NCBI GenBank assembly: GCA_902798365.1
Contig: CADBWP010000020.1
Span: 16,169 to 80,168 of the forward strand
Source of the DNA: an uncultured Ruminococcus sp.
GTDB taxonomy: Bacteria; Bacillota; Clostridia; Oscillospirales; Acutalibacteraceae
Reading direction: 5' to 3'
Length of the DNA stretch: 64,000 bases
Below, in pieces: positions 1 through 64,000 of this stretch (the stretch's first letter is position 1; the number at the start of each line of letters is the position of its first letter). Both the position numbers and the translations under genes were made by a program. Under the pieces are notes generated by a model. The model was not told the DNA's origin. It ran no database searches and saw only the letters and a list, made by a program, of their open reading frames with translations.

Positions 1-7
1 GATAATT

Positions 8-1141
8 ATGAAGGTTGCAATGCTGGGTCACAAGCAATTTCCCACACGCTCGGGAGGCGTTGAGGTAGTAGTGCTTGAGCTTGCGTCAAGAATGGCGGCG
101 CGCGGCATCGACGTCACGGTGTATGACAGGGGAAAAATCGAGGGCGACCCCGTTGTGATGGGAGTAAAAAGAGTGGGCACCTTCACGTTTAAGCGACAGT
201 CGCTCAACGCCTTTCTGTCGTCGTTTTTCGCAACATTTAAAATTCTCCCAAAGAAATATGATATAGTTCATTATCACGCAATAGGTCCGTGCGTTCCCAT
301 GTTCCTTGCAAAGCTCTTTAGGAAGAACACCGTCGCCACCATCCACGGGCTTAACTGGCGCGTGGATAAATGGGGTAGCTTTGCGAAAAAATACCTTAAG
401 CTGGGCGAGAAGATCGCCGCAAAATTCGCCGACGACATCGTTGTGCTGTCCGAGGACATGCATCAGTATTTTCTTGACACCTACGGCCGCGATACCACGC
501 TGATAATCAACGGCGTAAGCTCCATACCGGATACTCCGCCAAAGCTGATAACGGAGCGCTTCGGGCTTGAGGGCGGCGACTATGTGCTTTATGTGGGGCG
601 CATCTCTCCCGAAAAGGGGCCGCAGGATCTGATAGAGGGCTACAAAAAGTCCGCGTGCAAAAAGAAGCTTGTCATTGCCGGGGAGGTTCCCGACAACGAG
701 TTCGGTGCACAGATAAAAGCGGCAGCCGAGGGCTGCGACAACATAGTTTTTACGGGCTTTGCCGGCGGCGAGCTGTTGTATGAATTGTACAGCAATTGCG
801 ATCTGTATGTGCTGCCCAGCCACACCGAGGGGCTTGCGCTCACGCTTTTGGAGGCGATGAGCCTTGGCAAAAAGTGCCTTGTAAGCGACATTCCCGAAAA
901 CACCTGCGTGCTGGGCGACTTCGGCTTCAGTTTTAAAACGAGCGATACCGACAGCCTTGCCGAAATGCTTGTGAAGGCGACCGAGGCAGAGGCTCCCGAT
1001 CCCGACGGACAAAGGGCATTTGTAGAGAAGAACTACTCCTACGACAGGGTGGTTGACAAGCATCTTGAAATGTATGAAAAAGTTATAGACAGCAAAAAAC
1101 GGAAAAAAACGAAAAAGGAAAGCAAGAAGCAAGATGGATAA
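8..1141 (+). CDS. Glycosyltransferase family 4 (rhamnosyltransferase-like)
   Basis: A 377-residue GT-B fold enzyme that likely adds a sugar from a nucleotide donor to the lipid-linked repeat unit of an exopolysaccharide on the cytoplasmic face. The N-terminus (GHKQFPTRSGGVE) resembles the glycine-rich acceptor loop of the DUF1972/GT4 group. The C-terminal half carries the donor-site pattern HTEGLALTLLEAMSLG near residue 272, the E-x7-E signature of GT4 enzymes. The last 20 residues are very lysine-rich, which may help membrane contact. No ribosome binding site is visible because the window begins only 7 bases upstream; the operon probably started earlier. The end overlaps the flippase gene by 8 bases, indicating translational coupling. 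Sugar and linkage cannot be read from the sequence. Confidence 0.9.
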   Translation: MKVAMLGHKQFPTRSGGVEVVVLELASRMAARGIDVTVYDRGKIEGDPVVMGVKRVGTFTFKRQSLNAFLSSFFATFKILPKKYDIVHYHAIGPCVPMFLAKLFRKNTVATIHGLNWRVDKWGSFAKKYLKLGEKIAAKFADDIVVLSEDMHQYFLDTYGRDTTLIINGVSSIPDTPPKLITERFGLEGGDYVLYVGRISPEKGPQDLIEGYKKSACKKKLVIAGEVPDNEFGAQIKAAAEGCDNIVFTGFAGGELLYELYSNCDLYVLPSHTEGLALTLLEAMSLGKKCLVSDIPENTCVLGDFGFSFKTSDTDSLAEMLVKATEAEAPDPDGQRAFVEKNYSYDRVVDKHLEMYEKVIDSKKRKKTKKESKKQDG

Positions 1142-2684
1142 TTCTCAGCCCGCTGTAGTAAGCGAATCCGAAAAAAGACGGCGAATCGTCAGAAATATCT
1201 TTTCACAGTTCATATACAACGGCGTTGTAATAGTATTCGGGCTTATCCTGCCCAGGCTGTATCTTGTCAGCTTCGGCTCCGACGTCAACGGACTTGTCAG
1301 CACGGTCAAGGACATTTTTGCCTATATGGCGCTGCTCGAGGCAGGCGTGGGACTGAACGCGCAGTATGCGCTCTACAAGCCGATAGCAAACGGCGAAAAG
1401 CAGACTATCAATTCAATCCTCGCCGCCACGCGCCACTATTACCTGAGGACGGGCATGCTGTATGCCGGCATAACCCTTGTGCTGGCGGTGTTCTATCCGA
1501 TAGTCATGCAGACCTCGCTCGATTACTTCACGGTTTTTACCATAATCGTGTTTTACGGAACACCGGGCGTCATCACATTTTTCTTTCAGGGAAAATACCG
1601 CCCGTTGCTCGAGGTTGACGGAAAGAATTACATATACGGCTATATATACACAGCAACCTTTGTCATCGGCAAGGTGCTCACGCTTGTGCTGCTGCTCGTG
1701 ACCGACGACCTGCTGCTCATTCAGGCGTCATACATGGTGCCCACCTTCTTCCAAGTCGGCGCAATGGCGCTTTATGTCAGAAAGAAATATCCGTGGGTGA
1801 ACTGGAAGGACACCCCCGACCTAAAGGCGCTTTCGCAAAAGGGCTCGGTGCTTATCCATCAGATCTCGCAGGTCATTTTCAAAAACACCGACACCGTTAT
1901 TCTGTCGGTGATACTCGGCATGAAATACGCCAGCGTATATGTCATATATATGCTGTTCTTCTCAAATTTCGACAAAATCGTCCAGATTTTCGTGGGCGCC
2001 ATAAACTTCCGCCTCGGTCAGCTCTACCACACCGTAAAGGAGCGGTTCCTAAAGACCTACGAGCTGTACGAGACCGTGCTGTACATGATGTCGTTCATGT
2101 GTCACACGGTGCTGGCGGCGTTTCTGCTGCCCTTCCTTACGCTATACACAAAGGGCGTAAACGACGTGGAATACATCAGTACGCTGTATGTTATCATGTT
2201 CACGGTGGTAAACCTGCTCACCACGCTTAAGCATCCGCTGTTGCAGGTGGTGAACGTCGCCGGAAAATTCGACGCAACGCGCAGCCACGCCATTGTGGAA
2301 ATGATAATAAACATAAGCGTTTCGGTGGTTGCCACTTATTTTCTGGGAATAATCGGCTGCCTTATCGGCACCATCGCCGCTCTGCTCTACCGCGTGAACA
2401 TTACAATATTCTTCTGCGGAAAAAATATTTTCGAGGGCGGCATATTAAGAAAGTATATCAAGATACTGGCAAACTCCGCATTGTGCGCGGTGATACTGTT
2501 CTTTATAGGAACACAGGGCTGCGAGGCGGTAAGCTATCTTTATGTCATAGGAATCGCCGCGCTGAATACACTTTGGATAGGCGCCCTGTTCATTGCGGTC
2601 AATTTCATAGTAGAGTGGAAAACGCTCAAGGTGCTGCCCAAAAAGTGCGTTGAGCTTGTAAAAAGAAAGCTCGGCAAGGGCTGA
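1134..2684 (+). CDS. Polysaccharide flippase (Wzx/MATE-like)
   Basis: A 516-residue protein with about 12-14 hydrophobic segments across its whole length, typical in size for Wzx-type flippases of the MOP superfamily. It would move the completed undecaprenyl-linked repeat unit across the membrane. The start overlaps the preceding glycosyltransferase, and the gene lies among glycosyltransferases, chain-length proteins and a polymerase, which fits a Wzx/Wzy-dependent pathway. The short N-terminal stretch before the first membrane segment is basic (EKRRRIVRN), as expected for a cytoplasmic start. Assignment rests on topology and context rather than on a single diagnostic motif. Confidence 0.85.
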   Translation: MDNSQPAVVSESEKRRRIVRNIFSQFIYNGVVIVFGLILPRLYLVSFGSDVNGLVSTVKDIFAYMALLEAGVGLNAQYALYKPIANGEKQTINSILAATRHYYLRTGMLYAGITLVLAVFYPIVMQTSLDYFTVFTIIVFYGTPGVITFFFQGKYRPLLEVDGKNYIYGYIYTATFVIGKVLTLVLLLVTDDLLLIQASYMVPTFFQVGAMALYVRKKYPWVNWKDTPDLKALSQKGSVLIHQISQVIFKNTDTVILSVILGMKYASVYVIYMLFFSNFDKIVQIFVGAINFRLGQLYHTVKERFLKTYELYETVLYMMSFMCHTVLAAFLLPFLTLYTKGVNDVEYISTLYVIMFTVVNLLTTLKHPLLQVVNVAGKFDATRSHAIVEMIINISVSVVATYFLGIIGCLIGTIAALLYRVNITIFFCGKNIFEGGILRKYIKILANSALCAVILFFIGTQGCEAVSYLYVIGIAALNTLWIGALFIAVNFIVEWKTLKVLPKKCVELVKRKLGKG

Positions 2685-2743
2685 CAGCCGCCGGCCTTGA
2701 TCGCAATTTTTATCAAATTAACCATAGAAAGGTGGTGTTCCGT

Positions 2744-4081
2744 ATGAGCGAAGAAAAATTTACAGATGCCTTGAGCGGTATGCGAAAAACGCCCAAGGCA
2801 GAGCCTGCAAATCAGGAAATGAAGCGGAATGCCCGTAACCCGTATTTTCGGGAGCAGCTGACAAAAGAAAAACGTAAAAAAATCAAAGAATACAAAAAGG
2901 AACGTAAAATGCAGATAGAGGAAGCAAAAAAGAAGCTGCGCGAGAAGGTAATCGGCTCAAAAACCGCCGAAGCAGCGCCCGAAGCGGCGCCCGAAGCCGC
3001 CGAAGAAAACACCGGGTCTGCGGCAGAGGCAGCTGTCGCCGAGGGCTCCTTGGCAAGCCGGAACGAGACCGCGCCGAAGGCGGAGGTTCCGGCAAAAGAG
3101 GAGGAAGCGGACGACGATCTGAGCGCGCACGCAAAGCAGCTGTTCAAAAGATTCGCGGCATTTGTTAAAAACCGCAGAATAAAACACAAGGAGAAAAAGG
3201 CGCGCAAAAAAGAGCTGAAAAAACGGAAAAAGCCGCGCGGCAGGTTCATCACTCCGCTAATTATTTTAGGCATACTGCTCGGCTGCGTGGGCGGCTGTCT
3301 GTGGAACATAGACTACTGCAAAAAGAACTTTGACATAAACTTCTATCACGTTGAGTCGGTTCGCGTTTCCGCAGAGATACGCGTGGTGGTTATTTCCGAC
3401 GTTCATCTCAGCGAGTACGGCAAAAACAACGACGACCTTGTAGAGGCGATCGAGGCGCTGCACCCCGACCTTATCATCTCGGCAGGCGACCTTGTAACCT
3501 ACGGCGAAAAGAACTATGACAGCATGCTTAGCCTGTGCGAGCGCCTTGCCGGCATCGCTCCGTTTTTCGGCATAATGGGCAACCACGAGGACGAAAAGGT
3601 TTATTTGGAGCACGACGAGGAGCTCAGGGAAAAATTCAAGGCGACAGGCATGGTGACCCTTGTAAACAAATGCGTTGATGTCCGAATAAAGAATAATAAC
3701 ATTGAGCTTGTCGGAGTATCCGGCGGTATAGACGAATACGACCAATACGGCGGCAAAGATACCATGGACAACCTTGACGCTTCAAGCATAGCCTACCGCA
3801 TATGCTGTGCCCACGTGCCCACGCTGTTTACGGAAAGGCTCGAGAGCTACCGCTTTGACCTGGGCATTGCGGGTCATACCCACGGCGGAATTATAAGGCT
3901 GCCCGTGGTGGGCGGACTTTACAGCGCCGAGGAGGGCTTTTTCCCCAAATTTGACGGCGGACTTTATGAGCTGAAAAACGGCGCTACGCTGTTTGTAAGC
4001 AAGGGTCTCGGAAACTCGGGCAAGGTTCCGCGAATGTTCAACACACCGGAGCTGGCGGTAATAGATATAAAATGGTACTGA
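2744..4081 (+). CDS. Membrane-anchored metallophosphoesterase (YkuE-like) with long charged N-terminus
   Basis: About 445 residues. Residues 1-170 are a lysine/alanine/glutamate-rich, probably coiled-coil cytoplasmic region; one membrane segment follows (about 172-192), then an extracellular calcineurin-type phosphoesterase domain. Metal-binding motifs are complete and in order: SDVHLSE (about 218), AGDLVT (about 247), GNHED (about 279) and GHTHGG (about 376). The start is placed at the ATG 2744 because AAAGGTGG lies 9-16 bases upstream; the GTG at 2732 lies inside that ribosome binding site. It sits inside the polysaccharide operon, 60 bases after the flippase gene, so it may process an exported lipid- or phosphate-linked sugar, but the substrate is unknown. 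Confidence 0.85.
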   Translation: MSEEKFTDALSGMRKTPKAEPANQEMKRNARNPYFREQLTKEKRKKIKEYKKERKMQIEEAKKKLREKVIGSKTAEAAPEAAPEAAEENTGSAAEAAVAEGSLASRNETAPKAEVPAKEEEADDDLSAHAKQLFKRFAAFVKNRRIKHKEKKARKKELKKRKKPRGRFITPLIILGILLGCVGGCLWNIDYCKKNFDINFYHVESVRVSAEIRVVVISDVHLSEYGKNNDDLVEAIEALHPDLIISAGDLVTYGEKNYDSMLSLCERLAGIAPFFGIMGNHEDEKVYLEHDEELREKFKATGMVTLVNKCVDVRIKNNNIELVGVSGGIDEYDQYGGKDTMDNLDASSIAYRICCAHVPTLFTERLESYRFDLGIAGHTHGGIIRLPVVGGLYSAEEGFFPKFDGGLYELKNGATLFVSKGLGNSGKVPRMFNTPELAVIDIKWY

Positions 4082-4092
4082 GGTAACATGAT

Positions 4093-5406
4093 ATGACGGA
4101 AAAAATAATGCAGGCGCTAAAGCAGTCGGCATCAAAGTTTTTCAGGCACAGATTCAAGATACTCTCGCTTGCGCTTGCGCTTCTTATCGGTCTGTGCGTG
4201 CTCAATTACTACACAAATTCCACATTTTCCTCGGCGGGCATGTCGCTCAACTACTCCGAGGCGTCGGAGGGACTCAACCCAAACTCCACCCGCTTCAATA
4301 TTTCGGAGCTTGTAAGCGAAAACGTTATGTCGCGCGTCGTAGAGGCGGCGGGCATAAGCAACGACGTCACATGGGATGAGCTTGCCGATTGTGTATCGGT
4401 AAAATATGTCGATAAGGGAAGCAGCAGCAACGGCTACATCAGCACGTCATATAAGATCTCTTACAATCAGAAGCGCCTGAAAAACAAGGCGGCGCACATG
4501 CCCGGCGCAGACGACATGATAAAGCTTATATGCAGCACCTACAAAAGCTACTTTCTTGAAAACTACGGCGACAACAAGTCGGTGCTCAACTACACTCCGC
4601 TTATAGGCACCGACGGCGAGCCGTACATCTCCCTGAGCTCGCTCGAGGTAAAGCTAAACCAGATAGACCGCTACATCCGCATGAGGATGAAGGAGAACAA
4701 AAGCTACACCGACGACGAGACCGGGCTCAGCTTCAACTCGCTTTTGAAGGATGTTGAAAACCTCAACAACTACGACGTTGAAAACATCTATGCATACATT
4801 CTTGAAACGGGAGTTTCAAAGGACAGGGACGAGCTTGTTTCGCTTGAAACCTACAAAAACCGCATAGAGACCCTGTCCTATGACCGCTATATGGCGTATT
4901 ACGACGCCGACAACAACGGTATAAAGCTGTATGACGAGGCGATGAGCGCGATTGTTATGATCCCCTCGGTAGATACGATGAACGAATACTACATGTCGCG
5001 CACCAAGACCGCGACCGACACGATGGCGGCAAACGCCGACTCCGAGCTTGAGGAGGCTATGTCGTACAAGAAGTCAATCACCGACACCGACTATCTTATC
5101 TCGCAGATCAAGGCAGGGTCAAGCGATCCCGATAAAAGCCTAAAGACCGCCGCCGAGATGATAGTGGCGCTCAACGACGACGTCAACCGAACCGCGGAAC
5201 AGCTGAAGCTGCTTGATGTGTCATACATAAAGCACAAAACGCAGAATTATCTTGTATTCAGCTACTCCGAAAAATCGTTTATGCAAAGGATAGACATTAA
5301 GGAATCGCTGATAAAGGTATTTTTGGCGATGCTCGCGTTATTCGTGCTGCTGTTTATCCTTTTGCTGACAAGAAACAGAAAGAAGAAGAAAAATGCAAAA
5401 ATTTGA
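4093..5406 (+). CDS. Wzz/CpsC-like polysaccharide chain-length protein
   Basis: 437 residues with one membrane segment near the N-terminus (about 20-40), a long extracytoplasmic and partly coiled-coil region, and a second membrane segment near the C-terminus (about 410-430) followed by a basic tail. This is the two-helix layout of Wzz/CpsC polysaccharide co-polymerases, which set chain length. Just after the first helix it has EGLNPNSTRFNISEL, closely paralleled by EGMNPDGTELDVNEI in the next gene, so the two are paralogues. The ribosome binding site (GAGGTAA) overlaps the upstream stop codon, and its own end overlaps the next start by 14 bases. No tyrosine kinase partner (CpsD) is visible in the window. 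Confidence 0.75.
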   Translation: MTEKIMQALKQSASKFFRHRFKILSLALALLIGLCVLNYYTNSTFSSAGMSLNYSEASEGLNPNSTRFNISELVSENVMSRVVEAAGISNDVTWDELADCVSVKYVDKGSSSNGYISTSYKISYNQKRLKNKAAHMPGADDMIKLICSTYKSYFLENYGDNKSVLNYTPLIGTDGEPYISLSSLEVKLNQIDRYIRMRMKENKSYTDDETGLSFNSLLKDVENLNNYDVENIYAYILETGVSKDRDELVSLETYKNRIETLSYDRYMAYYDADNNGIKLYDEAMSAIVMIPSVDTMNEYYMSRTKTATDTMAANADSELEEAMSYKKSITDTDYLISQIKAGSSDPDKSLKTAAEMIVALNDDVNRTAEQLKLLDVSYIKHKTQNYLVFSYSEKSFMQRIDIKESLIKVFLAMLALFVLLFILLLTRNRKKKKNAKI

Positions 5407-7183
5407 CTTACTTCGGTATTTTAAGCGGTTCGGGCTGCTTGTGCTCGCCGTAACCATAGTGGGCACGGCACTGGTTTATGTTTATTGCAGCCGCAATCAA
5501 AACTACACCGCCAAGGCGACAATCCGCTATACAAACGAAAATATAAACGAGGGAATGAACCCCGACGGAACCGAGCTTGACGTTAACGAGATCTATTCAT
5601 CCACCGTTATCGCCCAGGCAATGGATTCGCTCGGCATCGACGAGTCCATGAACATAATCCGCTCCAGCTGCTATGTCAACGGGATCATCCCCGAGGAAGA
5701 AAAGATAAAGCAGGAGGCGCTGCTCGACAAGGGCGAAGAGGTAGTATATACGCCCGACATGTACGAGGTGGGGCTTACCGTGGGCGGCAGCAAGGGCAGC
5801 TCCTATGCCAGCAATGTGCTCGACGCCATTTTGCAGAGCTACTTTACCGTCTATACCGAAAAGCACGTTGAAGAGCAGCTCGAGATCAACCCGTCCTACA
5901 ATCTGCTTCAAAAGGGCTACGATTTTTACGAGGCTATCTGGATTCTCGAAAACGACACAAACGAGATGTACAATCATCTCAAAAAGAAAAAGGACAAATA
6001 CCCCGACTACCGTTCGTCGGTGACGGGCTATTCCTACGCCGACCTGTGCGACATCTACAAGGAGTTCATCGACTATGTGATTCCCTCGCTTTACGCCAAG
6101 GTCATCGACGGTCCCCAGGTTATCGACGGCGACGTGCTCAGAAAATCGCTTACGAATCAGATAAAGGAAATGAACCGAACGGAAAAAACAAATTCCGACC
6201 GGCGCGACTATCTGTACAAGATCATCGTCAACTACTCCGACAAAAACAAGGACATGCTCGAGTACCACTACAGCAAGGACGGCAAGGGCACCGAGACCGA
6301 CTACATCTTAAAGCAGGTTGAGGAAAACGACCACCACGCCGACGTTGAGATAGAGTACGACAAGCTGATAAACGAGTATGTCGATCTTGACAAAAGCATA
6401 AGAAAAAGCGTTATCGACCGCAAATACAAGGAGTATCTGCTGTCGGTATTCGGCGAGATCGGTTCCGGCAGCAGCGGAACCGAGGCTCAGCACGAGGAGC
6501 TTTCCGCACTTATCAACAATTATGAAAAAAAGCTGTACGAGTACTACGACATAGTCAGCGAGACCAGCCGAGAGTTCAACAACGTGCTCAGCGCCGAGTA
6601 CCTTAAAATGTACAACTCAATAACGGTAAAGGCGTCTATCAACACAAACATGTACCTTGCCATAGGCTTTGTATTCTTCCTTGTGGCAGGCATAGTGCTT
6701 GCGATAGTATTCGGCAGAGCGGGCGACTTTGCAAAGTTTATACTCTACACCGACAAAAAGACGGGTCTGGCAAACCGCGAGCAGATCGACATTTTTATCG
6801 ACGAGATGTCCAAGGATATTCTGCCCGACAACTACGCCTGTATCTATGTGCTGTATTCGTCGCTGTTCGACCACACCCAAAAATACGGCTACAAGGTTGC
6901 CGATAAGATCCTCAAGGACTTTGCGGGTCTTGTAAACGCAATGGGCGACGAAAACAGCTTTGTGGGCTACAACGGCGCAGGCAGGTTCGTTATCTTCACA
7001 CCGCAATGCAATGCAAAGCGCGCCGACACCATCATAGATGTGTTTGACACCCAGATTCAGGAGTACAACAACATCAACCCCGACTACAAAATGGAATACA
7101 AGGCGGTTTATGCCATCACCACCGACGAGGGCAACTATGAGATTCGCGGAATCCTAAGGGCTGCCATGAAGAAGATCGGATAA
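5393..7183 (+). CDS. Wzz-like chain-length protein fused to a degenerate GGDEF domain
   Basis: 596 residues. Residues 1-430 repeat the plan of the upstream paralogue: membrane helix at about 15-35, extracytoplasmic coiled region, second helix at about 418-442. A cytoplasmic domain follows with the hallmarks of GGDEF diguanylate cyclases: the entry motif DKKTGLANRE (about 455), the helix pattern HTQKYGYKVADKILKDFA, and the active-site position. There GGDEF is replaced by GAGRF (YNGAGRF at about 526-532), and no RxxD inhibitory site precedes it, so catalysis is unlikely. It may sense a nucleotide or act as a protein-binding module that couples cytoplasmic signalling to polysaccharide length. 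An HD-GYP gene ends the same operon. The fusion is seen in the sequence; the role is inference. Confidence 0.8.
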   Translation: MQKFDLLRYFKRFGLLVLAVTIVGTALVYVYCSRNQNYTAKATIRYTNENINEGMNPDGTELDVNEIYSSTVIAQAMDSLGIDESMNIIRSSCYVNGIIPEEEKIKQEALLDKGEEVVYTPDMYEVGLTVGGSKGSSYASNVLDAILQSYFTVYTEKHVEEQLEINPSYNLLQKGYDFYEAIWILENDTNEMYNHLKKKKDKYPDYRSSVTGYSYADLCDIYKEFIDYVIPSLYAKVIDGPQVIDGDVLRKSLTNQIKEMNRTEKTNSDRRDYLYKIIVNYSDKNKDMLEYHYSKDGKGTETDYILKQVEENDHHADVEIEYDKLINEYVDLDKSIRKSVIDRKYKEYLLSVFGEIGSGSSGTEAQHEELSALINNYEKKLYEYYDIVSETSREFNNVLSAEYLKMYNSITVKASINTNMYLAIGFVFFLVAGIVLAIVFGRAGDFAKFILYTDKKTGLANREQIDIFIDEMSKDILPDNYACIYVLYSSLFDHTQKYGYKVADKILKDFAGLVNAMGDENSFVGYNGAGRFVIFTPQCNAKRADTIIDVFDTQIQEYNNINPDYKMEYKAVYAITTDEGNYEIRGILRAAMKKIG

Positions 7184-7187
7184 CCGG

Positions 7188-7215
7188 GAAGAGAGATCAG
7201 AGATTAGAGTTTTAA
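7188..7215 (+). repeat. Degenerate AGAGATTAGAG-type short repeat
   Basis: Just after the stop codon of the Wzz-GGDEF gene lies a purine-rich stretch with AGAGATCAGAGATTAGAG. The same motif family recurs after other genes near 26815, 53853 and 60484. Confidence 0.5.
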
Positions 7216-7242
7216 TTGATAATTTGAAAGGGGGAGCCGGGT

Positions 7243-8682
7243 CTGAAGGATGTATCTAAAATTCTTGTAAAGAAATATTACGGGCGCGGTTCCCTGAAAA
7301 AGAACTACCGCGCAAGGGCGAGCCTTGTCGAGGGCAAGTCGATCGATTTTGACTATCCCAAGTGGCTGCCCTTTGTGTTCATCATCACGATAGTGCTGTC
7401 GGGTCTGGGCGAGGATAAAACGCTCAACGCCCAATACGGCGGTCTGCCCAAGGCGATAACCATGCTGGTGCTGGTAATGGCGTTTTTGGTGCTCATTTTC
7501 AGAGGCAACCTCAGGCGCTTCAGGGTGATAGGTCCCATGTCCCTGTGCTATATCATCTACTGGGCGGCGCTTTGCCTGTGGTCGGCTCTGCTTTGGGTAA
7601 TGAACTTCACAGGCAACAAGGCGATGACGCGCGGAGGAGAGAAAATGCTCTTCCAAACTATAGCCGTACTTGTGGCAATAGCTGCGGTGTATATCTTCGG
7701 GCACAAGGCGATAGACTACTTCGCCACGGGCATTTACATTGCCAACGCCCTGATAGCCATTATGCAGATGCCCAATTACGGCGGCCCTGCGGCAAGCATG
7801 GAATCACTTTTCAACATGATAATAAACATGGGCGACGGCAGCGGCTATGCGCTCGCCCTTGAGATACACGAAATAACCTTTTTGTACGGGCTTTTCATAC
7901 TCTACTACGCGGTGTTTGCGCCGCGCGAGGATCAAAGCCAAAAGTACAAAAACTACATCCACATCGGCTGCTCGATATTCTTCCTGTTCTGCGGCTTCAA
8001 GCGTCTGCTTATCGTTTGCATACCTCTGATCATCCTGCTGGCGCGCTCGCTCAGAAAGCGCAAAAACCCCATGCGCCACGTAATGGGTATAGGCATATTC
8101 TGGACAATTTTCTTTGTTGTTTTTCTATACTTTGTTTATAACAAGGGATTGCAATATCTCGCCAACCAGTTTGGCGTTGATATGATGGGACGCGACTATA
8201 TATGGGAGCTTGCCAAGCGTTACTACACGTTTTCGCCCCTGTATATGGGCTCGGGCTTCGGCACCGTAGATGCGGTCATAGTTTCAGAGCTCTATCACCT
8301 TAAGTTGATAGATCAGGCGTATCCGCTGCACAACGATATATTAAAGGTATTCATAGAATTCGGCGCACCCGGGCTGGTTATCTGGTCGGGCGTGCAGTAT
8401 ATAGTTTTTCCGGCGCTTATCAAAAAGTTTTTCAACGCCGACACCGCGGTGCTGTACATGTCGGTAATGACGCTTATGTCCATAACATATCTTACCGACA
8501 ATACGGCGTTCTACTTCTGGTGTATGATGGGCATGCGCCTTATACCGCTTGCCTACGGAGTATATAGCACAAACAAAACGAGTGAGATAAAAGCGGAAAA
8601 AGCAAAATGGAGTCCGCCGTCACGCGACGACTTTATGCAGCTTGTAGATGAGCGGACGGTGCAAAAGGGAGGGGTTACGTGA
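7243..8682 (+). CDS. O-antigen polymerase/ligase-like membrane protein (Wzy-like), probable CTG start
   Basis: A polytopic membrane protein with about 10-12 hydrophobic segments and a larger extracytoplasmic loop in the C-terminal half, as in Wzy polymerases and O-antigen ligases; context (flippase, chain-length proteins) favours a polymerase. The start is unusual. The reading frame is open back to a TGA at 7225, and no ATG, GTG or TTG lies in frame upstream of a GTG at 7375. That GTG falls inside the first membrane segment (WLPFVFIITIVLSG). A strong ribosome binding site, AAAGGGGGAG (7227-7236), sits 6 bases before a CTG at 7243, giving a basic 43-residue cytoplasmic leader and 479 residues in total. 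The CTG start is therefore preferred but unproven. Confidence 0.75.
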   Translation: MKDVSKILVKKYYGRGSLKKNYRARASLVEGKSIDFDYPKWLPFVFIITIVLSGLGEDKTLNAQYGGLPKAITMLVLVMAFLVLIFRGNLRRFRVIGPMSLCYIIYWAALCLWSALLWVMNFTGNKAMTRGGEKMLFQTIAVLVAIAAVYIFGHKAIDYFATGIYIANALIAIMQMPNYGGPAASMESLFNMIINMGDGSGYALALEIHEITFLYGLFILYYAVFAPREDQSQKYKNYIHIGCSIFFLFCGFKRLLIVCIPLIILLARSLRKRKNPMRHVMGIGIFWTIFFVVFLYFVYNKGLQYLANQFGVDMMGRDYIWELAKRYYTFSPLYMGSGFGTVDAVIVSELYHLKLIDQAYPLHNDILKVFIEFGAPGLVIWSGVQYIVFPALIKKFFNADTAVLYMSVMTLMSITYLTDNTAFYFWCMMGMRLIPLAYGVYSTNKTSEIKAEKAKWSPPSRDDFMQLVDERTVQKGGVT

Positions 8683-9788
8683 TCCGTGTTCTTCATTCGG
8701 TCAGCAATATGGACAGAGCGGGAATAGAAACCATGCTTATGAACTATTACCGCCGCATCGACCGTGAAAAAATACAGTTCGACTTTCTGGCGAACAAGCC
8801 CAAGCCCGGAGCCTATGACGACGAGATTCGCTCCATGGGCGGCAACGTGTATGTCAGCCCGGGGCTCAGTCCGTGGAAATATCCGCCCTATATCAAGTTT
8901 ATGAAGGAGCTGCTTCACGACAACCCCGACATAAAAATTCTTCACGGGCACAACGAGGGCATGATGGAATACGCCCTTAAGGGCGCGCAAAAGGCGGGGC
9001 TCGGCGTAAGAATAGCCCACGCCCACAACACGCAGATAATCCGCGACTACAAGTATCCGCTCAAGGTGTTTTGCAAGTCGTTCATTCCGCGCACGGCAAC
9101 CGAATACTTCGCCTGCGGACGTGACGCCGGCATATATTACTTCGGCAAAAAGCGCTGGGAGGAGCGCGGCTTTACCATGCACAACGCGATAGACCCCCAA
9201 AGCTTTACCTTCAACGACGACACCCGCACACGCGTAAGAAGAGAGCTGAACCTCGGCGACAGCCTTGTTGCGGGGCATATCGGACGCTTCAATCTGCAAA
9301 AGAACCACAAACGGCTGATAGAGATATTTGCAGAGCTTGTAAAAGCCGTCCCCGACTCCGTGCTGCTGCTGATAGGCGAGGGCGAGCTTGAGGAGCAGAC
9401 GCGAGACCGTGCAAAGGAGCTCGGCGTTGAGGACAGGGTGCGTTTTCTGGGCGTGAGAAGCGACATTCCCGAGCTTTGCATGGCAATGGACATATTCGTT
9501 ATGCCGTCGCTGTTTGAGGGGCTGCCCGTGGTGGGCGTAGAGGCTCAGGCGGCGGGACTGCCGTGCATATTCTCGGCGGAGGTGACCGACGAAGTGGTTA
9601 TTCTGCCGCAGTCGGCGCAGATTCCGCTAAGCGCTTCAAACGGTGAATGGGTGAAAAAAATCACAGCCTGCGCCGAGGAGCGGTTTGACCGTAAAAAAGC
9701 CATAGAGCCCGTAAGGGCGGCAGGCTACGACATAAACACCGAGGTGGAAAAAATCTCAAAAATGTACCTCGGTTGGGCAAATAAGTGA
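8679..9788 (+). CDS. Glycosyltransferase family 4 (EpsF-like)
   Basis: 369 residues with GT-B architecture. The N-terminus (RVLHSVSNMDRAGIETMLMN) matches the EpsF-type GT4 group, and the donor-binding end contains SLFEGLPVVGVEAQAAG near residue 280. It should transfer a sugar to the growing lipid-linked repeat unit at the cytoplasmic membrane face. It starts with GTG, overlapping the previous stop in a GTGA arrangement, with AAAAGGGAGGGG about 5-16 bases upstream, which fixes the start and shows tight coupling to the polymerase gene. The sugar specificity cannot be read from the sequence. Confidence 0.9.
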   Translation: MIRVLHSVSNMDRAGIETMLMNYYRRIDREKIQFDFLANKPKPGAYDDEIRSMGGNVYVSPGLSPWKYPPYIKFMKELLHDNPDIKILHGHNEGMMEYALKGAQKAGLGVRIAHAHNTQIIRDYKYPLKVFCKSFIPRTATEYFACGRDAGIYYFGKKRWEERGFTMHNAIDPQSFTFNDDTRTRVRRELNLGDSLVAGHIGRFNLQKNHKRLIEIFAELVKAVPDSVLLLIGEGELEEQTRDRAKELGVEDRVRFLGVRSDIPELCMAMDIFVMPSLFEGLPVVGVEAQAAGLPCIFSAEVTDEVVILPQSAQIPLSASNGEWVKKITACAEERFDRKKAIEPVRAAGYDINTEVEKISKMYLGWANK

Positions 9789-9798
9789 GGGAAAAGCT

Positions 9799-10806
9799 AT
9801 GCCGAAAATCACGTTTATCCTTCCTATCTACAAGGTAGAGCAGTATCTTCCGCGCGCTATACAGTCGCTCAAAAACCAAACCGTGCCCGACTGGGAGGCT
9901 ATCCTGGTTGACGACGGCTCGCCCGACGGCTGCGGTGAGCTTATAGACAAGGCGGCGGCTGAGGATCCCCGGTTCAAGGCTGTCCATCAAAAGAATCAGG
10001 GCATAGGGCTTGCTCGCAACGCCGGGCTTGACCGGGCTACCGGCGACTACATACACTTTTACGACCCCGACGACGAGATAGTTCCCGAGTTTGTTGAGAC
10101 AGTTTCGCAGGCGGCAGAAAAAACCGACGCCGACGTCGTATTCTTCGGCTACTACGAAAAATACGTTGATGAAGCCGGCAATGAAACAGGCAGAAAGCTC
10201 ATAACTCCGCCGCTCAACGGAACCTTCTCGGACGAGCCTTTCAAAACGCATTTTGACAAGCTCACAACGCTTTATTACGCGTGGTCAAAGGCGGTCAGGC
10301 GCAGTCTTATCGAGGAGCATCACGTTCGCTTCAATCAAAAAAAGCTGGTAGAGGACGGCATCTTTTACGCGGGCTATTTCAGGTACAACCCCAAGACGGT
10401 GACGCTGACCGACACGCCGCTTTATATCTATACAATGGGACGCGGAGGCTCTGCCATCGGTTCATTCCACCCCGAAAGGGTGGATGAAAACTTCTATCTG
10501 TCAGAAAAAATAGAATCCGTGCTGCACGAGTGGGGGCTGCTGAACAGTCCCATGCATTTTGAGACCCTGTGCTACTGCTATGTCAGGGATCTGCAGCTCA
10601 GCATAAAAAATATAAGCTTAAGCCCCATGAGCATGAAGGAACGAACAGACTGGCTTAAGGGCGTAATGAGCAACAAGCTTAAAACCGCGGTAAAAACCGT
10701 TCCCATGAGCCGCATACTCAGCCGCAACGACAAAATAAAGCTTGCGTTGTTAAAAAAGAGGATGTACGGCGCCGTTATGAGAGTATCGGGCATGAACAAC
10801 AAATAA
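9799..10806 (+). CDS. Glycosyltransferase family 2
   Basis: 335 residues with the GT-A fold signatures of family 2: N-terminal ITFILPIYKVEQYLPRAIQS, nucleotide-binding VDDGSPDGC at about residue 38, and the DxD-type metal site FYDPDDE at about 90. It probably adds one sugar of the repeat unit from a nucleotide-sugar donor. The gene follows the GT4 gene by 10 bases with GAGGGAAAAG as ribosome binding site. No membrane segments are evident, so it is probably peripheral to the membrane. Confidence 0.9.
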   Translation: MPKITFILPIYKVEQYLPRAIQSLKNQTVPDWEAILVDDGSPDGCGELIDKAAAEDPRFKAVHQKNQGIGLARNAGLDRATGDYIHFYDPDDEIVPEFVETVSQAAEKTDADVVFFGYYEKYVDEAGNETGRKLITPPLNGTFSDEPFKTHFDKLTTLYYAWSKAVRRSLIEEHHVRFNQKKLVEDGIFYAGYFRYNPKTVTLTDTPLYIYTMGRGGSAIGSFHPERVDENFYLSEKIESVLHEWGLLNSPMHFETLCYCYVRDLQLSIKNISLSPMSMKERTDWLKGVMSNKLKTAVKTVPMSRILSRNDKIKLALLKKRMYGAVMRVSGMNNK

Positions 10807-10819
10807 AGGGTTTTGAATT

Positions 10820-11464
10820 ATGGCTTATTTAGAGTATGGTAAGATTGATAAAAAAACCGAAAAAAGGCTGCAAAAGCTTTTAAGAAAAAATTTCAGAAGC
10901 TACTGGCGCAAGAAAAGGGTTTTCGACATCATAGTGACCTCTATCCTGCTTGTGCTGCTTATTGTTCCCATGGGCTTGGTTGCGATTATGATCTTTATAG
11001 ACGATCCCCACGGCAACCCGTTTTATAAGCAGGTCAGAATAGGACGACACGGCAAAGAGTTTCAGATGTTCAAGTTCCGCACCATGTACAAGGACGCCGA
11101 CAAGCGCAAGCAAGAGCTTATGGAGCAGAACGAAATGGACGGTCCCGTGTTCAAAATACTGAGAAAGCTCTCGGTTGACGAGCTGCCCCAGCTTTTCAAC
11201 GTGTTTTTGGGCAACATGAGCCTTGTGGGTCCGCGTCCGCCTCTCCCCAGCGAGGTAAGCGAGTATTCCGACTATCACAAGCTGCGCCTCATTGTTACCC
11301 CCGGTATCACCTGCGACTGGCAGATAGCCCACAACCGCAACGATATCGCGTTTGAAACATGGGTTGAGATGGATCTTAACTACATTGAAAACAGGACTGC
11401 CCTGGGCGACCTTAAAATTATATTTATGACTCCCTTTACAATGATGACAGCGACAGGACGCTGA
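10820..11464 (+). CDS. Bacterial sugar transferase (monotopic phosphoglycosyl transferase)
   Basis: 214 residues, the size of the catalytic core of PglC/WbaP-type enzymes that start repeat-unit synthesis by moving a sugar-1-phosphate onto undecaprenyl phosphate. Visible features are a basic N-terminus, a single hydrophobic helix (about 38-60), the conserved MFKFRTMY motif (about 91-98), LSVDELPQLFNVFLGNMS and the VGPRPP motif (about 139). The initiating enzyme is often the first gene of such a cluster; here it comes near the end of the operon. It is preceded by an AAAGGG ribosome binding site and followed by the HD-GYP gene 13 bases later. Confidence 0.92.
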   Translation: MAYLEYGKIDKKTEKRLQKLLRKNFRSYWRKKRVFDIIVTSILLVLLIVPMGLVAIMIFIDDPHGNPFYKQVRIGRHGKEFQMFKFRTMYKDADKRKQELMEQNEMDGPVFKILRKLSVDELPQLFNVFLGNMSLVGPRPPLPSEVSEYSDYHKLRLIVTPGITCDWQIAHNRNDIAFETWVEMDLNYIENRTALGDLKIIFMTPFTMMTATGR

Positions 11465-11477
11465 GTTATACTGCCTT

Positions 11478-12521
11478 ATGGATACTAAAAAAACAGCTTT
11501 ACTGGCGGGAAGCAAAACAATCCGCCAGAACCTTACCGAGTATCTGTCGCGGCGTTACGAGCTTACAGAAGCGGAAAACTGCACCCGCGCGCACGCACAG
11601 GCGCTTGAAAATCTGTCCTCTCTCAACATGCTGTTCATCGGCATTTCGTCGTCTTACCGAGAGGAAAAGAAGCTGCTCGACCTTTTGTTCCGCGACGGCG
11701 TCACCAACAAAATACCGGTCGTGGTGTTTACCGATTCGCCTGACCCAAGCACGGAAAAGCGCGTTTATTCGCTGGGTGCGGCGGACTATATCACCATGCC
11801 CTTCGACACGGAGCTTACAGACATCAAGCTTAACAGCCTGAGCGCACGCAGCATTTACTGGAGCGAGCTTGAAAACAAAAGCATGACGCTTATGCGCGAG
11901 GCGATGGAAAACCACCAGCACACCATAGACTTTTTGGCAAGCGTTATCGAGGCGCGCAACCTTGAAAACGGCGAGCACGTCGGCCGCGTAAAAAACTACA
12001 CCAAGGTGCTGGCACAGCAGATAATGCATGATTATCCCGAGCTTGGGCTCGACGCCGAGCAGGTTTATCTTATAACCGCCGCCAGCGCCGTGCACGACAT
12101 CGGCAAAATAATGATACGCGACGATGTGCTGCTAAAGCCCGACCGCCTCACCCCCGAGGAAACCGAGTACATGAAGACCCACACGGTGCACGGCTGTATT
12201 CTGCTCAATAAAATGAAGGACGTGCTGTTTGACGACTTTTACAAGGTCAGCTACGACATCTGCCGCTATCACCACGAGCGCGACGACGGCAGCGGCTATC
12301 CCGACCGGCTCAGGGGAGAGGAGATACCCCTTTCCGCACGCATAGTGTCGGTTGCCGACTGCTACGACGCCCTTACCGCCAGACGCGCCTACAAGGATCC
12401 GTTCCCTCCCGACACGGCGTTTGACATGATAATCAACGGCGAATGCGGAGCCTTTGACAAAAGGATACTCGCGTCGTTCAAGCGCTGCAAGGCGCGCCTT
12501 AAAAAATGTACAAGACAATAA
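11478..12521 (+). CDS. HD-GYP phosphodiesterase with degenerate receiver domain
   Basis: 347 residues. Residues 1-125 have a response-regulator-like fold, but the phospho-acceptor position is not Asp (LNMLFIGIS, around residue 55) and the conserved Lys before Pro-Phe is Met (YITMPFD), so it is probably a pseudo-receiver. Residues 145-330 form an HD-GYP domain with HDIGK (206-210), RYHHERDDGSGYPDRLRG (264-280, including the GYP triplet) and VADCYDALTARRAYK. HD-GYP domains hydrolyse c-di-GMP and related dinucleotides. Its place directly after the sugar transferase, in an operon that also has a GGDEF-like domain, suggests second-messenger control of the polysaccharide. A hairpin terminator follows at 12525. 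Confidence 0.88.
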   Translation: MDTKKTALLAGSKTIRQNLTEYLSRRYELTEAENCTRAHAQALENLSSLNMLFIGISSSYREEKKLLDLLFRDGVTNKIPVVVFTDSPDPSTEKRVYSLGAADYITMPFDTELTDIKLNSLSARSIYWSELENKSMTLMREAMENHQHTIDFLASVIEARNLENGEHVGRVKNYTKVLAQQIMHDYPELGLDAEQVYLITAASAVHDIGKIMIRDDVLLKPDRLTPEETEYMKTHTVHGCILLNKMKDVLFDDFYKVSYDICRYHHERDDGSGYPDRLRGEEIPLSARIVSVADCYDALTARRAYKDPFPPDTAFDMIINGECGAFDKRILASFKRCKARLKKCTRQ

Positions 12522-12524
12522 TAC

Positions 12525-12550
12525 GAACCGGGCACAGCGCCCGGTTCTTT
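12525..12550 (+). terminator. Hairpin terminator ending the polysaccharide operon
   Basis: A perfect 9-bp stem, GAACCGGGC/GCCCGGTTC, with the 5-base loop ACAGC, follows the HD-GYP stop codon directly. The T-tract is short (TTT), so termination may be partial. Confidence 0.7.
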
Positions 12551-12579
12551 GTCACAAAAAAACAAGAAGGATGACAGCA

Positions 12580-13491
12580 ATGCGAAAAAGTTATATTTAC
12601 GCATGCATAACCGTGCTCATTTGGGCGACCCTCGCCACCGTGGTCAAGCTTGTGCTGAGCGATATCCCCGATTTTGAGGCGCTTGCCGTCAGCGGCGCGT
12701 TCGCCTTTGTGTTTTTGCTGATCATCAATATCATCAACGGCTCAATAAAACAAATGAAGGCTTACAGAATAAAGGACTACCTTATGATGTCCGGGCTGGG
12801 CTTTTTGGGGCTGTTTATGTATTCCGCGCTTTATTACTACGGCATAGGCGTTCTCGGCTCTCAGGAGGCGTGCATACTCAACTATCTGTGGCCTGTTATG
12901 ATAGTGCTTTTCGCCTGCATTATCCTGAAAGAAAAGCTTACGGTCAAAAAAATCATCGCCATGGCGCTGTCCTTTGCCGGAATTGTTGTTCTCACAATGG
13001 GCTCGGGCGGCGAGGCGTCGGGCAACAGGCTTTTGGGCATAGCCGCCTGCGTTGCCGCCGCGATATGCTACGGCTTGTTTTCGGTGCTCAACAAAAAGCA
13101 CAGCCTTGACCAGGGCGTGACCATGATGTGGATATGGCTGACCGTTACGGTTTGCTCTGCCGTTGCCGGGCTTATATTTGAAAAATGGCAGCCCGTTACG
13201 GGACTGCAATGGGCAGGGCTTGCATGGCTGGGAATTGTCGTAAACGCCGTTGCCTATCTGCTGTGGGCAATCGCGCTCAAGCAGGCAAAGGATTCGGCAG
13301 GCATAGCAAACCTCGCGTACCTTGTGCCGTTTCTGTCTGTGATACTCTCTGCCGTGGTGCTTAAGGAACAGCTCACGATAAACGCCGCCGTTGCCGTCGT
13401 GCTTATTATCGGCGGAATAGTTCTGCAAAGCATAGGCGGAAGGAAAAAGCCGTCAAGGGCTGAAAAATCGGACGCAAAGCGACGCGATTAA
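12580..13491 (+). CDS. EamA/DMT family transporter
   Basis: 303 residues with ten predicted membrane helices in two homologous halves, as in the drug/metabolite transporter superfamily; the first EamA repeat starts at YIYACITVLIWATLATVVK and the second near residue 150. These proteins move amino acids, nucleotides or other metabolites; the substrate here is unknown. The start is set at ATG 12580 because AAGAAGG lies 9 bases upstream, whereas the ATG at 12571 abuts that site. It lies 58 bases after the HD-GYP gene, behind the terminator hairpin. Confidence 0.88.
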   Translation: MRKSYIYACITVLIWATLATVVKLVLSDIPDFEALAVSGAFAFVFLLIINIINGSIKQMKAYRIKDYLMMSGLGFLGLFMYSALYYYGIGVLGSQEACILNYLWPVMIVLFACIILKEKLTVKKIIAMALSFAGIVVLTMGSGGEASGNRLLGIAACVAAAICYGLFSVLNKKHSLDQGVTMMWIWLTVTVCSAVAGLIFEKWQPVTGLQWAGLAWLGIVVNAVAYLLWAIALKQAKDSAGIANLAYLVPFLSVILSAVVLKEQLTINAAVAVVLIIGGIVLQSIGGRKKPSRAEKSDAKRRD

Positions 13492-13555
13492 GGTGGTTGC
13501 GGCGTCTGTGAACAATTATCGCAGAGCGTTTATCAACGAAATTTCCAATTTGGTA

Positions 13556-13584
13556 TTGACAAACCTTTGTTGATATGTTACAAT
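13556..13584 (+). promoter_or_regulatory. Sigma-A type promoter of the tRNA-Ser pair
   Basis: TTGACA (13556-13561) and TACAAT (13579-13584) are separated by 17 bases, and the tRNA-Ser(UGA) gene starts 25 bases further on. Confidence 0.85.
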
Positions 13585-13609
13585 ACAAATTGCTGACAGG
13601 GCATGTTAC

Positions 13610-13698
13610 GGAGAGATGTCCGAGTGGTTTAAGGAGCTAGTCTTGAAAACTAGTGATCCCGCAAGGGACCAAGGGTTCGAATCCCTTTCTCTCCGCCA
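13610..13698 (+). tRNA. tRNA-Ser (anticodon TGA)
   Basis: Cloverleaf with acceptor GGAGAGA/TCTCTCC, anticodon stem CTAGT/ACTAG around loop CTTGAAA (anticodon TGA), a long class II variable arm, T arm GGGTTCGAATCCC and an encoded CCA. It reads UCA and related codons. Confidence 0.97.
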
Positions 13699-13729
13699 TA
13701 AATAACAATCAATCTAATTTACCATATAC

Positions 13730-13822
13730 GGAGGATTACTCAAGTGGTGAAGAGGCTCCCCTGCTAAGGGAGTAGGTCGTCTAAAACACGGCGCGAGGGT
13801 TCAAATCCCTTGTCCTCCGCCA
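13730..13822 (+). tRNA. tRNA-Ser (anticodon GCT)
   Basis: Acceptor GGAGGAT/GTCCTCC, anticodon stem CTCCC/GGGAG with loop CTGCTAA (anticodon GCT), long variable arm, T arm with TTCAAAT and encoded CCA. It lies 31 bases after tRNA-Ser(TGA), so they are probably co-transcribed. Its 3' end and terminator are duplicated 217 bases downstream. Confidence 0.97.
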
Positions 13823-13871
13823 AAAAAGTCCGGCTCGGTTTTGAGTCGGACTTTTTTTCGGGTTTCCGATA
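13809..13871 (+). repeat. 63-bp direct repeat, copy 1 (tRNA 3' end plus terminator)
   Basis: The last 10 bases of tRNA-Ser(GCT) before the discriminator base, the GCCA end, the terminator and 13 further bases are identical to 14026-14088. The two copies bracket the tRNA-linked element and are offset by 217 bases. Confidence 0.95.
13823..13858 (+). terminator. Terminator of the tRNA-Ser pair (first copy)
   Basis: AGTCCGgCTC pairs with GAGtCGGACT and is followed by seven T. It begins right after the CCA end and is repeated identically at 14040-14075. Confidence 0.9.
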
Positions 13872-14025
13872 CTTTCCCGAGGACAAGGGATTTGAAGGCG
13901 ACCGTGCCCGCCGCAGGCGGGTAAAAACGTTCCGGGGGAACGTTATTAGGGAGAGCGTTATACAATGCTCGCGCACAAAACACGCCGCATCAGGCGAAGG
14001 TGAAGCTTTCGTAAAAACTAACGTA
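13872..14025 (+). repeat. tRNA-linked non-coding repeat element, copy A
   Basis: A 154-bp segment between the two 63-bp direct repeats. Its left end (13880-13896) carries GAGGACAAGGGATTTGAA, an inverted copy of the 3' acceptor and T arm of the adjacent tRNA-Ser(GCT). A core follows (13894-13961) that matches copy B on the other strand at 53998-54065 with only two mismatches. It holds two perfect hairpins: CCCGCC-GCA-GGCGGG (13907-13921) and AACGTTCC-GGG-GGAACGTT (13926-13944). A second shared block ACGCCGCATCA lies at 13982, and the element ends ACGTA at the junction with the tRNA 3'-end copy. The short reading frames crossing it are not credible genes. Confidence 0.85.
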
Positions 14026-14088
14026 CTTGTCCTCCGCCAAAAAAGTCCGGCTCGGTTTTGAGTCGGACTTTTTTTCGGGTTTCCGATA
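14026..14088 (+). repeat. 63-bp direct repeat, copy 2 (orphan tRNA-Ser 3' end plus terminator)
   Basis: Identical to 13809-13871. It holds a tRNA 3' end with CCA and a terminator (hairpin 14040-14075) but no tRNA body, so it is an orphan duplicate. Confidence 0.95.
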
Positions 14089-14163
14089 TTTTTTCAGCCT
14101 GATTTTAAAACCGCTTTTTCAAGGGATTTGACATAGTATTACGAATTTATATTTTACAGGATC

Positions 14164-14199
14164 AAAAACGGGACTGCGCGTCGGCACAGTCCCGTTTTT
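14164..14199 (-). terminator. Bidirectional hairpin terminator after the ABC permease gene
   Basis: AAAAACGGGACTG (14164-14176) pairs with CAGTCCCGTTTTT (14187-14199), giving a T-run on both strands. It can end the minus-strand ABC operon and also back up the tRNA transcript. Confidence 0.85.
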
Positions 14200-14229
14200 C
14201 AAATATTATTCGTTTATTATATGCTGCGG

Positions 14230-15936
14230 TCAGAAAAGGCTTTTCTCCGCTTTTTTTACCGAGATCTTGTTCACCGCTGCGGCGACCGCAAGAATAACAA
14301 GCGCAATGGCTGCGGAGCCGATCGCTCCTATCAGCGTTATGCTTATTCCGTTGAGCATTACCGCCGAAATATCAATTGCAGACGATGCGATAATTGCCGC
14401 AAACAGGGCGAGATACGCTACAAAGCCGATCACAATAGCGACAATGTTTATCCAGCCCAGCTTTCTCGACAGCTCGGTTTCGCTGTCCCAGTTGAATACG
14501 GGCTTTTTGGCGTTGTTCATCAGCATACAGTTTATGATAATAGAATTGCACAGATAGCTGACAAGCGCGCCGAACAAAAATACCCAGCAGTTTGCCGCCG
14601 AAACAATTCCCGTTGCCGTGCATACAATTCCCAAAATGATAATGTACGCCACGCTGCCGAGGGAGCATATCAGCATAGAAAAGTTGCGCTTGCTTCTGTA
14701 GTAATCGCCGAAGACTATCGGCATCGAACGCAGCATGTTAAAGCTGTCGCCCTCGCGCGAAAATGCGGTAACGGGCAGAATGTTGAAGCCGCAGGCAAAG
14801 CAGGACGCCGTAATGCCGAGCAGCAGAGCGCATGTGAGCAGAGCGCCCGTGTCGGGAGAATACTTTACAATGCTGAAAAACGAGCCTTTGCCTAAAATCA
14901 TCGGCAAAACAAAAAGCACCGGCCAGATAAACGTCATGGCAAAGCCGTAAATCAGGTATGCGGGGTTTCTGCGCGCATTTTTGGCTTCATATGATGTAAG
15001 AGCCTTAAGCGCGCTTGTCTGCTTTATGCCGTCAAGGTCGCCTTTGCCGACAGCTTTGTTGCTTTTGCCTGTGTTCTGCATCGAAAGCGCCGAATACATA
15101 TAAAACAGCTTGATAACCACCAAAGCCAGCAAAATTACGGCAGCGGTAACGGCGAGGCTTATCAGGAGCCCCAAAACATTGCCGTCAAACATAAAGCTGC
15201 TCATAAAAGAGACGTTGGGAAAGCCGTTCGACAACGAAGCCACGGAGGACAAAATGCCGAGTGCGGCGCTTCCCGAATCGCCTCTTAAGGTGTTGCTCGC
15301 AAAAACATAAGCCAATGTCAGCGCCAGGGTGAACACGCCGCCGAGAACCAGCGTAACGTCGCGGTTTCTTATAAAGCCGAACAAGCGGAACACCACCACT
15401 ATGATAAGCGCGGCAACAGCCAGGCCGGTTACCGGGATCAGCACGCTCGAAAGCACCGTGCCTATTATATATGTCGCTCCCATGCCTGCATTGAAGCCAA
15501 GCCCGAGAAGGGTGGAATTGACAAGTACAAGGCTGAGTATCACGGGAAACTTAAGGGATACCACCAGCTTGGCGGTCACTATCTGTCCTGCCGAAAAGGG
15601 CATGGGCAGAAGAACGGGAAGATCGTCGGCGGTGTATAGCACCGTGACGATGTTTTTTATGGAAAGCACAAGGGTCAGCAGCAGCAGTATCATCATAAGT
15701 GACTTTGCAAAATCCTGCAACGCTATATACGGCGCTATAAAAGGCTCAACAAAGTAAGCCGTCACCGCCAGGGCTCCGGTTAAAAATACCAGACCCACGG
15801 CAGCCATGATCTTTGCCGCCTTGGGCGAGATGAGCGCTTCGCTGCTGCCTATGGACGCTTTGCCGTTACATTTTTCCAAAACAGAAATAAGCTTTAATAC
15901 CTTTGAAAGCTTACCTGTTGCTTTTTTATTATTCAT
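14230..15936 (-). CDS. ABC transporter permease (large ABC-2/EcsB-like)
   Basis: 568 residues with about 12-14 hydrophobic segments in two halves and a charged central loop (about residues 290-320). It is the membrane partner of the ATPase encoded two genes upstream. Large permeases of this type pair with single ATPases in Firmicutes export systems of uncertain substrate. The first 35 residues are basic and cytoplasmic. The start overlaps the end of the small membrane protein gene by 8 bases. The operon order on the minus strand is ATPase, small membrane protein, permease. Confidence 0.78.
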   Translation of the reverse strand: MNNKKATGKLSKVLKLISVLEKCNGKASIGSSEALISPKAAKIMAAVGLVFLTGALAVTAYFVEPFIAPYIALQDFAKSLMMILLLLTLVLSIKNIVTVLYTADDLPVLLPMPFSAGQIVTAKLVVSLKFPVILSLVLVNSTLLGLGFNAGMGATYIIGTVLSSVLIPVTGLAVAALIIVVVFRLFGFIRNRDVTLVLGGVFTLALTLAYVFASNTLRGDSGSAALGILSSVASLSNGFPNVSFMSSFMFDGNVLGLLISLAVTAAVILLALVVIKLFYMYSALSMQNTGKSNKAVGKGDLDGIKQTSALKALTSYEAKNARRNPAYLIYGFAMTFIWPVLFVLPMILGKGSFFSIVKYSPDTGALLTCALLLGITASCFACGFNILPVTAFSREGDSFNMLRSMPIVFGDYYRSKRNFSMLICSLGSVAYIIILGIVCTATGIVSAANCWVFLFGALVSYLCNSIIINCMLMNNAKKPVFNWDSETELSRKLGWINIVAIVIGFVAYLALFAAIIASSAIDISAVMLNGISITLIGAIGSAAIALVILAVAAAVNKISVKKAEKSLF

Positions 15937-16264
15937 CGTCGGTCATATTCTTGCATTTTGCTGCAATTATAAAGTAAACTATAACCATAACGATAAGAAT
16001 ACCCCAAATAACGACACGGAAGGGGAAGGTGTCCTCGACGATCTTTTGATTTTCCAAAACCCTTAAAACACCCTGTCCCGTGATGCACAGTCCGGCTAAA
16101 ATACTCAGTACCGCGTTTATCAGCTTATAGGTGCGTGCGCCCTTGTTTGAATAATCCGCGATCTTTCTTTCCTCACTTGCCGAAACCTTTCCGGTAAGAA
16201 AAATTTTAACGCCGTAAAAAATGGCGAAAACTCCCATAAATGCGTAAACAATTGACCAAACCAT
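15929..16264 (-). CDS. Small membrane protein of an ABC export operon
   Basis: 111 residues with three hydrophobic segments (about 4-23, 48-66 and 83-101) and the C-terminal sequence KCKNMTDDE. I do not recognise the family beyond similarity of layout to small DUF3784-like proteins. It lies between the ABC ATPase and permease genes, 13 bases after the first and overlapping the second by 8 bases, so it is likely an accessory of that transporter. A GGAGGATTATA ribosome binding site precedes the start. Confidence 0.7.
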   Translation of the reverse strand: MVWSIVYAFMGVFAIFYGVKIFLTGKVSASEERKIADYSNKGARTYKLINAVLSILAGLCITGQGVLRVLENQKIVEDTFPFRVVIWGILIVMVIVYFIIAAKCKNMTDDE

Positions 16265-16277
16265 TATAATCCTCCTG

Positions 16278-17012
16278 TTAATCTTTTGTTTCTGTTAATT
16301 CAAGGAATATGTTTTCCAAAGACGCCTGCGACTTGTGGGTCGCCTTAAGCTCTTCAAGAGTGCCGTTGTATAAAAGCTCTCCGCTTTTGATGATGCATAT
16401 CTCGTCGCAAAGCTTTTCCGCCACCTCAAGCACGTGGGTGGAGAAAAATACGGAATTGCCCTTTGACACGTGCTCGCGCATCATCTGCTTAAGCTCAAAC
16501 GCCGACTGCGGGTCAAGTCCCGTCAGGGGCTCGTCGAGGATCCAAACGGACGGATTGTGTATAAGCGCACCCATCACCATTATCTTCTGCCTCATTCCGT
16601 GAGAATACGACAGTATCGAGTTTTTGAGCGAGTCATATATACCGAAGCGTTTGGCATAGTCCTCAATAAATGCGGCTCTGCCCTGTGCAGGTGCGTCATA
16701 AATATCCGCCATGAAATTCAGATACTCAATGCCGCTCAGCCGCAGAAAATGGTCGGGGCTGTCGGAAACATAGCCAAACTGCAGCTTTGCCTTTTTTCCG
16801 TCCTTGGCAATATCAAGCCCGTTTATGCTTATGGAACCGCTTGTAGGCTTTATAACGCCGGTTATCGCCTTGATGGTGGTGGATTTACCCGCACCGTTGT
16901 GGCCGATAAAGCCGGTGATGGCGCCGTCCTTTGCGGTAAACGATATGTTGTTTACAACGGTTTTATCACCGTACTTCTTGGTGAAGTTTTGCACACAAAT
17001 CAGACTGATCAT
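16278..17012 (-). CDS. ABC transporter ATP-binding protein
   Basis: 244 residues with all ABC ATPase motifs: Walker A GHNGAGKST at about residue 40, signature LSYSHGMRQK (a variant of LSGGQ), Walker B VWILDEPLTGLDP, and a downstream H-loop STH. It powers the permease two genes downstream. The start is the ATG at 17012, with GAAAGGAG just upstream; an in-frame start at 17099 lies upstream of the promoter and is rejected. A near-consensus promoter lies at 17029-17057. Confidence 0.92.
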   Translation of the reverse strand: MISLICVQNFTKKYGDKTVVNNISFTAKDGAITGFIGHNGAGKSTTIKAITGVIKPTSGSISINGLDIAKDGKKAKLQFGYVSDSPDHFLRLSGIEYLNFMADIYDAPAQGRAAFIEDYAKRFGIYDSLKNSILSYSHGMRQKIMVMGALIHNPSVWILDEPLTGLDPQSAFELKQMMREHVSKGNSVFFSTHVLEVAEKLCDEICIIKSGELLYNGTLEELKATHKSQASLENIFLELTETKD

Positions 17013-17028
17013 CTCCTTTCTTTTTTGT

Positions 17029-17057
17029 ATTATATCAAAGAGAACCCAAAAAAGCAA
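17029..17057 (-). promoter_or_regulatory. Promoter of the ABC exporter operon
   Basis: On the minus strand TTGCTT (17057-17052) and TATAAT (17034-17029) are 17 bases apart, about 17 bases before the start codon, so the leader is very short. Confidence 0.75.
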
Positions 17058-17091
17058 GTGGATATGTGCACAAAAATCTGTTATCCCGACC

Positions 17092-17133
17092 AAAAACACG
17101 CCCTGCGTATCTTGTTCATACGCGGGGCGTGTT
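17092..17133 (-). terminator. Hairpin terminator of the 17.2-17.8 kb gene
   Basis: AACACGCCCTGCGTAT pairs with ATACGCGGGGCGTGTT with one mismatch; on the minus strand the stem runs into TTTTTGG. Confidence 0.8.
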
Positions 17134-17158
17134 GCAATCAGCTTTTAACCGAATGTGT

Positions 17159-17830
17159 TCAGTTTTTGTTCAGCATTTTTTTGGCGCTGTGAAGATAGTT
17201 GAGGTAGAGTATATACTGCGCGACCGACAGAACCATCGAAGCAATTGACAATGCGATCACAAGGACTCTGTTGAAGTCATTGTCGCGGAACACGCGAATA
17301 ACAAACAGATCGATTATATACAGGGTATAGACCATGCTGATCAGTCTGATGATAAGGGCGCCCTTTCGCACCATATCGGGTTCATGGCAGTTTGCAGACA
17401 TATTCATAATGCCCATCACAGAGAAAATGACAACTGCAAGGTGAGATACCTCGCTAAGCACGTTGAAAACCGTGCACAGCCAGCCGAGAAAGCCTGTCTG
17501 GTTAACTAAAATATTGGCGGCAAAAGAAAGAATAAAGCCGATGATTATGCAGTAGAGCGCTTTTTTGAAGTAGTCATCATCCTTTGACGCCTGAGAATAT
17601 CCTATGATACCCATGATAGCGCTGACTACGATAAGCACGCCTGCGGCAATGCCTAAAATAATCATGGGGATAGATGTCGCCGCAAAAACCACGTCGTTAT
17701 CATCCAAGTACGACGAATACGATACGACAGCTAAAATACCTGCTACACCGGTGGCGAGCGCTGCTATCAAAGAAAGGATTTCGGCGCTGAATATTTTTCT
17801 TACGCCTTTTGCTGCATTGGGAAATTTCAT
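17159..17830 (-). CDS. Unrecognised six-helix membrane protein (paralogue of the 43.4 kb gene)
   Basis: 223 residues with about six hydrophobic segments. I do not recognise the family. It is clearly paralogous to the protein at 43395-44078. Shared points in the same order are GYSQASKDDDYFKKAL / GYTRAAKDEPEFKKAV, MSANCHEPDMVRKG / ISAGCDRTDMVDRG, IDLFVIRVF / MDALVIRIF, and a C-terminal QYILYLNYL / QYVLYILYL. The ribosome binding site is AAGGAGAG. It is monocistronic here, whereas the paralogue heads a signalling operon. A sensory or scaffolding role is possible but not shown. Confidence 0.75.
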   Translation of the reverse strand: MKFPNAAKGVRKIFSAEILSLIAALATGVAGILAVVSYSSYLDDNDVVFAATSIPMIILGIAAGVLIVVSAIMGIIGYSQASKDDDYFKKALYCIIIGFILSFAANILVNQTGFLGWLCTVFNVLSEVSHLAVVIFSVMGIMNMSANCHEPDMVRKGALIIRLISMVYTLYIIDLFVIRVFRDNDFNRVLVIALSIASMVLSVAQYILYLNYLHSAKKMLNKN

Positions 17831-18141
17831 ATTTTTCTCTCCTTAAGTTATTTTATAATAAAACAGAAGCTGACGAACAGATACTGTTTATTACCGTTGT
17901 CAAAACTGCCTGTAATAACAGATATAATAATAACACAAAAACTATAAAAAATCAATTAAATTCTTCTAACGAATTATAAAAATTCCAAAACACTACCGTA
18001 ATAATCTGACGGTATTTCGATTGTATGACGGTGATTGGCAGGGGAGACCCATCCGACAGCGTAAAACAATAAGGGAGCCCGCGAGAGGCTCCCTTAAAAA
18101 TGAAATGAATTTTTTGTATGAATGTGATCGTCTGTAGCTGC
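17831..18141. other. Intergenic region between the membrane protein and the bifurcating complex operon
   Basis: About 310 AT-rich bases. It contains the upstream region of the 17.2 kb gene, for which I see no clear -35/-10 pair, and the terminator at 18071-18095. I see no convincing gene. Confidence 0.6.
18071..18095 (-). terminator. Terminator of the NuoE/NuoF/GltD-like operon
   Basis: A perfect 9-bp stem AAGGGAGCC/GGCTCCCTT with a 7-base loop lies 47 bases past the last stop codon; the minus strand continues ATTGTTTT. Confidence 0.75.
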
Positions 18142-20346
18142 TTAGTCCTTGATAAGCCCAAACAATTCCTCGCGGCTGAGTCCCGCATTTCTCGATACCT
18201 CGTCGCCGGGGATAACGCGGAGAACCTTTCCGTTGTAGCGCGACACAAGCACGCGTGCCTTTTTGCCGCCTATCTCAACAAATTCCTCGGTGCAGTTCTC
18301 GTCAAGGGGAACCTGCTTCTTAAGGCTCGACCTTTCGGTAAGAGCTCCCGTGGGGCAAAGCTGAACGCACAGACCGCAATTGTTGCACTTGGTTTGGTCA
18401 AGCGGCAGGGCAAACGCGGGCGACGGCTCTGTTTTAAATCCGCGTCCCATCAGTCCCAGCGCGTGAATATCCATAACCTCGCGGCAGCTTCTCACGCACA
18501 GACCGCACAGTATGCACTTTGCGGGATTGCGCTCGATAAACGCGTTTTCGTCGCGTGTGTATTTTTGCGGCATTTCGCCCTTGAAGCGGTCGGGGTCAAT
18601 GTCGTATCTCTGAGCCACGTTGAGCAGCTTGCACTTGTAGTACTCGCGGCAGCCGCACTCAAGACAGCGGCTTGCCTCCGCCTTTGCCTCGTCCTCGGTA
18701 AAGCCGAGCGAAACCTCGTCAAAGCTTTTGTTTCTGACGTCGGCGGGAAGCACCTTGGGCGTTATCCTGCTCTGCTTTTCGCGGTCGGAGTAATCTATGG
18801 TGCTCTCATCGCGCTTGCTGATATACGGAACCCTCGTGTCAAACGCCTGACCGTTAAGGTAAGCGTCAACCGCCCTTGCGCAGCGGTCCGCCTCACCAAT
18901 TGCCTCAATAGCAATCGAGGCTCCGCGGTTTGTGGCGTCGCCTATGGCAAACACGCCGTCAATGCTCGTGTTGAAGAAATCGGGGTCGGCTTCAATGTTG
19001 CCGCGCTCGTTCAGCTTAAGCTCGCTTACGTCGCCCTGAACAAGCTTTTGACCTATGGCGAGAATAACGCTGTCAACGGCTATTTCCTCGGTCTTGCCCT
19101 CAACCGGAACGGGTCTGCGCCTGCCCGAAGCGTCGGGCTCGCCCAGCTCCATCACCTGAAGGGTAATGGACTTTACCTTGCCGTTTTCGCCGTTGAAGGA
19201 CAGGGGATTGGTGAGGAACTTATAGATAACGCCCTCTTCCTCGGCCTCGTCTATTTCGAGCTTGTCGGCAGGCATTTCGTTGCGAGTTCTTCTATATACA
19301 ACATAAACCTCTTTTGCGCCCAGTCTTACGGCGGTGCGGCAGGCGTCCATAGCGGTGTTTCCGCCGCCGCAGATAGCAACCTTCTCGCCAATGTCGGGAG
19401 CATTGCCCTTGATAACGCCGCGCAAAAAGTCTATGCCGCCATATACTCCGTCCAGCTCCTCGCCCGGGGTGCGCATAGAGCTTGACTTCCACGCGCCCAC
19501 AGCTACTATTACTGCGTCGTTCTCGGCCTTAAGGCTCTCTATGGTGAAATCTCTGCCGAGCTTTGAATTATATACAAATTTTACGCCTGTTTTTTCTATA
19601 ATGGAAATTTCCTTGTCCAAAACCTCTTTGGGCAGTCTGTACTGGGGAATTCCGTAGCGCAGCATTCCGCCTGCCTTGTCCATCATGTCATAGACGGTGA
19701 CCGAGTGTCCCATAACGGTCAGGTAGTACGCCGCGGAAAGACCAGCGGGACCCGCGCCTATTACGGCAACCTTCTTGCCCGTGGGCTCCTTGCACTCGGG
19801 AACATAGCTGTCGCCGTTAAGGTCAACGTCGGCGGCAAACGCCTTAAGCTGAGCGATGTTTATCGGCTCCTCAACATTTTTGCGGCGGCACGCCTTTTCG
19901 CAGGGATGCGGACACACTCTGCCGATAGAAGCAGGGAGGGGGATGTTGTTCTTGATTATCTTAAGCGCACTGTCAAACTCGCCGTTGGCGATCATGCCGA
20001 CATAGCCCTGACAGTCGGTGTGAGCAGGGCAGTTGAGCTGGCAGGGAGCAACACAGTCGCCGTCGTGAGCCGACATAAGCAGCTCCATCGCAATTTTGCG
20101 CGACTGCACAACTCTTTCGCTCTCGGTGTTTACAACCATGCCCTCCATGACCTTTGCCGAGCAGGAGCGCAGCAGCTTGGGGATCCCCTCAGCCTCAACA
20201 ACGCACAGTCCGCAGGCGCCGTAAATCTCTACCGCCTTGTCATAGCAAAGGGTGGGAATATCAATTCCGTTGGCTCTTGCGGCCTCAAGTATCGTAGAGC
20301 CCTCGGGGGCTGTAATTTTTTTGCCGTTGATTGTAAGATTTATCAT
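18142..20346 (-). CDS. NADPH-type GltD-like flavoprotein fused to ferredoxin domains (StnC/NfnB-like)
   Basis: 734 residues. In order: a [2Fe-2S] ferredoxin-like domain (Cys34, 45, 48, 62), a cysteine cluster DCVAPCQLNCPAHTDC (97-112), a GltD-type oxidoreductase with FAD motif GAGPAG (about 198-203) and NAD(P) motif GGGNTAMDA (about 325), and a C-terminal pair of [4Fe-4S] clusters (CILCGLCVRSC and CNNCGLCVQLC). There is no hydrogenase H-cluster domain. With NuoE and NuoF homologues upstream it matches the three-subunit Sporomusa-type Nfn (Stn) electron-bifurcating transhydrogenase, which links NADPH, NADH and ferredoxin; that assignment is inference. AAGGAGGGCTGAAC precedes the start, 12 bases after nuoF. 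Confidence 0.82.
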   Translation of the reverse strand: MINLTINGKKITAPEGSTILEAARANGIDIPTLCYDKAVEIYGACGLCVVEAEGIPKLLRSCSAKVMEGMVVNTESERVVQSRKIAMELLMSAHDGDCVAPCQLNCPAHTDCQGYVGMIANGEFDSALKIIKNNIPLPASIGRVCPHPCEKACRRKNVEEPINIAQLKAFAADVDLNGDSYVPECKEPTGKKVAVIGAGPAGLSAAYYLTVMGHSVTVYDMMDKAGGMLRYGIPQYRLPKEVLDKEISIIEKTGVKFVYNSKLGRDFTIESLKAENDAVIVAVGAWKSSSMRTPGEELDGVYGGIDFLRGVIKGNAPDIGEKVAICGGGNTAMDACRTAVRLGAKEVYVVYRRTRNEMPADKLEIDEAEEEGVIYKFLTNPLSFNGENGKVKSITLQVMELGEPDASGRRRPVPVEGKTEEIAVDSVILAIGQKLVQGDVSELKLNERGNIEADPDFFNTSIDGVFAIGDATNRGASIAIEAIGEADRCARAVDAYLNGQAFDTRVPYISKRDESTIDYSDREKQSRITPKVLPADVRNKSFDEVSLGFTEDEAKAEASRCLECGCREYYKCKLLNVAQRYDIDPDRFKGEMPQKYTRDENAFIERNPAKCILCGLCVRSCREVMDIHALGLMGRGFKTEPSPAFALPLDQTKCNNCGLCVQLCPTGALTERSSLKKQVPLDENCTEEFVEIGGKKARVLVSRYNGKVLRVIPGDEVSRNAGLSREELFGLIKD

Positions 20347-20358
20347 GTTCAGCCCTCC

Positions 20359-22095
20359 TTACTCTTTCACTATCGCGCCGAACTTGCAGCTTTGATAGCA
20401 TTTACCGCATTTTATGCACTTTTCGGTATCTATAACATGCGGATTCTTGACCGTGCCGCTTATTGCGTTAACAGGGCAGTTGCGCGCGCACAGCGTGCAG
20501 CCGCGGCACTTGTCGGCGATTATTTTATATTCGATAAGGTCTGAGCACTCGCCCGCAGGGCACTTTTTGTCCTTTATGTGGGCTTCATACTCGTTTCTGA
20601 AATACTTTATGGTGGTCAGCACGGGGTTGGGGGCTGTCTGACCCAAGCCGCACAGCGCGCCGTCCTTTATTGAATAGCACAGCTCCTCAAGCAGCTCAAC
20701 GTCGCCGTCCTTGCCCTCGCCCTTTGTAATGCGGTCGAGCATTTCAAGCATACGCTTGGTGCCTATGCGGCAATGAATACACTTGCCGCAGCTTTCCTTG
20801 GCGGTAAAGTCGAGGAAAAACTTTGCCATGCCAACCATGCAGGTGCTCTCGTCCATTACGACCATGCCGCCCGAACCCATGATAGCGCCGGTCGCGCCCA
20901 GAGCCTTGTAGTCGATAACCGTGTCTATAAGCTCGGCGGGGATACAGCCGCCCGAGGGGCCGCCCATCTGCACAGCCTTAAAGGGCTTGTCTGTTTTCAT
21001 GCCGCCGCCTATGTCAAAGATAACGTCGCGCAGGGTCTTGCCCATGGGTATCTCAACAAGTCCCGAGCGCTTAACCTTGCCCGTAACGGCAAACACCTTG
21101 GTGCCCTTGCTGCCCTCGGTGCCCATTGCGGCAAACGCCTCGCCGCCGTTGTTTATTATCCATGCAACGTTTGCAAACGTCTCTACGTTGTTGATGTTGC
21201 TGGGTTTTCTCCAAAAGCCCGACTGAGCGGGGAAGGGGGGCTTAAGTCTCGGCATGCCTCTGTGACCTTCAAGAGATTCTATCAGAGCCGTCTCCTCGCC
21301 GCACACGAATGCGCCCGCGCCGGCTTTTATCATAAAGTCGCAGGAAAAACCGCTGCCGAAAATATTATCGCCGATAATGCCCTTTTCCTTTGCCTGAGCC
21401 AATGCGTTCTTCAGTCTTTTTATGGCAAGGGGGTACTCGGCTCTTACATAAACCACCGCGTGCTTTGCACCGATGGCATATGCGCCTATAAGCATACCTT
21501 CTATAAGGTTGTGCGGATCGCTCTCGATGACCGCTCTGTCCATAAACGCGCCGGGGTCGCCCTCGTCGGCGTTGCATATAAGGTATTTTTCGTCGCCTGC
21601 GCTCTGACGCGCTGCGTTCCACTTGAACCAGGTGGGGAAGCCGGCGCCGCCTCTGCCTGCAAGACCCGATGTCTTGATTATCTCAATAACCTCCTCGGGG
21701 CTCATGGCAAGAGCCTTTTTAAGGGCGCTGTAGCCGTCCTTCTCCATGTATTCTTCAATTTTTTCGGGATTGATAACGCCGCAGTTGCGCAGCGCAATGC
21801 GGGTCTGCTTTGTCAAAAACTCGCTGTCTTCGTCAGATACGACAAGACCTTCAACAGCGCTTTTGTCGCCGGTTTTTACAAACTCGGCAATAGCGGGCGC
21901 GTCGCTCTCGCTCACTCTTACAAGCCTTGTAAGAGCGTCGCCGTCATACACATCCACAATGGGCTCAAGCCAGCACATGCCTATGCAGCCCGTAATGGAA
22001 ACGTTTTCGGCCACGCCCGCGTCGGCAAGCGCAGCGCGAACCTTTTCGGCGCCGGCGGCTATACCGCAGGAGCCCTGTCCAATAACTATCCTCAT
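20359..22095 (-). CDS. NuoF/HydB-like NADH-binding flavoprotein subunit
   Basis: 578 residues. An N-terminal thioredoxin-like [2Fe-2S] domain (GQGSCG and GCIGMCW) is followed by the NADH/FMN domain with LAGRGGAGFPTWFKW (about 144) and CNADEGDPGAFMDR (about 175). A [4Fe-4S] site comes next (ESCGKCIHCRIGT, about 428), then two C-terminal [4Fe-4S] clusters (CRGCTLCARNC and CIKCGKCYQSC). This is the layout of HydB/HndC/StnB bifurcating subunits, longer than respiratory NuoF. It would exchange electrons with NAD(H) at FMN and pass them to ferredoxin-type clusters. The start overlaps the nuoE-like stop by 4 bases. Confidence 0.92.
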   Translation of the reverse strand: MRIVIGQGSCGIAAGAEKVRAALADAGVAENVSITGCIGMCWLEPIVDVYDGDALTRLVRVSESDAPAIAEFVKTGDKSAVEGLVVSDEDSEFLTKQTRIALRNCGVINPEKIEEYMEKDGYSALKKALAMSPEEVIEIIKTSGLAGRGGAGFPTWFKWNAARQSAGDEKYLICNADEGDPGAFMDRAVIESDPHNLIEGMLIGAYAIGAKHAVVYVRAEYPLAIKRLKNALAQAKEKGIIGDNIFGSGFSCDFMIKAGAGAFVCGEETALIESLEGHRGMPRLKPPFPAQSGFWRKPSNINNVETFANVAWIINNGGEAFAAMGTEGSKGTKVFAVTGKVKRSGLVEIPMGKTLRDVIFDIGGGMKTDKPFKAVQMGGPSGGCIPAELIDTVIDYKALGATGAIMGSGGMVVMDESTCMVGMAKFFLDFTAKESCGKCIHCRIGTKRMLEMLDRITKGEGKDGDVELLEELCYSIKDGALCGLGQTAPNPVLTTIKYFRNEYEAHIKDKKCPAGECSDLIEYKIIADKCRGCTLCARNCPVNAISGTVKNPHVIDTEKCIKCGKCYQSCKFGAIVKE

Positions 22096-22571
22096 ACTGC
22101 CGCCTCCCTAAGCTCTTTAAGAATCTTCTTTGTTTTTTCGGGCGTAAGGCTGCCGTATGTGTCCTCGTTTATCATCATAACGGGCGACAGCGAGCAGCAG
22201 CCCAGACATGCCACGCACTTAAGCGAAAACAGTCCGTCCTCGGTAGTTTGTCCGTCGTCAATGCCCAGCTCGTCCTTTATGGTCTGCAAAATCAGCTCGG
22301 ACGAATTTACGTGGCACGCCGTGCCCTGACACAGCATGATAAGATACTTGCCCACAGGCTCAAAGCGAAACTGGGTGTAAAACGTGCCCACGCCCATAAT
22401 CTCTGAGGTAGCTATGCCGGTCTTTTCCGAGATAAGCTCAATAGCTTCCTTGGGCAGATAGCCGTAAATTTCCTGAGTGTTTTGCAGAATGGTGATAAGA
22501 CTGCCCCTGACCGAGGCGTATTCGTTAAGCACGCCGTCGAGCAGCGACAGGTCGACTGGTTGTCTGTTCAT
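22092..22571 (-). CDS. NuoE/HydC-like [2Fe-2S] subunit
   Basis: 159 residues, the usual size of the 24-kDa-type thioredoxin-like ferredoxin subunit. The N-terminal helical part contains GYLPKEAIELISEKTG, and the cluster ligands are in LCQGTACHV (about 88-96) and KCVACLGCC (about 124-132). It is a partner of the NuoF-like protein encoded next. The ATG at 22571 is preferred because GGAGGAGAAAAC stands directly before it; an in-frame start at 22622 lies inside the promoter leader. It is the first gene of the operon. Confidence 0.92.
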   Translation of the reverse strand: MNRQPVDLSLLDGVLNEYASVRGSLITILQNTQEIYGYLPKEAIELISEKTGIATSEIMGVGTFYTQFRFEPVGKYLIMLCQGTACHVNSSELILQTIKDELGIDDGQTTEDGLFSLKCVACLGCCSLSPVMMINEDTYGSLTPEKTKKILKELREAAV

Positions 22572-22627
22572 GTTTTCTCCTCCAATGCAGTCTTGGAATA
22601 GGTTTTGCCGCGATATGTGCAACTATT

Positions 22628-22657
22628 ATTATATTACTTTTCACGGTATGCTGTCAA
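22628..22657 (-). promoter_or_regulatory. Promoter of the NuoE/NuoF/GltD-like operon
   Basis: On the minus strand consensus TTGACA (22657-22652) and TATAAT (22633-22628) are separated by 18 bases, about 57 bases before the nuoE-like start. Confidence 0.88.
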
Positions 22658-22689
22658 GAATAAAAGGATAATATCTTTCTTTTTTCGGC

Positions 22690-22727
22690 AAAAAGCGCAC
22701 TCCCGCTTACAAAAGGAGAGTGCGCTC
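22690..22727 (-). terminator. gdhA terminator
   Basis: GCGCACTC (22695-22702) pairs with GAGTGCGC (22718-22725); on the minus strand the stem is followed by TTTTTGCC, 15 bases past the gdhA stop. Confidence 0.85.
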
Positions 22728-22741
22728 AAACAGATTAATTA

Positions 22742-24206
<1,465 letters not shown>

Positions 24207-24235
24207 ATTATACGCCTAATTAATATGTTTGTCAA
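24207..24235 (-). promoter_or_regulatory. gdhA promoter
   Basis: Perfect consensus TTGACA (24235-24230) and TATAAT (24212-24207) on the minus strand with a 17-base spacer. Confidence 0.92.
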
Positions 24236-24591
24236 TAGTTTGGCGGTAATTTTTACAAAAAAAATTCAAAAATTTGCAGGATTCGGCTTTGATTCCTGCA
24301 AATCGCGGCAAAAAGCTGTTGGTAAATTTTTCCTTTATCGAAAAAAAGCATGGAGATTAAGGGTCGCCCGTCCGCAATGCCGCAATGCTTTATGAATAAT
24401 TCGCAAAGCGAAATTTCAATTTCGCCAACAGCCCCTCAGAGCCGCCCAAGGCGCACAAAACGCTTTGGGCAAGGGCGATTTTTCAGGGCGGCACAGTCCC
24501 TTACGCCGCCTTTTTATAGCGGTGTGCTTATCCTCAAAAAGACATGATTTCGTTTTCCCCGGAACGACCCGTCCGGCCCGAAATGTCTTAC
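24236..24591. other. Non-coding region between the gdhA and tRNA-Arg promoters
   Basis: About 355 bases without a credible gene. Overlapping short frames of 60-65 codons exist on both strands (24350-24547 and 24416-24598), but neither has a ribosome binding site or a recognisable product. The segment 24400-24540 is much more GC-rich than its flanks and contains small inverted motifs (TTCGCAAAGCGAAA), so it could be a decayed repeat. I cannot identify it. Confidence 0.4.
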
Positions 24592-24620
24592 TTGACAAAT
24601 TTCCGCTTTGATTATATAAT
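24592..24620 (+). promoter_or_regulatory. tRNA-Arg promoter
   Basis: TTGACA (24592-24597) and TATAAT (24615-24620) with a 17-base spacer, 13 bases before the tRNA. Confidence 0.92.
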
Positions 24621-24633
24621 AGTAATGCAATAA

Positions 24634-24708
24634 GCCTCCTTAGTTAAATGGATATAATAAACCCCTCCTAAGGGTTAGTTGTGAGTTCGATTCTCGCAGG
24701 GGGTGCCA
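24634..24708 (+). tRNA. tRNA-Arg (anticodon CCT)
   Basis: Acceptor GCCTCCT/AGGGGGT (with G-U pairs), anticodon stem AACCC/GGGTT around CTCCTAA (anticodon CCT), T arm GAGTTCGATTCTC and encoded CCA. Confidence 0.93.
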
Positions 24709-24713
24709 AGGCT

Positions 24714-24743
24714 CGGCTCTGACTGTGTCAGAGCCGATTTTTG
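24714..24743 (+). terminator. tRNA-Arg terminator
   Basis: A perfect 10-bp stem CGGCTCTGAC/GTCAGAGCCG with loop TGT, followed by ATTTTTG. Confidence 0.92.
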
Positions 24744-24764
24744 TATAAAGAAAGGGTGGATAAT

Positions 24765-25199
24765 ATGACTCACGGTGAAATTGCCGAGCAGCTTTTTTAT
24801 GAGGGCTTCAACTGCTCACAGGCGGTGCTTTGCGCGTTTGAGGACGTTACCGGGCTTGAAAAATCCACGGCGGCGCGGCTTGCGTCGTCGTTTGGCGGCG
24901 GTCTCGGCCGCATGAGGGAGGTGTGCGGCGCGGTCAGCGGCGCGGCTATGGTGCTGGGGCTTGCGAGGGGTTATTCCGACCCCAAGGCATATGAGGCAAA
25001 GAAGGCGCACTACCGGCTTGTTCGGGATTTTGCCGAAAGGTTCCGCGCTCAAAACGGCTCCATAATCTGCCGCGAGCTTCTCAAGGGCACGGGCGACAAC
25101 AGCGCTATTCCCGAAAAACGCACCCGGGAATACTACAGCAAGCGCCCCTGTCCCGAGCTTGTGCGGCAGGCGGCGGATATTTTAGACGAAATGCTGTAA
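24765..25199 (+). CDS. C_GCAxxG_C_C family redox-associated protein
   Basis: 144 residues with the family signature: an early NCSQAV cysteine (about 19), then EVCGAVSGAAMVLGLARG (about 46-63, the CGA..G core), a downstream ICRELL cysteine (about 98) and a late cysteine in RPCPELV (about 127). The conserved cysteines suggest metal or redox chemistry; the biochemical function is unknown for the family. The start is the ATG 24765, with AAAGGGTGGA 6-15 bases upstream. It follows tRNA-Arg by 57 bases, so expression may depend on read-through of that terminator. Confidence 0.85.
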   Translation: MTHGEIAEQLFYEGFNCSQAVLCAFEDVTGLEKSTAARLASSFGGGLGRMREVCGAVSGAAMVLGLARGYSDPKAYEAKKAHYRLVRDFAERFRAQNGSIICRELLKGTGDNSAIPEKRTREYYSKRPCPELVRQAADILDEML

Positions 25200-25211
25200 T
25201 ACATAAAACAC

Positions 25212-25250
25212 GGGGCTGCCGCAGGTTTCTCTGCGACAGCCCTTTGCTGT
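25212..25250 (+). terminator. Hairpin terminator after the C_GCAxxG_C_C gene
   Basis: GGGCTGCCGCAG pairs with CTGCGACAGCCC with one mismatch, followed by TTTGCTGTTT. A close relative of this hairpin stands at 26853-26886. Confidence 0.65.
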
Positions 25251-25265
25251 TTGGTTAATTATTCT

Positions 25266-26027
25266 TTAACCGGGAATTTGCTCGGTAACGTTAACAATGA
25301 TTTTGCCGTCTGCGTCAAAGTCATAGGTGCCTGCGGGAACAAGACCGTGGGTCTTTGCCTCTGTAACAAACAGGCTGCCGTTCTTATAAAGCTTGCCGTT
25401 CAGCTTAACAAAGTAGATGCCGCCGTCAACCTTAACCAGACCTGCGCCATTTACAAGCTCGCCGTCAACATAATACTTGCCGTCGATGATCTCGCCCGGA
25501 ACAACTATCTCCTCTGCGTTGAACACAGCGGTGTATTCGGCGTCTGCTGTCGCCTCAACAACCTCGGGATCCCAGCCTGCAAAGGTGTAGGTGTATTGCT
25601 CGTCTGCTTCCTTGGTGGGGTCAGCGTGTGTAGGCATTTCGCCGTCCTCAACCTCGGAGGTGTCAATAACGGTGCCGTCCTCGCTCTTTCATGTAATGGT
25701 GTGGGTTACGGGAGCGGGAGGTGTGTTATCGCAGGTAAGATTTACATTAAAGGTTACGCCTTCGTTTGTGACGATCGTACCGGTGACCGTTACGATATAT
25801 CCGTCAACAGCGACCGTGAGAGAACAAGTCTTAATCGTGTATGCTTCATCTTCGTAGGTGATGGAACATTCATCCATATCGTTTTCGGTGTATGTACCAT
25901 CTGCCTGTTCGGAATAGGCAGAAAGATACATTTCATCATCATTTTCGGTCATGGCAAGAATATGCAAATTCAAATAAAAAATCATGAATTTTATATTGAA
26001 AAAAACTATTTTTTGCAGTACAATCAA
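25266..26027 (-). pseudogene. Surface-protein fragment interrupted by an in-frame TGA
   Basis: Two consecutive open segments in the same minus-strand frame are split by one TGA at 25691-25689. Upstream the text reads THTIT, downstream [20 protein letters not shown], then [12 protein letters not shown]; this is an InlB/Flg_new-type extracellular repeat in which the TGA sits where a Trp (TGG) is expected. The C-terminal part has aromatic-glycine repeats ([20 protein letters not shown], then YDFDADGK) like those of Clostridia cell-surface proteins. There is no convincing signal peptide, and the upstream end collides with the budA promoter, so it looks like a 3' remnant of a larger secreted protein. 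TGA is an ordinary stop codon elsewhere in the window. Confidence 0.75.
25996..26024 (+). promoter_or_regulatory. budA promoter
   Basis: TTGAAA (25996-26001) and TACAAT (26019-26024) with a 17-base spacer, 58 bases upstream of budA. Confidence 0.8.
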
Positions 26028-26082
26028 AACAAGGCAGGTGTATTATTGCACAACCAATCGCAAAAACGGGAAGGAACGGAAA

Positions 26083-26811
26083 ATGAGATCAAATAAAATA
26101 TACCAGGTTTCAACCTTACAGGCTTTGGCTCTCGGATATTCAAGACCGGTCGTGACCGTGCAGGAGCTTTTGGAGCACGGCGACACGGGACTGGGCACCT
26201 TTGAAAACGTTGACGGCGAGATGATAGTGCTGGACGGCGTGTGCTATCAGGCAAGACCCGACGGAAGCATAGTGCGGTCTGAGGACGGGGCGGGAGTGCC
26301 CTTTGCGGTTTCGGGCTATGTAAATAACGGCAGAAGGTTTGAGATCGGAGAAAAAAAGAACATCGACGCCATAAAGCTGGAGCTGACCCTAAGGATAGAA
26401 GAGGACTTCGGGCTAAACAGCATACACATCGCGCGCATAGACGGACTGTTTGGCGTCGTTCACGCACGCGCAGGCGCTCCGTACCGCTCGCAGCATGTTT
26501 CTCTTAAGGATATTCTTTCAAAAACCCAAAAGGATTTTTCCTTTGAGCAGATTTACGGCACGCTGGTGTGCGTGTATTATCCCGATTATATGGACGGCAT
26601 AAACGCCTCGGGCTGGCATATGCATTTCCTCTCGCGCGACAAAAGCCTCGGCGGACACGTGTTTGAGGTATCTGTATGCTCGGCAGAATGTCAGCTGCAA
26701 AAAATGGACAAAATAGAAATCCAGCTGCCCAGAGAAGCTGCGTTTGACACATATTCCCTGAAAGAAGCTTCACAAAACGAGATAGAGGAAGTGGAGCAGG
26801 GAAACGGGTAG
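26083..26811 (+). CDS. budA: Alpha-acetolactate decarboxylase
   Basis: 242 residues, typical for the family. It converts 2-acetolactate to acetoin in the cytoplasm, diverting pyruvate to a neutral product. Recognisable stretches are IYQVSTLQALALGYSRP (N-terminus), HGDTGLGTFENVDGEMIVLD with VCYQA, and the zinc-binding GWHMHFLS with a downstream GGHV. The start is the ATG 26083, preceded by GGGAAGGAACGG; upstream in-frame codons lie before the promoter. It is monocistronic. No acetolactate synthase gene is in the window. Confidence 0.95.
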   Translation: MRSNKIYQVSTLQALALGYSRPVVTVQELLEHGDTGLGTFENVDGEMIVLDGVCYQARPDGSIVRSEDGAGVPFAVSGYVNNGRRFEIGEKKNIDAIKLELTLRIEEDFGLNSIHIARIDGLFGVVHARAGAPYRSQHVSLKDILSKTQKDFSFEQIYGTLVCVYYPDYMDGINASGWHMHFLSRDKSLGGHVFEVSVCSAECQLQKMDKIEIQLPREAAFDTYSLKEASQNEIEEVEQGNG

Positions 26812-26848
26812 ATTAGAGAATAGAGAATAGAGATTAGAGATTAGATAT
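26811..26848 (+). repeat. AGAGATTAGAG-type short tandem repeat
   Basis: Immediately after budA, near-tandem units of AGAGAATAG and AGAGATTAG run for about 35 bases. The same motif family occurs near 7190, 53853 and 60484. Confidence 0.75.
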
Positions 26849-26852
26849 AAAA

Positions 26853-26886
26853 GACGGGGCTGCCGCAATTTCTGCGACAGTCCCGT
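26853..26886 (+). terminator. budA terminator-like hairpin
   Basis: ACGGGGCTGCCGCA pairs with TGCGACAGTCCCGT with one or two mismatches. No long T-run follows, so it may also act on the opposing ychF transcript. Confidence 0.6.
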
Positions 26887-26947
26887 GCTGTTCTGCTTTA
26901 CAAAGCCGAGGTCACCCTCAGGCTTTTTCCGATTTGTTTATTCAAAA

Positions 26948-28042
26948 TCAAACGTTGAACCTGAACAGCACAACGTCGCCGTCCTTCATAACATACTCCT
27001 TGCCCTCGCTGCGCACAAGACCCTTGTCCTTTGCCGCCGCCATGCTGCCGCAGGCAACAAGGTCGTCAAAGGCTATCACCTCGGCGCGTATAAAGCCGCG
27101 CTCAAAGTCGGAGTGTATCTTACCTGCCGCCTGCGGAGCCTTGGTTCCGTTTTTGATCGTCCAGGCGCGAACCTCCTGCTTGCCTGCCGTAAGGTAGGAT
27201 ATAAGCCCCAGCAGCGCGTAACATTCCTTTATAAGGCGGTCAAGTCCGCTCTCCTCAAGACCCAGGTCGGAAAGGAACATCTCCTTTTCGTCCTTGTCCA
27301 TCTCAACGATCTCTTCCTCAAGCTGAGCGCATATGGGCAGCACGCCTGCGTGCTCGTCGGCGGCTATTTTCAGCACCTCGCGATAGCCCTCGTTGTTTTC
27401 CAATCCGCCCGAAAAGTCCTCGTCGCTCATGTTTGCGGCGTAAATAACGGGCTTTGCCGTAAGCAGAGCGACCTCGCTCAGCAGGGCGCGCTCGTCCTCG
27501 TCGCACTCAACGCTTCTGGCAGGCTTGCCCTGCTCCAACGCCTCAAGAACACGGGTGTAAAACTCAACGTCCTTAAGATATTTTTTGTCGCCCTTTACCA
27601 TCTTTTTGGTTTTGTCAATGCGGCGCTCCATCATTTCAACGTCGGACAAAATCAGCTCAAGGTTTATCGTTTCAATATCGCGCTTGGGGTCTATGCTGCC
27701 CTCTACGTGGATGATGTCGTCGTTTTCAAAGCAGCGCACAACGTGCACTATGGCGTCGCACTCGCGTATGTTTGACAGGAACTTGTTGCCCAGACCCTCG
27801 CCCTTGGACGCGCCCTTGACCAGTCCCGCGATATCCACAAATTCAATGGAAGCCGGTGTGTATTTGTCGGGGTCATACATCTCGGCAAGCACGTCAAGAC
27901 GCTTGTCGGGCACCGCAACAACGCCCACGTTCGGCTCTATTGTGCAAAACGGATAGTTGGCGCTCTGCGCCCCCGCGTTTGTTATAGCGTTAAAAAGCGT
28001 GCTTTTTCCAACGTTCGGAAGTCCTACTATACCTAATTTCAT
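26948..28042 (-). CDS. ychF: Ribosome-binding ATPase YchF/EngD
   Basis: 364 residues, the normal family length. The Obg-related P-loop [15 protein letters not shown] (residues 7-21), switch region [18 protein letters not shown], the specificity segment NMSDED (replacing the usual NKxD, as in YchF) and the C-terminal TGS domain ([20 protein letters not shown]) are all present. YchF binds ribosomes and hydrolyses ATP, with a role in translation and stress. AAAGGAG lies upstream of the start. It is monocistronic, with its own promoter at 28070-28098. Confidence 0.96.
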
Positions 28043-28069
28043 ATTATCAAAACTCCTTTCCCGAAGGAC

Positions 28070-28098
28070 ATTATATCACATCGGCAGGCAAATCTCAA
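28070..28098 (-). promoter_or_regulatory. ychF promoter
   Basis: On the minus strand TTGAGA (28098-28093) and TATAAT (28075-28070) with 17 bases between them. Confidence 0.8.
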
Positions 28099-28145
28099 CC
28101 GTAATCACTTAATTGCCGATTTAATAGCAAAAATGCACATATTTA

Positions 28146-28175
28146 TTGACTTTATCGGAAAAAATGTGATACAAT
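28146..28175 (+). promoter_or_regulatory. Promoter of the NRPS biosynthetic operon
   Basis: TTGACT (28146-28151) and TACAAT (28170-28175) with an 18-base spacer, 54 bases before the first gene. No other clear promoter is seen before the NRPS gene. Confidence 0.75.
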
Positions 28176-28228
28176 AAAACCGATAACATGCACAAAACAA
28201 AATTAACGATACAAAGGAGTTGCGTATT

Positions 28229-29104
28229 ATGAATTACTGGGTGATCATCGGCGAGGGCGGCGGCTTTGACGAGGTCAAAAACGTCAGGACACAGCCAAAC
28301 AAGCCTCAGACGGGCGGCATAAACAGAACGGTGGTGCGCGTTGACGATGTGGTATTTACCATGGGCGGCGACGGAAACACCAAGATTTTCCTGTGCGGAG
28401 AAGAAACCGCCGCGCCCGATGTGTTTTTGCTTTGGGGTCACTACAACGAGGTGTTCGAGGGCATTTCGCGCAGGCTCATCTCGCTGGGCGCAAAAAGCAT
28501 CAACGATATTGACGCCAAAAGAATAGTGTGCAGCAAGCTCTCTACGGCACTTGTTCTGGAGCAGGCGGGCATTCCGCAGGCAAAAACCATGCTTGTGTCA
28601 GCCTCCACCTCGGCAAAGGCAGTCGCGGACTGCGTGGGGCTTCCTGCCGTGCTCAAGCCGAGCGACGGAGCCCAAGGCGCGGGAGTGGTGCTTCTAAACA
28701 CCGAGGAAGAGATAGCCGATTATCTTTCGCAGCTTCCCGAGGGCAGCGGAAAAGCCGTTCTGGCTCAGGAGTATGTAGCCGCAGCAAAGGGACGCGACAT
28801 CCGCGTTACCGTCATAGATTACAAGGTGGGCAACGTCATTCAGCGTGTTTCCGACGACCCCGGCGAGTTCCGCTCCAACGTTCATCTCGGCGGTCACGTA
28901 GAGGACTTCGAGCTTGACGCCGATACCACAGCGATGTGCGAAAAGATCGCACGGGTGTGCGGACTGCGCCTTTGCGGCATTGACCTGCTGCAAACGGGCA
29001 GCGGCTATGTCGTGGGCGAGGTCAACTGTACGCCGGGAATGGCTCCCGATTTTTTGAAGTCGGACAAATTCAAAAAGCTGATGGGCGCGCTTATCACGGG
29101 CTGA
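28229..29104 (+). CDS. RimK-like ATP-grasp ligase
   Basis: 291 residues. It has the ATP-grasp features of RimK/GshB-type carboxylate-amine ligases: LKPSDGAQGAGVVLL (about 146), the EYVAAAKGRDIRVTVID strand and the metal-binding C-terminal GEVNCTPGM. Such enzymes form amide bonds through an acyl-phosphate, or modify peptides. The start is the ATG 28229 with AAAGGAG 10 bases upstream; the TTG at 28220 abuts that site. It is the first gene of a run of six tightly spaced genes ending with an NRPS, so it could add or cap an amino acid on the product, although this is inference. Confidence 0.8.
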   Translation: MNYWVIIGEGGGFDEVKNVRTQPNKPQTGGINRTVVRVDDVVFTMGGDGNTKIFLCGEETAAPDVFLLWGHYNEVFEGISRRLISLGAKSINDIDAKRIVCSKLSTALVLEQAGIPQAKTMLVSASTSAKAVADCVGLPAVLKPSDGAQGAGVVLLNTEEEIADYLSQLPEGSGKAVLAQEYVAAAKGRDIRVTVIDYKVGNVIQRVSDDPGEFRSNVHLGGHVEDFELDADTTAMCEKIARVCGLRLCGIDLLQTGSGYVVGEVNCTPGMAPDFLKSDKFKKLMGALITG

Positions 29105-29119
29105 TGGGAAAGATGTATT

Positions 29120-30841
29120 ATGTTTTCTTTATTTAAAAAGCATTTACGCGGACAGATACCGCTTGTTGTCGCAACCTTTATATCCACGGCACTAACATAT
29201 TTTATCCAGATATGCCTGCTTATGCCCGAATCAAAGCGGATAATAGACAAGGGCGTAAACGTTCAGGACACCGACGCTATACGAAGCAGCGGAATAATGA
29301 TGATCATTTTCACGGTCATCATAGGCATACTCACGGTGATCACCGCATATTTAAGCTCGCGCGTAACGGCGGGCTTTACCTGCTCGGTGCGCAGGGCGTG
29401 CTTTAAAAAGGCCAATTCGCTTTCGCCGCAGGACTTTGCGGTGTTCGGAGAATCGACTCTGCTCAACCGCACTATGGCAGACGTAAACAACCTTACGATA
29501 ATTTGCATAAACGCCATGCGGCTTTGGATGGCGATACCCATACTCATCATCACCGAGCTGTTCATAATAGCGTTCAACAACATCATCATATTCTTTGTGC
29601 TGTCGTTTTTCTTTATTCTCACCGTTACCTTCCTGCTTATATTCACCGCCAAGTCACGCGCGAATTTTGAAAAGCTGCAGCAAAAGTTAGACAAAATCAA
29701 CCTCAACATGCGCGAGCGCATTGTGGGCGTAAGGCACATACGCGCGTTCGGCAACGAGGATGTGGTAAACCAAAAATCCGTCAGGGGTCACGAGGAAGCG
29801 TACGCCGAGGCTATCGCCGCCAACAAAAAGATAAACTTTCTTTCTCCCGTCGGCATGGTGGTAATGAACTGGGTTGTGGTTCTTATCTACATAATCGGAA
29901 CAGCCGAGATAAAAAACGGAATGGCGTCAATCAGTCAGCTGCTGCTCATCTTCCAGTACATTTCATACTTTATAATGAGCCTTATGTCTATCCCGTTTTT
30001 GGTAAACTATCTGCCCAAGGGCGTCGTGTCGGCGCGCAGGGTCAACGAGCTGCTCGATTACGAGCCCGTAAAATACACCGGCGCTCAGATAAAAAAGAAA
30101 GAGAATACTCAGGGCAGGGTAGAGTTCAAAAACGTTGTGTTCGGTTATTCGGGCGCGCTTGACGTTATTGCCGACATAAGCTTTACCGCGGAGCCCGGCA
30201 CCACCACGGCGTTCATAGGAACCACGGGCAGCGGCAAAACCACAATAATGAACCTTATGCAGGGCTTGTATCTGCCCACCTTCGGCGATATTCTCATAGA
30301 CGGCATCAGCATCCGTGAGGCGGACGGCGACTGGCTGCGCTCCTGCTTTTCATACGGCACCCAGCGCCCGATGATTTTTCAGGACACCGTGCGCAGCAAT
30401 ATAAGCAAAACCGCCTCGGACGAAAAAATAATGCAGGCATGCGACGCGTCCTGCTTCTCCGAGATTATTATGGACAAGCCCGAGGGTCTTGACTTTCAGC
30501 TTTCGCAGGGCGGCATGAACCTGTCGGGCGGACAGCGGCAAAGGCTTTCTCTGGCAAGAACTCTGGCAAGAGACGCCGCCGTTTATATTTTTGACGACAC
30601 CTTCTCGGCTCTTGACGCGCAGACCGAGCAGCACGCAAGAACCGCCATGCGCGAAATGCTCAAGGGCAAAACCGTTATGATGGTCGCCCAGAAAATAAGC
30701 ACCGTGCGCGACGCCGACCGCATAATAGTCCTTGAAAAGGGACGCATAGCGGGTCAGGGCACGCACGACGAGCTGCTTAAGACCTGCAGCGAATACCGTG
30801 AGATCTATCAGACCCAGTGTTATCTGGACGAAAAGGGGTGA
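29120..30841 (+). CDS. ABC exporter half-transporter with degenerate ATPase site
   Basis: 573 residues: six-helix membrane domain (1-310) and an ATPase domain (330-570). Walker A is TTGSGKTT and the signature NLSGGQRQR, but the Walker B ends DD (IFDDTFSALD) rather than DE, and the H-loop His is Gln (VAQKIST). These are marks of the non-catalytic partner of heterodimeric exporters such as LmrCD/BmrCD-type pairs. It begins 15 bases after the ATP-grasp gene, preceded by GATGGGAAAGATG, and overlaps closely with its partner. It probably exports the product of the NRPS operon. Confidence 0.88.
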   Translation: MFSLFKKHLRGQIPLVVATFISTALTYFIQICLLMPESKRIIDKGVNVQDTDAIRSSGIMMIIFTVIIGILTVITAYLSSRVTAGFTCSVRRACFKKANSLSPQDFAVFGESTLLNRTMADVNNLTIICINAMRLWMAIPILIITELFIIAFNNIIIFFVLSFFFILTVTFLLIFTAKSRANFEKLQQKLDKINLNMRERIVGVRHIRAFGNEDVVNQKSVRGHEEAYAEAIAANKKINFLSPVGMVVMNWVVVLIYIIGTAEIKNGMASISQLLLIFQYISYFIMSLMSIPFLVNYLPKGVVSARRVNELLDYEPVKYTGAQIKKKENTQGRVEFKNVVFGYSGALDVIADISFTAEPGTTTAFIGTTGSGKTTIMNLMQGLYLPTFGDILIDGISIREADGDWLRSCFSYGTQRPMIFQDTVRSNISKTASDEKIMQACDASCFSEIIMDKPEGLDFQLSQGGMNLSGGQRQRLSLARTLARDAAVYIFDDTFSALDAQTEQHARTAMREMLKGKTVMMVAQKISTVRDADRIIVLEKGRIAGQGTHDELLKTCSEYREIYQTQCYLDEKG

Positions 30842-30845
30842 GCGC

Positions 30846-32615
30846 GTGAGCAGGCAGAACAAAAGCAAAACCAAAGGCGTTATCCCGCGGCTGATAAAAG
30901 ATACGGGAAAAAACCGCGCAAGGTTCGGCGCAGTTATCGTTGTCATAATACTTATCAAGCTTTGCCTGGCGTACGCTCCCAGGGTGGTAAGCAACATTAC
31001 GGATACAATGCAGAGCTTTGTAACAACCGGCAATTATGACTTCGGGTATCTGCTCATACTGTGCGCCGTGCTGGCGGCACTGTACTTTGTGGGCTATGGA
31101 GCCGACGGCTTCATCAACCGCTCGCTTGTCAAAATATCGCAAAGCCTTGCGCTTACGCTCAGAAACCGCGTGGGCGAAAAGCTCAACAGGCTGACCATAA
31201 ACTACTCCGACACCCATCCGCTGGGCGACACCCAGTCAAGGGTAACGGGAGATATGGTGAATCTCTCAAACGGAATCGAATCCACGTTGCCGTCCCTGCT
31301 GGGGCAGGCTATTCTTATGGCGGCTATCTGCGTTATGATGCTGTTCACCAACGTGTGGCTCGCGCTCATATACATCATCGCCATACCCGTCACCTTTATC
31401 GGGCTCAGGATAATCGCAGCCCGCACCAAAAAGGAGTTTATGAAAACAAACCGCCAGCTCGGAAAAATGAACTCGCTGGTGTCGGACACATACTCAAATC
31501 ACACCATAGTCAAGGCGTATTGCCGCGTTGATGAAAAGGAAGCCGAGTTTGACGAGATGAACAGGGAGTTTGAGCGACTGTTTATCCGTTCGCGCTTTAC
31601 CTCGGGCTTTATGCGCCCGTTCAGCGACCTTATGGCAAAGATATCCTACATCCTGCTTTGCCTCATCGGCGGAATAATGATGCTCAACGGCACGCTCACT
31701 CTCGGCGGCTTCACGGCGTTTCTGTTTTACGGCAATATGATAGGCGTGCCGATAGCCGAGCTTTCGGTGGCGCTGAACAACTTTCAGGACTCGCTCAGCT
31801 CTGCCGGACGCATCTATGAGCTGCTCGACGAGGAGGAGGAGCCTGCCGAAACTCCAAAAAGCGTGCTTCCTGCCGACGGCGTAAAGGGCGAGATAAGGTT
31901 TGAAAACGTAAAATTCGGTTATACTCCCAACAAGACCCTTATGCATGACGTGTCGTTCACCGCCGAGCCGGGCTGCACCATGGCTATAGCGGGTCCCTCG
32001 GGAGCCGGCAAAACGACGCTTATCAACCTGCTTATGCGCTTCTACGACATTCAGGACGGTGTCATCAGGCTCGACGGCATAAACACGCGCGAGCTTTCAA
32101 AGCGCGACCTGCGCTCCGTATTCGGAATGGTGCTGCAGGAGACCTGGATATTTGACGGCACCATAGCCGACAACATAGCCTTCGGCAAGCCCGGCGCCAC
32201 CCGAAGCGAAATAATAAAGGCGGCAAAGACCGCCTACTGCGACAGCTTTATCCAGCGCCTGCCAAACGGCTACGACACATACATAAGCGCCGAAAATTCC
32301 TCGCTTTCGGCAGGTGAAAAGCAGCTGCTTTCGATAGCGCGCGCCATTATAGCCGACCCCAAGGTGCTTATTCTGGACGAGGCTACCTCTCAGGTCGATA
32401 CCAAGACCGAGGAAGTGATAACCGAGGCAATGCAGGCGATGATGAAGGGCAGAACAAGCTTTATCATCGCGCACCGCCTTTACACCATACGCAACGCCGA
32501 CAAGATAATATTTATGCAGGACGGCGACATCAGGGAGGTGGGCAGCCACGAAGAGCTGCTTGAAAGAAAGGGCTGCTATGCCGCCATGTATGCAAGCGGT
32601 GTTTCCGCCGAATGA
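30846..32615 (+). CDS. ABC exporter half-transporter (catalytic partner)
   Basis: 589 residues with a six-helix membrane domain and an ATPase domain with canonical Walker A GPSGAGKTT, Walker B VLILDEATSQVD and H-loop IIAHR. Its signature motif is altered to SLSAGEKQ. The altered signature here and the altered Walker B and H-loop in the partner would meet in one composite site, which fits an asymmetric heterodimer. Start is GTG 30846, with AAAAGGGG about 7 bases upstream and 4 bases after the previous stop. It likely transports the operon's peptide product. Confidence 0.9.
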   Translation: MSRQNKSKTKGVIPRLIKDTGKNRARFGAVIVVIILIKLCLAYAPRVVSNITDTMQSFVTTGNYDFGYLLILCAVLAALYFVGYGADGFINRSLVKISQSLALTLRNRVGEKLNRLTINYSDTHPLGDTQSRVTGDMVNLSNGIESTLPSLLGQAILMAAICVMMLFTNVWLALIYIIAIPVTFIGLRIIAARTKKEFMKTNRQLGKMNSLVSDTYSNHTIVKAYCRVDEKEAEFDEMNREFERLFIRSRFTSGFMRPFSDLMAKISYILLCLIGGIMMLNGTLTLGGFTAFLFYGNMIGVPIAELSVALNNFQDSLSSAGRIYELLDEEEEPAETPKSVLPADGVKGEIRFENVKFGYTPNKTLMHDVSFTAEPGCTMAIAGPSGAGKTTLINLLMRFYDIQDGVIRLDGINTRELSKRDLRSVFGMVLQETWIFDGTIADNIAFGKPGATRSEIIKAAKTAYCDSFIQRLPNGYDTYISAENSSLSAGEKQLLSIARAIIADPKVLILDEATSQVDTKTEEVITEAMQAMMKGRTSFIIAHRLYTIRNADKIIFMQDGDIREVGSHEELLERKGCYAAMYASGVSAE

Positions 32616-32631
32616 GGAGTGAGATCACAAT

Positions 32632-33987
32632 ATGAAAAACATAACGTTTGAGGAAGCTCAAAAAATCGTGAGAGAGGGCGAGCTTGCCACCCCCGAGGAG
32701 CGCGCCGAAATGCGGCGTGAACGCCTGCGCACGCTTGTTGAATACGCAAGAGAAAACTCACCCTATCTTAAAGAGCTCTACAGCGGGCTCCCCGAAAACT
32801 ACGACCTCGGGGACATTCCCGTGCTCGACAAGGCGGACGGTCTGGCTCATTACAACGACTGGGTGACCGACCGCGAACTGACAATAGACAAGGTGCGCGA
32901 ATATCTGGCGCGCGACGCGTCCGACAACTCGCTGCTGCTCGGCAAATACACAGCTCTGCAAACCTCGGGCTCAACGGGCGAGCCGCTGCCCATGGTGCGC
33001 GACATGCACCGCAATCAAATACACACCCAGCTGCTGCTTCAAAGGCTGATGTATCCCGTGCCTGCGGGCTATTACGACCACTCAAAGCACAAAATGGCGT
33101 TTATAGTTCACATCTCCACATCGGCGTCAAGCTACGGCTCCTACCTCAAAACCAAGGCGCGCCGCCCCGGCTTTGAGGACAACATCACGGCTATATCCAT
33201 CCTCGACAGCGCCGAGCAGATGGTCAAAAAGCTGAACGACTTCCGACCCGAGATACTCGTCGCATATCCGCCGTCGCTTGTGATGCTCGCCGAGGAAAAG
33301 GCAGGCGGAATGCTTGATATTAATCCCGGGCTTATCGTAAGCTCGGCGGAGCTGCTCACTGAGGAAAGCTATCACCGCATACACGAGGTTTTCGGCTGTC
33401 CCGTGCTCAACAACTACTGCATGACCGAGGGCGGCGAGATCGCCATGACGCACGACTGCCCCCATCTGCACATAAACGACGACTGGGTGATAGTCGAGCC
33501 TGTTGATAAGGATCGTCGGCCCGTAAAAAACAGCGACGAGTTTTCCGACGGAATACTTGTTACCGACCTGTCAAACTTTGTCCAGCCCATCATCCGCTAT
33601 TATGTAAGCGACTCCGTTCGCATACGCAGCGAGCGCTTTGACTGCTTCGGCTTGCCCGTTATGGAGATACGCGGCAGAAGCTGGGAAAGCTTTAAGCTCG
33701 GCGGAAAAAGCTTCAGCACAAAAGGGCTCGAGGTAAAGGCAAAGTTCTGCAAGGGTCTGTGTCAGTATCAGTTTGTGCAAACCTCCGCCGACAGCATGGA
33801 GGTGCGCGGCATAGTCGCCGCCGGATACGACAAGGCAGAGGTGCTCGGCAGTCTGGCAAAGACGCTTGACGAATACTTTGCGCAGGCGGGCTGCACGGGC
33901 GTAACGGTGAGCTTCAGCGAAGAAGCTCCCATACGCAACGAAAGAGGCGGCAAAACGCCGATGTTCAAAAAGAAGGAAGGCATATGA
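32632..33987 (+). CDS. PaaK-like adenylate-forming enzyme
   Basis: 451 residues, resembling phenylacetate-CoA ligase/CapK proteins. The ATP-binding loop TSGSTGEPLPMVRD is at about 110, a NNYCMTEGGEIAMTHDC stretch at about 261-277, and a C-terminal small domain follows. Such enzymes activate a carboxylic acid as an acyl-adenylate and pass it to CoA or a carrier protein. Inside this NRPS operon it could supply an acyl starter. GAGTGAGATCAC precedes the start, and its end overlaps the next gene by 4 bases. Substrate is unknown. Confidence 0.8.
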   Translation: MKNITFEEAQKIVREGELATPEERAEMRRERLRTLVEYARENSPYLKELYSGLPENYDLGDIPVLDKADGLAHYNDWVTDRELTIDKVREYLARDASDNSLLLGKYTALQTSGSTGEPLPMVRDMHRNQIHTQLLLQRLMYPVPAGYYDHSKHKMAFIVHISTSASSYGSYLKTKARRPGFEDNITAISILDSAEQMVKKLNDFRPEILVAYPPSLVMLAEEKAGGMLDINPGLIVSSAELLTEESYHRIHEVFGCPVLNNYCMTEGGEIAMTHDCPHLHINDDWVIVEPVDKDRRPVKNSDEFSDGILVTDLSNFVQPIIRYYVSDSVRIRSERFDCFGLPVMEIRGRSWESFKLGGKSFSTKGLEVKAKFCKGLCQYQFVQTSADSMEVRGIVAAGYDKAEVLGSLAKTLDEYFAQAGCTGVTVSFSEEAPIRNERGGKTPMFKKKEGI

Positions 33988-35165
33988 ACGAAAAAGTAAG
34001 CATACTGTTCGCAGGCGACACCTTTCCCGTCTCCGACAATTTTGATTTGTTTTGCGACGGAAAAACAGAGGAGCTGTTCGGCGACAGGCTGTGCCGTATG
34101 TTTGCGGACGCCGATTACAGCGTGTGCAACCTTGAGGGCTGCTTTACGGATAACGGCGAGCCCGTTGAAAAGGTGGGGCCGAGCGTAAAGGCTCCCGTCA
34201 AAGCCGCGCTCGGAATAAAAAAGCTCGGCTTCAGGGCGGCAACGCTTGCAAACACTCACACCCTCGACTACGGCAGCAAGGGTCACGACGAAATGCGCGC
34301 CGCTCTTGACAATTACGGCATAGAGTACTTTGGCACGGGCGACAGCAAAGACAGCATAAAAACCCACATAACCGTAACCATAAAGGGCATAACCGTCACG
34401 TTCTACACCGTTACCGAGCTTTTTGCGTTCAACAAGCCCGGCAAGAACACCCCCGGAGCCAACGGCTACGACGAATACGCGGTATGCAAGGAACTTGCCG
34501 AGCTTAAAAAGAACTGCGACCGCCTTGTTGTGCTTTATCACGGCGGAGCCGAGATGACCTGCTACAGCTCGGGCATGATCAGAAAGCGCTTTCACCGCAT
34601 GGCGGACAACGGAGCCGACATCATCCTTGCTCAGCACACGCACGCCATCGCCTTTGAGGAATACTACAACGGCGCCTATCTGCTGTACGGACAGGGCAAC
34701 TTCTGTTTTAACCTCAGTCCGCGTGTGTCGGAATACACCGCCACGGGCATCTTGCTCGAGGCTGTTTTCGGCGCGGACGGCTTTGAAATAAAAAAACATC
34801 TTGTAAGGCGCACCAAATCCGGCTGCGAATACGCGCAGGCTCAGGACTTTGCCGCCTTTGACGAAAGAACTCGCCTGCACGACAGGGTCGCGGCGGGTGA
34901 CGAAAGCGCCGAGGCGGAGCTTGAAAGGCGTTTTTCGGAGTACAGCACAGGCTTTTGGATGCCCAGACTGTTAAAGGTTTTCAGAGGGATAAACAGCAGC
35001 GACGACCGCGCTCTTGAAAATCTGCCGCCTGCCGAAATAACAAAGCACCTGCTGACAAAATACACCAAGCAGCAGCTTTTGGCTATTCAAATGCTGATTG
35101 ACAACGACGAATTTAACGAGATCGCTTCAAGGTTTATTTCGGAAGCGATAAAAAATAAGGAATGA
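33984..35165 (+). CDS. CapA-like metallophosphatase-fold protein
   Basis: 393 residues of the PGA_cap/CapA family. It has the metal-binding motifs of that fold: FAGDTF (about 9), CNLEG (about 47), NTHTLDYG (about 91, where the family usually has NNH), LYHGGAE (about 183) and QHTHA (about 213), with YGQGNF downstream. No signal peptide is visible, so unlike classic CapA it appears cytoplasmic. Members act in poly-gamma-glutamate synthesis or in amide/ester chemistry that is poorly defined. It overlaps the PaaK-like gene by 4 bases and the NRPS region by ATGA. Confidence 0.8.
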   Translation: MNEKVSILFAGDTFPVSDNFDLFCDGKTEELFGDRLCRMFADADYSVCNLEGCFTDNGEPVEKVGPSVKAPVKAALGIKKLGFRAATLANTHTLDYGSKGHDEMRAALDNYGIEYFGTGDSKDSIKTHITVTIKGITVTFYTVTELFAFNKPGKNTPGANGYDEYAVCKELAELKKNCDRLVVLYHGGAEMTCYSSGMIRKRFHRMADNGADIILAQHTHAIAFEEYYNGAYLLYGQGNFCFNLSPRVSEYTATGILLEAVFGADGFEIKKHLVRRTKSGCEYAQAQDFAAFDERTRLHDRVAAGDESAEAELERRFSEYSTGFWMPRLLKVFRGINSSDDRALENLPPAEITKHLLTKYTKQQLLAIQMLIDNDEFNEIASRFISEAIKNKE

Positions 35166-35170
35166 CAGCC

Positions 35171-38100
35171 ATGGATTCAATCGTAAAGAAACTATCCGAA
35201 ACAATCAAAGCATATCCCGACACAACCGCAATTATCGATCAGGGCGAGAACAACGAGTTCACCTATGCGGGGTTCGGCGAGTACGCGTCAAAAATCGCCG
35301 CCAAGCTTGTGCGTCTCGGTGTGGGACGCGGCGATTTTGTGATGATCATGCTCTCCAGAGACAAAAGATACATCGCGGCAATGTTTGCGGCGTGGCTCGC
35401 GGGCGCGGGCTTTGCTCCGCTTTCTCCAACCTATCCGCCCGAAAGAATAGAATATATCAAGGGTGACTGCAAGGCAAAGGCGGTCATTGACGACCGCTTT
35501 CTGCGCGGAATAGAAAGGGAAGAGCCTTTGTCCGAAACAATAATCCCCGATCCCGCCGATCCCGCCATTCTTATCTATACCTCGGGCTCCACGGGCAACC
35601 CCAAGGGCGTGCTGCACTCTCACCGCAGCATCACCGATTCGGTGTTCCGCTACATGGAATACTCCGATACTCCCGTCGGCTTCAGGGCTGCCATAGGCGC
35701 GCCGTTCACCTTTGTCGCCTCGGTTCAGGGCGTGTTTGCTCCGCTGTGCCTTGCAAACACCACCATCCTTGTTCCCTACGAGGCTATGCGCGATCCCGTG
35801 CTTTTGGCCCCTAAAATGCTCAAGGTGTTCCGTCCCAAGGGCAGCTCGCTCCAAGTGGTTTCAACGGGAAGCGAGCGCGTCAGCAACACCTACAGCAAAG
35901 ACTTCAAAATACAGGTGGCTTACGGACAGACCGAATCCGCGGGCGCTGTTATGATGTTTGAGATAGACAAGAGCTATGACAACACGCCCATAGGAAAGCC
36001 CATAGGAAACGTAAAGGCGTATCTGCTCGACGAAAACGGAAGCCCCGCCGAGGAGGGCGAGATATGCCTTGCAGGATATTTTGCCGACGGCTACCTCAAC
36101 CTTCCCGAGCAGACCGCAAAGACCTTTGCCGACAACCCCTTCAGGGAGCAGGACGGTTATCCCAAGCTGCTTCACACGGGCGACATAGGCAGGCTCGACG
36201 CCAACGGAAACTACATCTACCTCAACCGCAGAGTCTGGATGGTAAAAATCAACGGTCAGCGTGTTGAGCCCGGAGAAATAGAGACCATAATAAAAAACAC
36301 CGACGGCATTTTTGACGCGGCTGTAAAGGACTTCAAAAACCGCTACGGACAGGTGTATATCGTCGCGTACTATGTTGAGCGCGAGCCCGTTGAGGCAGAG
36401 GATATAAGACAGGCTATAGCCAAAAAGCTGCCGTCCTATATGATACCCTCGTTCTTTGTAAAGCTTGACAAGCTCCCGGTAAATGCCAACGGCAAGCTCG
36501 ACCGCAAGGCGCTTTCGGCTCCCGAGGCGGGCGAGTTCAAAAACGAATACTCCGCCCCCGAAACAGATATTCAAAAGGCGTTGTGCAGCGCCTTTGAAAA
36601 GATTCTGGGCGTTGAGCGCGTCGGAACGGACGACGACTTCTTTGCGCTGGGAGGCGACTCAATAAAAGCCGCAATGGCGGCAAGGGAATGTGAGCTGTAC
36701 TTTGTTTCAATAGCCGATATTTTCAAGGGAAAAACTCCGCGCGGAATCGAAAAAGAGCTTCTCAGAAGGGCAGCCGCGCACTCGGACGCCGAAAAGAAGG
36801 AAAAGCCCGGGCTTTATCCGCTCACCCCGTCCGAAAGAGGAATGTATATCGAGCAGAAGCTCAACGAGAGCTCTACGGTATATAACCTCAACATCGCGGT
36901 TAAGATAAAGGGCGCAGACGTTGATGCGCTTGTCGGGGCGCTTAAAAAGGTGTTTGCCGCCCACGAGGCGTTCCACTCCTATTACGGAGAGGAAAACGGT
37001 ATGCCCGTGCGCATACTTTCCGATGATCTTCCGGTAACCGAGGAAAAAACCGCGGCTTCCTTTGACGAGGTAAAGGCTGCCGCCGACGAATACTGCGAGC
37101 CGTTTGACCTTAACGCAGAGATCCCCGTAAGACCCTTTGCTTACGCTCTGCCCGACGGCTCCGCCCTGCACCTTGCCGTTCACCACATCGCGTTTGACGG
37201 CGGCTCGGCAGGAACCTTTATCCGCGAGCTTACCGACGCGCTTTTGGGTATGGACATACCCGAGGCAAGGGTGGATCTGTCCGACCTGTACAACAAGGCA
37301 GGGGACACGCAGGATGGTCTTGCGTTCTACCGCGAGCTGTTTGCCGACGGCGTTCCCGTAAACGAAATGCCGCTCAGAGGCAAAAGACCCAAGGTTCATC
37401 CGCTCTCAAACCGCGAGCTTACCTATACTCTCGACAGCAGCAGGCTCGATTCTGTCGGCAAGGCTGCGCGCGGCTTCGGGGTGACCGAATTTGAGCTGAT
37501 ATTCTCCGCTGTGGCAATGGCGCTTGCAAAATACACCGCATCCGACGACGTTGTGCTCGGCATTCCCACAAACATGCGTCCTCCGGGAGCGGACGACGTC
37601 ATAGGCATGTTCGTCAACACCGCTCCCGTGCGTATAAAGGTAGGCAGAGATTCCGCCCTTGCGGATTACATCGCAGGCGTAAGCAGCGCCGTGCGAGGTG
37701 CCACCTACGGCGCGTCGCTGCCCTTTGAGGACGTTGTGGCGGAGTTTGTAAAGCAGCGCGACGAAAGCCGCAACCCGATTTTTGACGTAAGCGTCAACTA
37801 TATGCACAAGCCCGAGGCGTTTGAGCGCGGCGGGCTCGAGATAACAATGTATTCTCCCCTGCAAAAAATGAGCCGCGACTTTGGCATAGTCATGCGGCGC
37901 GGAGAAAACGACCTGCGTATTCTTTTACAGTATTCCGACAGGCTGTTTGAGCCGCAGGTGGCGGAAAACTTTCTTGCGCAGATCATCGGCACGCTCAGCC
38001 TCATGCATGACCCGTCGGGGCTTGTAAGGGACGCAATGGCTTTGCCCGAGGCTCAACAAAACGCTCTCGAGGCGTTTGCCTCCGAGGCTCAAACCCGGGT

Positions 38101-41059
38101 TGAGCCCTGCCTGCTGCATCAGCTTTTGGAGCGTCAGGCAAAGGAAAACGCGGACAAAACCGCGCTTATCGCCGAGGACGAGACGCTCACCTACCGCGAG
38201 CTCAACGAGCAGGCTAACGCGGTAGCCAATTATCTCAAATCAAGGGGAGTAAAGCCGGGCGACAGCGTGGCTCTGCTGCTGCCCAGAAAAGCCTGCTTCT
38301 TTAAGTGCATGTTCGGCGTAAGCAAGGCGGGCGCGGCGTTTATCCCCTGCGACCCGCAGTACCCCGCCGACAGAATAAACCATATTATAACGGATTCGGG
38401 AGCTTCATACATCATCACCACCGGCGACAAAACGGCTGATTATCCCGCCGAAAAGGCGATCGACATAACGGATGCCGTCAGCGGCGGCGACACAAGCGAT
38501 CCCGGTGTTGTCATCGGCGACGAATCGCTCGCCTATATGATCTATACCTCGGGCTCCACCGGTAAGCCCAAGGGCGTAATGCTCACGCACAGGGGTATAT
38601 GCAACTACCTCGCTCCGCATCCTGCAAACCTGCATGTGTATGCGGTAAAGAACGAGGTCAACGTTTATCTTTCCGTAACCACGGTATCGTTTGACATGTC
38701 GTTCAAGGAGCACGCGGTGACGCTGTGCAACGGCAAAACGCTTGTCTTTGCAGGCGACGACCAGATGAACGATCCGCGCGAGCTTGCAAGGCTGATGGAG
38801 CAGCACGGGGTTGACTGCATCAACGCCACCCCGTCAAGGCTTGCGCAGTATATGGATCACGAACCGTTCAAAAATGCGCTTGCCGCGTGCAGGGTAATCA
38901 TGTCGGGCGGCGAGGGTTATCCGCTCTCTTTGCGCGACAGAATTAAAGAGGCGGCTCCCGACGCAAAAATAATCAACACCTACGGCCCCACCGAGATCAC
39001 GGTGTCCTGCAACGCCGCTCTCATAAACGACGCCCGGTACATCTCGGTAGGCAGACCGCTGCTCAACTGTAAGGAATACATCGTCGATAAGTTCGGCGAC
39101 ATCGCGCCCTACGGCGTTGTGGGCGAGCTGTACATCGGCGGAACGGGCGTTGCCGTGGGCTATAAAAACCTCGACGAAATGACCGCCGAAAAGTTTGTCA
39201 GCTTCGGCGGCGAAAGAATGTACCGCTCGGGCGACTATGCCAAGTGGGACAGCAGCGGCAACGTGGTTATCTTCGGCAGGCTCGACAACCAGGTAAAGCT
39301 GCGCGGACTCAGAATAGAGCTTGGCGAGATCGAGGGTCTTATAGAGGCTCAGCCGCACATAAAAAAGGCGGCTGTCGTGATTCGCAAGATCAACAACCAG
39401 GACAACCTGTGCGCGTACTTCACAGCCGACACGGATATAGACATCGAAGAGCTGCGCGCCGAGCTGAAAAAGAGCCTTACGCACTACATGGTGCCCACGG
39501 CATATCTGCAAATGAACGAAATGCCGATGACCGCCAACGGCAAGACCGACGTCAAGGCGCTGCCCGAGCCCGTACCCGTTTCGCTGGGAGAATACGTCGC
39601 TCCGGCAAACGAGGCAGAGGAATTTTTCTGCGAGGCGTTCAAGGACACCCTTAAGCTCGACAAGGTTGGAGCCACCGACAATTTCTTCGAGATCGGCGGA
39701 ACGTCGCTCATAGTAACATCCGTCGTGCTTGCGGCGTCCGAAAAGGGCTATCAGATAACCTACGGCGACGTTTTCAAATGCTCAACGCCTCGCGCTCTGG
39801 CAGAGCTGCTGGGCAAGGGCGCCGAGATCGAGGAAACGGGCAAGCTGTTTGACTTTGATGACTACGATTACACCAAAATAAACGCTTTGCTCGCCCAAAA
39901 CACGGTAGAGTCGTTCCGCTCGGGAGAGCAGCGTCCCCTCGGAAATATCATGCTGACCGGCGCAACAGGCTATATGGGCGCTCACCTGCTTGCCCAGTAT
40001 CTTACCGAGGAAAGCGGAACGGCGTACTGCATGATCCGCAAGGGACGCTACAAGACCGCAAAGGAAAGACTCAAAAATATGATGTTCTATTACTTTGGCA
40101 CGCGCTTTACCGAGGATATGGACTCGCGTGTCGAGGTGATGAACGGCGACGTGACCGATTACGGCTGCTTTGAGCAGTTTGAAGGCCTGCCCATAGACAC
40201 CGTGTTCAACTGCGCGGCAAACGTAAAGCATTTTTCAAGCGGCACCGACATCGAGGACATTAACGTGGGCGGAGCGGTCAACTGCATCACGCTTTGCAAA
40301 AAGCTGGGCGCAAGGCTTATCCACTTCTCCACCGTTTCGGTGGCGGGCACAACGGGCGACGTTTCGGCGCTTGCCAAGCCGGCGCTCGACGAGCAGACCC
40401 TCTACTACGGTCAGACGCTCGACAACAAATACACCTCCTCAAAGCTGATGGGCGAGAGAAAGGTGCTTGAGGCGGCGGCAGAGGACGGACTCGACGCCAA
40501 GATAATCCGCGTGGGCACCCTCGCTGCAAGAGAATCAGACGGAGAGTTTCAGATAAACTTCCTCACAAACAACTTTATGGGAAGGCTCCGCTCCTACGGC
40601 ATACTCGGCTGCTTCCCGTATGCAATGCTTGAAAACCCGGTGTGTATGGGTCCCATCGACACCTCCTGCCGCGCCTTTCTAAAGCTGTCGCGCACACCCG
40701 GAGAATGTCGCGTGTTCAATGCGGTCAACAACCACACCCTGCCGCTGGGCGACATCATCCGCGAGATGAACAAGTGCGGAATGAACATACGCATGGTAGA
40801 GTACGACGAGTTTACAAGCGCGCTTCACGAGGCTCAGAAGGATCCCGACAAGGCGGCTATCCTGTCAAGCATGACGGCGTATATGAACACCGCCCACGGC
40901 AAAAAGGTGACCGCTCTGCCGTTCGATTCCCACTACACCACGCAGATTCTGGCGAGGATGGGCTTCTTCTGGAACGCCAGCAACGAAAAGTACGTCAGCC
41001 ACTTCATAAACGCGCTTAAGGGCTTTATGTTCTTCAGCGAAGACAACCTGATGAGGTAG
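35171..41059 (+). CDS. Nonribosomal peptide synthetase, A-PCP-C-A-PCP-reductase
   Basis: About 1,962 residues. First adenylation domain with YTSGSTGNPKGV (about 136); first carrier domain ALGGDSIKA (about 493); condensation domain with intact HHIAFDG (about 670); second adenylation domain with YTSGSTGKPKGV (about 1125) and NTYGPTEITVS; second carrier EIGGTSLI (about 1509); and a terminal thioester reductase with TGATGYMG (about 1596) and catalytic YTSSK (about 1754). The first A domain has FVAS where amino-acid A domains have FDxS, so the amino-binding Asp is missing; the second keeps it (FDMSFKE). Reductive release predicts an aldehyde or alcohol. ATG 35171 is chosen since AAGGA lies 9 bases upstream; ATG 35162, in the ATGA overlap, abuts it. 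Confidence 0.92.
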   Translation: MDSIVKKLSETIKAYPDTTAIIDQGENNEFTYAGFGEYASKIAAKLVRLGVGRGDFVMIMLSRDKRYIAAMFAAWLAGAGFAPLSPTYPPERIEYIKGDCKAKAVIDDRFLRGIEREEPLSETIIPDPADPAILIYTSGSTGNPKGVLHSHRSITDSVFRYMEYSDTPVGFRAAIGAPFTFVASVQGVFAPLCLANTTILVPYEAMRDPVLLAPKMLKVFRPKGSSLQVVSTGSERVSNTYSKDFKIQVAYGQTESAGAVMMFEIDKSYDNTPIGKPIGNVKAYLLDENGSPAEEGEICLAGYFADGYLNLPEQTAKTFADNPFREQDGYPKLLHTGDIGRLDANGNYIYLNRRVWMVKINGQRVEPGEIETIIKNTDGIFDAAVKDFKNRYGQVYIVAYYVEREPVEAEDIRQAIAKKLPSYMIPSFFVKLDKLPVNANGKLDRKALSAPEAGEFKNEYSAPETDIQKALCSAFEKILGVERVGTDDDFFALGGDSIKAAMAARECELYFVSIADIFKGKTPRGIEKELLRRAAAHSDAEKKEKPGLYPLTPSERGMYIEQKLNESSTVYNLNIAVKIKGADVDALVGALKKVFAAHEAFHSYYGEENGMPVRILSDDLPVTEEKTAASFDEVKAAADEYCEPFDLNAEIPVRPFAYALPDGSALHLAVHHIAFDGGSAGTFIRELTDALLGMDIPEARVDLSDLYNKAGDTQDGLAFYRELFADGVPVNEMPLRGKRPKVHPLSNRELTYTLDSSRLDSVGKAARGFGVTEFELIFSAVAMALAKYTASDDVVLGIPTNMRPPGADDVIGMFVNTAPVRIKVGRDSALADYIAGVSSAVRGATYGASLPFEDVVAEFVKQRDESRNPIFDVSVNYMHKPEAFERGGLEITMYSPLQKMSRDFGIVMRRGENDLRILLQYSDRLFEPQVAENFLAQIIGTLSLMHDPSGLVRDAMALPEAQQNALEAFASEAQTRVEPCLLHQLLERQAKENADKTALIAEDETLTYRELNEQANAVANYLKSRGVKPGDSVALLLPRKACFFKCMFGVSKAGAAFIPCDPQYPADRINHIITDSGASYIITTGDKTADYPAEKAIDITDAVSGGDTSDPGVVIGDESLAYMIYTSGSTGKPKGVMLTHRGICNYLAPHPANLHVYAVKNEVNVYLSVTTVSFDMSFKEHAVTLCNGKTLVFAGDDQMNDPRELARLMEQHGVDCINATPSRLAQYMDHEPFKNALAACRVIMSGGEGYPLSLRDRIKEAAPDAKIINTYGPTEITVSCNAALINDARYISVGRPLLNCKEYIVDKFGDIAPYGVVGELYIGGTGVAVGYKNLDEMTAEKFVSFGGERMYRSGDYAKWDSSGNVVIFGRLDNQVKLRGLRIELGEIEGLIEAQPHIKKAAVVIRKINNQDNLCAYFTADTDIDIEELRAELKKSLTHYMVPTAYLQMNEMPMTANGKTDVKALPEPVPVSLGEYVAPANEAEEFFCEAFKDTLKLDKVGATDNFFEIGGTSLIVTSVVLAASEKGYQITYGDVFKCSTPRALAELLGKGAEIEETGKLFDFDDYDYTKINALLAQNTVESFRSGEQRPLGNIMLTGATGYMGAHLLAQYLTEESGTAYCMIRKGRYKTAKERLKNMMFYYFGTRFTEDMDSRVEVMNGDVTDYGCFEQFEGLPIDTVFNCAANVKHFSSGTDIEDINVGGAVNCITLCKKLGARLIHFSTVSVAGTTGDVSALAKPALDEQTLYYGQTLDNKYTSSKLMGERKVLEAAAEDGLDAKIIRVGTLAARESDGEFQINFLTNNFMGRLRSYGILGCFPYAMLENPVCMGPIDTSCRAFLKLSRTPGECRVFNAVNNHTLPLGDIIREMNKCGMNIRMVEYDEFTSALHEAQKDPDKAAILSSMTAYMNTAHGKKVTALPFDSHYTTQILARMGFFWNASNEKYVSHFINALKGFMFFSEDNLMR

Positions 41060-41065
41060 TAATAC

Positions 41066-41175
41066 ATTAAGGCAACACCGCACAAATCAAGGCGCACGGC
41101 TTGCTTGAATATTATTCCGTCAGCTTGCCCAAAAAATCTCGGCAAGGCGTCAGCCTTACCTCGAATTGCCTTAAT
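41066..41175. mobile_element. MITE-like element with 10-bp terminal inverted repeats
   Basis: A 110-bp non-coding segment bounded by ATTAAGGCAA (41066-41075) and its perfect inverse TTGCCTTAAT (41166-41175). AATAC stands at the left flank and again overlapping the right end, a possible target duplication. It has no open reading frame of its own and starts 6 bases after the NRPS stop codon. Confidence 0.6.
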
Positions 41176-41178
41176 ACA

Positions 41179-41210
41179 AAAACGCACAGGGGAGCTCCTC
41201 TGTGCGTTTT
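41179..41210. terminator. Bidirectional terminator between convergent NRPS and phosphatase genes
   Basis: A near-perfect palindrome, AAAACGCACAG..CTGTGCGTTTT with a GGGAGCTCCT centre, gives T-runs on both strands. It separates the NRPS operon (+) from the convergent SpoIIE-like gene (-). Confidence 0.9.
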
Positions 41211-41231
41211 ATGCTGTCGTTGTGTTGTTAC

Positions 41232-43178
41232 TTAGGATTTATCGTCCTCATATGCTTTGGTTATTCTCAGGATATTTTTGCCGTCCCGTCTTTCGTACGA
41301 ATAATCATCCGCAAGAGAGAAGGTGAGGTAGCGTCCCAGACCGCCCACCGCGTTGTCTATGTCATAGTCCTCTATTTTGATCACGTCGCTTGTAGGGTCA
41401 AACGGCACGCCGCTGTCGGCAAAGGTAAGGGTCACCTTCCGCGCGTTGTATTCTATGGTGACATCTGCGGTACCGCTGCCGCCGGGGTAGGCGTAGGAGC
41501 AGATGTTGACAAACATTTCCTCTGCAATAAGCCTCAGATACGCTTCGGTGTTTTTTGGCAGGTCAAGCCGCACGATCGCCTCCGAAAGCTCCGCAAGCCT
41601 TTCGGGCTTTGCCTCAAGGCGCAGCTCCACCCGCCGCATTTCGGGTATCCTCAGCGTAAGCATGGTTATATCGTCGGACTGCTCGGCTCCCTTTGCGTGC
41701 TCCTCAAGGCTGCTCAGCACGGCGCTCACGGCGTCCGCGTTTGTCTGACCTGTCAGTCCGTTCAGCACAGCCTCAAGCGCCTCCTCGCCGAAAAGACGGT
41801 TGTTAACGCTTTTTGCCTCGGTCACGCCGTCTGTATAAAGAAACAGCAGGTCTCCGGGCTTTAACGCCGCCACATGCTCGGGATAGCTTTGGTTTTCAAA
41901 TATGCCTGCCGCCATGCCCTGTTTTCCGTTCAGCACGGTCAGCCTGTCCGACACTATATACGGATAGTTGTGGCCTGCGTTTGAATATCTGAGCATTCCG
42001 GTCACGGGGTCATAGATCGCCACAAAGGTAGTGATAAACAGCATGTTGGGGTTGTGCGCGGCAAGGTGGTTGTTGTATTCATACAGTATTTTTCCGGGGC
42101 TCATGCCCGACTCGGCATATTGGTGCAGCAGGGTGACCGCGCGCGACATAAACAGCGCCGCCGATATTCCCTTGCCCGAAACGTCGGCAATAATGACGCA
42201 TATTTTTCCGTCGGACAACACCTGCCAGTCGTACAGGTCGCCGCCTACAAGCTTTGCCGGCAGCATATATGCCTTGACCGAGGCTGTCTCATTTTCAAAT
42301 CCCGTTGGCTCCAGCAGCCCCATCTGAATATCGCGTGCAATGCTAAGCTCTGCGTTCTGACGGTTCAGCTCGTTGAGCTCGCTTAAATAGCGGTCGATCT
42401 CCTCCGCCATAAGGTTGAAGGAGCCTGCAATATCGGCAAATTCTCTGCTTCCGGTTATTTTCAGAGGCTTAAAGCCGCTTTTGCGCTCGTGAACAAAGCT
42501 GCTCATTTTTTGGCTTACGGTCTGGGCGGGGTGCGATACCAGGCGGCGTATTATCACGGCAAAAATCATTACCACCAACGCCGAGAAGAAAACGGTGAGC
42601 AGCGCGGTATAGTTAAAGTCGCGGGACATATCACTCATTACGTCTGATACAGACACCTCGGCGGCTATTATTTCATTGGGGTACTTCTCGGATGATCTTT
42701 TTAAATACAATATGATCGTGTCGTCAAAGCGGTTTGAAATATGGTCAACGGCATTAACGTTGTCGCCGTTCAGCGCGGCAAGTATATGCTCGTCAACGGC
42801 GTTCTGCACAACATACCCGATCGGTCTTTCCGAGATGAACTTCTGCGAGGCGTCCTTTCCCGTGCCTATGGCAAGGTATTTAACGGTGTTCTGCTCCGTA
42901 TCTACCTCAAGCGAGTAGATATAAGTAACATCAAGGTATTCGCACAGGGTCTTATATACCGTGCTTTCGACCTCGGCGTTTTCCTTATCGTGAAGGCTGC
43001 GGTCGCCGAGTGTTTTGTCTGCAAGCATGGATACGTTTTGCAGGTCGTATATATAATGCTCGTAGGTGTTCTCGGAGATGTGTTTGTATGCGGCAAACAG
43101 CACAAAAACATCAGCTAAAATAACAAGCGGCAGAATAATAAGTATGGTAGCCCAAAAAACAGAAAGTCGCTTTTTCAT
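41232..43178 (-). CDS. Membrane SpoIIE/RsbU-type PP2C phosphatase with C-terminal HATPase domain
   Basis: 648 residues. One membrane helix (7-30), an extracellular CACHE-like sensor region (about 35-185), a second helix (about 192-215) and a HAMP-like linker (to about 268) lead to a PP2C/SpoIIE phosphatase domain. That has VGGDLYDW (about 314), IADVSGKGISAALFM, NAGHNYPY and LYTDGVTEA, then a GHKL/RsbW-like HATPase domain with EEMFVNICSYAYPGG (about 557). Such proteins dephosphorylate a STAS antagonist in partner-switching pathways in response to an external cue. A STAS gene lies at 47.8 kb. The gene is alone on the minus strand, between the two NRPS regions. Confidence 0.9.
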   Translation of the reverse strand: MKKRLSVFWATILIILPLVILADVFVLFAAYKHISENTYEHYIYDLQNVSMLADKTLGDRSLHDKENAEVESTVYKTLCEYLDVTYIYSLEVDTEQNTVKYLAIGTGKDASQKFISERPIGYVVQNAVDEHILAALNGDNVNAVDHISNRFDDTIILYLKRSSEKYPNEIIAAEVSVSDVMSDMSRDFNYTALLTVFFSALVVMIFAVIIRRLVSHPAQTVSQKMSSFVHERKSGFKPLKITGSREFADIAGSFNLMAEEIDRYLSELNELNRQNAELSIARDIQMGLLEPTGFENETASVKAYMLPAKLVGGDLYDWQVLSDGKICVIIADVSGKGISAALFMSRAVTLLHQYAESGMSPGKILYEYNNHLAAHNPNMLFITTFVAIYDPVTGMLRYSNAGHNYPYIVSDRLTVLNGKQGMAAGIFENQSYPEHVAALKPGDLLFLYTDGVTEAKSVNNRLFGEEALEAVLNGLTGQTNADAVSAVLSSLEEHAKGAEQSDDITMLTLRIPEMRRVELRLEAKPERLAELSEAIVRLDLPKNTEAYLRLIAEEMFVNICSYAYPGGSGTADVTIEYNARKVTLTFADSGVPFDPTSDVIKIEDYDIDNAVGGLGRYLTFSLADDYSYERRDGKNILRITKAYEDDKS

Positions 43179-43318
43179 ATCGTTCTCCTTAACAGCCGTC
43201 GCAGGTGCGGATCATCATTTTACAATGCTATTATACATCATTTTTCGGCAAAAGTCATCACCGTCGGGAATTTTTTGTATTTTGCTCTCAAATCCGCTTC
43301 TCAGGCGCTTTTTTATGC
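43179..43318. other. Divergent intergenic region
   Basis: This AT-rich stretch separates the divergently transcribed phosphatase and membrane-protein genes. On the minus strand a TATAAT is present around 43230-43235 without a good -35, so the phosphatase promoter is uncertain. Confidence 0.4.
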
Positions 43319-43347
43319 TTGAAAAATAAGTATCTCTGTGATATAAT
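43319..43347 (+). promoter_or_regulatory. Promoter of the signalling/NRPS2 operon
   Basis: TTGAAA (43319-43324) and TATAAT (43342-43347) with a 17-base spacer, about 48 bases before the first gene. Confidence 0.8.
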
Positions 43348-43394
43348 AGCTTGGTATAATGTAAAATAGGCGATTAGTACGTTGAGGAATACGA

Positions 43395-44078
43395 ATGAGA
43401 TATATAAACACGAAAAACGGCATCAAAAAAATACTTGCCGGGCAGTTTTTTATGGTGATCGCGGCGGTGCTGTTAAGCGGCACGGCGCTTTTGATCAGCA
43501 TCATTATGAACACGAGCATTGAGACCGAGGATATAAACCTGCCTATTCTGGGCACGCTCGGCATATTATCCTTCGGTTTTGTGTCGGTCATCGCCACGCT
43601 CACTTCGGCTGTTCTGTGCTTTTTAGGCTACACCCGCGCCGCAAAGGATGAGCCCGAGTTCAAAAAGGCGGTCGGCTGCACCATAGCTCTGGGTGCGCTG
43701 ACTGTTTTCGGCTCTGTTTTTAAGATACCCAACGGCACCCTATCCACGATTTTTTCGTCCGCAGGCACGATAGTGGAAATGTTCATAATCATTTTCTCTC
43801 TGTCCGGCATAGTAAACATTTCGGCAGGCTGCGATCGCACGGACATGGTTGACAGGGGAGACCGCTTGTTAAAAATAATGATCGCAACATATATCATATC
43901 GGCAATGGACGCTCTTGTCATAAGGATATTTGAGCTGTCCTCCCAGGCGAGGATCATCTCGGTGCTGTTCGGCACGGTCGATCTTATAATCAGCCTGATT
44001 CAGTATGTTTTGTATATTCTGTACCTGAAACAGTCCGTTAAAATGATTGAAGCGGTCAACGGGGAAAGCAATGAGTGA
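43395..44078 (+). CDS. Unrecognised six-helix membrane protein heading a signalling operon
   Basis: 227 residues with about six hydrophobic segments; paralogue of the protein at 17159-17830 (same helix spacing and shared motifs, see that entry). I do not recognise the family. It is the first gene of a run containing PP2C-HATPase, MATE-HATPase, STAS and NRPS genes, and its end overlaps the next start by 8 bases. This suggests it works with the signalling proteins, perhaps as a membrane sensor or scaffold; that is inference only. The region between the two central helices (SAGCDRTDMVDRG) is the most conserved part. Confidence 0.75.
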   Translation: MRYINTKNGIKKILAGQFFMVIAAVLLSGTALLISIIMNTSIETEDINLPILGTLGILSFGFVSVIATLTSAVLCFLGYTRAAKDEPEFKKAVGCTIALGALTVFGSVFKIPNGTLSTIFSSAGTIVEMFIIIFSLSGIVNISAGCDRTDMVDRGDRLLKIMIATYIISAMDALVIRIFELSSQARIISVLFGTVDLIISLIQYVLYILYLKQSVKMIEAVNGESNE

Positions 44079-46053
44079 GTTATTAAAGAAAATCAGCGTA
44101 AAAAAAGACCGGGCAACAAGGCAGACGTGGGTGGTTCCCGCCTGCTTCGGCATGTCGTGCCTTTTTACCGTTTTGTCGGTCGTGCTGCTTTGCATAAGGG
44201 GCTTTGACACCATGGAGCCCGAGTGGATATTCTCCGTCAGCGCCGACATTTTCTGCATGGCGGTGTGCGCCATGCTCTGCTTCAGCGCCACGCTCAACCC
44301 CAAGTCACAAAACGACGATACGCGCGTGTTTGTCACCCTGCTAATCACCAACGCCCTTGCGCTGTTTACTGACGAGGTGTGCTGGCTGGTTCAGGGAATA
44401 CCCGGGCTTGCGCAAATCAACCTTGTGGCAAACGTGCTGTTCTTTATGATGGGCTCGGTGCTTATTTATCTGTTTTGGGAATACATCCGCAGGGCGCTCA
44501 GGCTGAACGACAGACCGATGAGGATCGCCGACATGTTTGTCACGGTAATGCTCTATCCGTCGCTTATCCTGTGTCTTATCAACTTCTTTTACCCGCTGTT
44601 TTTCGAGATAGGTGCCGACGGCTTTTACCGACGCGCCGCCCAATGGGACGTAAGCCAGGTTTATCTCAGCATTACGCTCACGGTGGTAATAATCTCGATA
44701 ATTTGCTCAAAGGCGTCCAAAAAAGACCGCTTTGTTGCGGTGTCGTTCATCGCCATACCCATGCTCAACCAGATACTCACCGCAAACATATTCGGGCTTT
44801 CCACCCAGTACGCCGCCATGACGGTTTCGATAGTGCTCATTTACGGTGTGCTGTTTGCCGAGCGCGAAAAGGTGCTCGCCTCCACCGAAATGGAGCTCGG
44901 TGTGGCAACAAGGATTCAGGCAGATATGCTGCCGGGCGCCTTTCCGTTCTTGCCCGAGCGCACCGAGTTTGATCTGTACGCCTCAATGACCCCGGCGCGC
45001 GAGGTGGGCGGCGACTTTTACGACTTTTTCATGGTTGACGACAACCGTCTTGCGCTTGTCATCGCCGACGTTTCGGGCAAGGGCATCCCTGCCGCGCTGT
45101 TTATGATGGCTTCAAAGATTCTTATAAAAAACACCGTTATGACCGGCAAAAGCCCCGGCGAGGCGCTCGCGGCGGTCAACAACCAGATCTGCGAGAGCAA
45201 CCACGGCGAAATGTTCGTTACCGTGTGGCTCGGCATTTTAAGCCTTGACGACGGCACACTTGTAACCGCCAACGCGGGTCACGAGTACCCGGTAATAAAG
45301 ATCCCGGGCGGCGGCTTTGAGCTGAAAAAGTCAAAGCACAGCTTTGTTGTGGGCGGAATGAAGGGAATAAAATACAAGGAGTCTTCGATCACGCTCGAGC
45401 CGGATTCAAAGCTTTTTGTTTATACCGACGGCGTTCCCGAGGCCGAAAACGAGCAGGAGGAGCAGTACGGCTGCGACAGGCTGATCTACGTTCTTAACAA
45501 AAACAAAAACGCCGACCCTCACGGACTGCTTGACGCCGTAAGCGCCGACGTAGGCGCGTTCGTTTGCGACAGGTCGCAGTTTGACGATTTGACGATGCTC
45601 TGTGTTCACTACAGGGGCAGGGCTTATAAGGAGCTCACCGTTCCTGCCACGGTGGATAATATAGATGATGTGACCGATTTTGTTAACGGACAGCTTGAAG
45701 AGCTCGGCTGTCCGCCCAAGGTGCAGATGCAGATCGCCATAGTCATAGACGAGCTGTTCGGCAATATAGCAAAATACGCCTACGCACCCGGCACAGGCGA
45801 CGCCACCGTGCAGTTCGGCACGGAAAAGGGCGGTACAACGGCAGTCATAAGGTTTATCGACAACGGAAGGCAGTTTGATCCGCTCAATCAGGCGGAGCCG
45901 GACGTTCACGCCCCGGCAAGCGAAAGAAAAGAGGGCGGACTGGGTATCTTCCTTGTGAAGAAAACCATGAGCTCGGTCGAATATGAATACAAAGACGGCA
46001 AAAACATCCTCACCGTAAAAAAGGATCTGCAACAGAAAGGCAAGGCAAAATGA
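44071..46053 (+). CDS. Multi-helix membrane PP2C phosphatase with C-terminal HATPase domain
   Basis: 660 residues. About seven to eight membrane helices (residues 20-265) precede a linker helix, a SpoIIE/RsbU-type PP2C domain (REVGGDFYDFF about 310, IADVSGKGIPAALFM, NAGHEYPV, YTDGVPEA), then a GHKL HATPase domain with VIDELFGNIAKYAY (about 557) and GGLGIFLVK. It combines, in one chain, the phosphatase and the kinase-like activity that usually sit in separate partner-switching proteins. ATG 44071 is chosen because CGGGGAAAG lies just upstream; it overlaps the previous gene by 8 bases. The likely substrate is the STAS protein encoded two genes downstream. Confidence 0.9.
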   Translation: MSELLKKISVKKDRATRQTWVVPACFGMSCLFTVLSVVLLCIRGFDTMEPEWIFSVSADIFCMAVCAMLCFSATLNPKSQNDDTRVFVTLLITNALALFTDEVCWLVQGIPGLAQINLVANVLFFMMGSVLIYLFWEYIRRALRLNDRPMRIADMFVTVMLYPSLILCLINFFYPLFFEIGADGFYRRAAQWDVSQVYLSITLTVVIISIICSKASKKDRFVAVSFIAIPMLNQILTANIFGLSTQYAAMTVSIVLIYGVLFAEREKVLASTEMELGVATRIQADMLPGAFPFLPERTEFDLYASMTPAREVGGDFYDFFMVDDNRLALVIADVSGKGIPAALFMMASKILIKNTVMTGKSPGEALAAVNNQICESNHGEMFVTVWLGILSLDDGTLVTANAGHEYPVIKIPGGGFELKKSKHSFVVGGMKGIKYKESSITLEPDSKLFVYTDGVPEAENEQEEQYGCDRLIYVLNKNKNADPHGLLDAVSADVGAFVCDRSQFDDLTMLCVHYRGRAYKELTVPATVDNIDDVTDFVNGQLEELGCPPKVQMQIAIVIDELFGNIAKYAYAPGTGDATVQFGTEKGGTTAVIRFIDNGRQFDPLNQAEPDVHAPASERKEGGLGIFLVKKTMSSVEYEYKDGKNILTVKKDLQQKGKAK

Positions 46054-47819
46054 AAAACAACGGACAGATAATAAGCCGCTTGTTCCGCAAATCGGTAATA
46101 AGCATAATAGCAGCCGCGGTCGCCACCATGGTGGGTATAGTTATCGACGGCATAGTTATCGGCAGGTTCCTCGGCTCCGACAGCATGGCGGCTTACGGGC
46201 TTGTCACCCCCATAATAAACCTTGCCACGGCGTTCAGCGGCATACTTGCAACGGGTGCGCAGGTCATATGCGCCCAGCACCTTGGCGCAGGCAACGCGGG
46301 CAAGGCGCGCCGCGCGTTTTCAATGTGCATGGTCGTTACGGTCATCGTTTCGGCGCTGCTTATGGCGGCGGTGCTCATTTTCAGAGATAACATCGCGGTA
46401 ATGCTCGGAGCCCACGGCAAATCCGCGCATCTGCTTGGGCTCACCTCCGACTACCTTTTGGGCGTGGTGTTCTCGTTCCCGTGCGTGCTGTTTTTGTTTG
46501 AGTTCAACTCGCTCATGCGCCTTGACGGCGACGCAAACCGCGTCATAGTTGCCGTTGTGGTCATGACGGTGCTCGACATTGCCGGAGACCTTGTAAACGC
46601 GCTTGTTATCCACGGCGGAATGTTGGGCATGGGACTCACCACCTCAATGAGCTATCTCGCGGCGCTGGTCATCATGCTGCTCCACTTTACCAAAAAGGAT
46701 ATCATATTCAAGTTTTCATTAAAGGATCTGCGCCTAAAGGACCTTGGCGACATCATCCTCACGGGCTCTTCCTCTGCGGTTGGCTCCGCTTCGTCAATGC
46801 TGCGCAACGCCGTGCTCAACCAGATAATGGTTGCCACCGTGCTTTCAAGCACCGCCGTGGCGGCGCTGGGCGTTGTCAACACGGTGTTCAACTTTACGTC
46901 CTCCACCATGCTGGGCGTTGCCATGACCACCGCCATGATAGCCGGCATGATACTGGGCGAGCAGGACAGAACCGCCGCCGAGGCGCTTATCAAGGTCACG
47001 GTAAAGATGAGCCTTTTGGTGGGCGGCATACTCACCGCGGTGCTTTTGATTTTTGCCGACCTTATCGCGGGAGCCTTCGGAGGCTCCGACGGCGCTCAGA
47101 TGGTGGAGCTTGCCTCGCGCGGTCTGCGCATTTACGCTCTGAGCATATTGTTTTACGGCTTCAACGTGGCGTTTATCAACTACACCCAGGGCATGCGCCG
47201 CATGGCTCTGTCCAACACCGTCTGCTTCCTCGTCAACTTCCCGTTTGTTGTTCTGCCCGCGCTGGCTCTGTTCGGAGTCCTTGACGCCGACGCCGTGTGG
47301 TGGGCGTTCATCATAGGCGAAACGCTCAGCCTGATACTCATATTCATAATGGCAGGCATAAAAAAACGCGGCATTCCCTTTGCGGCAAAGGACTTTCTGT
47401 TCCTTAAGGAGCCGTTCGGCGTGCCCGAGGAAGACGTTATGGATTTTTCCGTAACAGCCTCACAGGACGTTGTTGCCGCCAGCGCGGCCGTGGAGGAGTT
47501 CTGCACCGCCAAGGGCGCAGACAAAAAGCAGAGCATGATGCTCGCCCTGTTTGTTGAGGAGCTGAGCAACAACATCATTCAGTTTGGCTTTGCCGACGGC
47601 AAAAAGCACAGCATAGATGTGCGCGTTATGAAGCGCGACGACGGCTGGACGCTGCGTATGCGCGACGACTGCAATAAATTTGACCCTACCGAGTGGATAA
47701 AGCTGCACGATACGGAGGATCCTACAAAGAACATAGGCATCCGTATGGTGTGCGGTATGGCTAAGGACGTAAAATACCTGAGCACACTCGATTTGAATAA
47801 CATAAACATAACAATATAA
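46050..47819 (+). CDS. MATE-family transporter fused to an RsbW/SpoIIAB-like HATPase domain
   Basis: 589 residues. Residues 1-445 form a MATE-type transporter with about 12 helices and duplicated halves. Residues 460-589 are a cytoplasmic GHKL ATPase domain: ALFVEELSNNIIQFGFADG holds the N-box (E-x3-N, about 503-510), MRDDCNKFDP the G1 box, and NIGIRMVCGMAKDV the G2 region. The HATPase resembles anti-sigma kinases of the RsbW/SpoIIAB group. The gene overlaps the PP2C-HATPase gene by 4 bases and is followed by a STAS antagonist 13 bases later, so transport may be coupled to partner switching. No catalytic data can be inferred. Confidence 0.88.
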   Translation: MKNNGQIISRLFRKSVISIIAAAVATMVGIVIDGIVIGRFLGSDSMAAYGLVTPIINLATAFSGILATGAQVICAQHLGAGNAGKARRAFSMCMVVTVIVSALLMAAVLIFRDNIAVMLGAHGKSAHLLGLTSDYLLGVVFSFPCVLFLFEFNSLMRLDGDANRVIVAVVVMTVLDIAGDLVNALVIHGGMLGMGLTTSMSYLAALVIMLLHFTKKDIIFKFSLKDLRLKDLGDIILTGSSSAVGSASSMLRNAVLNQIMVATVLSSTAVAALGVVNTVFNFTSSTMLGVAMTTAMIAGMILGEQDRTAAEALIKVTVKMSLLVGGILTAVLLIFADLIAGAFGGSDGAQMVELASRGLRIYALSILFYGFNVAFINYTQGMRRMALSNTVCFLVNFPFVVLPALALFGVLDADAVWWAFIIGETLSLILIFIMAGIKKRGIPFAAKDFLFLKEPFGVPEEDVMDFSVTASQDVVAASAAVEEFCTAKGADKKQSMMLALFVEELSNNIIQFGFADGKKHSIDVRVMKRDDGWTLRMRDDCNKFDPTEWIKLHDTEDPTKNIGIRMVCGMAKDVKYLSTLDLNNINITI

Positions 47820-47832
47820 GGAGAGAATCACT

Positions 47833-48138
47833 ATGAACATCAAAAAGAAAAAAGATGGAAGCAAGCTCACAGTAGCGATTTCGGGACGCATAGACACAGC
47901 AACGTCTCCCGAGGTTGACAAATTTGTAAACGAGAATCTCGACGGCGTAACCAGCCTTGTTCTCGATTTTAAAGAGGTAAACTACGTCTCATCGGCAGGA
48001 CTGCGCGTGCTTCTGTCGCTTCACAAAAAAATGATGTCGGGCGGCGAAATGAAGCTCATCAACGTGGGCGAGGTAGTGAGCGACGTTTTTGAAGTCACCG
48101 GCTTTGACGAGATCCTTAACTACGAAACGGGCGAATGA
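47833..48138 (+). CDS. STAS-domain anti-sigma factor antagonist (SpoIIAA/RsbV-like)
   Basis: 101 residues, the size of a single STAS domain. The phosphorylatable serine motif is present: VNYVSSAGLRVLLSLHKK (about residues 49-66). It also has ISGRIDTATSPEVDKFV at the N-terminus. Such proteins are phosphorylated by HATPase kinases and dephosphorylated by PP2C phosphatases; the dephosphorylated form releases a bound target. AAGGAGAG lies 8 bases upstream. The neighbouring genes supply both phosphatase and kinase-like domains, but no sigma factor is in the window, so the final target is unknown. Confidence 0.93.
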   Translation: MNIKKKKDGSKLTVAISGRIDTATSPEVDKFVNENLDGVTSLVLDFKEVNYVSSAGLRVLLSLHKKMMSGGEMKLINVGEVVSDVFEVTGFDEILNYETGE

Positions 48139-51128
48139 CAATGAACATACTTCAATTGCTTGAAAGCTACACAAAGCAAAGCCCCAACTCTGCGATTCTG
48201 TTTGACGAGGCGCACTCCAAGGGCATAACCTATGCGCAGCTTGACGACCTGAGCGGCCGCGTATATGCCTATCTTTCCCAGAAGGGCGTGGGCAAGGAGG
48301 ACTTTGTGCTCATAAACCTGCCGCGCGGCATTATGCCGATAATAGCCATGGTGGGCGTGTGGAAGTGCGGAGCCGCCTGGGCGCTGGTAGAGGATACCTA
48401 CGCCCCCGAGCGCATAGATTTTATCAGACACGACTGCGGCTGCAAAACCGAGCTTAACGCGCAGGCCTGGGACGAGGTGCTCAACACGGCGCCCAAAAGC
48501 GGATATGCCGTGGCGGACGATCACGACGCTGCATACGCAATTTATACCTCGGGCACCACGGGCAACCCCAAGGGCGTGCTGCACGAGTACGGCAACCTCA
48601 AGCGCGCCATCGACTCGGTCAGCGTTGACGGTCAAAACCCATTCAACGGCAAGGACAGGCTCGCCCTGCTTGCTCCGATGAACTTTGTGGCGTCGGTCAT
48701 CGTCATACTAAAGGCGCTCAGCATTTGCGGCGGCAAAACCTTTGTGGTAAGCTACGCCACCATCAAAAACCCCGCCGCTCTCAAAAAATTCTTCTTTGAA
48801 AAGCGCATTTCCATCACGTTTTTAACGCCGTCCTATGTTCGTATGCTCGGCAACAAAACGGGTCCGTTCCTGCGCATGCTGTTTGTGGGCAGCGAGCCCG
48901 CCAACAATATCTACAACAAAAGCCTTGACCTTATAAATATCTACGCCGCGTCCGAAAGCGGCTTTGCCGTGGGCGTGTTCAAAATCGACAGGGCTTACGA
49001 GACCTGCCCCATAGGCAAGCCCGAGATCGACTGCCCCATAACGCTTCTTACCGAGGACGGGGAAGAGGCAGGCGACGGCGAGATAGGCGAGCTGTGCTTT
49101 GACAACCCCTATGTGCGCGGCTATATCAATCTTCCCGAGGAGACCGCGGCGGCGTTCAAAGACGGCGTTTATCACACGGGCGACCTTGCTCGCGTTGACG
49201 AAAACGGCAACTATCTGCTGCTCGGACGCTCGGGCGACATGATAAAGATAAACGGAAACCGCATAGAGCCCGCCGAGATAGAAGCCTCGGTAAAGCAGGT
49301 GCTCGGCATTGACTGGGCGGCGGCGCGCGGCTTTGAGGAAAACGGCAAAAGCTACCTCTGCGCCTACTACACCGCCGATGTTGAGGTGGATCGTGACAAA
49401 ATGCGCGAGGAGCTTTCAAAGCGCCTTCCGTACTACATGATCCCCGCTTATTACATCAAAATAGACAAGGTGCCGCTTAAGTCGAACGGCAAAATGGACA
49501 GAAGAGCTCTGCCCAAGCCCGACGCCTCCGACTTTCAAACCGACTATGCCGCGCCCGAAAACGAGACGCAGCAGCAGCTTTGCGACGCCATGGCAAAGGT
49601 GCTCAAGCTGGAAAGATTCGGCATAAACGACGACTTTTACGAGCTGGGCGGCGACTCTCTCGGCTCCATCAAGGTCATCACCGAAAGCGGACTGCCCGGG
49701 CTTAACGCAAGCGAGATCTTCCGCGGCAGAACGCCTAAGAAGATAGCTGCGCTTTATGAGGAAAACCACGCGAACGACGACGGCGAATCGCCCGAGGTCA
49801 AGAACGCGCGCGCAATGAAAGCCGATCATCCGCTCACCGCCGAGCAGCTTTATATGGTTGACTACCAGCTTTATACGCCCAAATCCACCATGTACAACCT
49901 GTTCACCATGATGAAGGTGGATAAGGACATGTTCGACATGGAAAAAATGGCCGATGCAATGCACACGGTCATCCGCAACCACTCCGCGCTGCTCACCACC
50001 TTCTGCTTCAACGCCGACGGCGAGATAGTTCAACGCTACACCCCCGACGTGCTTCAGGATATACACGTTGAAAAAATAAGCGAGTTCGAGTTTGGCAACC
50101 TTAAGGACACGCTTGTGCAGCCCTTTAAGATTATAGGCGGCTGCCTGCACCGCTGCCGCGTTTTCGAGACCGAGAAAAACGGCTACATCTTCTTTGACGT
50201 TCACCACACCCTGTTTGACGGCACCTCTCTCAAGGTGTTCATGCAGAACGTGGGCAAGGCGTATATGGGTATGCAGCCCGACCCCGACCTGTATTACCTC
50301 ATCCTGCAAAACCGCGAGGACGAGGCAAAAACAGACTTTTACGAGGAAAGCAGACGCTATTTTGAGGAGCTGTTCGATGGCGTTGAGTGGTCAAGCTACC
50401 CCAATGCGGATCACGAGTCGCGCGAAAACGACATGGGCGAGCTGTTTGCGCCCATAGGCATAGAGCAGCCCCAGATGAAGGCGGTGGAACGCCACTACCG
50501 CATAAGCCGCAACGAGTTCTTCATCTCTGTTGCCGCACTTGCGATCTCAATATACAACAAGAAAAACGACATAAAGCTTTCGTGGATATACAACGGCCGC
50601 GAGGATGTTTTGGCAATGAATTCCGTGGGACTTTTGTTCCGCGACCTTCCCGTGGGTCTGCGCCTGCGCGACGACCTTACCCTGCGCGAGCTGTTCGCCG
50701 AGGTGCACGGTCAGGTGCAAAAGGGCATAGAGCACAGCTGCTATCCCTATGTTGACGTTCACAACCAGGCCGGCGGCTCCGAGGCGGCGTACCTGCTTTA
50801 TCAGCGCGACATCCGCGACATGGGCGGCTTTGAGGGCATGGACGTCGAAACCATAGACATCCGCCAAAACCAGGCTGCCTCACAGACCGTTCTCGATATG
50901 GAGATACTCGACGGCGCCGAGGGTCTTGTGCTTATGATAGACTACACCGCAAGTATTTACAACGACGAAAGCATGGAGCGCTTTAAGGACATATTTGTAA
51001 GGGTAGCGCAGGGTCTTGCCACCCACAACTCACAGACCGACGTCACCGTTGGCGAGCTGCGCAAAAAGTGCAGCAGCCACAAAAGCTTCTTTGATACCGT
51101 CAAGGGCGTATTCAGGAGAAAGAAATGA
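48135..51128 (+). CDS. Nonribosomal peptide synthetase, A-PCP-C
   Basis: 997 residues: adenylation domain with YTSGTTGNPKGV (about 137), carrier domain ELGGDSLGS (about 502-510) and a condensation domain with intact HHTLFDG (about 690). It ends shortly after the C domain without release domain. As in the first A domain of the larger NRPS, the FDxS motif reads FVAS (NFVASV, about 182), so the amino-group Asp is absent, pointing to a non-amino-acid substrate. The C-terminal C domain could hand its acyl group to an amine on another protein or a free amine. The start ATG overlaps the STAS stop codon (ATGA); a second ATG at 48141 is an alternative. Confidence 0.9.
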   Translation: MTMNILQLLESYTKQSPNSAILFDEAHSKGITYAQLDDLSGRVYAYLSQKGVGKEDFVLINLPRGIMPIIAMVGVWKCGAAWALVEDTYAPERIDFIRHDCGCKTELNAQAWDEVLNTAPKSGYAVADDHDAAYAIYTSGTTGNPKGVLHEYGNLKRAIDSVSVDGQNPFNGKDRLALLAPMNFVASVIVILKALSICGGKTFVVSYATIKNPAALKKFFFEKRISITFLTPSYVRMLGNKTGPFLRMLFVGSEPANNIYNKSLDLINIYAASESGFAVGVFKIDRAYETCPIGKPEIDCPITLLTEDGEEAGDGEIGELCFDNPYVRGYINLPEETAAAFKDGVYHTGDLARVDENGNYLLLGRSGDMIKINGNRIEPAEIEASVKQVLGIDWAAARGFEENGKSYLCAYYTADVEVDRDKMREELSKRLPYYMIPAYYIKIDKVPLKSNGKMDRRALPKPDASDFQTDYAAPENETQQQLCDAMAKVLKLERFGINDDFYELGGDSLGSIKVITESGLPGLNASEIFRGRTPKKIAALYEENHANDDGESPEVKNARAMKADHPLTAEQLYMVDYQLYTPKSTMYNLFTMMKVDKDMFDMEKMADAMHTVIRNHSALLTTFCFNADGEIVQRYTPDVLQDIHVEKISEFEFGNLKDTLVQPFKIIGGCLHRCRVFETEKNGYIFFDVHHTLFDGTSLKVFMQNVGKAYMGMQPDPDLYYLILQNREDEAKTDFYEESRRYFEELFDGVEWSSYPNADHESRENDMGELFAPIGIEQPQMKAVERHYRISRNEFFISVAALAISIYNKKNDIKLSWIYNGREDVLAMNSVGLLFRDLPVGLRLRDDLTLRELFAEVHGQVQKGIEHSCYPYVDVHNQAGGSEAAYLLYQRDIRDMGGFEGMDVETIDIRQNQAASQTVLDMEILDGAEGLVLMIDYTASIYNDESMERFKDIFVRVAQGLATHNSQTDVTVGELRKKCSSHKSFFDTVKGVFRRKK

Positions 51129-52801
51129 CAAGGGAATCAGTTGACAGGATCCGTGACAGCTACGGTCAAAACCAAATCATAACAGGCGAATACGAGGCGG
51201 AGCTCTCCGCAAAATGCACCAACGGCGTTTTTGTGGGCGCACGCGACGGTGACACGGTCGCATTTCGCGGTATCCCCTTTGCAAAGCCCCCCGTGGGCAC
51301 GCTCAGGTGGAAGGCTCCCATGCCCGCAGACGACGGCGACACGGTCTATGAGGCGTACTACAACGGCAAATCGCCGCTGCAAACCGAATGGCCCAGCGAG
51401 CAGGCGTCGTTTTATCCGCGCGGCGAGGACTGCCTTTATCTCAACGTATGGAAAAGCCTTTCCGACGAAAAGCCGGGCAAGCCTGTCATGGTGTTCTTCC
51501 ACGGCGGCTCCTACGGCTGGGGCGGCACCGCCGACCCGTTGTACAACGGCCGCAGCCTTGTCGGCAGGCAGTCGGACATAATCCTTGTCACCGTGGGCTA
51601 CCGCGTGGGAATAATGGGCTTTGTCGATCTGTCTTCCTTCAAGGGCGGCGAGGACTATCCCGACGCGCCCAACCTCGGTTTGCTCGATCAGATCGAGGCG
51701 CTGCGCTGGATCCGCAAAAACATCGGCGCGTTCGGCGGCGATCCGCAAAACGTGACCGTATTCGGAGAATCCGCAGGCGGCGGAAGCGTTTCGCTGCTGC
51801 CGATAATCCCGCAGGCAAAGGGCTTGTTCCGCCGTGTAATCGCAGAAAGCGGATCGGTTGCGCTCACCTTCTCAAAGGAGGAGTGCCGCGAGTTTTCGAT
51901 TCGTCTCAGGCGCGAGAGCGGCGCAATATCAACGGAGGAGCTGCTTGCCCTCAGCGAGAAGGAGCTGCTCGTCATAAACGAAAAGCTCAACGAGTACAAC
52001 AACTTTCCGCAGCGCGACGGCAGGCTGATACCGCTCGACCCGTATGCGCCCTATGAAAACGGCGACACCGCCGACGTGGATATCCTCATCGGCACAAATT
52101 CCGAGGAAATGAACTATTGGATAGGCGAGATAGGCGGGCTGATACCCTTCCGCTTCAGCATTCCCGTCAAGTTTGAAAACGACATGAAGCTTCTTCCGCC
52201 CGCTGACAAAAAGCGCGTAAAGCTGTTTATGGACAGCGTGAAGGGGCACAGCATGTGGAAGATGGCGCGGTTTTATGACGAGATGATGTTCCGCCTGCCC
52301 GCCATCGAGCAGGCGGAGCTCCACCGCAAAAACGGCGGCAGGGCATATATGTATTACTGGACGGTGCCCTCAAAGCTTCCGCTTCGCAAGGCGTGCCACG
52401 CCGTAGAGCTCGCCTATGTTTTCGGCAATCTTGAAGAAACCATATATACTGGCGAAATAGCCGACGAGGCGCTGTCCGACACCGTGATGCAGATGTGGAC
52501 AAACTTTGCACGCACGGGCGACCCCTCTGCAGGCGACATCATCTGGGAGGAATACACCGCCGACAAGCGCGGCACAATGCTTATCTCGCGCGAGCCTCAC
52601 ATGGAGTACGACGTGCTGGGCAGGCGCCGCGAGCTGCTGTCTCCGCTGCTCAGGCATATGATAAACCCGTCCTATGCAACGCTAGACTACAACGTGCCCT
52701 TTGTAAGAAAGGCTGTGGCGCGCAGCGTGCTGCTCGCGACGGGCATTGCGGGAATAGCGTTTGCGGCGGTAAAAATATTCAAAAAACGAAAAGAGGAATA
52801 A
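51125..52801 (+). CDS. Type B carboxylesterase with C-terminal membrane helix
   Basis: 558 residues of the carboxylesterase/para-nitrobenzyl esterase family. Visible features: FRGIPFAKPPVGTLRW, oxyanion region FFHGGSYGWG (about 125), catalytic serine in FGESAGGGS (about 214-222), and a C-terminal hydrophobic helix (about 535-552) followed by KKRKEE, so the enzyme is probably membrane-anchored by its tail. The catalytic Glu and His are expected near 328 and 427 (HAVELAY). It overlaps the NRPS stop codon by ATGA and may hydrolyse or transesterify the product. Substrate unknown. Confidence 0.88.
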   Translation: MTRESVDRIRDSYGQNQIITGEYEAELSAKCTNGVFVGARDGDTVAFRGIPFAKPPVGTLRWKAPMPADDGDTVYEAYYNGKSPLQTEWPSEQASFYPRGEDCLYLNVWKSLSDEKPGKPVMVFFHGGSYGWGGTADPLYNGRSLVGRQSDIILVTVGYRVGIMGFVDLSSFKGGEDYPDAPNLGLLDQIEALRWIRKNIGAFGGDPQNVTVFGESAGGGSVSLLPIIPQAKGLFRRVIAESGSVALTFSKEECREFSIRLRRESGAISTEELLALSEKELLVINEKLNEYNNFPQRDGRLIPLDPYAPYENGDTADVDILIGTNSEEMNYWIGEIGGLIPFRFSIPVKFENDMKLLPPADKKRVKLFMDSVKGHSMWKMARFYDEMMFRLPAIEQAELHRKNGGRAYMYYWTVPSKLPLRKACHAVELAYVFGNLEETIYTGEIADEALSDTVMQMWTNFARTGDPSAGDIIWEEYTADKRGTMLISREPHMEYDVLGRRRELLSPLLRHMINPSYATLDYNVPFVRKAVARSVLLATGIAGIAFAAVKIFKKRKEE

Positions 52802-52802
52802 T

Positions 52803-53660
52803 ATGAGCAGAATAAACCAACCAAATCAGACAAATCAGACAAAAACAAAAAGCACCTTTTTGTCGTCAAACCCCGTTATGCGCAGGCTCGACAAGGTGCA
52901 TGAGGTTTCGGCGGACAACGCCGCAAGCTACGGCGGAATAGCCGGAAAGACGATTTATTTCCTGCTGTTCACCATTGCAGGAATCGTTATCCAGCTTGCC
53001 GCGGCGCAGTACCTTGCGTCGGGAGAGACCTTCAATATCGACTACAAGGGCTTTGAGGTACAGCTTTACCAAACCGAGGTGTTCGTGCTTGCAGGTTCGG
53101 TCATCGCCGCAATAGTGTTCCAGCTTTTAGCGTTCTTTGCACGCCCCACCACACCCGTAACGGGTGCGCTTTACTGCATCACCCAGGGCTATTTCATCTC
53201 GTTCCTTGTGTTCAAGGTGCTCGGCGCTTATGACATGCAGTACCTCGGCGCGCTGGCTCTGCTCATCACCATGCTCATCATTACGATAATGGCGATACTG
53301 TATGCCACGGGCGCCATACGCGTAACAAAGAAGTTCAAAATGGTCATCCTCACCCTGTTTATCACGGTCATTTCGGCTTCGGTGCTCACCTTTGTGGGCT
53401 ATTTCATCCCCTTCACCAGACCCATGGTTCAGGCGATGCAGCAAAACTTTGCCCTGTCGATCGTTTTCGGCGTCATCTTCATAATAATAGCTGCGCTGTT
53501 CCTTATCTGCGACTTCGACACCATCGACCACGTGGTAAAGGACAGACTTCCCAAAAAGTACGAGTGGCAGGCGGCGTTCGGACTTTCCTTCACCGTAATC
53601 TGGCTCTATCTTAAGGTGCTCGACCTTATCATCACCATCGCAGGCAAGAATAATAAATAA
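52803..53660 (+). CDS. Bax inhibitor-1/YccA-like membrane protein
   Basis: 285 residues with seven predicted membrane helices after a 45-residue polar N-terminus rich in Asn, Gln and Thr. The order of helices, the ITQGYFISFL stretch and the acidic C-terminal CDFDTIDHVV region fit the Bax inhibitor-1 (TMBIM) family, whose bacterial members are proposed calcium or proton leak channels. It follows the esterase gene by one base and is the last gene of the operon, ended by the hairpin at 53671. Its link to the peptide pathway is unknown. Confidence 0.82.
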   Translation: MSRINQPNQTNQTKTKSTFLSSNPVMRRLDKVHEVSADNAASYGGIAGKTIYFLLFTIAGIVIQLAAAQYLASGETFNIDYKGFEVQLYQTEVFVLAGSVIAAIVFQLLAFFARPTTPVTGALYCITQGYFISFLVFKVLGAYDMQYLGALALLITMLIITIMAILYATGAIRVTKKFKMVILTLFITVISASVLTFVGYFIPFTRPMVQAMQQNFALSIVFGVIFIIIAALFLICDFDTIDHVVKDRLPKKYEWQAAFGLSFTVIWLYLKVLDLIITIAGKNNK

Positions 53661-53670
53661 ATGCGACAAA

Positions 53671-53702
53671 AACGGCAACGGAAGCAATTATCCGTTGCCG
53701 TT
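53671..53702. terminator. Bidirectional terminator (operon end and tRNA-Ser(CGA))
   Basis: AACGGCAACGG pairs perfectly with CCGTTGCCGTT across a 10-base loop. The minus strand continues TTTTTGTCG, so it ends tRNA-Ser(CGA) as well as the plus-strand operon. Confidence 0.9.
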
Positions 53703-53709
53703 AAATATT

Positions 53710-53798
53710 TGGCGGAGACGGTGGGATTCGAACCCACGGTACCGTGAGGTACAACTGATTTCGAGTCAGTCCCGTTATGACCACTTCGATACGTCTCC
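53710..53798 (-). tRNA. tRNA-Ser (anticodon CGA)
   Basis: Acceptor GGAGACG/CGTCTCC, anticodon stem ACTGA/TCAGT around CTCGAAA (anticodon CGA), long variable arm, T arm GGGTTCGAATCCC and encoded CCA. Confidence 0.97.
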
Positions 53799-53815
53799 AT
53801 ATCTCACGGTTATCT

Positions 53816-53844
53816 ATTGTACATGCTTTTGAGCGAATTGTCAA
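53816..53844 (-). promoter_or_regulatory. tRNA-Ser(CGA) promoter
   Basis: On the minus strand TTGACA (53844-53839) and TACAAT (53821-53816) with a 17-base spacer. Confidence 0.9.
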
Positions 53845-53851
53845 GGGGGAA

Positions 53852-53884
53852 TTTAGAGAATCAGATAATAGAGGATAGCGGATT
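53852..53884. repeat. AGAGATTAGAG-family short repeat (degenerate)
   Basis: TTAGAGAATCAGATAATAGAGGATAGCGG resembles the purine-rich repeats at 7190, 26815 and 60484 but is more decayed. Confidence 0.35.
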
Positions 53885-53933
53885 ATAAAACAAAAAAGCG
53901 CCACAGGGCGCTCTTTCTTTGGCGGAGAGAAGG
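53885..53933 (-). repeat. 49-bp direct repeat, distal copy (orphan tRNA-Ser 3' end plus terminator)
   Basis: Identical to 54096-54144 with an offset of 211 bases. On the minus strand it reads CCTTCTCTCCGCCA followed by the terminator hairpin AGCGCC/GGCGCT with TTTTTTG, without a tRNA body. Confidence 0.93.
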
Positions 53934-54095
53934 TACGTCCTATTTATTATAAAGCTATCTGCTCGTTTGATGCGGCGTGTGCATAGCTAAAGCATGAATA
54001 ACTCTCTCCCTAAAAACGTTCCCCCGGAACGTTTTTACCCGCCTGCGGCGGGCACGGTCGCCTTCGAATCCCCTCTGTTCTCTTTTGGGTTTATC
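53934..54095 (-). repeat. tRNA-linked non-coding repeat element, copy B
   Basis: A 162-bp segment between the 49-bp direct repeats, on the same strand as tRNA-Ser(GGA). Read on the minus strand, it has an inverted piece of that tRNA (AGGGGATTCGAA) at its left, the shared core (54065-53998, two mismatches to copy A), the shared block ACGCCGCATCA (53978-53968), and it ends ACGTA at the junction with the orphan tRNA 3' end. The organisation is the same as in copy A, 40 kb away, although the tRNA, its terminator and the inverted piece are specific to this locus. Confidence 0.85.
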
Positions 54096-54144
54096 ATAAA
54101 ACAAAAAAGCGCCACAGGGCGCTCTTTCTTTGGCGGAGAGAAGG
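54096..54144 (-). repeat. 49-bp direct repeat, proximal copy (genuine tRNA-Ser(GGA) 3' end plus terminator)
   Basis: Covers the last bases of tRNA-Ser(GGA), its CCA end and the terminator hairpin (54102-54128). It is identical to 53885-53933. Confidence 0.93.
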
Positions 54145-54223
54145 GGATTCGAACCCCTGGTACGGTGATTACCGTACACATGATTTCCAATCATGCTCCT
54201 TCGGCCAGCTCGGACATCTCTCC
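54131..54223 (-). tRNA. tRNA-Ser (anticodon GGA)
   Basis: Acceptor GGAGAGA/TCTCTCC, anticodon stem CATGA/TCATG around TTGGAAA (anticodon GGA), long variable arm, T arm GGGTTCGAATCCC and encoded CCA. Confidence 0.97.
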
Positions 54224-54237
54224 GTTTACCGCAGACT

Positions 54238-54266
54238 ATTATAGCAAATAAAAACGGAAAAATCAA
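54238..54266 (-). promoter_or_regulatory. tRNA-Ser(GGA) promoter
   Basis: On the minus strand TTGATT (54266-54261) and TATAAT (54243-54238) with a 17-base spacer. Confidence 0.82.
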
Positions 54267-54359
54267 GGGGTAATTTTAAAAATGTTTTGATCCCTCACGA
54301 AAAAACCTCCTCCCGTATCGGTGAAAAATGAAAAAATTTACATAAACCCTCAAAAATGC

Positions 54360-54388
54360 TTGATTTTTTATGCATGTTCTGCTATATT
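54360..54388 (+). promoter_or_regulatory. Promoter of the amino-acid ABC transporter operon
   Basis: TTGATT (54360-54365) and TATATT (54383-54388) with a 17-base spacer, 33 bases before the binding-protein gene. Confidence 0.7.
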
Positions 54389-54421
54389 AGTTATGATTTA
54401 ATTGAAGGAGATGTAACACTA

Positions 54422-55240
54422 ATGAAAAACATGAAAAAAATCCTTGCGGCAGTTCTGGCAATCGCCGTGCTCTGCACAACAGCCATCGCATTCGCGGGCT
54501 GCGGCGGCAGCGACACAGACAAGTCCTCCGCTACAGACAGCACGACCGAGAGCAAGGCTGACGACACAGCCGCTAACGGCGAGCTTCACATGGCTACCAA
54601 CGCCTTCTTTGAGCCCTATGAGTATTATGAGGGCGACAAGATCGTGGGCATCGACGCCGAGATCGCAGACGCTATTTGCCAAAAGCTCGGCTACAAGCTC
54701 GTTATCGACGACATGGACTTCGATTCCATCATCACGGCTGTTCAGTCCGGCAAGGCTGACTTCGGTATGGCAGGCATGACCGTTACCGAGGAGAGAAAGC
54801 AGGCTATCGACTTTACCGATACCTACACCAACGCCATCCAGGTTATCATCGTCAAGGAAGGCGAGGATAAGGTTAAGGGCGCAGACGACCTTAAGACCGC
54901 AACCATCGGTGTTCAGATGGGCACCACAGGCGACATCTATGTGTCCGACTTTGAGGCTGACGGCGCAAAGATCGAGCGCTTCAACAAGGGTGCCGACGCT
55001 GTTCTGGCTCTTTCACAGGGCAAGGTAGATGCAGTTGTTATCGACAATCAGCCCGCAAAGGCTTTTGTTGCTCAGAACGAGGGTCTTGCCATTCTTGAGG
55101 AGCCCTTCGAGAACGAGGAGTACGCTATCTGCGTTGCCAAGGGCAGCGACCTGACCGAGAAGATCAACGGTGCGCTCAAGGAGCTCAAGGAAGACGGCAC
55201 CATTGACAGCATCATCAAAAAGTATATCAAAGAAGACTGA
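54422..55240 (+). CDS. Polar amino-acid ABC transporter substrate-binding lipoprotein
   Basis: 272 residues. The N-terminus is a lipoprotein signal peptide (MKNMKKILAAVLAIAVLCTT, then AFAGC with the lipobox cysteine at about 27), followed by a Ser/Thr/Asp-rich linker and a family 3 solute-binding domain. Characteristic parts are FFEPYEYYEGDKIVGIDAEI, FDSIITAVQSGKADFGMAGM and FTDTYTNAIQVIIV. It captures a polar amino acid outside the membrane for the permease and ATPase encoded next. The start is ATG 54422; GAAGGAG lies 12 bases upstream, and earlier in-frame starts precede or overlap the promoter. Confidence 0.94.
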   Translation: MKNMKKILAAVLAIAVLCTTAIAFAGCGGSDTDKSSATDSTTESKADDTAANGELHMATNAFFEPYEYYEGDKIVGIDAEIADAICQKLGYKLVIDDMDFDSIITAVQSGKADFGMAGMTVTEERKQAIDFTDTYTNAIQVIIVKEGEDKVKGADDLKTATIGVQMGTTGDIYVSDFEADGAKIERFNKGADAVLALSQGKVDAVVIDNQPAKAFVAQNEGLAILEEPFENEEYAICVAKGSDLTEKINGALKELKEDGTIDSIIKKYIKED

Positions 55241-55251
55241 TAACACCCAAG

Positions 55252-55278
55252 GGGCAGGTAGTGTTGCCTGCCCTTTTT
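55252..55278 (+). terminator. Intra-operon terminator/attenuator after the binding-protein gene
   Basis: GGGCAGG (55252-55258) pairs with CCTGCCC (55267-55273) and is followed by five T, only 18 bases before the permease start. It probably lowers permease and ATPase expression relative to the binding protein. Confidence 0.8.
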
Positions 55279-55295
55279 GTTTGTGAGGAATGGCT

Positions 55296-56096
55296 ATGCA
55301 TTTTACGCTGCCGGTTGTGGCGTCCGCAACGTCAACCGCCTCCGAGGTCGTCGAAAAAACGGGGATAGACAAGTTTTTCAACGACCTTTGGACAAGCTTT
55401 GAAAAGAATTTTATAGTGGAAGAGCGCTGGAAGTTTTTTCTCGACGGTCTTCTTGCAACGCTCAGAATAACCCTTATGGCGGCGCTTATCGGCGTGCTGC
55501 TCGGTTTTTTGATAGCCGCTGTGCGCTCTACCTACGATATGCGCCTGCAAAAGAAAAAATGCCGCAGCGCAGGCGACGTTGTGCTGAAGATACTCAACTT
55601 CATCTGCAACCTGTACATAACCGTTATCAGAGGCACGCCGTCCATGATACAGCTGATGATAATGTACTTTGTCATCTTTGCCAACTCGCGCAATAAAGAG
55701 ATGGTTGCGGCGTTGTCCTTCGGCATAAACTCGGGAGCCTATGTGGCAGAGATAATCCGCTCGGGCATAATGTCGATAGACAAGGGGCAGTTTGAGGCGA
55801 GCCGTTCGCTCGGCTTCAACTACACAAGCACCATGTACCACATCATAGCTCCGCAGGCGTTCAAAAACATACTTCCCGCGTTGGGCAACGAGTTTATCGT
55901 GCTGCTCAAGGAGACATCCATCGCTCCGTACGTGGGTATTCAGGAGCTCACCTACGCGGGCAACCTGATACGCTCACGAACGTACGAGGCGTTCTTCCCA
56001 CTCATTGCGGTCGCGCTCATTTACCTGGCGCTCGTGCTCATACTATCCTACTTCCTGAAACGGCTTGAAAGGAGGCTGCGCAATAGTGACCACTGA
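55296..56096 (+). CDS. Polar amino-acid ABC transporter permease
   Basis: 266 residues. A polar N-terminal region of about 50 residues precedes five or so helices. The His/Glu/Gln/Arg/opine-type permease signature includes [16 protein letters not shown] (about 110) and the EAA loop [21 protein letters not shown] (about 168 onward). It forms the membrane channel of the uptake system. ATG 55296 is chosen because GAGGA lies 6 bases before it; the ATG at 55290 abuts that site. The end overlaps the ATPase gene by 11 bases. Confidence 0.93.
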
Positions 56097-56829
56097 TAAA
56101 GACGTTCTCATCAAGGTTGAAAATCTGCGCAAATCCTTTGATGACGTCGATGTGCTCAAGGGCATAAACGCCGAGATAAAAAAAGGCGACGTTATGGTTG
56201 TTATCGGCGCGTCGGGCTCGGGCAAATCCACCTTTTTGCGCTGCCTCAACCTGCTTGAGGAGCCGACCTCGGGCACCATACTGTTTGAGGGCACCGACAT
56301 AACCGACCCCTCGGTCAACATCAATCTGCACCGCCAGAAGATGGGCATGGTGTTTCAGCAGTTCAACCTGTTTCCGCACATGACCGTTCTCAAAAACCTG
56401 ACCCTGGGACCCACACGCCTGCTTAAGCAAAGCAAGGCGGAGGCGGAAAAAAACGCGATGGCGCTTTTGGAGCGCATAGGTCTTGCCGAAAAGGCGGACG
56501 CATATCCCTCTCAGCTTTCGGGCGGTCAAAAGCAGCGCGTGGCAATAGTGCGCGCACTGGCAATGAACCCCGATGTCATGCTGTTTGACGAACCAACCTC
56601 GGCGCTCGACCCCGAAATGGTGGGCGAAGTGCTTGAGGTAATGAAGCAGCTTGCACGCGAGGGTATGACAATGGTGGTGGTCACCCACGAAATGGGCTTT
56701 GCCCGCGAGGTGGGCACCGACATCGTTTTTGTTGACGACGGAATAATAATGGAGCAGGGCAAGCCCGACGAGTTTTTCGGCTATCCCAAAAGCCCCAGAC
56801 TAAAGGACTTTTTGTCAAAAGTATTGTAA
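56086..56829 (+). CDS. Polar amino-acid ABC transporter ATP-binding protein (GlnQ-like)
   Basis: 247 residues with Walker [10 protein letters not shown] (about 37), Q-loop [14 protein letters not shown], signature LSGGQKQRV (about 142) and Walker [20 protein letters not shown]. It drives import of the polar amino acid. The start is GTG 56086, with GAAAGGAGG 10 bases upstream; the upstream in-frame TTG at 56065 lies in that site. It is the last gene of the operon and is followed by a strong terminator. Confidence 0.95.
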
Positions 56830-56836
56830 TTTTTCG

Positions 56837-56866
56837 CACAGCGTCATTTCGGCGCTGTGTTTTTTT
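56837..56866 (+). terminator. Terminator of the amino-acid ABC transporter operon
   Basis: CACAGCG (56837-56843) pairs with CGCTGTG (56853-56859), followed by seven T. Confidence 0.92.
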
Positions 56867-56890
56867 AATATAATAGACATTATAACAATA

Positions 56891-56970
56891 AAAAAGCGCC
56901 CACCGGCGCAGGCGGAAAAAGCGCCCACCGGCGCAGGCGGAAAAAGTGCCCGCCGGCACCACCGGCGCTA
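56891..56970. repeat. 25-bp tandem repeat, GC-rich
   Basis: Two identical 25-base units (56891-56915 and 56916-56940) starting AAAAAGCGCCCACCGGCGC, then a third diverged unit (AAAAAGTGCCCGCCGGCACC). Each unit can form a small CCACCGG/CCGGCG-type fold. It lies just upstream of a promoter and has no gene. Confidence 0.85.
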
Positions 56971-56979
56971 TATCTGCGC

Positions 56980-57008
56980 TTGACATTACGGACGCTTTAT
57001 TATATAAT
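56980..57008 (+). promoter_or_regulatory. Promoter of the zinc-ribbon protein gene
   Basis: Perfect consensus TTGACA (56980-56985) and TATAAT (57003-57008) with a 17-base spacer. Confidence 0.9.
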
Positions 57009-57053
57009 ATATCTGTTAAACTATATATAAAATTATTTTTAGGAGCTGATATT

Positions 57054-57821
57054 ATGGTAACTTATGATGAAAACCTTATCAACGGCGTAAAAGAAGAAAT
57101 AAACGGCTTTTATACAAAGCTGGGCGAGCGTTTTTACGAGCTTCACGGCGACGAGAAAAACGAGGAATATGCCGACATCATCGCATCCATCAAGGAGTGT
57201 GAGGGCAGAATAGCCGAGCATAAAAGACAGGTTCTTGCCGAGGCAGGACTCATGCAATGCCCCAAGTGCGGCGAGGAAATCGACATCCGCTCAATGTTCT
57301 GCAACTTCTGCGGCACACGCGTAAAGGGTGCGGAGCCCGTTGTTGAGGAACCCGTTGTTGAAGAACCTGTTGTCGAGGAACCTGTTGTTGAGGAGCCTGT
57401 TGTTGAGGAGCCTGTTGTTGAAGAGCCCGTAGTTGAGGAGCCCGTAGTCGAGGAACCCGTAGTTGAGGAGCCGAAGGCGGAAGCTCCCGCAGAGCCGAGA
57501 AAATGCTCCAAGTGCGGCAATATTCTGCGCGAGGGCGTAATGTTCTGCACCGAATGCGGCACGCCCGTCGGCAAGGAAGCTCCCGCAGACGAACCGGAAA
57601 AAGAAGCTCGCTTCTGCACCGAATGTGGCTCAAAGATCGACTCCGACGTAGAATTCTGCACCAATTGCGGCGCACGCCTCGGTTCGGCAAAGAACGATCA
57701 GGAGGTCTTTTCAAACAGCCACGAGGAAACTCCCGAGGTGAGAAGATGTCCCTTCTGCGGCTTTAACACCACTGATAAGGACATTATGTTCTGCATTGAG
57801 TGCGGAGCAAAGCTTGTATAA
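57054..57821 (+). CDS. Multi-zinc-ribbon protein with EPVVE pentapeptide repeat
   Basis: 255 residues. An N-terminal helical region (1-60, likely coiled coil) is followed by four zinc ribbons with paired CxxC knuckles: CPKC/CNFC (about 65-84), CSKC/CTEC, CTEC/CTNC and CPFC/CIEC. Between the first and second ribbon lie nine copies of EPVVE (residues 94-138, 57333-57467), encoded by a 15-base tandem repeat likely to vary in copy number. No membrane segment is seen, so it should be cytoplasmic. The start is ATG 57054 with AGGAGCTGATATT upstream. Function unknown; ribbons of this type often mediate nucleic-acid or protein contacts. Confidence 0.85.
   Translation: MVTYDENLINGVKEEINGFYTKLGERFYELHGDEKNEEYADIIASIKECEGRIAEHKRQVLAEAGLMQCPKCGEEIDIRSMFCNFCGTRVKGAEPVVEEPVVEEPVVEEPVVEEPVVEEPVVEEPVVEEPVVEEPVVEEPKAEAPAEPRKCSKCGNILREGVMFCTECGTPVGKEAPADEPEKEARFCTECGSKIDSDVEFCTNCGARLGSAKNDQEVFSNSHEETPEVRRCPFCGFNTTDKDIMFCIECGAKLV
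57333..57467 (+). repeat. 15-bp coding minisatellite (nine EPVVE units)
   Basis: Nine consecutive 15-base units with synonymous variation (for example GAACCTGTTGTTGAG and GAGCCCGTAGTTGAG) in the zinc-ribbon gene. Confidence 0.95.
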
Positions 57822-57861
57822 TAATTCTTCTATCGAATATTACACATAAAGGATGTAATGA

Positions 57862-59577
57862 ATGAAACTGAGCAATAAAACGGCGGGCATCGCCCTTGCG
57901 GTCATTATTCTTATAAGCCTGTGCATAAGCTGCGCCTTTATGGCGGCAAAGCAGGGCTACCACGAGGACGAGCTGCTCACCTACAACCTTGCCAATTCAT
58001 CAAAACAGCTTGGCGTTGACGCGCAATGGAACTCTCCCGAGGACTTTAACGAGTACCTTGCGGCGGGCGAACACCGCTTTGACTATGTCAACGTCTATAA
58101 CAATCAGGTCATCGACGCGTCGCACCCGCCGTTTTACTATGCGCTGGTGCACACGGTATGCTCCTTTTTCCCGGGCGTATTCAGCCGCTGGCTTGCGTTT
58201 TCCGTCAATGTAGTGATGATGGCGGCGGCGCTTGTGCTGCTGTTCAAGATAGGCAAGCGCGTCACGGACAGCAACCTTTACGCGCTTATCGCCGCGGGGG
58301 GCTACGCGTTCAGCGTCGCCTGCATAACCACCACGATATATCTGCGCATGTATGCCACGCTCACGTTTTTTGTGCTGGCGTTCCTGTATCTTACGCTTGT
58401 TATTTACGACAGAAAAAACAGCGTAAAAATCACGGATTATATCCTCATGCTCGTTGTGGTGACCCTCGGCATACTCACGCAGTACTACTTTATTCTTTGT
58501 GCAGGGCTGACCGGTCTGGTGTTCCTGATTTTTTCCATTAAAGAAAAAAGCTTTAAATCGCTTATCTTTTACATCGTCACAGCCGTTATCGGTGCGGGCA
58601 TAGCCCTGGCGATATATCCCTACATAATAACCAATGTTTTAGGCGGCAACCGCGGCTTCGGTTCGCTCAAGCTCGACATAGACGTTATCACCATATTCAC
58701 ATATATGGTTTATAAGCTATTCACCTACTTTGAGGTGCTGGCAAAGGATATGTTCCTCGGTCAGCTGTGGCTGCTAATTTTGTGCGCCGTTGCCCTCATT
58801 GCCTCGCAAATCTACTTCCGATTTGTAAAAAAGCAAAGGCTGCCGCGCAAGGCGTGGTTTGTAATTGTGCCCGGTGTGGTGTTCTTTCTGGGAATCTCGT
58901 TTGTGTCGCCCTTTAACAGCGACCGCTACGTAATGGCAAGCCTTCCGCTTATTTCAATGATGACGACGCTCGGCTTTGCGCGCATTTTCACCCTGTTTAA
59001 AAACGAACGCGTCCGCTTGGTTTTGCCTGTAAGCGTGGTGCTTGTAAACGCGCTGGCGTTTGCCGTTGTGCGCCCATATTATGTGTATGGCAGAACAAAT
59101 CTGTATCAGCCAAAAACAAAGGACTGCGTGTTTATCGGCACTGCTATGATGGAGTGGAACAAGTGCATCGACAAGTTCATGCAGTACGACAGCACCATGA
59201 TAGCACAGACCACCGAGATGTCAAAAACCCTGTTTGACGAGCTCGACGCCTTTGCCTCAAAGCGCGGAGTTGTCACCAACGGCAAGATAGGCGCTTTTGC
59301 GCAAAGCTTTATGAGCAACGGCGACGTTGACCGCAAGGAGTTTGACAGCCTGCAAAAGCTGGCAAAGGACGAAAAGCTGAACGGCATGAGCGAGGTTACG
59401 GTGTATATATCGCGCCTGGCGGACGAGCCGACGGTGATAGACGCCATAACCCAAAACACTCCGCTGAAAAACTATGAGCTTATTCAGGCGGACAGAGAAT
59501 TTGAGGAGTTTTACAACTGGTACGATTACTTTGTTGAAACAGAGTCGTACTGCAACGTATATCGTTTTTATGTTTAA
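57862..59577 (+). CDS. GT-C type membrane glycosyltransferase-like protein (PMT/GT39-like)
   Basis: 571 residues with about 11-12 membrane helices and a C-terminal soluble region (about 420-571). The first extracytoplasmic loop has YHEDELLTYNLAN (about 33-45) with the acidic DE pair typical of GT-C catalytic loops. The later ASHPPFYYALVHTVCSFFPG (about 90-110) matches the HPP motif region of PMT_2/ArnT-like enzymes. Such proteins use polyprenyl-phosphate sugars to glycosylate lipids or proteins outside the cell. AAAGGATG precedes the start. It is followed by the patatin-like gene 12 bases later. Acceptor unknown. Confidence 0.75.
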   Translation: MKLSNKTAGIALAVIILISLCISCAFMAAKQGYHEDELLTYNLANSSKQLGVDAQWNSPEDFNEYLAAGEHRFDYVNVYNNQVIDASHPPFYYALVHTVCSFFPGVFSRWLAFSVNVVMMAAALVLLFKIGKRVTDSNLYALIAAGGYAFSVACITTTIYLRMYATLTFFVLAFLYLTLVIYDRKNSVKITDYILMLVVVTLGILTQYYFILCAGLTGLVFLIFSIKEKSFKSLIFYIVTAVIGAGIALAIYPYIITNVLGGNRGFGSLKLDIDVITIFTYMVYKLFTYFEVLAKDMFLGQLWLLILCAVALIASQIYFRFVKKQRLPRKAWFVIVPGVVFFLGISFVSPFNSDRYVMASLPLISMMTTLGFARIFTLFKNERVRLVLPVSVVLVNALAFAVVRPYYVYGRTNLYQPKTKDCVFIGTAMMEWNKCIDKFMQYDSTMIAQTTEMSKTLFDELDAFASKRGVVTNGKIGAFAQSFMSNGDVDRKEFDSLQKLAKDEKLNGMSEVTVYISRLADEPTVIDAITQNTPLKNYELIQADREFEEFYNWYDYFVETESYCNVYRFYV

Positions 59578-59589
59578 CGGAGAAACACC

Positions 59590-60486
59590 ATGAAACCAAC
59601 GAATCTTCAGGACAGAAAAAACGCCGTGGGCGTCGCCTTTTCGGGCGGCGGTCTGCAGGGCATAGCCCATATAGGCGCGGTTCAGGCGCTGCACGAGCTT
59701 GGGATCCGTCCGCAGTATGTTTCGGGTACAAGCTCCGGCTCGGCAATGGCGGCGCTCGCCGCAATGGGCTGCTCCGCAAAGGAGATGAGAGATTTTGCCG
59801 AGCGCTACTGGGAGGTACTTTCCGACTTTCGCCCGGTGCCCATAGTTGCCCAGCTTGCCAGCCTTAAATTCCGCAAAAACACCGACAAGGACGGGCTTAA
59901 GGACGGCGCGGTCATCTCCAACGTAATAAAGGCGGCGATGGACGAAAAGGGGATAAAGGGCTTTCACGACCTGCCCATCAACCTTTCCATTTGCACAAAC
60001 GACACCTACACCACCGACGAATGTATCTTCACCACCTATGAGGAGGACATTCACAACGACCATATCCAATACATAACCGACGCGCCGCTTGAGCTTGCGG
60101 TGCGCGCCAGCATGACCTTTCCCGGGATTTATACCACATGCAGCTACAAGGGCTTCAACTTCATCGACGGCGGCTCCAAGGACAACCTGCCCGTCAAGGT
60201 TTTGCAGGACATGGGCGTGGGCAGAGTGCTTGCAATAGGCTTCGACATCTCCGAGTATGTTCCCGAAACGGGGCTCGAGGGCATGATGAAGGTGGTGTGG
60301 CGCGCGCTCGACCTTTATTCGGTCAACAGCACTCGCGAGTCCATGAAAATGGCTGATTACTGCGTTCAGATAAAAAACAGCAACACCGCCATCTTTTCCA
60401 TGGAAAACTTCGACCAGACCATCCGCGAGGGTTACGACTGCGTAATGGCGCACAAGGCGGAGCTTTTGAGGATATTCGGAAGCTGA
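59590..60486 (+). CDS. Patatin-like phospholipase
   Basis: 298 residues with all patatin landmarks: oxyanion motif SGGGLQGIAHIG (about 18-29), nucleophile serine in VSGTSSGSAMAAL (GTSSG, about 46-50) and the catalytic Asp in DGGSKDNLPV (about 196). It probably hydrolyses acyl esters of membrane lipids in the cytoplasm. Size fits small bacterial patatins (RssA-like group). It is preceded by CGGAGAAACACC and likely co-transcribed with the GT-C type gene. Confidence 0.93.
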   Translation: MKPTNLQDRKNAVGVAFSGGGLQGIAHIGAVQALHELGIRPQYVSGTSSGSAMAALAAMGCSAKEMRDFAERYWEVLSDFRPVPIVAQLASLKFRKNTDKDGLKDGAVISNVIKAAMDEKGIKGFHDLPINLSICTNDTYTTDECIFTTYEEDIHNDHIQYITDAPLELAVRASMTFPGIYTTCSYKGFNFIDGGSKDNLPVKVLQDMGVGRVLAIGFDISEYVPETGLEGMMKVVWRALDLYSVNSTRESMKMADYCVQIKNSNTAIFSMENFDQTIREGYDCVMAHKAELLRIFGS

Positions 60487-60530
60487 GAGTACAGAGATTA
60501 GAGTACAGAGATTAGATAACAGAGATAAAA
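60484..60530. repeat. AGAGATTAGAG-type short tandem repeat
   Basis: Directly after the patatin stop codon, TACAGAGATTAGAG is repeated twice and decays into AACAGAGATAAAA. Same motif family as at 7190, 26815 and 53853. Confidence 0.75.
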
Positions 60531-60533
60531 AAC

Positions 60534-60570
60534 GCAGACAGGCTTTCGCGGTGAAAACCTGTCTGCTTTT
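60534..60570. terminator. Terminator between the patatin-like gene and glyQS
   Basis: A perfect 9-bp stem GCAGACAGG/CCTGTCTGC with TTTT after it on the plus strand and TTTTTTATC on the minus strand; it can serve both convergent genes. Confidence 0.85.
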
Positions 60571-60591
60571 ATCTTATGCTATTAATTACGA

Positions 60592-61968
60592 TCAGAACTT
60601 GACCTTTTCCGCAATATATGCGTTCAGCTCGTCAATCTTCACGCGCTCCTGCTGCATGGTGTCGCGGTCGCGCACGGTCACGCAGCCGTCCTCAACCGAG
60701 TCAAAGTCATAGGTGATGCAGAAGGGCGTGCCTATCTCATCCTGACGGCGGTAGCGCTTGCCTATCGAGCCGGCGTCGTCAAAGTCGGTCATAAAGTCCT
60801 TGCTGAGCATGTCTGCGACCTCGCCCGCCTTTTCGCTGAGCTTTTTAGAGAGCGGAAGCACGGCAGCCTTAAAGGGAGCCAGAGCGGGGTGCAGGTGCAT
60901 AACAACTCGGGTGTCCTTTTCGTCAAGCTGCTCCTCATCGTATGCCTCGGTAACAATGGCGAGGAAAAGCCTTTCAACGCCAAGCGACGGCTCTATAACA
61001 TAGGGCACATAGCGCTCGCCCGTGGTCTGGTCAAAATATTCAAGCGACTTGCCGCTTGTGTTTATGTGCTGGGTAAGGTCGTAGTCGGTTCTGTCGGCAA
61101 CGCCCCACAGCTCGCCCCAGCCAAAGGGGAACAGGTACTCAAAGTCGGTGGTTGCCTTGGAGTAGAAGCACAGTTCCTCCTTGTCGTGGTCGCGCAGTCT
61201 CAGGTTCTCGGGCTTTATGTTCAGCGAGTAGAGGAAGTCGCGGCAGAAGCTGCGCCAGTAGTCAAACCACTCAAGGTCGGTGCCGGGCTTGCAGAAGAAC
61301 TCAAGCTCCATCTGCTCAAACTCGCGCACGCGGAAGATAAAGTTGCCGGGGGTGATCTCGTTTCTGAACGACTTGCCCACCTGAGCCACGCCGAAGGGTA
61401 TCTTCTTGCGGCTGGTGCGCTGAATGTTGGCAAAGTTTACAAAAATGCCCTGTGCGGTTTCGGGGCGCAGATAAATCTCGCTTTTGCTGTCCTCGGTAAC
61501 GCCCTGGAAGGTCTTGAACATCAGGTTAAACTGACGGATGTCGGTAAAGTTGTGCTTGCCGCAGCTGGGGCAGGGAATCTCTTTTTCATTTATATAGGCA
61601 GTCATCTGCTCGTTTGTCCAGCCCGCTACGTTGGTGCCGTCAAAGTCCTCTATAAGGTTGTCGGCGCGGTGGCGTGTCTTGCACTCCTTGCAGTCCATAA
61701 GAGGGTCTGAAAAGCCGCCCAAATGACCCGACGCAACCCATGTCTGGGGATTCATAAGAATTGCTGAGTCGAGCCCAACGTTGTATTTGTTTTCCTGAAC
61801 GAATTTTTTGAGCCATGCCTGCTTAATATTGTTCTTAAGCGCCATGCCCAGAGGGCCGTAGTCCCATGTGTTTGCAAGGCCGCCGTATATCTCGGAGCCC
61901 GGATAAACAAAGCCTCTGCCCTTGCAAAGAGCCACTATTTTGTCCATGGTTTTTTTGGTGTTTTCCAT
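60592..61968 (-). CDS. glyQS: Glycyl-tRNA synthetase (single-chain, alpha2 type)
   Basis: 458 residues, the usual length of the dimeric class II enzyme that charges tRNA-Gly. Seen: [20 protein letters not shown] near the N-terminus, a zinc-like region with CKECKTRH and CPSCGKHN, motif 2 around [19 protein letters not shown] (about 202), the [12 protein letters not shown] motif 3 (about 326) and the anticodon-binding domain after residue 350 ([26 protein letters not shown]). It is monocistronic, with its own promoter; the leader of about 30 bases contains no T-box that I can recognise. Confidence 0.97.
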
Positions 61969-62000
61969 ATATATACCTCTTTTTCTGTTTTGCTTTTTTG

Positions 62001-62029
62001 ATTTTACTATTATTCGCTCGCGTTGTCAA
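62001..62029 (-). promoter_or_regulatory. glyQS promoter
   Basis: On the minus strand TTGACA (62029-62024) and TAAAAT (62006-62001) with a 17-base spacer. Confidence 0.85.
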
Positions 62030-62168
62030 GTTTTTTGTGAGGCTGCAACGCGTTATCTGATTCCTACACTCCGTTGCTGTAACTGCTTCAATACTATATT
62101 CAGAATTAACATGACGGCTGCAAAATCATAAAATATCAAAAAAATATTACAGTTTTTCGCAAAAGGGC

Positions 62169-62197
62169 TTGTAAAAAGATTTTGTTTAATATATAAT
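62169..62197 (+). promoter_or_regulatory. Promoter of the secreted repeat-protein gene
   Basis: TTGTAA (62169-62174) and TATAAT (62192-62197) with a 17-base spacer, 47 bases before the start codon. Confidence 0.75.
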
Positions 62198-62244
62198 GTA
62201 ATTACTCAGATGTTGAGTTATTCAAAAAAGGAGGAATTTTACCG

Positions 62245-63762
62245 ATGAGAAAATCATCAAAGGCTCTCAGCCTGGTTCTTGCCGGTCTGACTGCCACATC
62301 CTGTTTTACGGGTTTGTCGGCGATCTCGGCTGCTGCAGATACCACCCTGGTTTACTTCCAGTTCCCGGAAGATGAAGCATGGGGTCCTTTAAGCGGCGTA
62401 CAGACCGACGCTCTTGACAAGTCCAACGTATATTGCAATGTTTATGCAATTTCGGGCAACACCACCACCTACAAGGGAAGAGGCTGGGAGGTAGGCTCCA
62501 CTCAGTGCACCAACGAGGGCAACGGAATCTTTTCGTTCGATACCTCTGCTCAGGGCGTAATTGAGCCGGGCGCCATCTACGGCATTCTGTTCTCAACTCA
62601 GGCAAATAAAAACACAAAGCCCAAGAGCGGCGACGGTTTCCAGACCTGCGACATCATCTTCACAGCAGATTGTCTGGGCGACACCGTTAAGCTTATCGGC
62701 GGCACCAGAGAAAACGGCGCCAACTCCGAGAAGATCGACTATCTCGGCGAGTTTGTAAATCATCCCGAGTGCGGTCCTCTTAAGAAGATCGCTTCCCTGG
62801 GCAGCGTGCTCCCCGGCAAGTTTGCTCCCGGTCAGGATCGCGGCATTCCGCTTGCTCAGGCTCTTAAGGATTATCTGCCTAACCCCACAAACGTAAACGC
62901 ATTTAACGTTACAAGAAACCTTCAGATCTGCGAAGAGTTCGAAACCACTCCTCTTGCAGTTTATAAGGCTTATGTAAACGAGTACGGCGAGTATCTTGAG
63001 GAGAAGTCCTGGACAGAGCCCAACGAGGACGATACCAACGCTCCCGATACCGAGATCGTTATTACAAAGAACACTCCCGTAGAGGGCGACGACACTTCCA
63101 GAAAGTACGTTAAGACCACTACCACATACAAGTACAACAAAAAGAAGAGAACATACGTAGGTTCTGCCGAGAACGTTGCGTATCCTACTCTTGACTATGT
63201 AATGGAGCGTCTTGCTCTTACAGAGGATGACCTCGTTGAGGGAACAACAGCTGCTCCCGTTGAGGAAACAACCGTAGAGCCCACCACAGTAGAGCCCACA
63301 ACTGTTGAGCCCACAACTGTTGAGCCTACCACAGTAGAGCCCACAACCGTTGAGCCTACCACCGTTGAGCCTACCACCGTAGAGCCCACCACCGTTGAGC
63401 CCACTACCGTAGAGCCCACCACCGTTGAGCCCACTACCGTTGAGCCCACCACCGTTGAGCCCACCACCGAGGAGCCCGTTGCTGAGCCCGTAGTTATCGT
63501 AGCCGGCAACAACTCAGAGCTGTTCGGCACTGCATGGAACGGCGCCGACACAAACAACCAGATGACCAAGGACGGCGACGTTTATACCAAGACCTACACC
63601 GCTGACAAAGCTTATGCGGACGTTCAGCTCAAGGCTGTAGTGAATGTCGAGGGAGAAGACGCTAAGTGGTACGGCGACGAGACCGGCGCAAACGTTACCT
63701 TCAACGTTACCGAGCCCTCCGATTTCACCGTAACCTATGATCCTAAGCGGCGACAAGGTTGA
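62245..63762 (+). CDS. Secreted carbohydrate-binding-like repeat protein (frameshifted)
   Basis: The open frame gives 505 residues before a frameshift. Residues 1-31 are a Sec signal peptide (MRKSSKALSLVLAGLTATSC, cleaved near SAAAD). Residues 32-330 are an extracellular domain I do not recognise; a linker of thirteen VEPTT units (about 344-408) follows, then a beta-rich module starting VVIVAGNNSELFGTAWNGAD. That module and the text after the frameshift resemble the X25/starch-binding modules seen in Ruminococcus surface proteins, so binding of alpha-glucan is possible but not proven. AAGGAGGAATTTTACCG precedes the start. The frame breaks at about 63745. Confidence 0.8.
   Translation: MRKSSKALSLVLAGLTATSCFTGLSAISAAADTTLVYFQFPEDEAWGPLSGVQTDALDKSNVYCNVYAISGNTTTYKGRGWEVGSTQCTNEGNGIFSFDTSAQGVIEPGAIYGILFSTQANKNTKPKSGDGFQTCDIIFTADCLGDTVKLIGGTRENGANSEKIDYLGEFVNHPECGPLKKIASLGSVLPGKFAPGQDRGIPLAQALKDYLPNPTNVNAFNVTRNLQICEEFETTPLAVYKAYVNEYGEYLEEKSWTEPNEDDTNAPDTEIVITKNTPVEGDDTSRKYVKTTTTYKYNKKKRTYVGSAENVAYPTLDYVMERLALTEDDLVEGTTAAPVEETTVEPTTVEPTTVEPTTVEPTTVEPTTVEPTTVEPTTVEPTTVEPTTVEPTTVEPTTVEPTTVEPTTEEPVAEPVVIVAGNNSELFGTAWNGADTNNQMTKDGDVYTKTYTADKAYADVQLKAVVNVEGEDAKWYGDETGANVTFNVTEPSDFTVTYDPKRRQG
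63274..63468 (+). repeat. 15-bp coding minisatellite (thirteen VEPTT units)
   Basis: Thirteen 15-base units (such as GTTGAGCCCACCACC and GTAGAGCCCACCACC) encode a threonine/proline-rich linker, probably extracellular. Confidence 0.95.
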
Positions 63763-64000
63763 GATCGTTACCGAGCTCGTTTATTCGACCGTATTTGCCG
63801 TAGGAAACGGCGAGGGCGACTGGCTGTACGGCGCAAACTGGGTTCCCAACTTTGAGGACAACGAGATGGCCAAGGTTGCCGAAGGCGTATTCGAGATCGA
63901 ATACACCGATATTACCCCGGCGTTCGGCCGTCAGATCAAGTTCACCATCGACGGTGAATGGACCCACAACTTTGGCGGCGTGTTTGAGGAAAGCGGCGTT
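63746..64000 (+). CDS. Continuation of the secreted repeat protein in another frame (runs off window)
   Basis: After GATCCTA at 63739-63745 the coding sense continues in the +1-shifted frame: SGDKVEIVTELVYSTVFAVG, then WLYGANWVPNFEDNEMAKV and IKFTIDGEWTHNFGGVF. It is open to the window end. The upstream frame ends YDPKRRQG and a stop, whereas YDPxSGDKVEIV would be expected, so the gene is either frameshifted in the genome or the sequence has an indel. The module has the W..GANW pattern of X25-like modules. Confidence 0.75.

Follow-up and report, generated by a model that had tools for sequence, protein, structure and literature searches.

Gene-free units with a folded core behind tRNA genes in Ruminococcus and relatives: possible integrative cassettes at gene ends

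Prophages, ICEs and IMEs that target tRNA genes insert at gene ends and restore the 3' end of the tRNA gene concerned, and integrons carry the R box GTTRRRY / RYYYAAC at the recombination point. In IS608, a guide located close to the foot of the hairpin base-pairs with the sequence that adjoins the insertion point, while the bridge RNA of IS110 elements is reportedly non-coding and structured, with target-complementary segments. For casposons, passages of one study describe a 14-15-bp duplication with the 3' end of a tRNA gene as target, and recognition of a TCAAATC motif 8 bp upstream of that duplication (PMC6614799); we infer that this motif is T-loop sequence. More generally, tRNA genes are named as insertion hotspots in a passage of PMC10589994.

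The DNA analysed here is a window of 64,000 nt from an uncultured Ruminococcus sp. (assembly GCA_902798365.1, contig CADBWP010000020.1, positions 16,169-80,168 of the forward strand), in which two tRNA-Ser genes are each followed by a short repeated structure (Table 1). An earlier note on this window had claimed that both loci share a core with two mismatches in about 67 bases behind different tRNA-Ser genes, and the alignment bears this out (97% identity over 67 bases, 13894-13960 (+) versus 53999-54065 (-), two mismatches). The orphan copy of the tRNA end begins, as claimed, at the same tRNA position in both loci, since position 63 corresponds to 54144 in the tRNA-Ser(GGA) gene and 53933 in its orphan, and to 13809 and 14026 at the sister locus. 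The locus-specific duplication behind tRNA-Ser(GGA) is present but spans 52 nt (53882-53933 and 54093-54144, 98% identical) instead of the 49 nt given, and the inverted T-arm fragment (about 54063-54082) likewise exists but sits on the tRNA side, between terminator and core, not on the far side. The inverted copy of the sister locus has no mismatch over 18 nt (13800-13817 versus 13879-13896), and the second repeat there looks like the stub of a second, decayed unit because a remnant inverted copy follows it; behind tRNA-Ser(GGA), no remnant inverted copy was found after the second repeat. Four core copies occur in the same genome at E <= 1.3e-4, and the tRNA gene ahead of each is a different one (Ser-GCT, Ser-GGA, Arg-CCG and Met-CAT); the Met-CAT copy is truncated, and the two terminators of the Arg-CCG copy differ. 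These four copies, together with the same plan in dozens of genomes, exclude a chance origin.

Table 1. Coordinates of the two units in the window and of their target genes
Feature	Positions	Strand	Remarks
tRNA-Ser(GGA), target gene	54131-54223	-	ARAGORN, Rfam RF00005; last 14 nt (positions 63-76) = 54131-54144
Proximal terminator hairpin, between tRNA and inverted copy	54103-54128	-	
Inverted (antisense) copy of tRNA positions 54-73	54063-54082	-	exact for 54-65, diverged beyond
Conserved structured core GAAGGCGA...GAGAGAG	54002-54065	-	P0, P1 (54038-54052), P2 (54012-54036); covariation, model R1
Variable 3' part of core	53934-54001	-	ends ..GGACGTA at the join
Orphan direct copy of tRNA-Ser(GGA) positions 63-76	53920-53933	-	
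Distal terminator, same sequence as proximal	53892-53917	-	inside the 52-nt direct repeat
tRNA-Ser(GCT), target of sister unit	13730-13822	+	positions 63-76 = 13809-13822
Terminator hairpin of sister unit	13822-13857	+	
Inverted copy of tRNA-Ser(GCT) positions 54-71	13879-13896	+	exact
Sister-unit core	13894-14025	+	P1 13907-13921, P2 about 13923-13947
Orphan direct copy of tRNA-Ser(GCT) positions 63-76	14026-14039	+	
Remnant of second inverted copy (CAAGGGATTTGA)	14120-14131	+	stub of second tandem unit

The two loci belong to a much larger family of non-coding units that follow tRNA genes. With R1, a covariance model of the core, matches at E <= 0.01 occur in 95 of 100 genomes of the same genus (up to 25 per genome, weak ones included) and in 62 of 394 genomes (35 of 168 genera) across the order, where many are weak and some are limited to the P2 palindrome. 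Most of the genomes are drafts or MAGs, and the core behind tRNA-Ser(GGA), which R1 matches in its own genome, is one of the 62 sequences used to build the model. A pattern search allowing up to two mismatches matched 93 of the 100 same-genus genomes, a count that means little because the reversed control pattern also matched most of them. The matches pursued had few mismatches or formed close pairs, and the regions inspected around 40 of them contain units behind many tRNA species, often in tandem arrays. Scanning GTDB contigs with the pattern gave at least 120 stretches, and the titles among the matches listed were Ruminococcus, Oscillospiraceae, Clostridia and the like, or 'bacterium'. Taking 80 of the 120 named contigs together with 44 other sources gave 147 distinct hits; 30 of them lack the second core box and were set aside, and the other 117 elements have both boxes. 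Same-strand tRNAs predicted by ARAGORN, with 27 isoacceptor labels, lie 38-81 nt ahead of 55 of the 117 elements, and the others are found in arrays, at contig ends or away from such a tRNA. Such a tRNA is absent ahead of 24 elements with long upstream stretches: judged by eye, 17 of these come after the 3' part of a tRNA, after a tmRNA end or after another unit, and the remaining seven after none of these. Copies are bound to tRNA genes on this evidence, a point that the earlier note had proposed to check, with those seven of the 24 as exceptions.

Targets extend beyond tRNA genes. The ends of tmRNA genes are also used, and the system is not limited to tRNA-like genes, since in L276 two units follow the 3' end of rpsI, which encodes ribosomal protein S9, and include the end of this gene as inverted and as direct copies. 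The same plan was seen by eye at several distant loci (among them tRNA-Pro in L293, tRNA-Ser twice in L269 and tRNA-Tyr in L281), and a motif-free test of the 12 tRNAs of 28 such loci found both copies at three, one of them from the same genus, with none in the reversed control. Another genus may hold cargo cassettes: in L021, a 253-aa methyltransferase gene (5076-5837 (+)) is flanked by two related hairpin sites at tRNA-Tyr, the second of which is followed by a GNAT acetyltransferase gene (3959-4405 (-)). One query each of viral contigs (exact pattern), phages and plasmids gave no match, and a phage, viral or plasmid origin was accordingly rejected. A search of the open-access literature returned nothing on these units.

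These discrete units are built in the following order: a terminator, an antisense copy (I) of positions 54-73 of the neighbouring tRNA, a folded core, and a direct copy of positions 63-76. Counts of this anatomy draw on all 120 named contigs and refer to 87 units adjoining an intact tRNA (three of 90 rows were removed because the tRNA did not end as expected), 66 of which have a findable orphan copy; among the other 21, three have less than 90 nt of contig behind the core start and the rest are truncated, diverged or near a contig end. The join at 62|63 is sharp, with the orphan matching its tRNA at 0.94-1.0 over positions 63-76 and at 0.30 at position 62 (66 units); positions 68-76 anchored the search, and 63-67 (0.94-0.98) are the independent part. 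The antisense copy is matched to its own locus, with positions 54-56 fixed by the row selection and pairing with other tRNAs as the control: over the 87 units it matches its own tRNA at 0.99 at position 57 (control 0.51), 0.97 at 59 (0.31), 0.92 at 62 (0.76), 0.91 at 63 (0.45) and 0.84 at 64 (0.23), falls to 0.57-0.68 at 69-73 (0.26-0.53) and reaches the control level at 74-76. Two tmRNA genes with an unusual TCC T-loop (L327 and L342) are accompanied by an antisense copy with the matching GGA (by eye). The single specific mechanism suspected in the earlier note is supported by this constant breakpoint, by both unit ends tracking the neighbouring tRNA and by the binding of copies to tRNA genes. 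Its derivation of the long duplication from the target stands for the 14-nt tRNA end and, as a rule, not for the terminator. When the 45 nt that follow each of the two CCA ends were compared in 61 units, they proved alike in 23 (>0.8), clearly different in 25 (<0.6) and intermediate in 13, a distribution which indicates that the terminator usually travels with the unit and that only 14 nt are regularly duplicated; this is a family-level pattern, both terminators at the tRNA-Ser(GGA) locus being alike.

The stretch from the CCA to the antisense copy folds below -10 kcal/mol in 82 of 87 units, and the core measures 144-150 nt in 44 of 66 units and more than 153 nt in six. Terminal inverted repeats were not found (end identity 0.231 versus 0.244 shuffled, 61 units), and the 3' part of the core was rejected as a further copy of the tRNA body (direct 5.50 versus 5.54, reverse complement 5.63 versus 5.36; 78 elements). 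Base counts over the ten nucleotides before the join (consensus ..AAAACATA|) show AAC with no RYYY ahead of it (by eye, at the join only). At L057 235 and L079 12154, tRNA-Arg-like sequence is fused straight to the antisense copy where the latter ends, which looks like a loss of the T-terminator-I hairpin through deletion between GGG repeats.

The covariation in the hairpins that the earlier note had proposed looking for was found. In 62 sequences and four helices (P0, P1 outer, P1 inner and P2), 95.5% of cells are paired versus 73.4% after shuffling, changes on both sides occur in 20 of 21 pairs (14.0 shuffled), and the covariation score is 0.590 versus 0.212 shuffled and at most 0.081 for slid versions, with the test somewhat favouring the structure because it was derived from the same related sequences. 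Further pair types (45 versus 43.4 shuffled, 139 of 500) show no excess over the shuffles. The tRNA-sense strand seems to be the folding strand, because P0 has 13 T.G and no C.A among 107 distinct cores and, at pair 13/51 of P1, 35 of the 62 sequences have G.T and 26 have G-C; this strand test reads alike for single-stranded DNA and RNA. P2 has no strand preference (T.G/G.T 6, C.A/A.C 10 of 1177 cells), and its best-pairing form always has a three-base loop (ties being assigned to three), nearly always NGN, with hardly any G.T. It is also terminator-like, with an A-run, a GC stem and a T-run, and its resemblance to a palindrome or terminator slightly favours folded DNA. A terminal stem is additionally formed by the antisense copy and the orphan, and the internal-loop columns 34/58 and 35/59 show non-canonical co-variation.

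Tandem arrays occur behind several targets, with two units in L059, L069 and L070 and three behind tRNA-Pro in both L061 and L020 (the middle unit of L020 having a different core), at a spacing of mostly 190-240 bp and of 306 bp in L070. The tmRNA gene, which scores above its cut-off in 87 of the 100 genus genomes, offers a view of one target across genomes. At 66 loci with at least 200 nt downstream, out of 70 read, a motif-free test found the antisense copy (at most two mismatches of 13) in eight, a near-exact match to the orphan end in nine and both copies in six, with none in the reversed controls; L327 and L342 fall below its threshold. The orphan match of L346 is probably due to chance, because no antisense copy accompanies it, and this tmRNA gene is empty, its terminator following directly after the CCA. 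In another genome (L329) the target is filled: the unit lies between the CCA and a 14-nt orphan, followed by a terminator homologous to that of L346, so that the homologue of the native terminator is the distal one and a different terminator is proximal. This comparison of an empty with a filled orthologous target shows insertion. In L295, L301, L312, L315, L336 and others, a coding-looking stretch behind ssrA crosses the tmRNA end (..YFFSGGFAV.. / ..YFGGFAVTV..) and ends about 60 nt later; such a stretch is seen at many of the 70 loci, some of which have a different longest open frame.

A tree of 60 cores (orphan within 200 nt, core of 110-160 nt, leaving out 27 of 87 units) contains 36 changes of the tRNA amino-acid label, where the minimum is 12, the shuffled mean is 43.7 and none of 200 shuffles was as low. 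Most of the tree is weakly supported (stars on 10 of 57 inner branches), but the starred branches alone force five label changes each for Ser, Pro and Leu. These label changes indicate that core lineages have moved between tRNA species and that the copies followed. Strictly target-specific lineages find no support in the tree, although its labels cluster above chance and support is weak. Between cores whose tRNAs carry different amino acids, the highest identity is 85%, and jumping between tRNA types is not seen in action, as near-identical cores at different tRNA species are absent.

No named family fits the units. By function, they resemble an integron cassette anchored on a tRNA gene: like cassettes and attC sites, they form short tandem units behind an anchor (L020, L059, L061, L069, L070) and contain an inverted/direct pair around hairpins, a folded single strand is inferred, and a cargo gene is possible (L021). 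The anchor, however, is the end of a tRNA, tmRNA or rpsI gene, the paired ends are copies of the target, and the same-genus units inspected carry no gene; since the full box was not seen at the join and no IntI is demonstrated, the units are not classed with integrons. The strand-specific hairpins with a guide near the foot recall IS200/IS605 and REP/RAYT elements, from which the units differ in a complementarity of about 9-20 nt instead of 4 and in the tRNA target; Y1 (HUH) transposase was found in 57 of the 100 genus genomes and not in 43, including G000, G074 (listed as 100% complete), G239 and G241. Gene-end targets and a restored tRNA 3' end are shared with tRNA-targeted prophages, ICEs and IMEs, although the units have no integrase or other genes and do have a covarying core, an antisense target copy and many targets per core family. 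A structured non-coding part with target-complementary segments is shared with IS110 bridge-RNA elements, whereas the units have one continuous antisense segment and a 14-nt duplication, and the IS110 (DEDD) recombinase occurs in one of 12 carriers. Casposons have a duplication of similar length at the tRNA end (14-15 bp, versus 14 nt at positions 63-76 here), as passages of PMC6614799 put it, but there 8 bp separate the recognised motif from the duplication, versus one nucleotide between the like sequence and the duplication here; moreover, the units lack terminal inverted repeats and genes, and Cas1 (PF01867) was not found in seven carriers with intact units (G000, G074, G233, G239, G241, G275, G289). 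It is present in 26 of the 100 genus genomes, including carriers such as G211 and G244. Reverse transcriptase occurs in six of 12 carriers, and Cas1, Y1, IS110 and reverse transcriptase were each rejected as the enzyme for being missing from many carriers, the tested genomes being mostly incomplete. Tyrosine recombinase (PF00589) is the only tested class found in every carrier tested (12 of 12), which proves little because this domain is near universal (14 of 14 control genomes). In the window's own genome, a Xer-like protein falls below the XerC and XerD cut-offs and scores 82.5 bits to TIGR02249 (cut-off 265; two proteins of this genome were scanned for the IntI type).

The reading that we tentatively prefer, as a real possibility that stops short of being probable, is that the units are non-autonomous, gene-free integrative cassettes recombined as a folded strand by a tyrosine-type recombinase, and such cassettes point to an undescribed way of inserting DNA at gene ends. 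The unit would enter between positions 62 and 63 of the tRNA gene, or at a tmRNA or rpsI end, and the target end would be rebuilt with the 14-nt copy of 63-76 and a terminator, so that the target would stay functional and could take further tandem units. The tRNA-sense strand, as single-stranded DNA more likely than as RNA, would fold into a branched structure with the antisense segment at its foot, and a putative site-specific tyrosine-type (Xer/integrase) recombinase, of the host or transient, would join this folded strand to the T-arm of the target, much as an integron integrase links a folded attC to attI. The antisense segment would pair with the target or be recopied from it, and would in this way stay matched to each tRNA. 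In favour of these cassettes are the sharp join with its 14-nt duplication, the antisense copy matched to each locus, the covarying hairpins and their strand preference, the tandem arrays, the empty and filled tmRNA targets, the label changes on the tree, the use of rpsI and the occurrence of tyrosine recombinases in every carrier tested. Several results count against them: no recombinase was linked to the element, further pair types show no excess, P2 lacks a strand preference, near-identical cores at different tRNA species are missing, tree support is mostly weak, viral contigs, phages and plasmids gave no match, L327 and L342 fall short in the motif-free test, and seven of the 24 units with long upstream sequence have no tRNA end. 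If mobile, the units would be among the smallest site-specific elements, devoid of genes and yet found in almost every sampled member of a common gut genus, and a copy able to base-pair with the target seems to encode their target specificity. We consider it unlikely that insertion is also guide-programmed, with the antisense guide of about 20 nt base-pairing across the insertion point, directing the recombinase to 62|63 and being rewritten from the target when a core moves. Mobile units would add a natural, possibly programmable system for insertion at gene ends; otherwise the units could form a large RNA family, so far unrecognised and linked to tRNA genes, and in both cases an overlooked stretch behind tRNA genes becomes testable.

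Such an RNA, a structured small RNA or a retroelement-like one, is a doubtful alternative. Read-through from the tRNA would yield an RNA with a tRNA-derived, CCA-ending stem as the functional or mobile form, its antisense copy would act like an internal guide sequence, and mobility would proceed by reverse splicing or reverse transcription at 62|63. Covarying helices that have G.U on the tRNA-sense strand, the non-canonical co-variation of the internal-loop columns and an antisense segment that spans the join all agree with an RNA, but a terminator stands between tRNA and unit with no promoter-like site found between them in the window, P2 is itself terminator-like, reverse transcriptase is present in only half of the 12 carriers, and the rpsI target needs no tRNA fold. 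Neither an Rfam family over the unit at gathering score nor an Rfam group I or II intron was found in the window and 16 loci, and one unit searched below gathering gave only microRNA-type and similar matches far under their cut-offs.

Alternatively, the units could be attachment-site relics of ordinary tRNA-targeted integrative elements, MITE-like remains in which the inner parts were lost while an attP-like arm region and the duplicated tRNA end were kept, an origin that we also hold to be improbable. Genes for tRNA, tmRNA and rpsI are the typical target set of tyrosine integrases, integrase genes lie near some copies (G216 C13, G241 C156), and the methyltransferase gene between the two tRNA-Tyr sites of L021, with the GNAT gene after it, would suit such an origin. 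A covarying structure and a steady core length are not expected of relics, however, the core occurs at 27 isoacceptor labels, and the tRNA 3' parts upstream of some units begin near the anticodon loop (by eye), where other putative insertions seem to use another point. Very unlikely is a host regulatory or insulating element (terminators T1 and P2) that was duplicated with tRNA ends by slippage and whose antisense copy was matched through quasipalindrome template switching, since slippage leaves the sharp 62|63 join in many genomes and the rpsI copies unexplained, I matches best at 54-63, a long way from the centre of the palindrome, and presence at one locus is patchy (8 of 66 tmRNA loci), even though the stretch from CCA to I folds in nearly all units, the units are tandemly repeated, and T and I lie near each other as inverted repeats, on which template switching can act.

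Individual units are adjoined or interrupted by other sequences. In L074 and L077, units without an upstream tRNA begin right at CC|A beside stretches of multiple repeats that look like what we take to be IS21 ends, and these units were probably moved by rearrangement. Large cargo-bearing elements were considered for interrupted cores and rejected, as the genes that follow look ordinary and chromosomal by translation and the cores are truncated (by eye). In L076, L080, L081 and L089, another short repeat (a GGGGTCCCC...AAAAAGC...GGGG hairpin) is inserted inside several cores, and in L056 a Gut-1 RNA (Rfam RF01706, 1988-2064 (+)) lies directly behind the unit at a tRNA-Ala gene.
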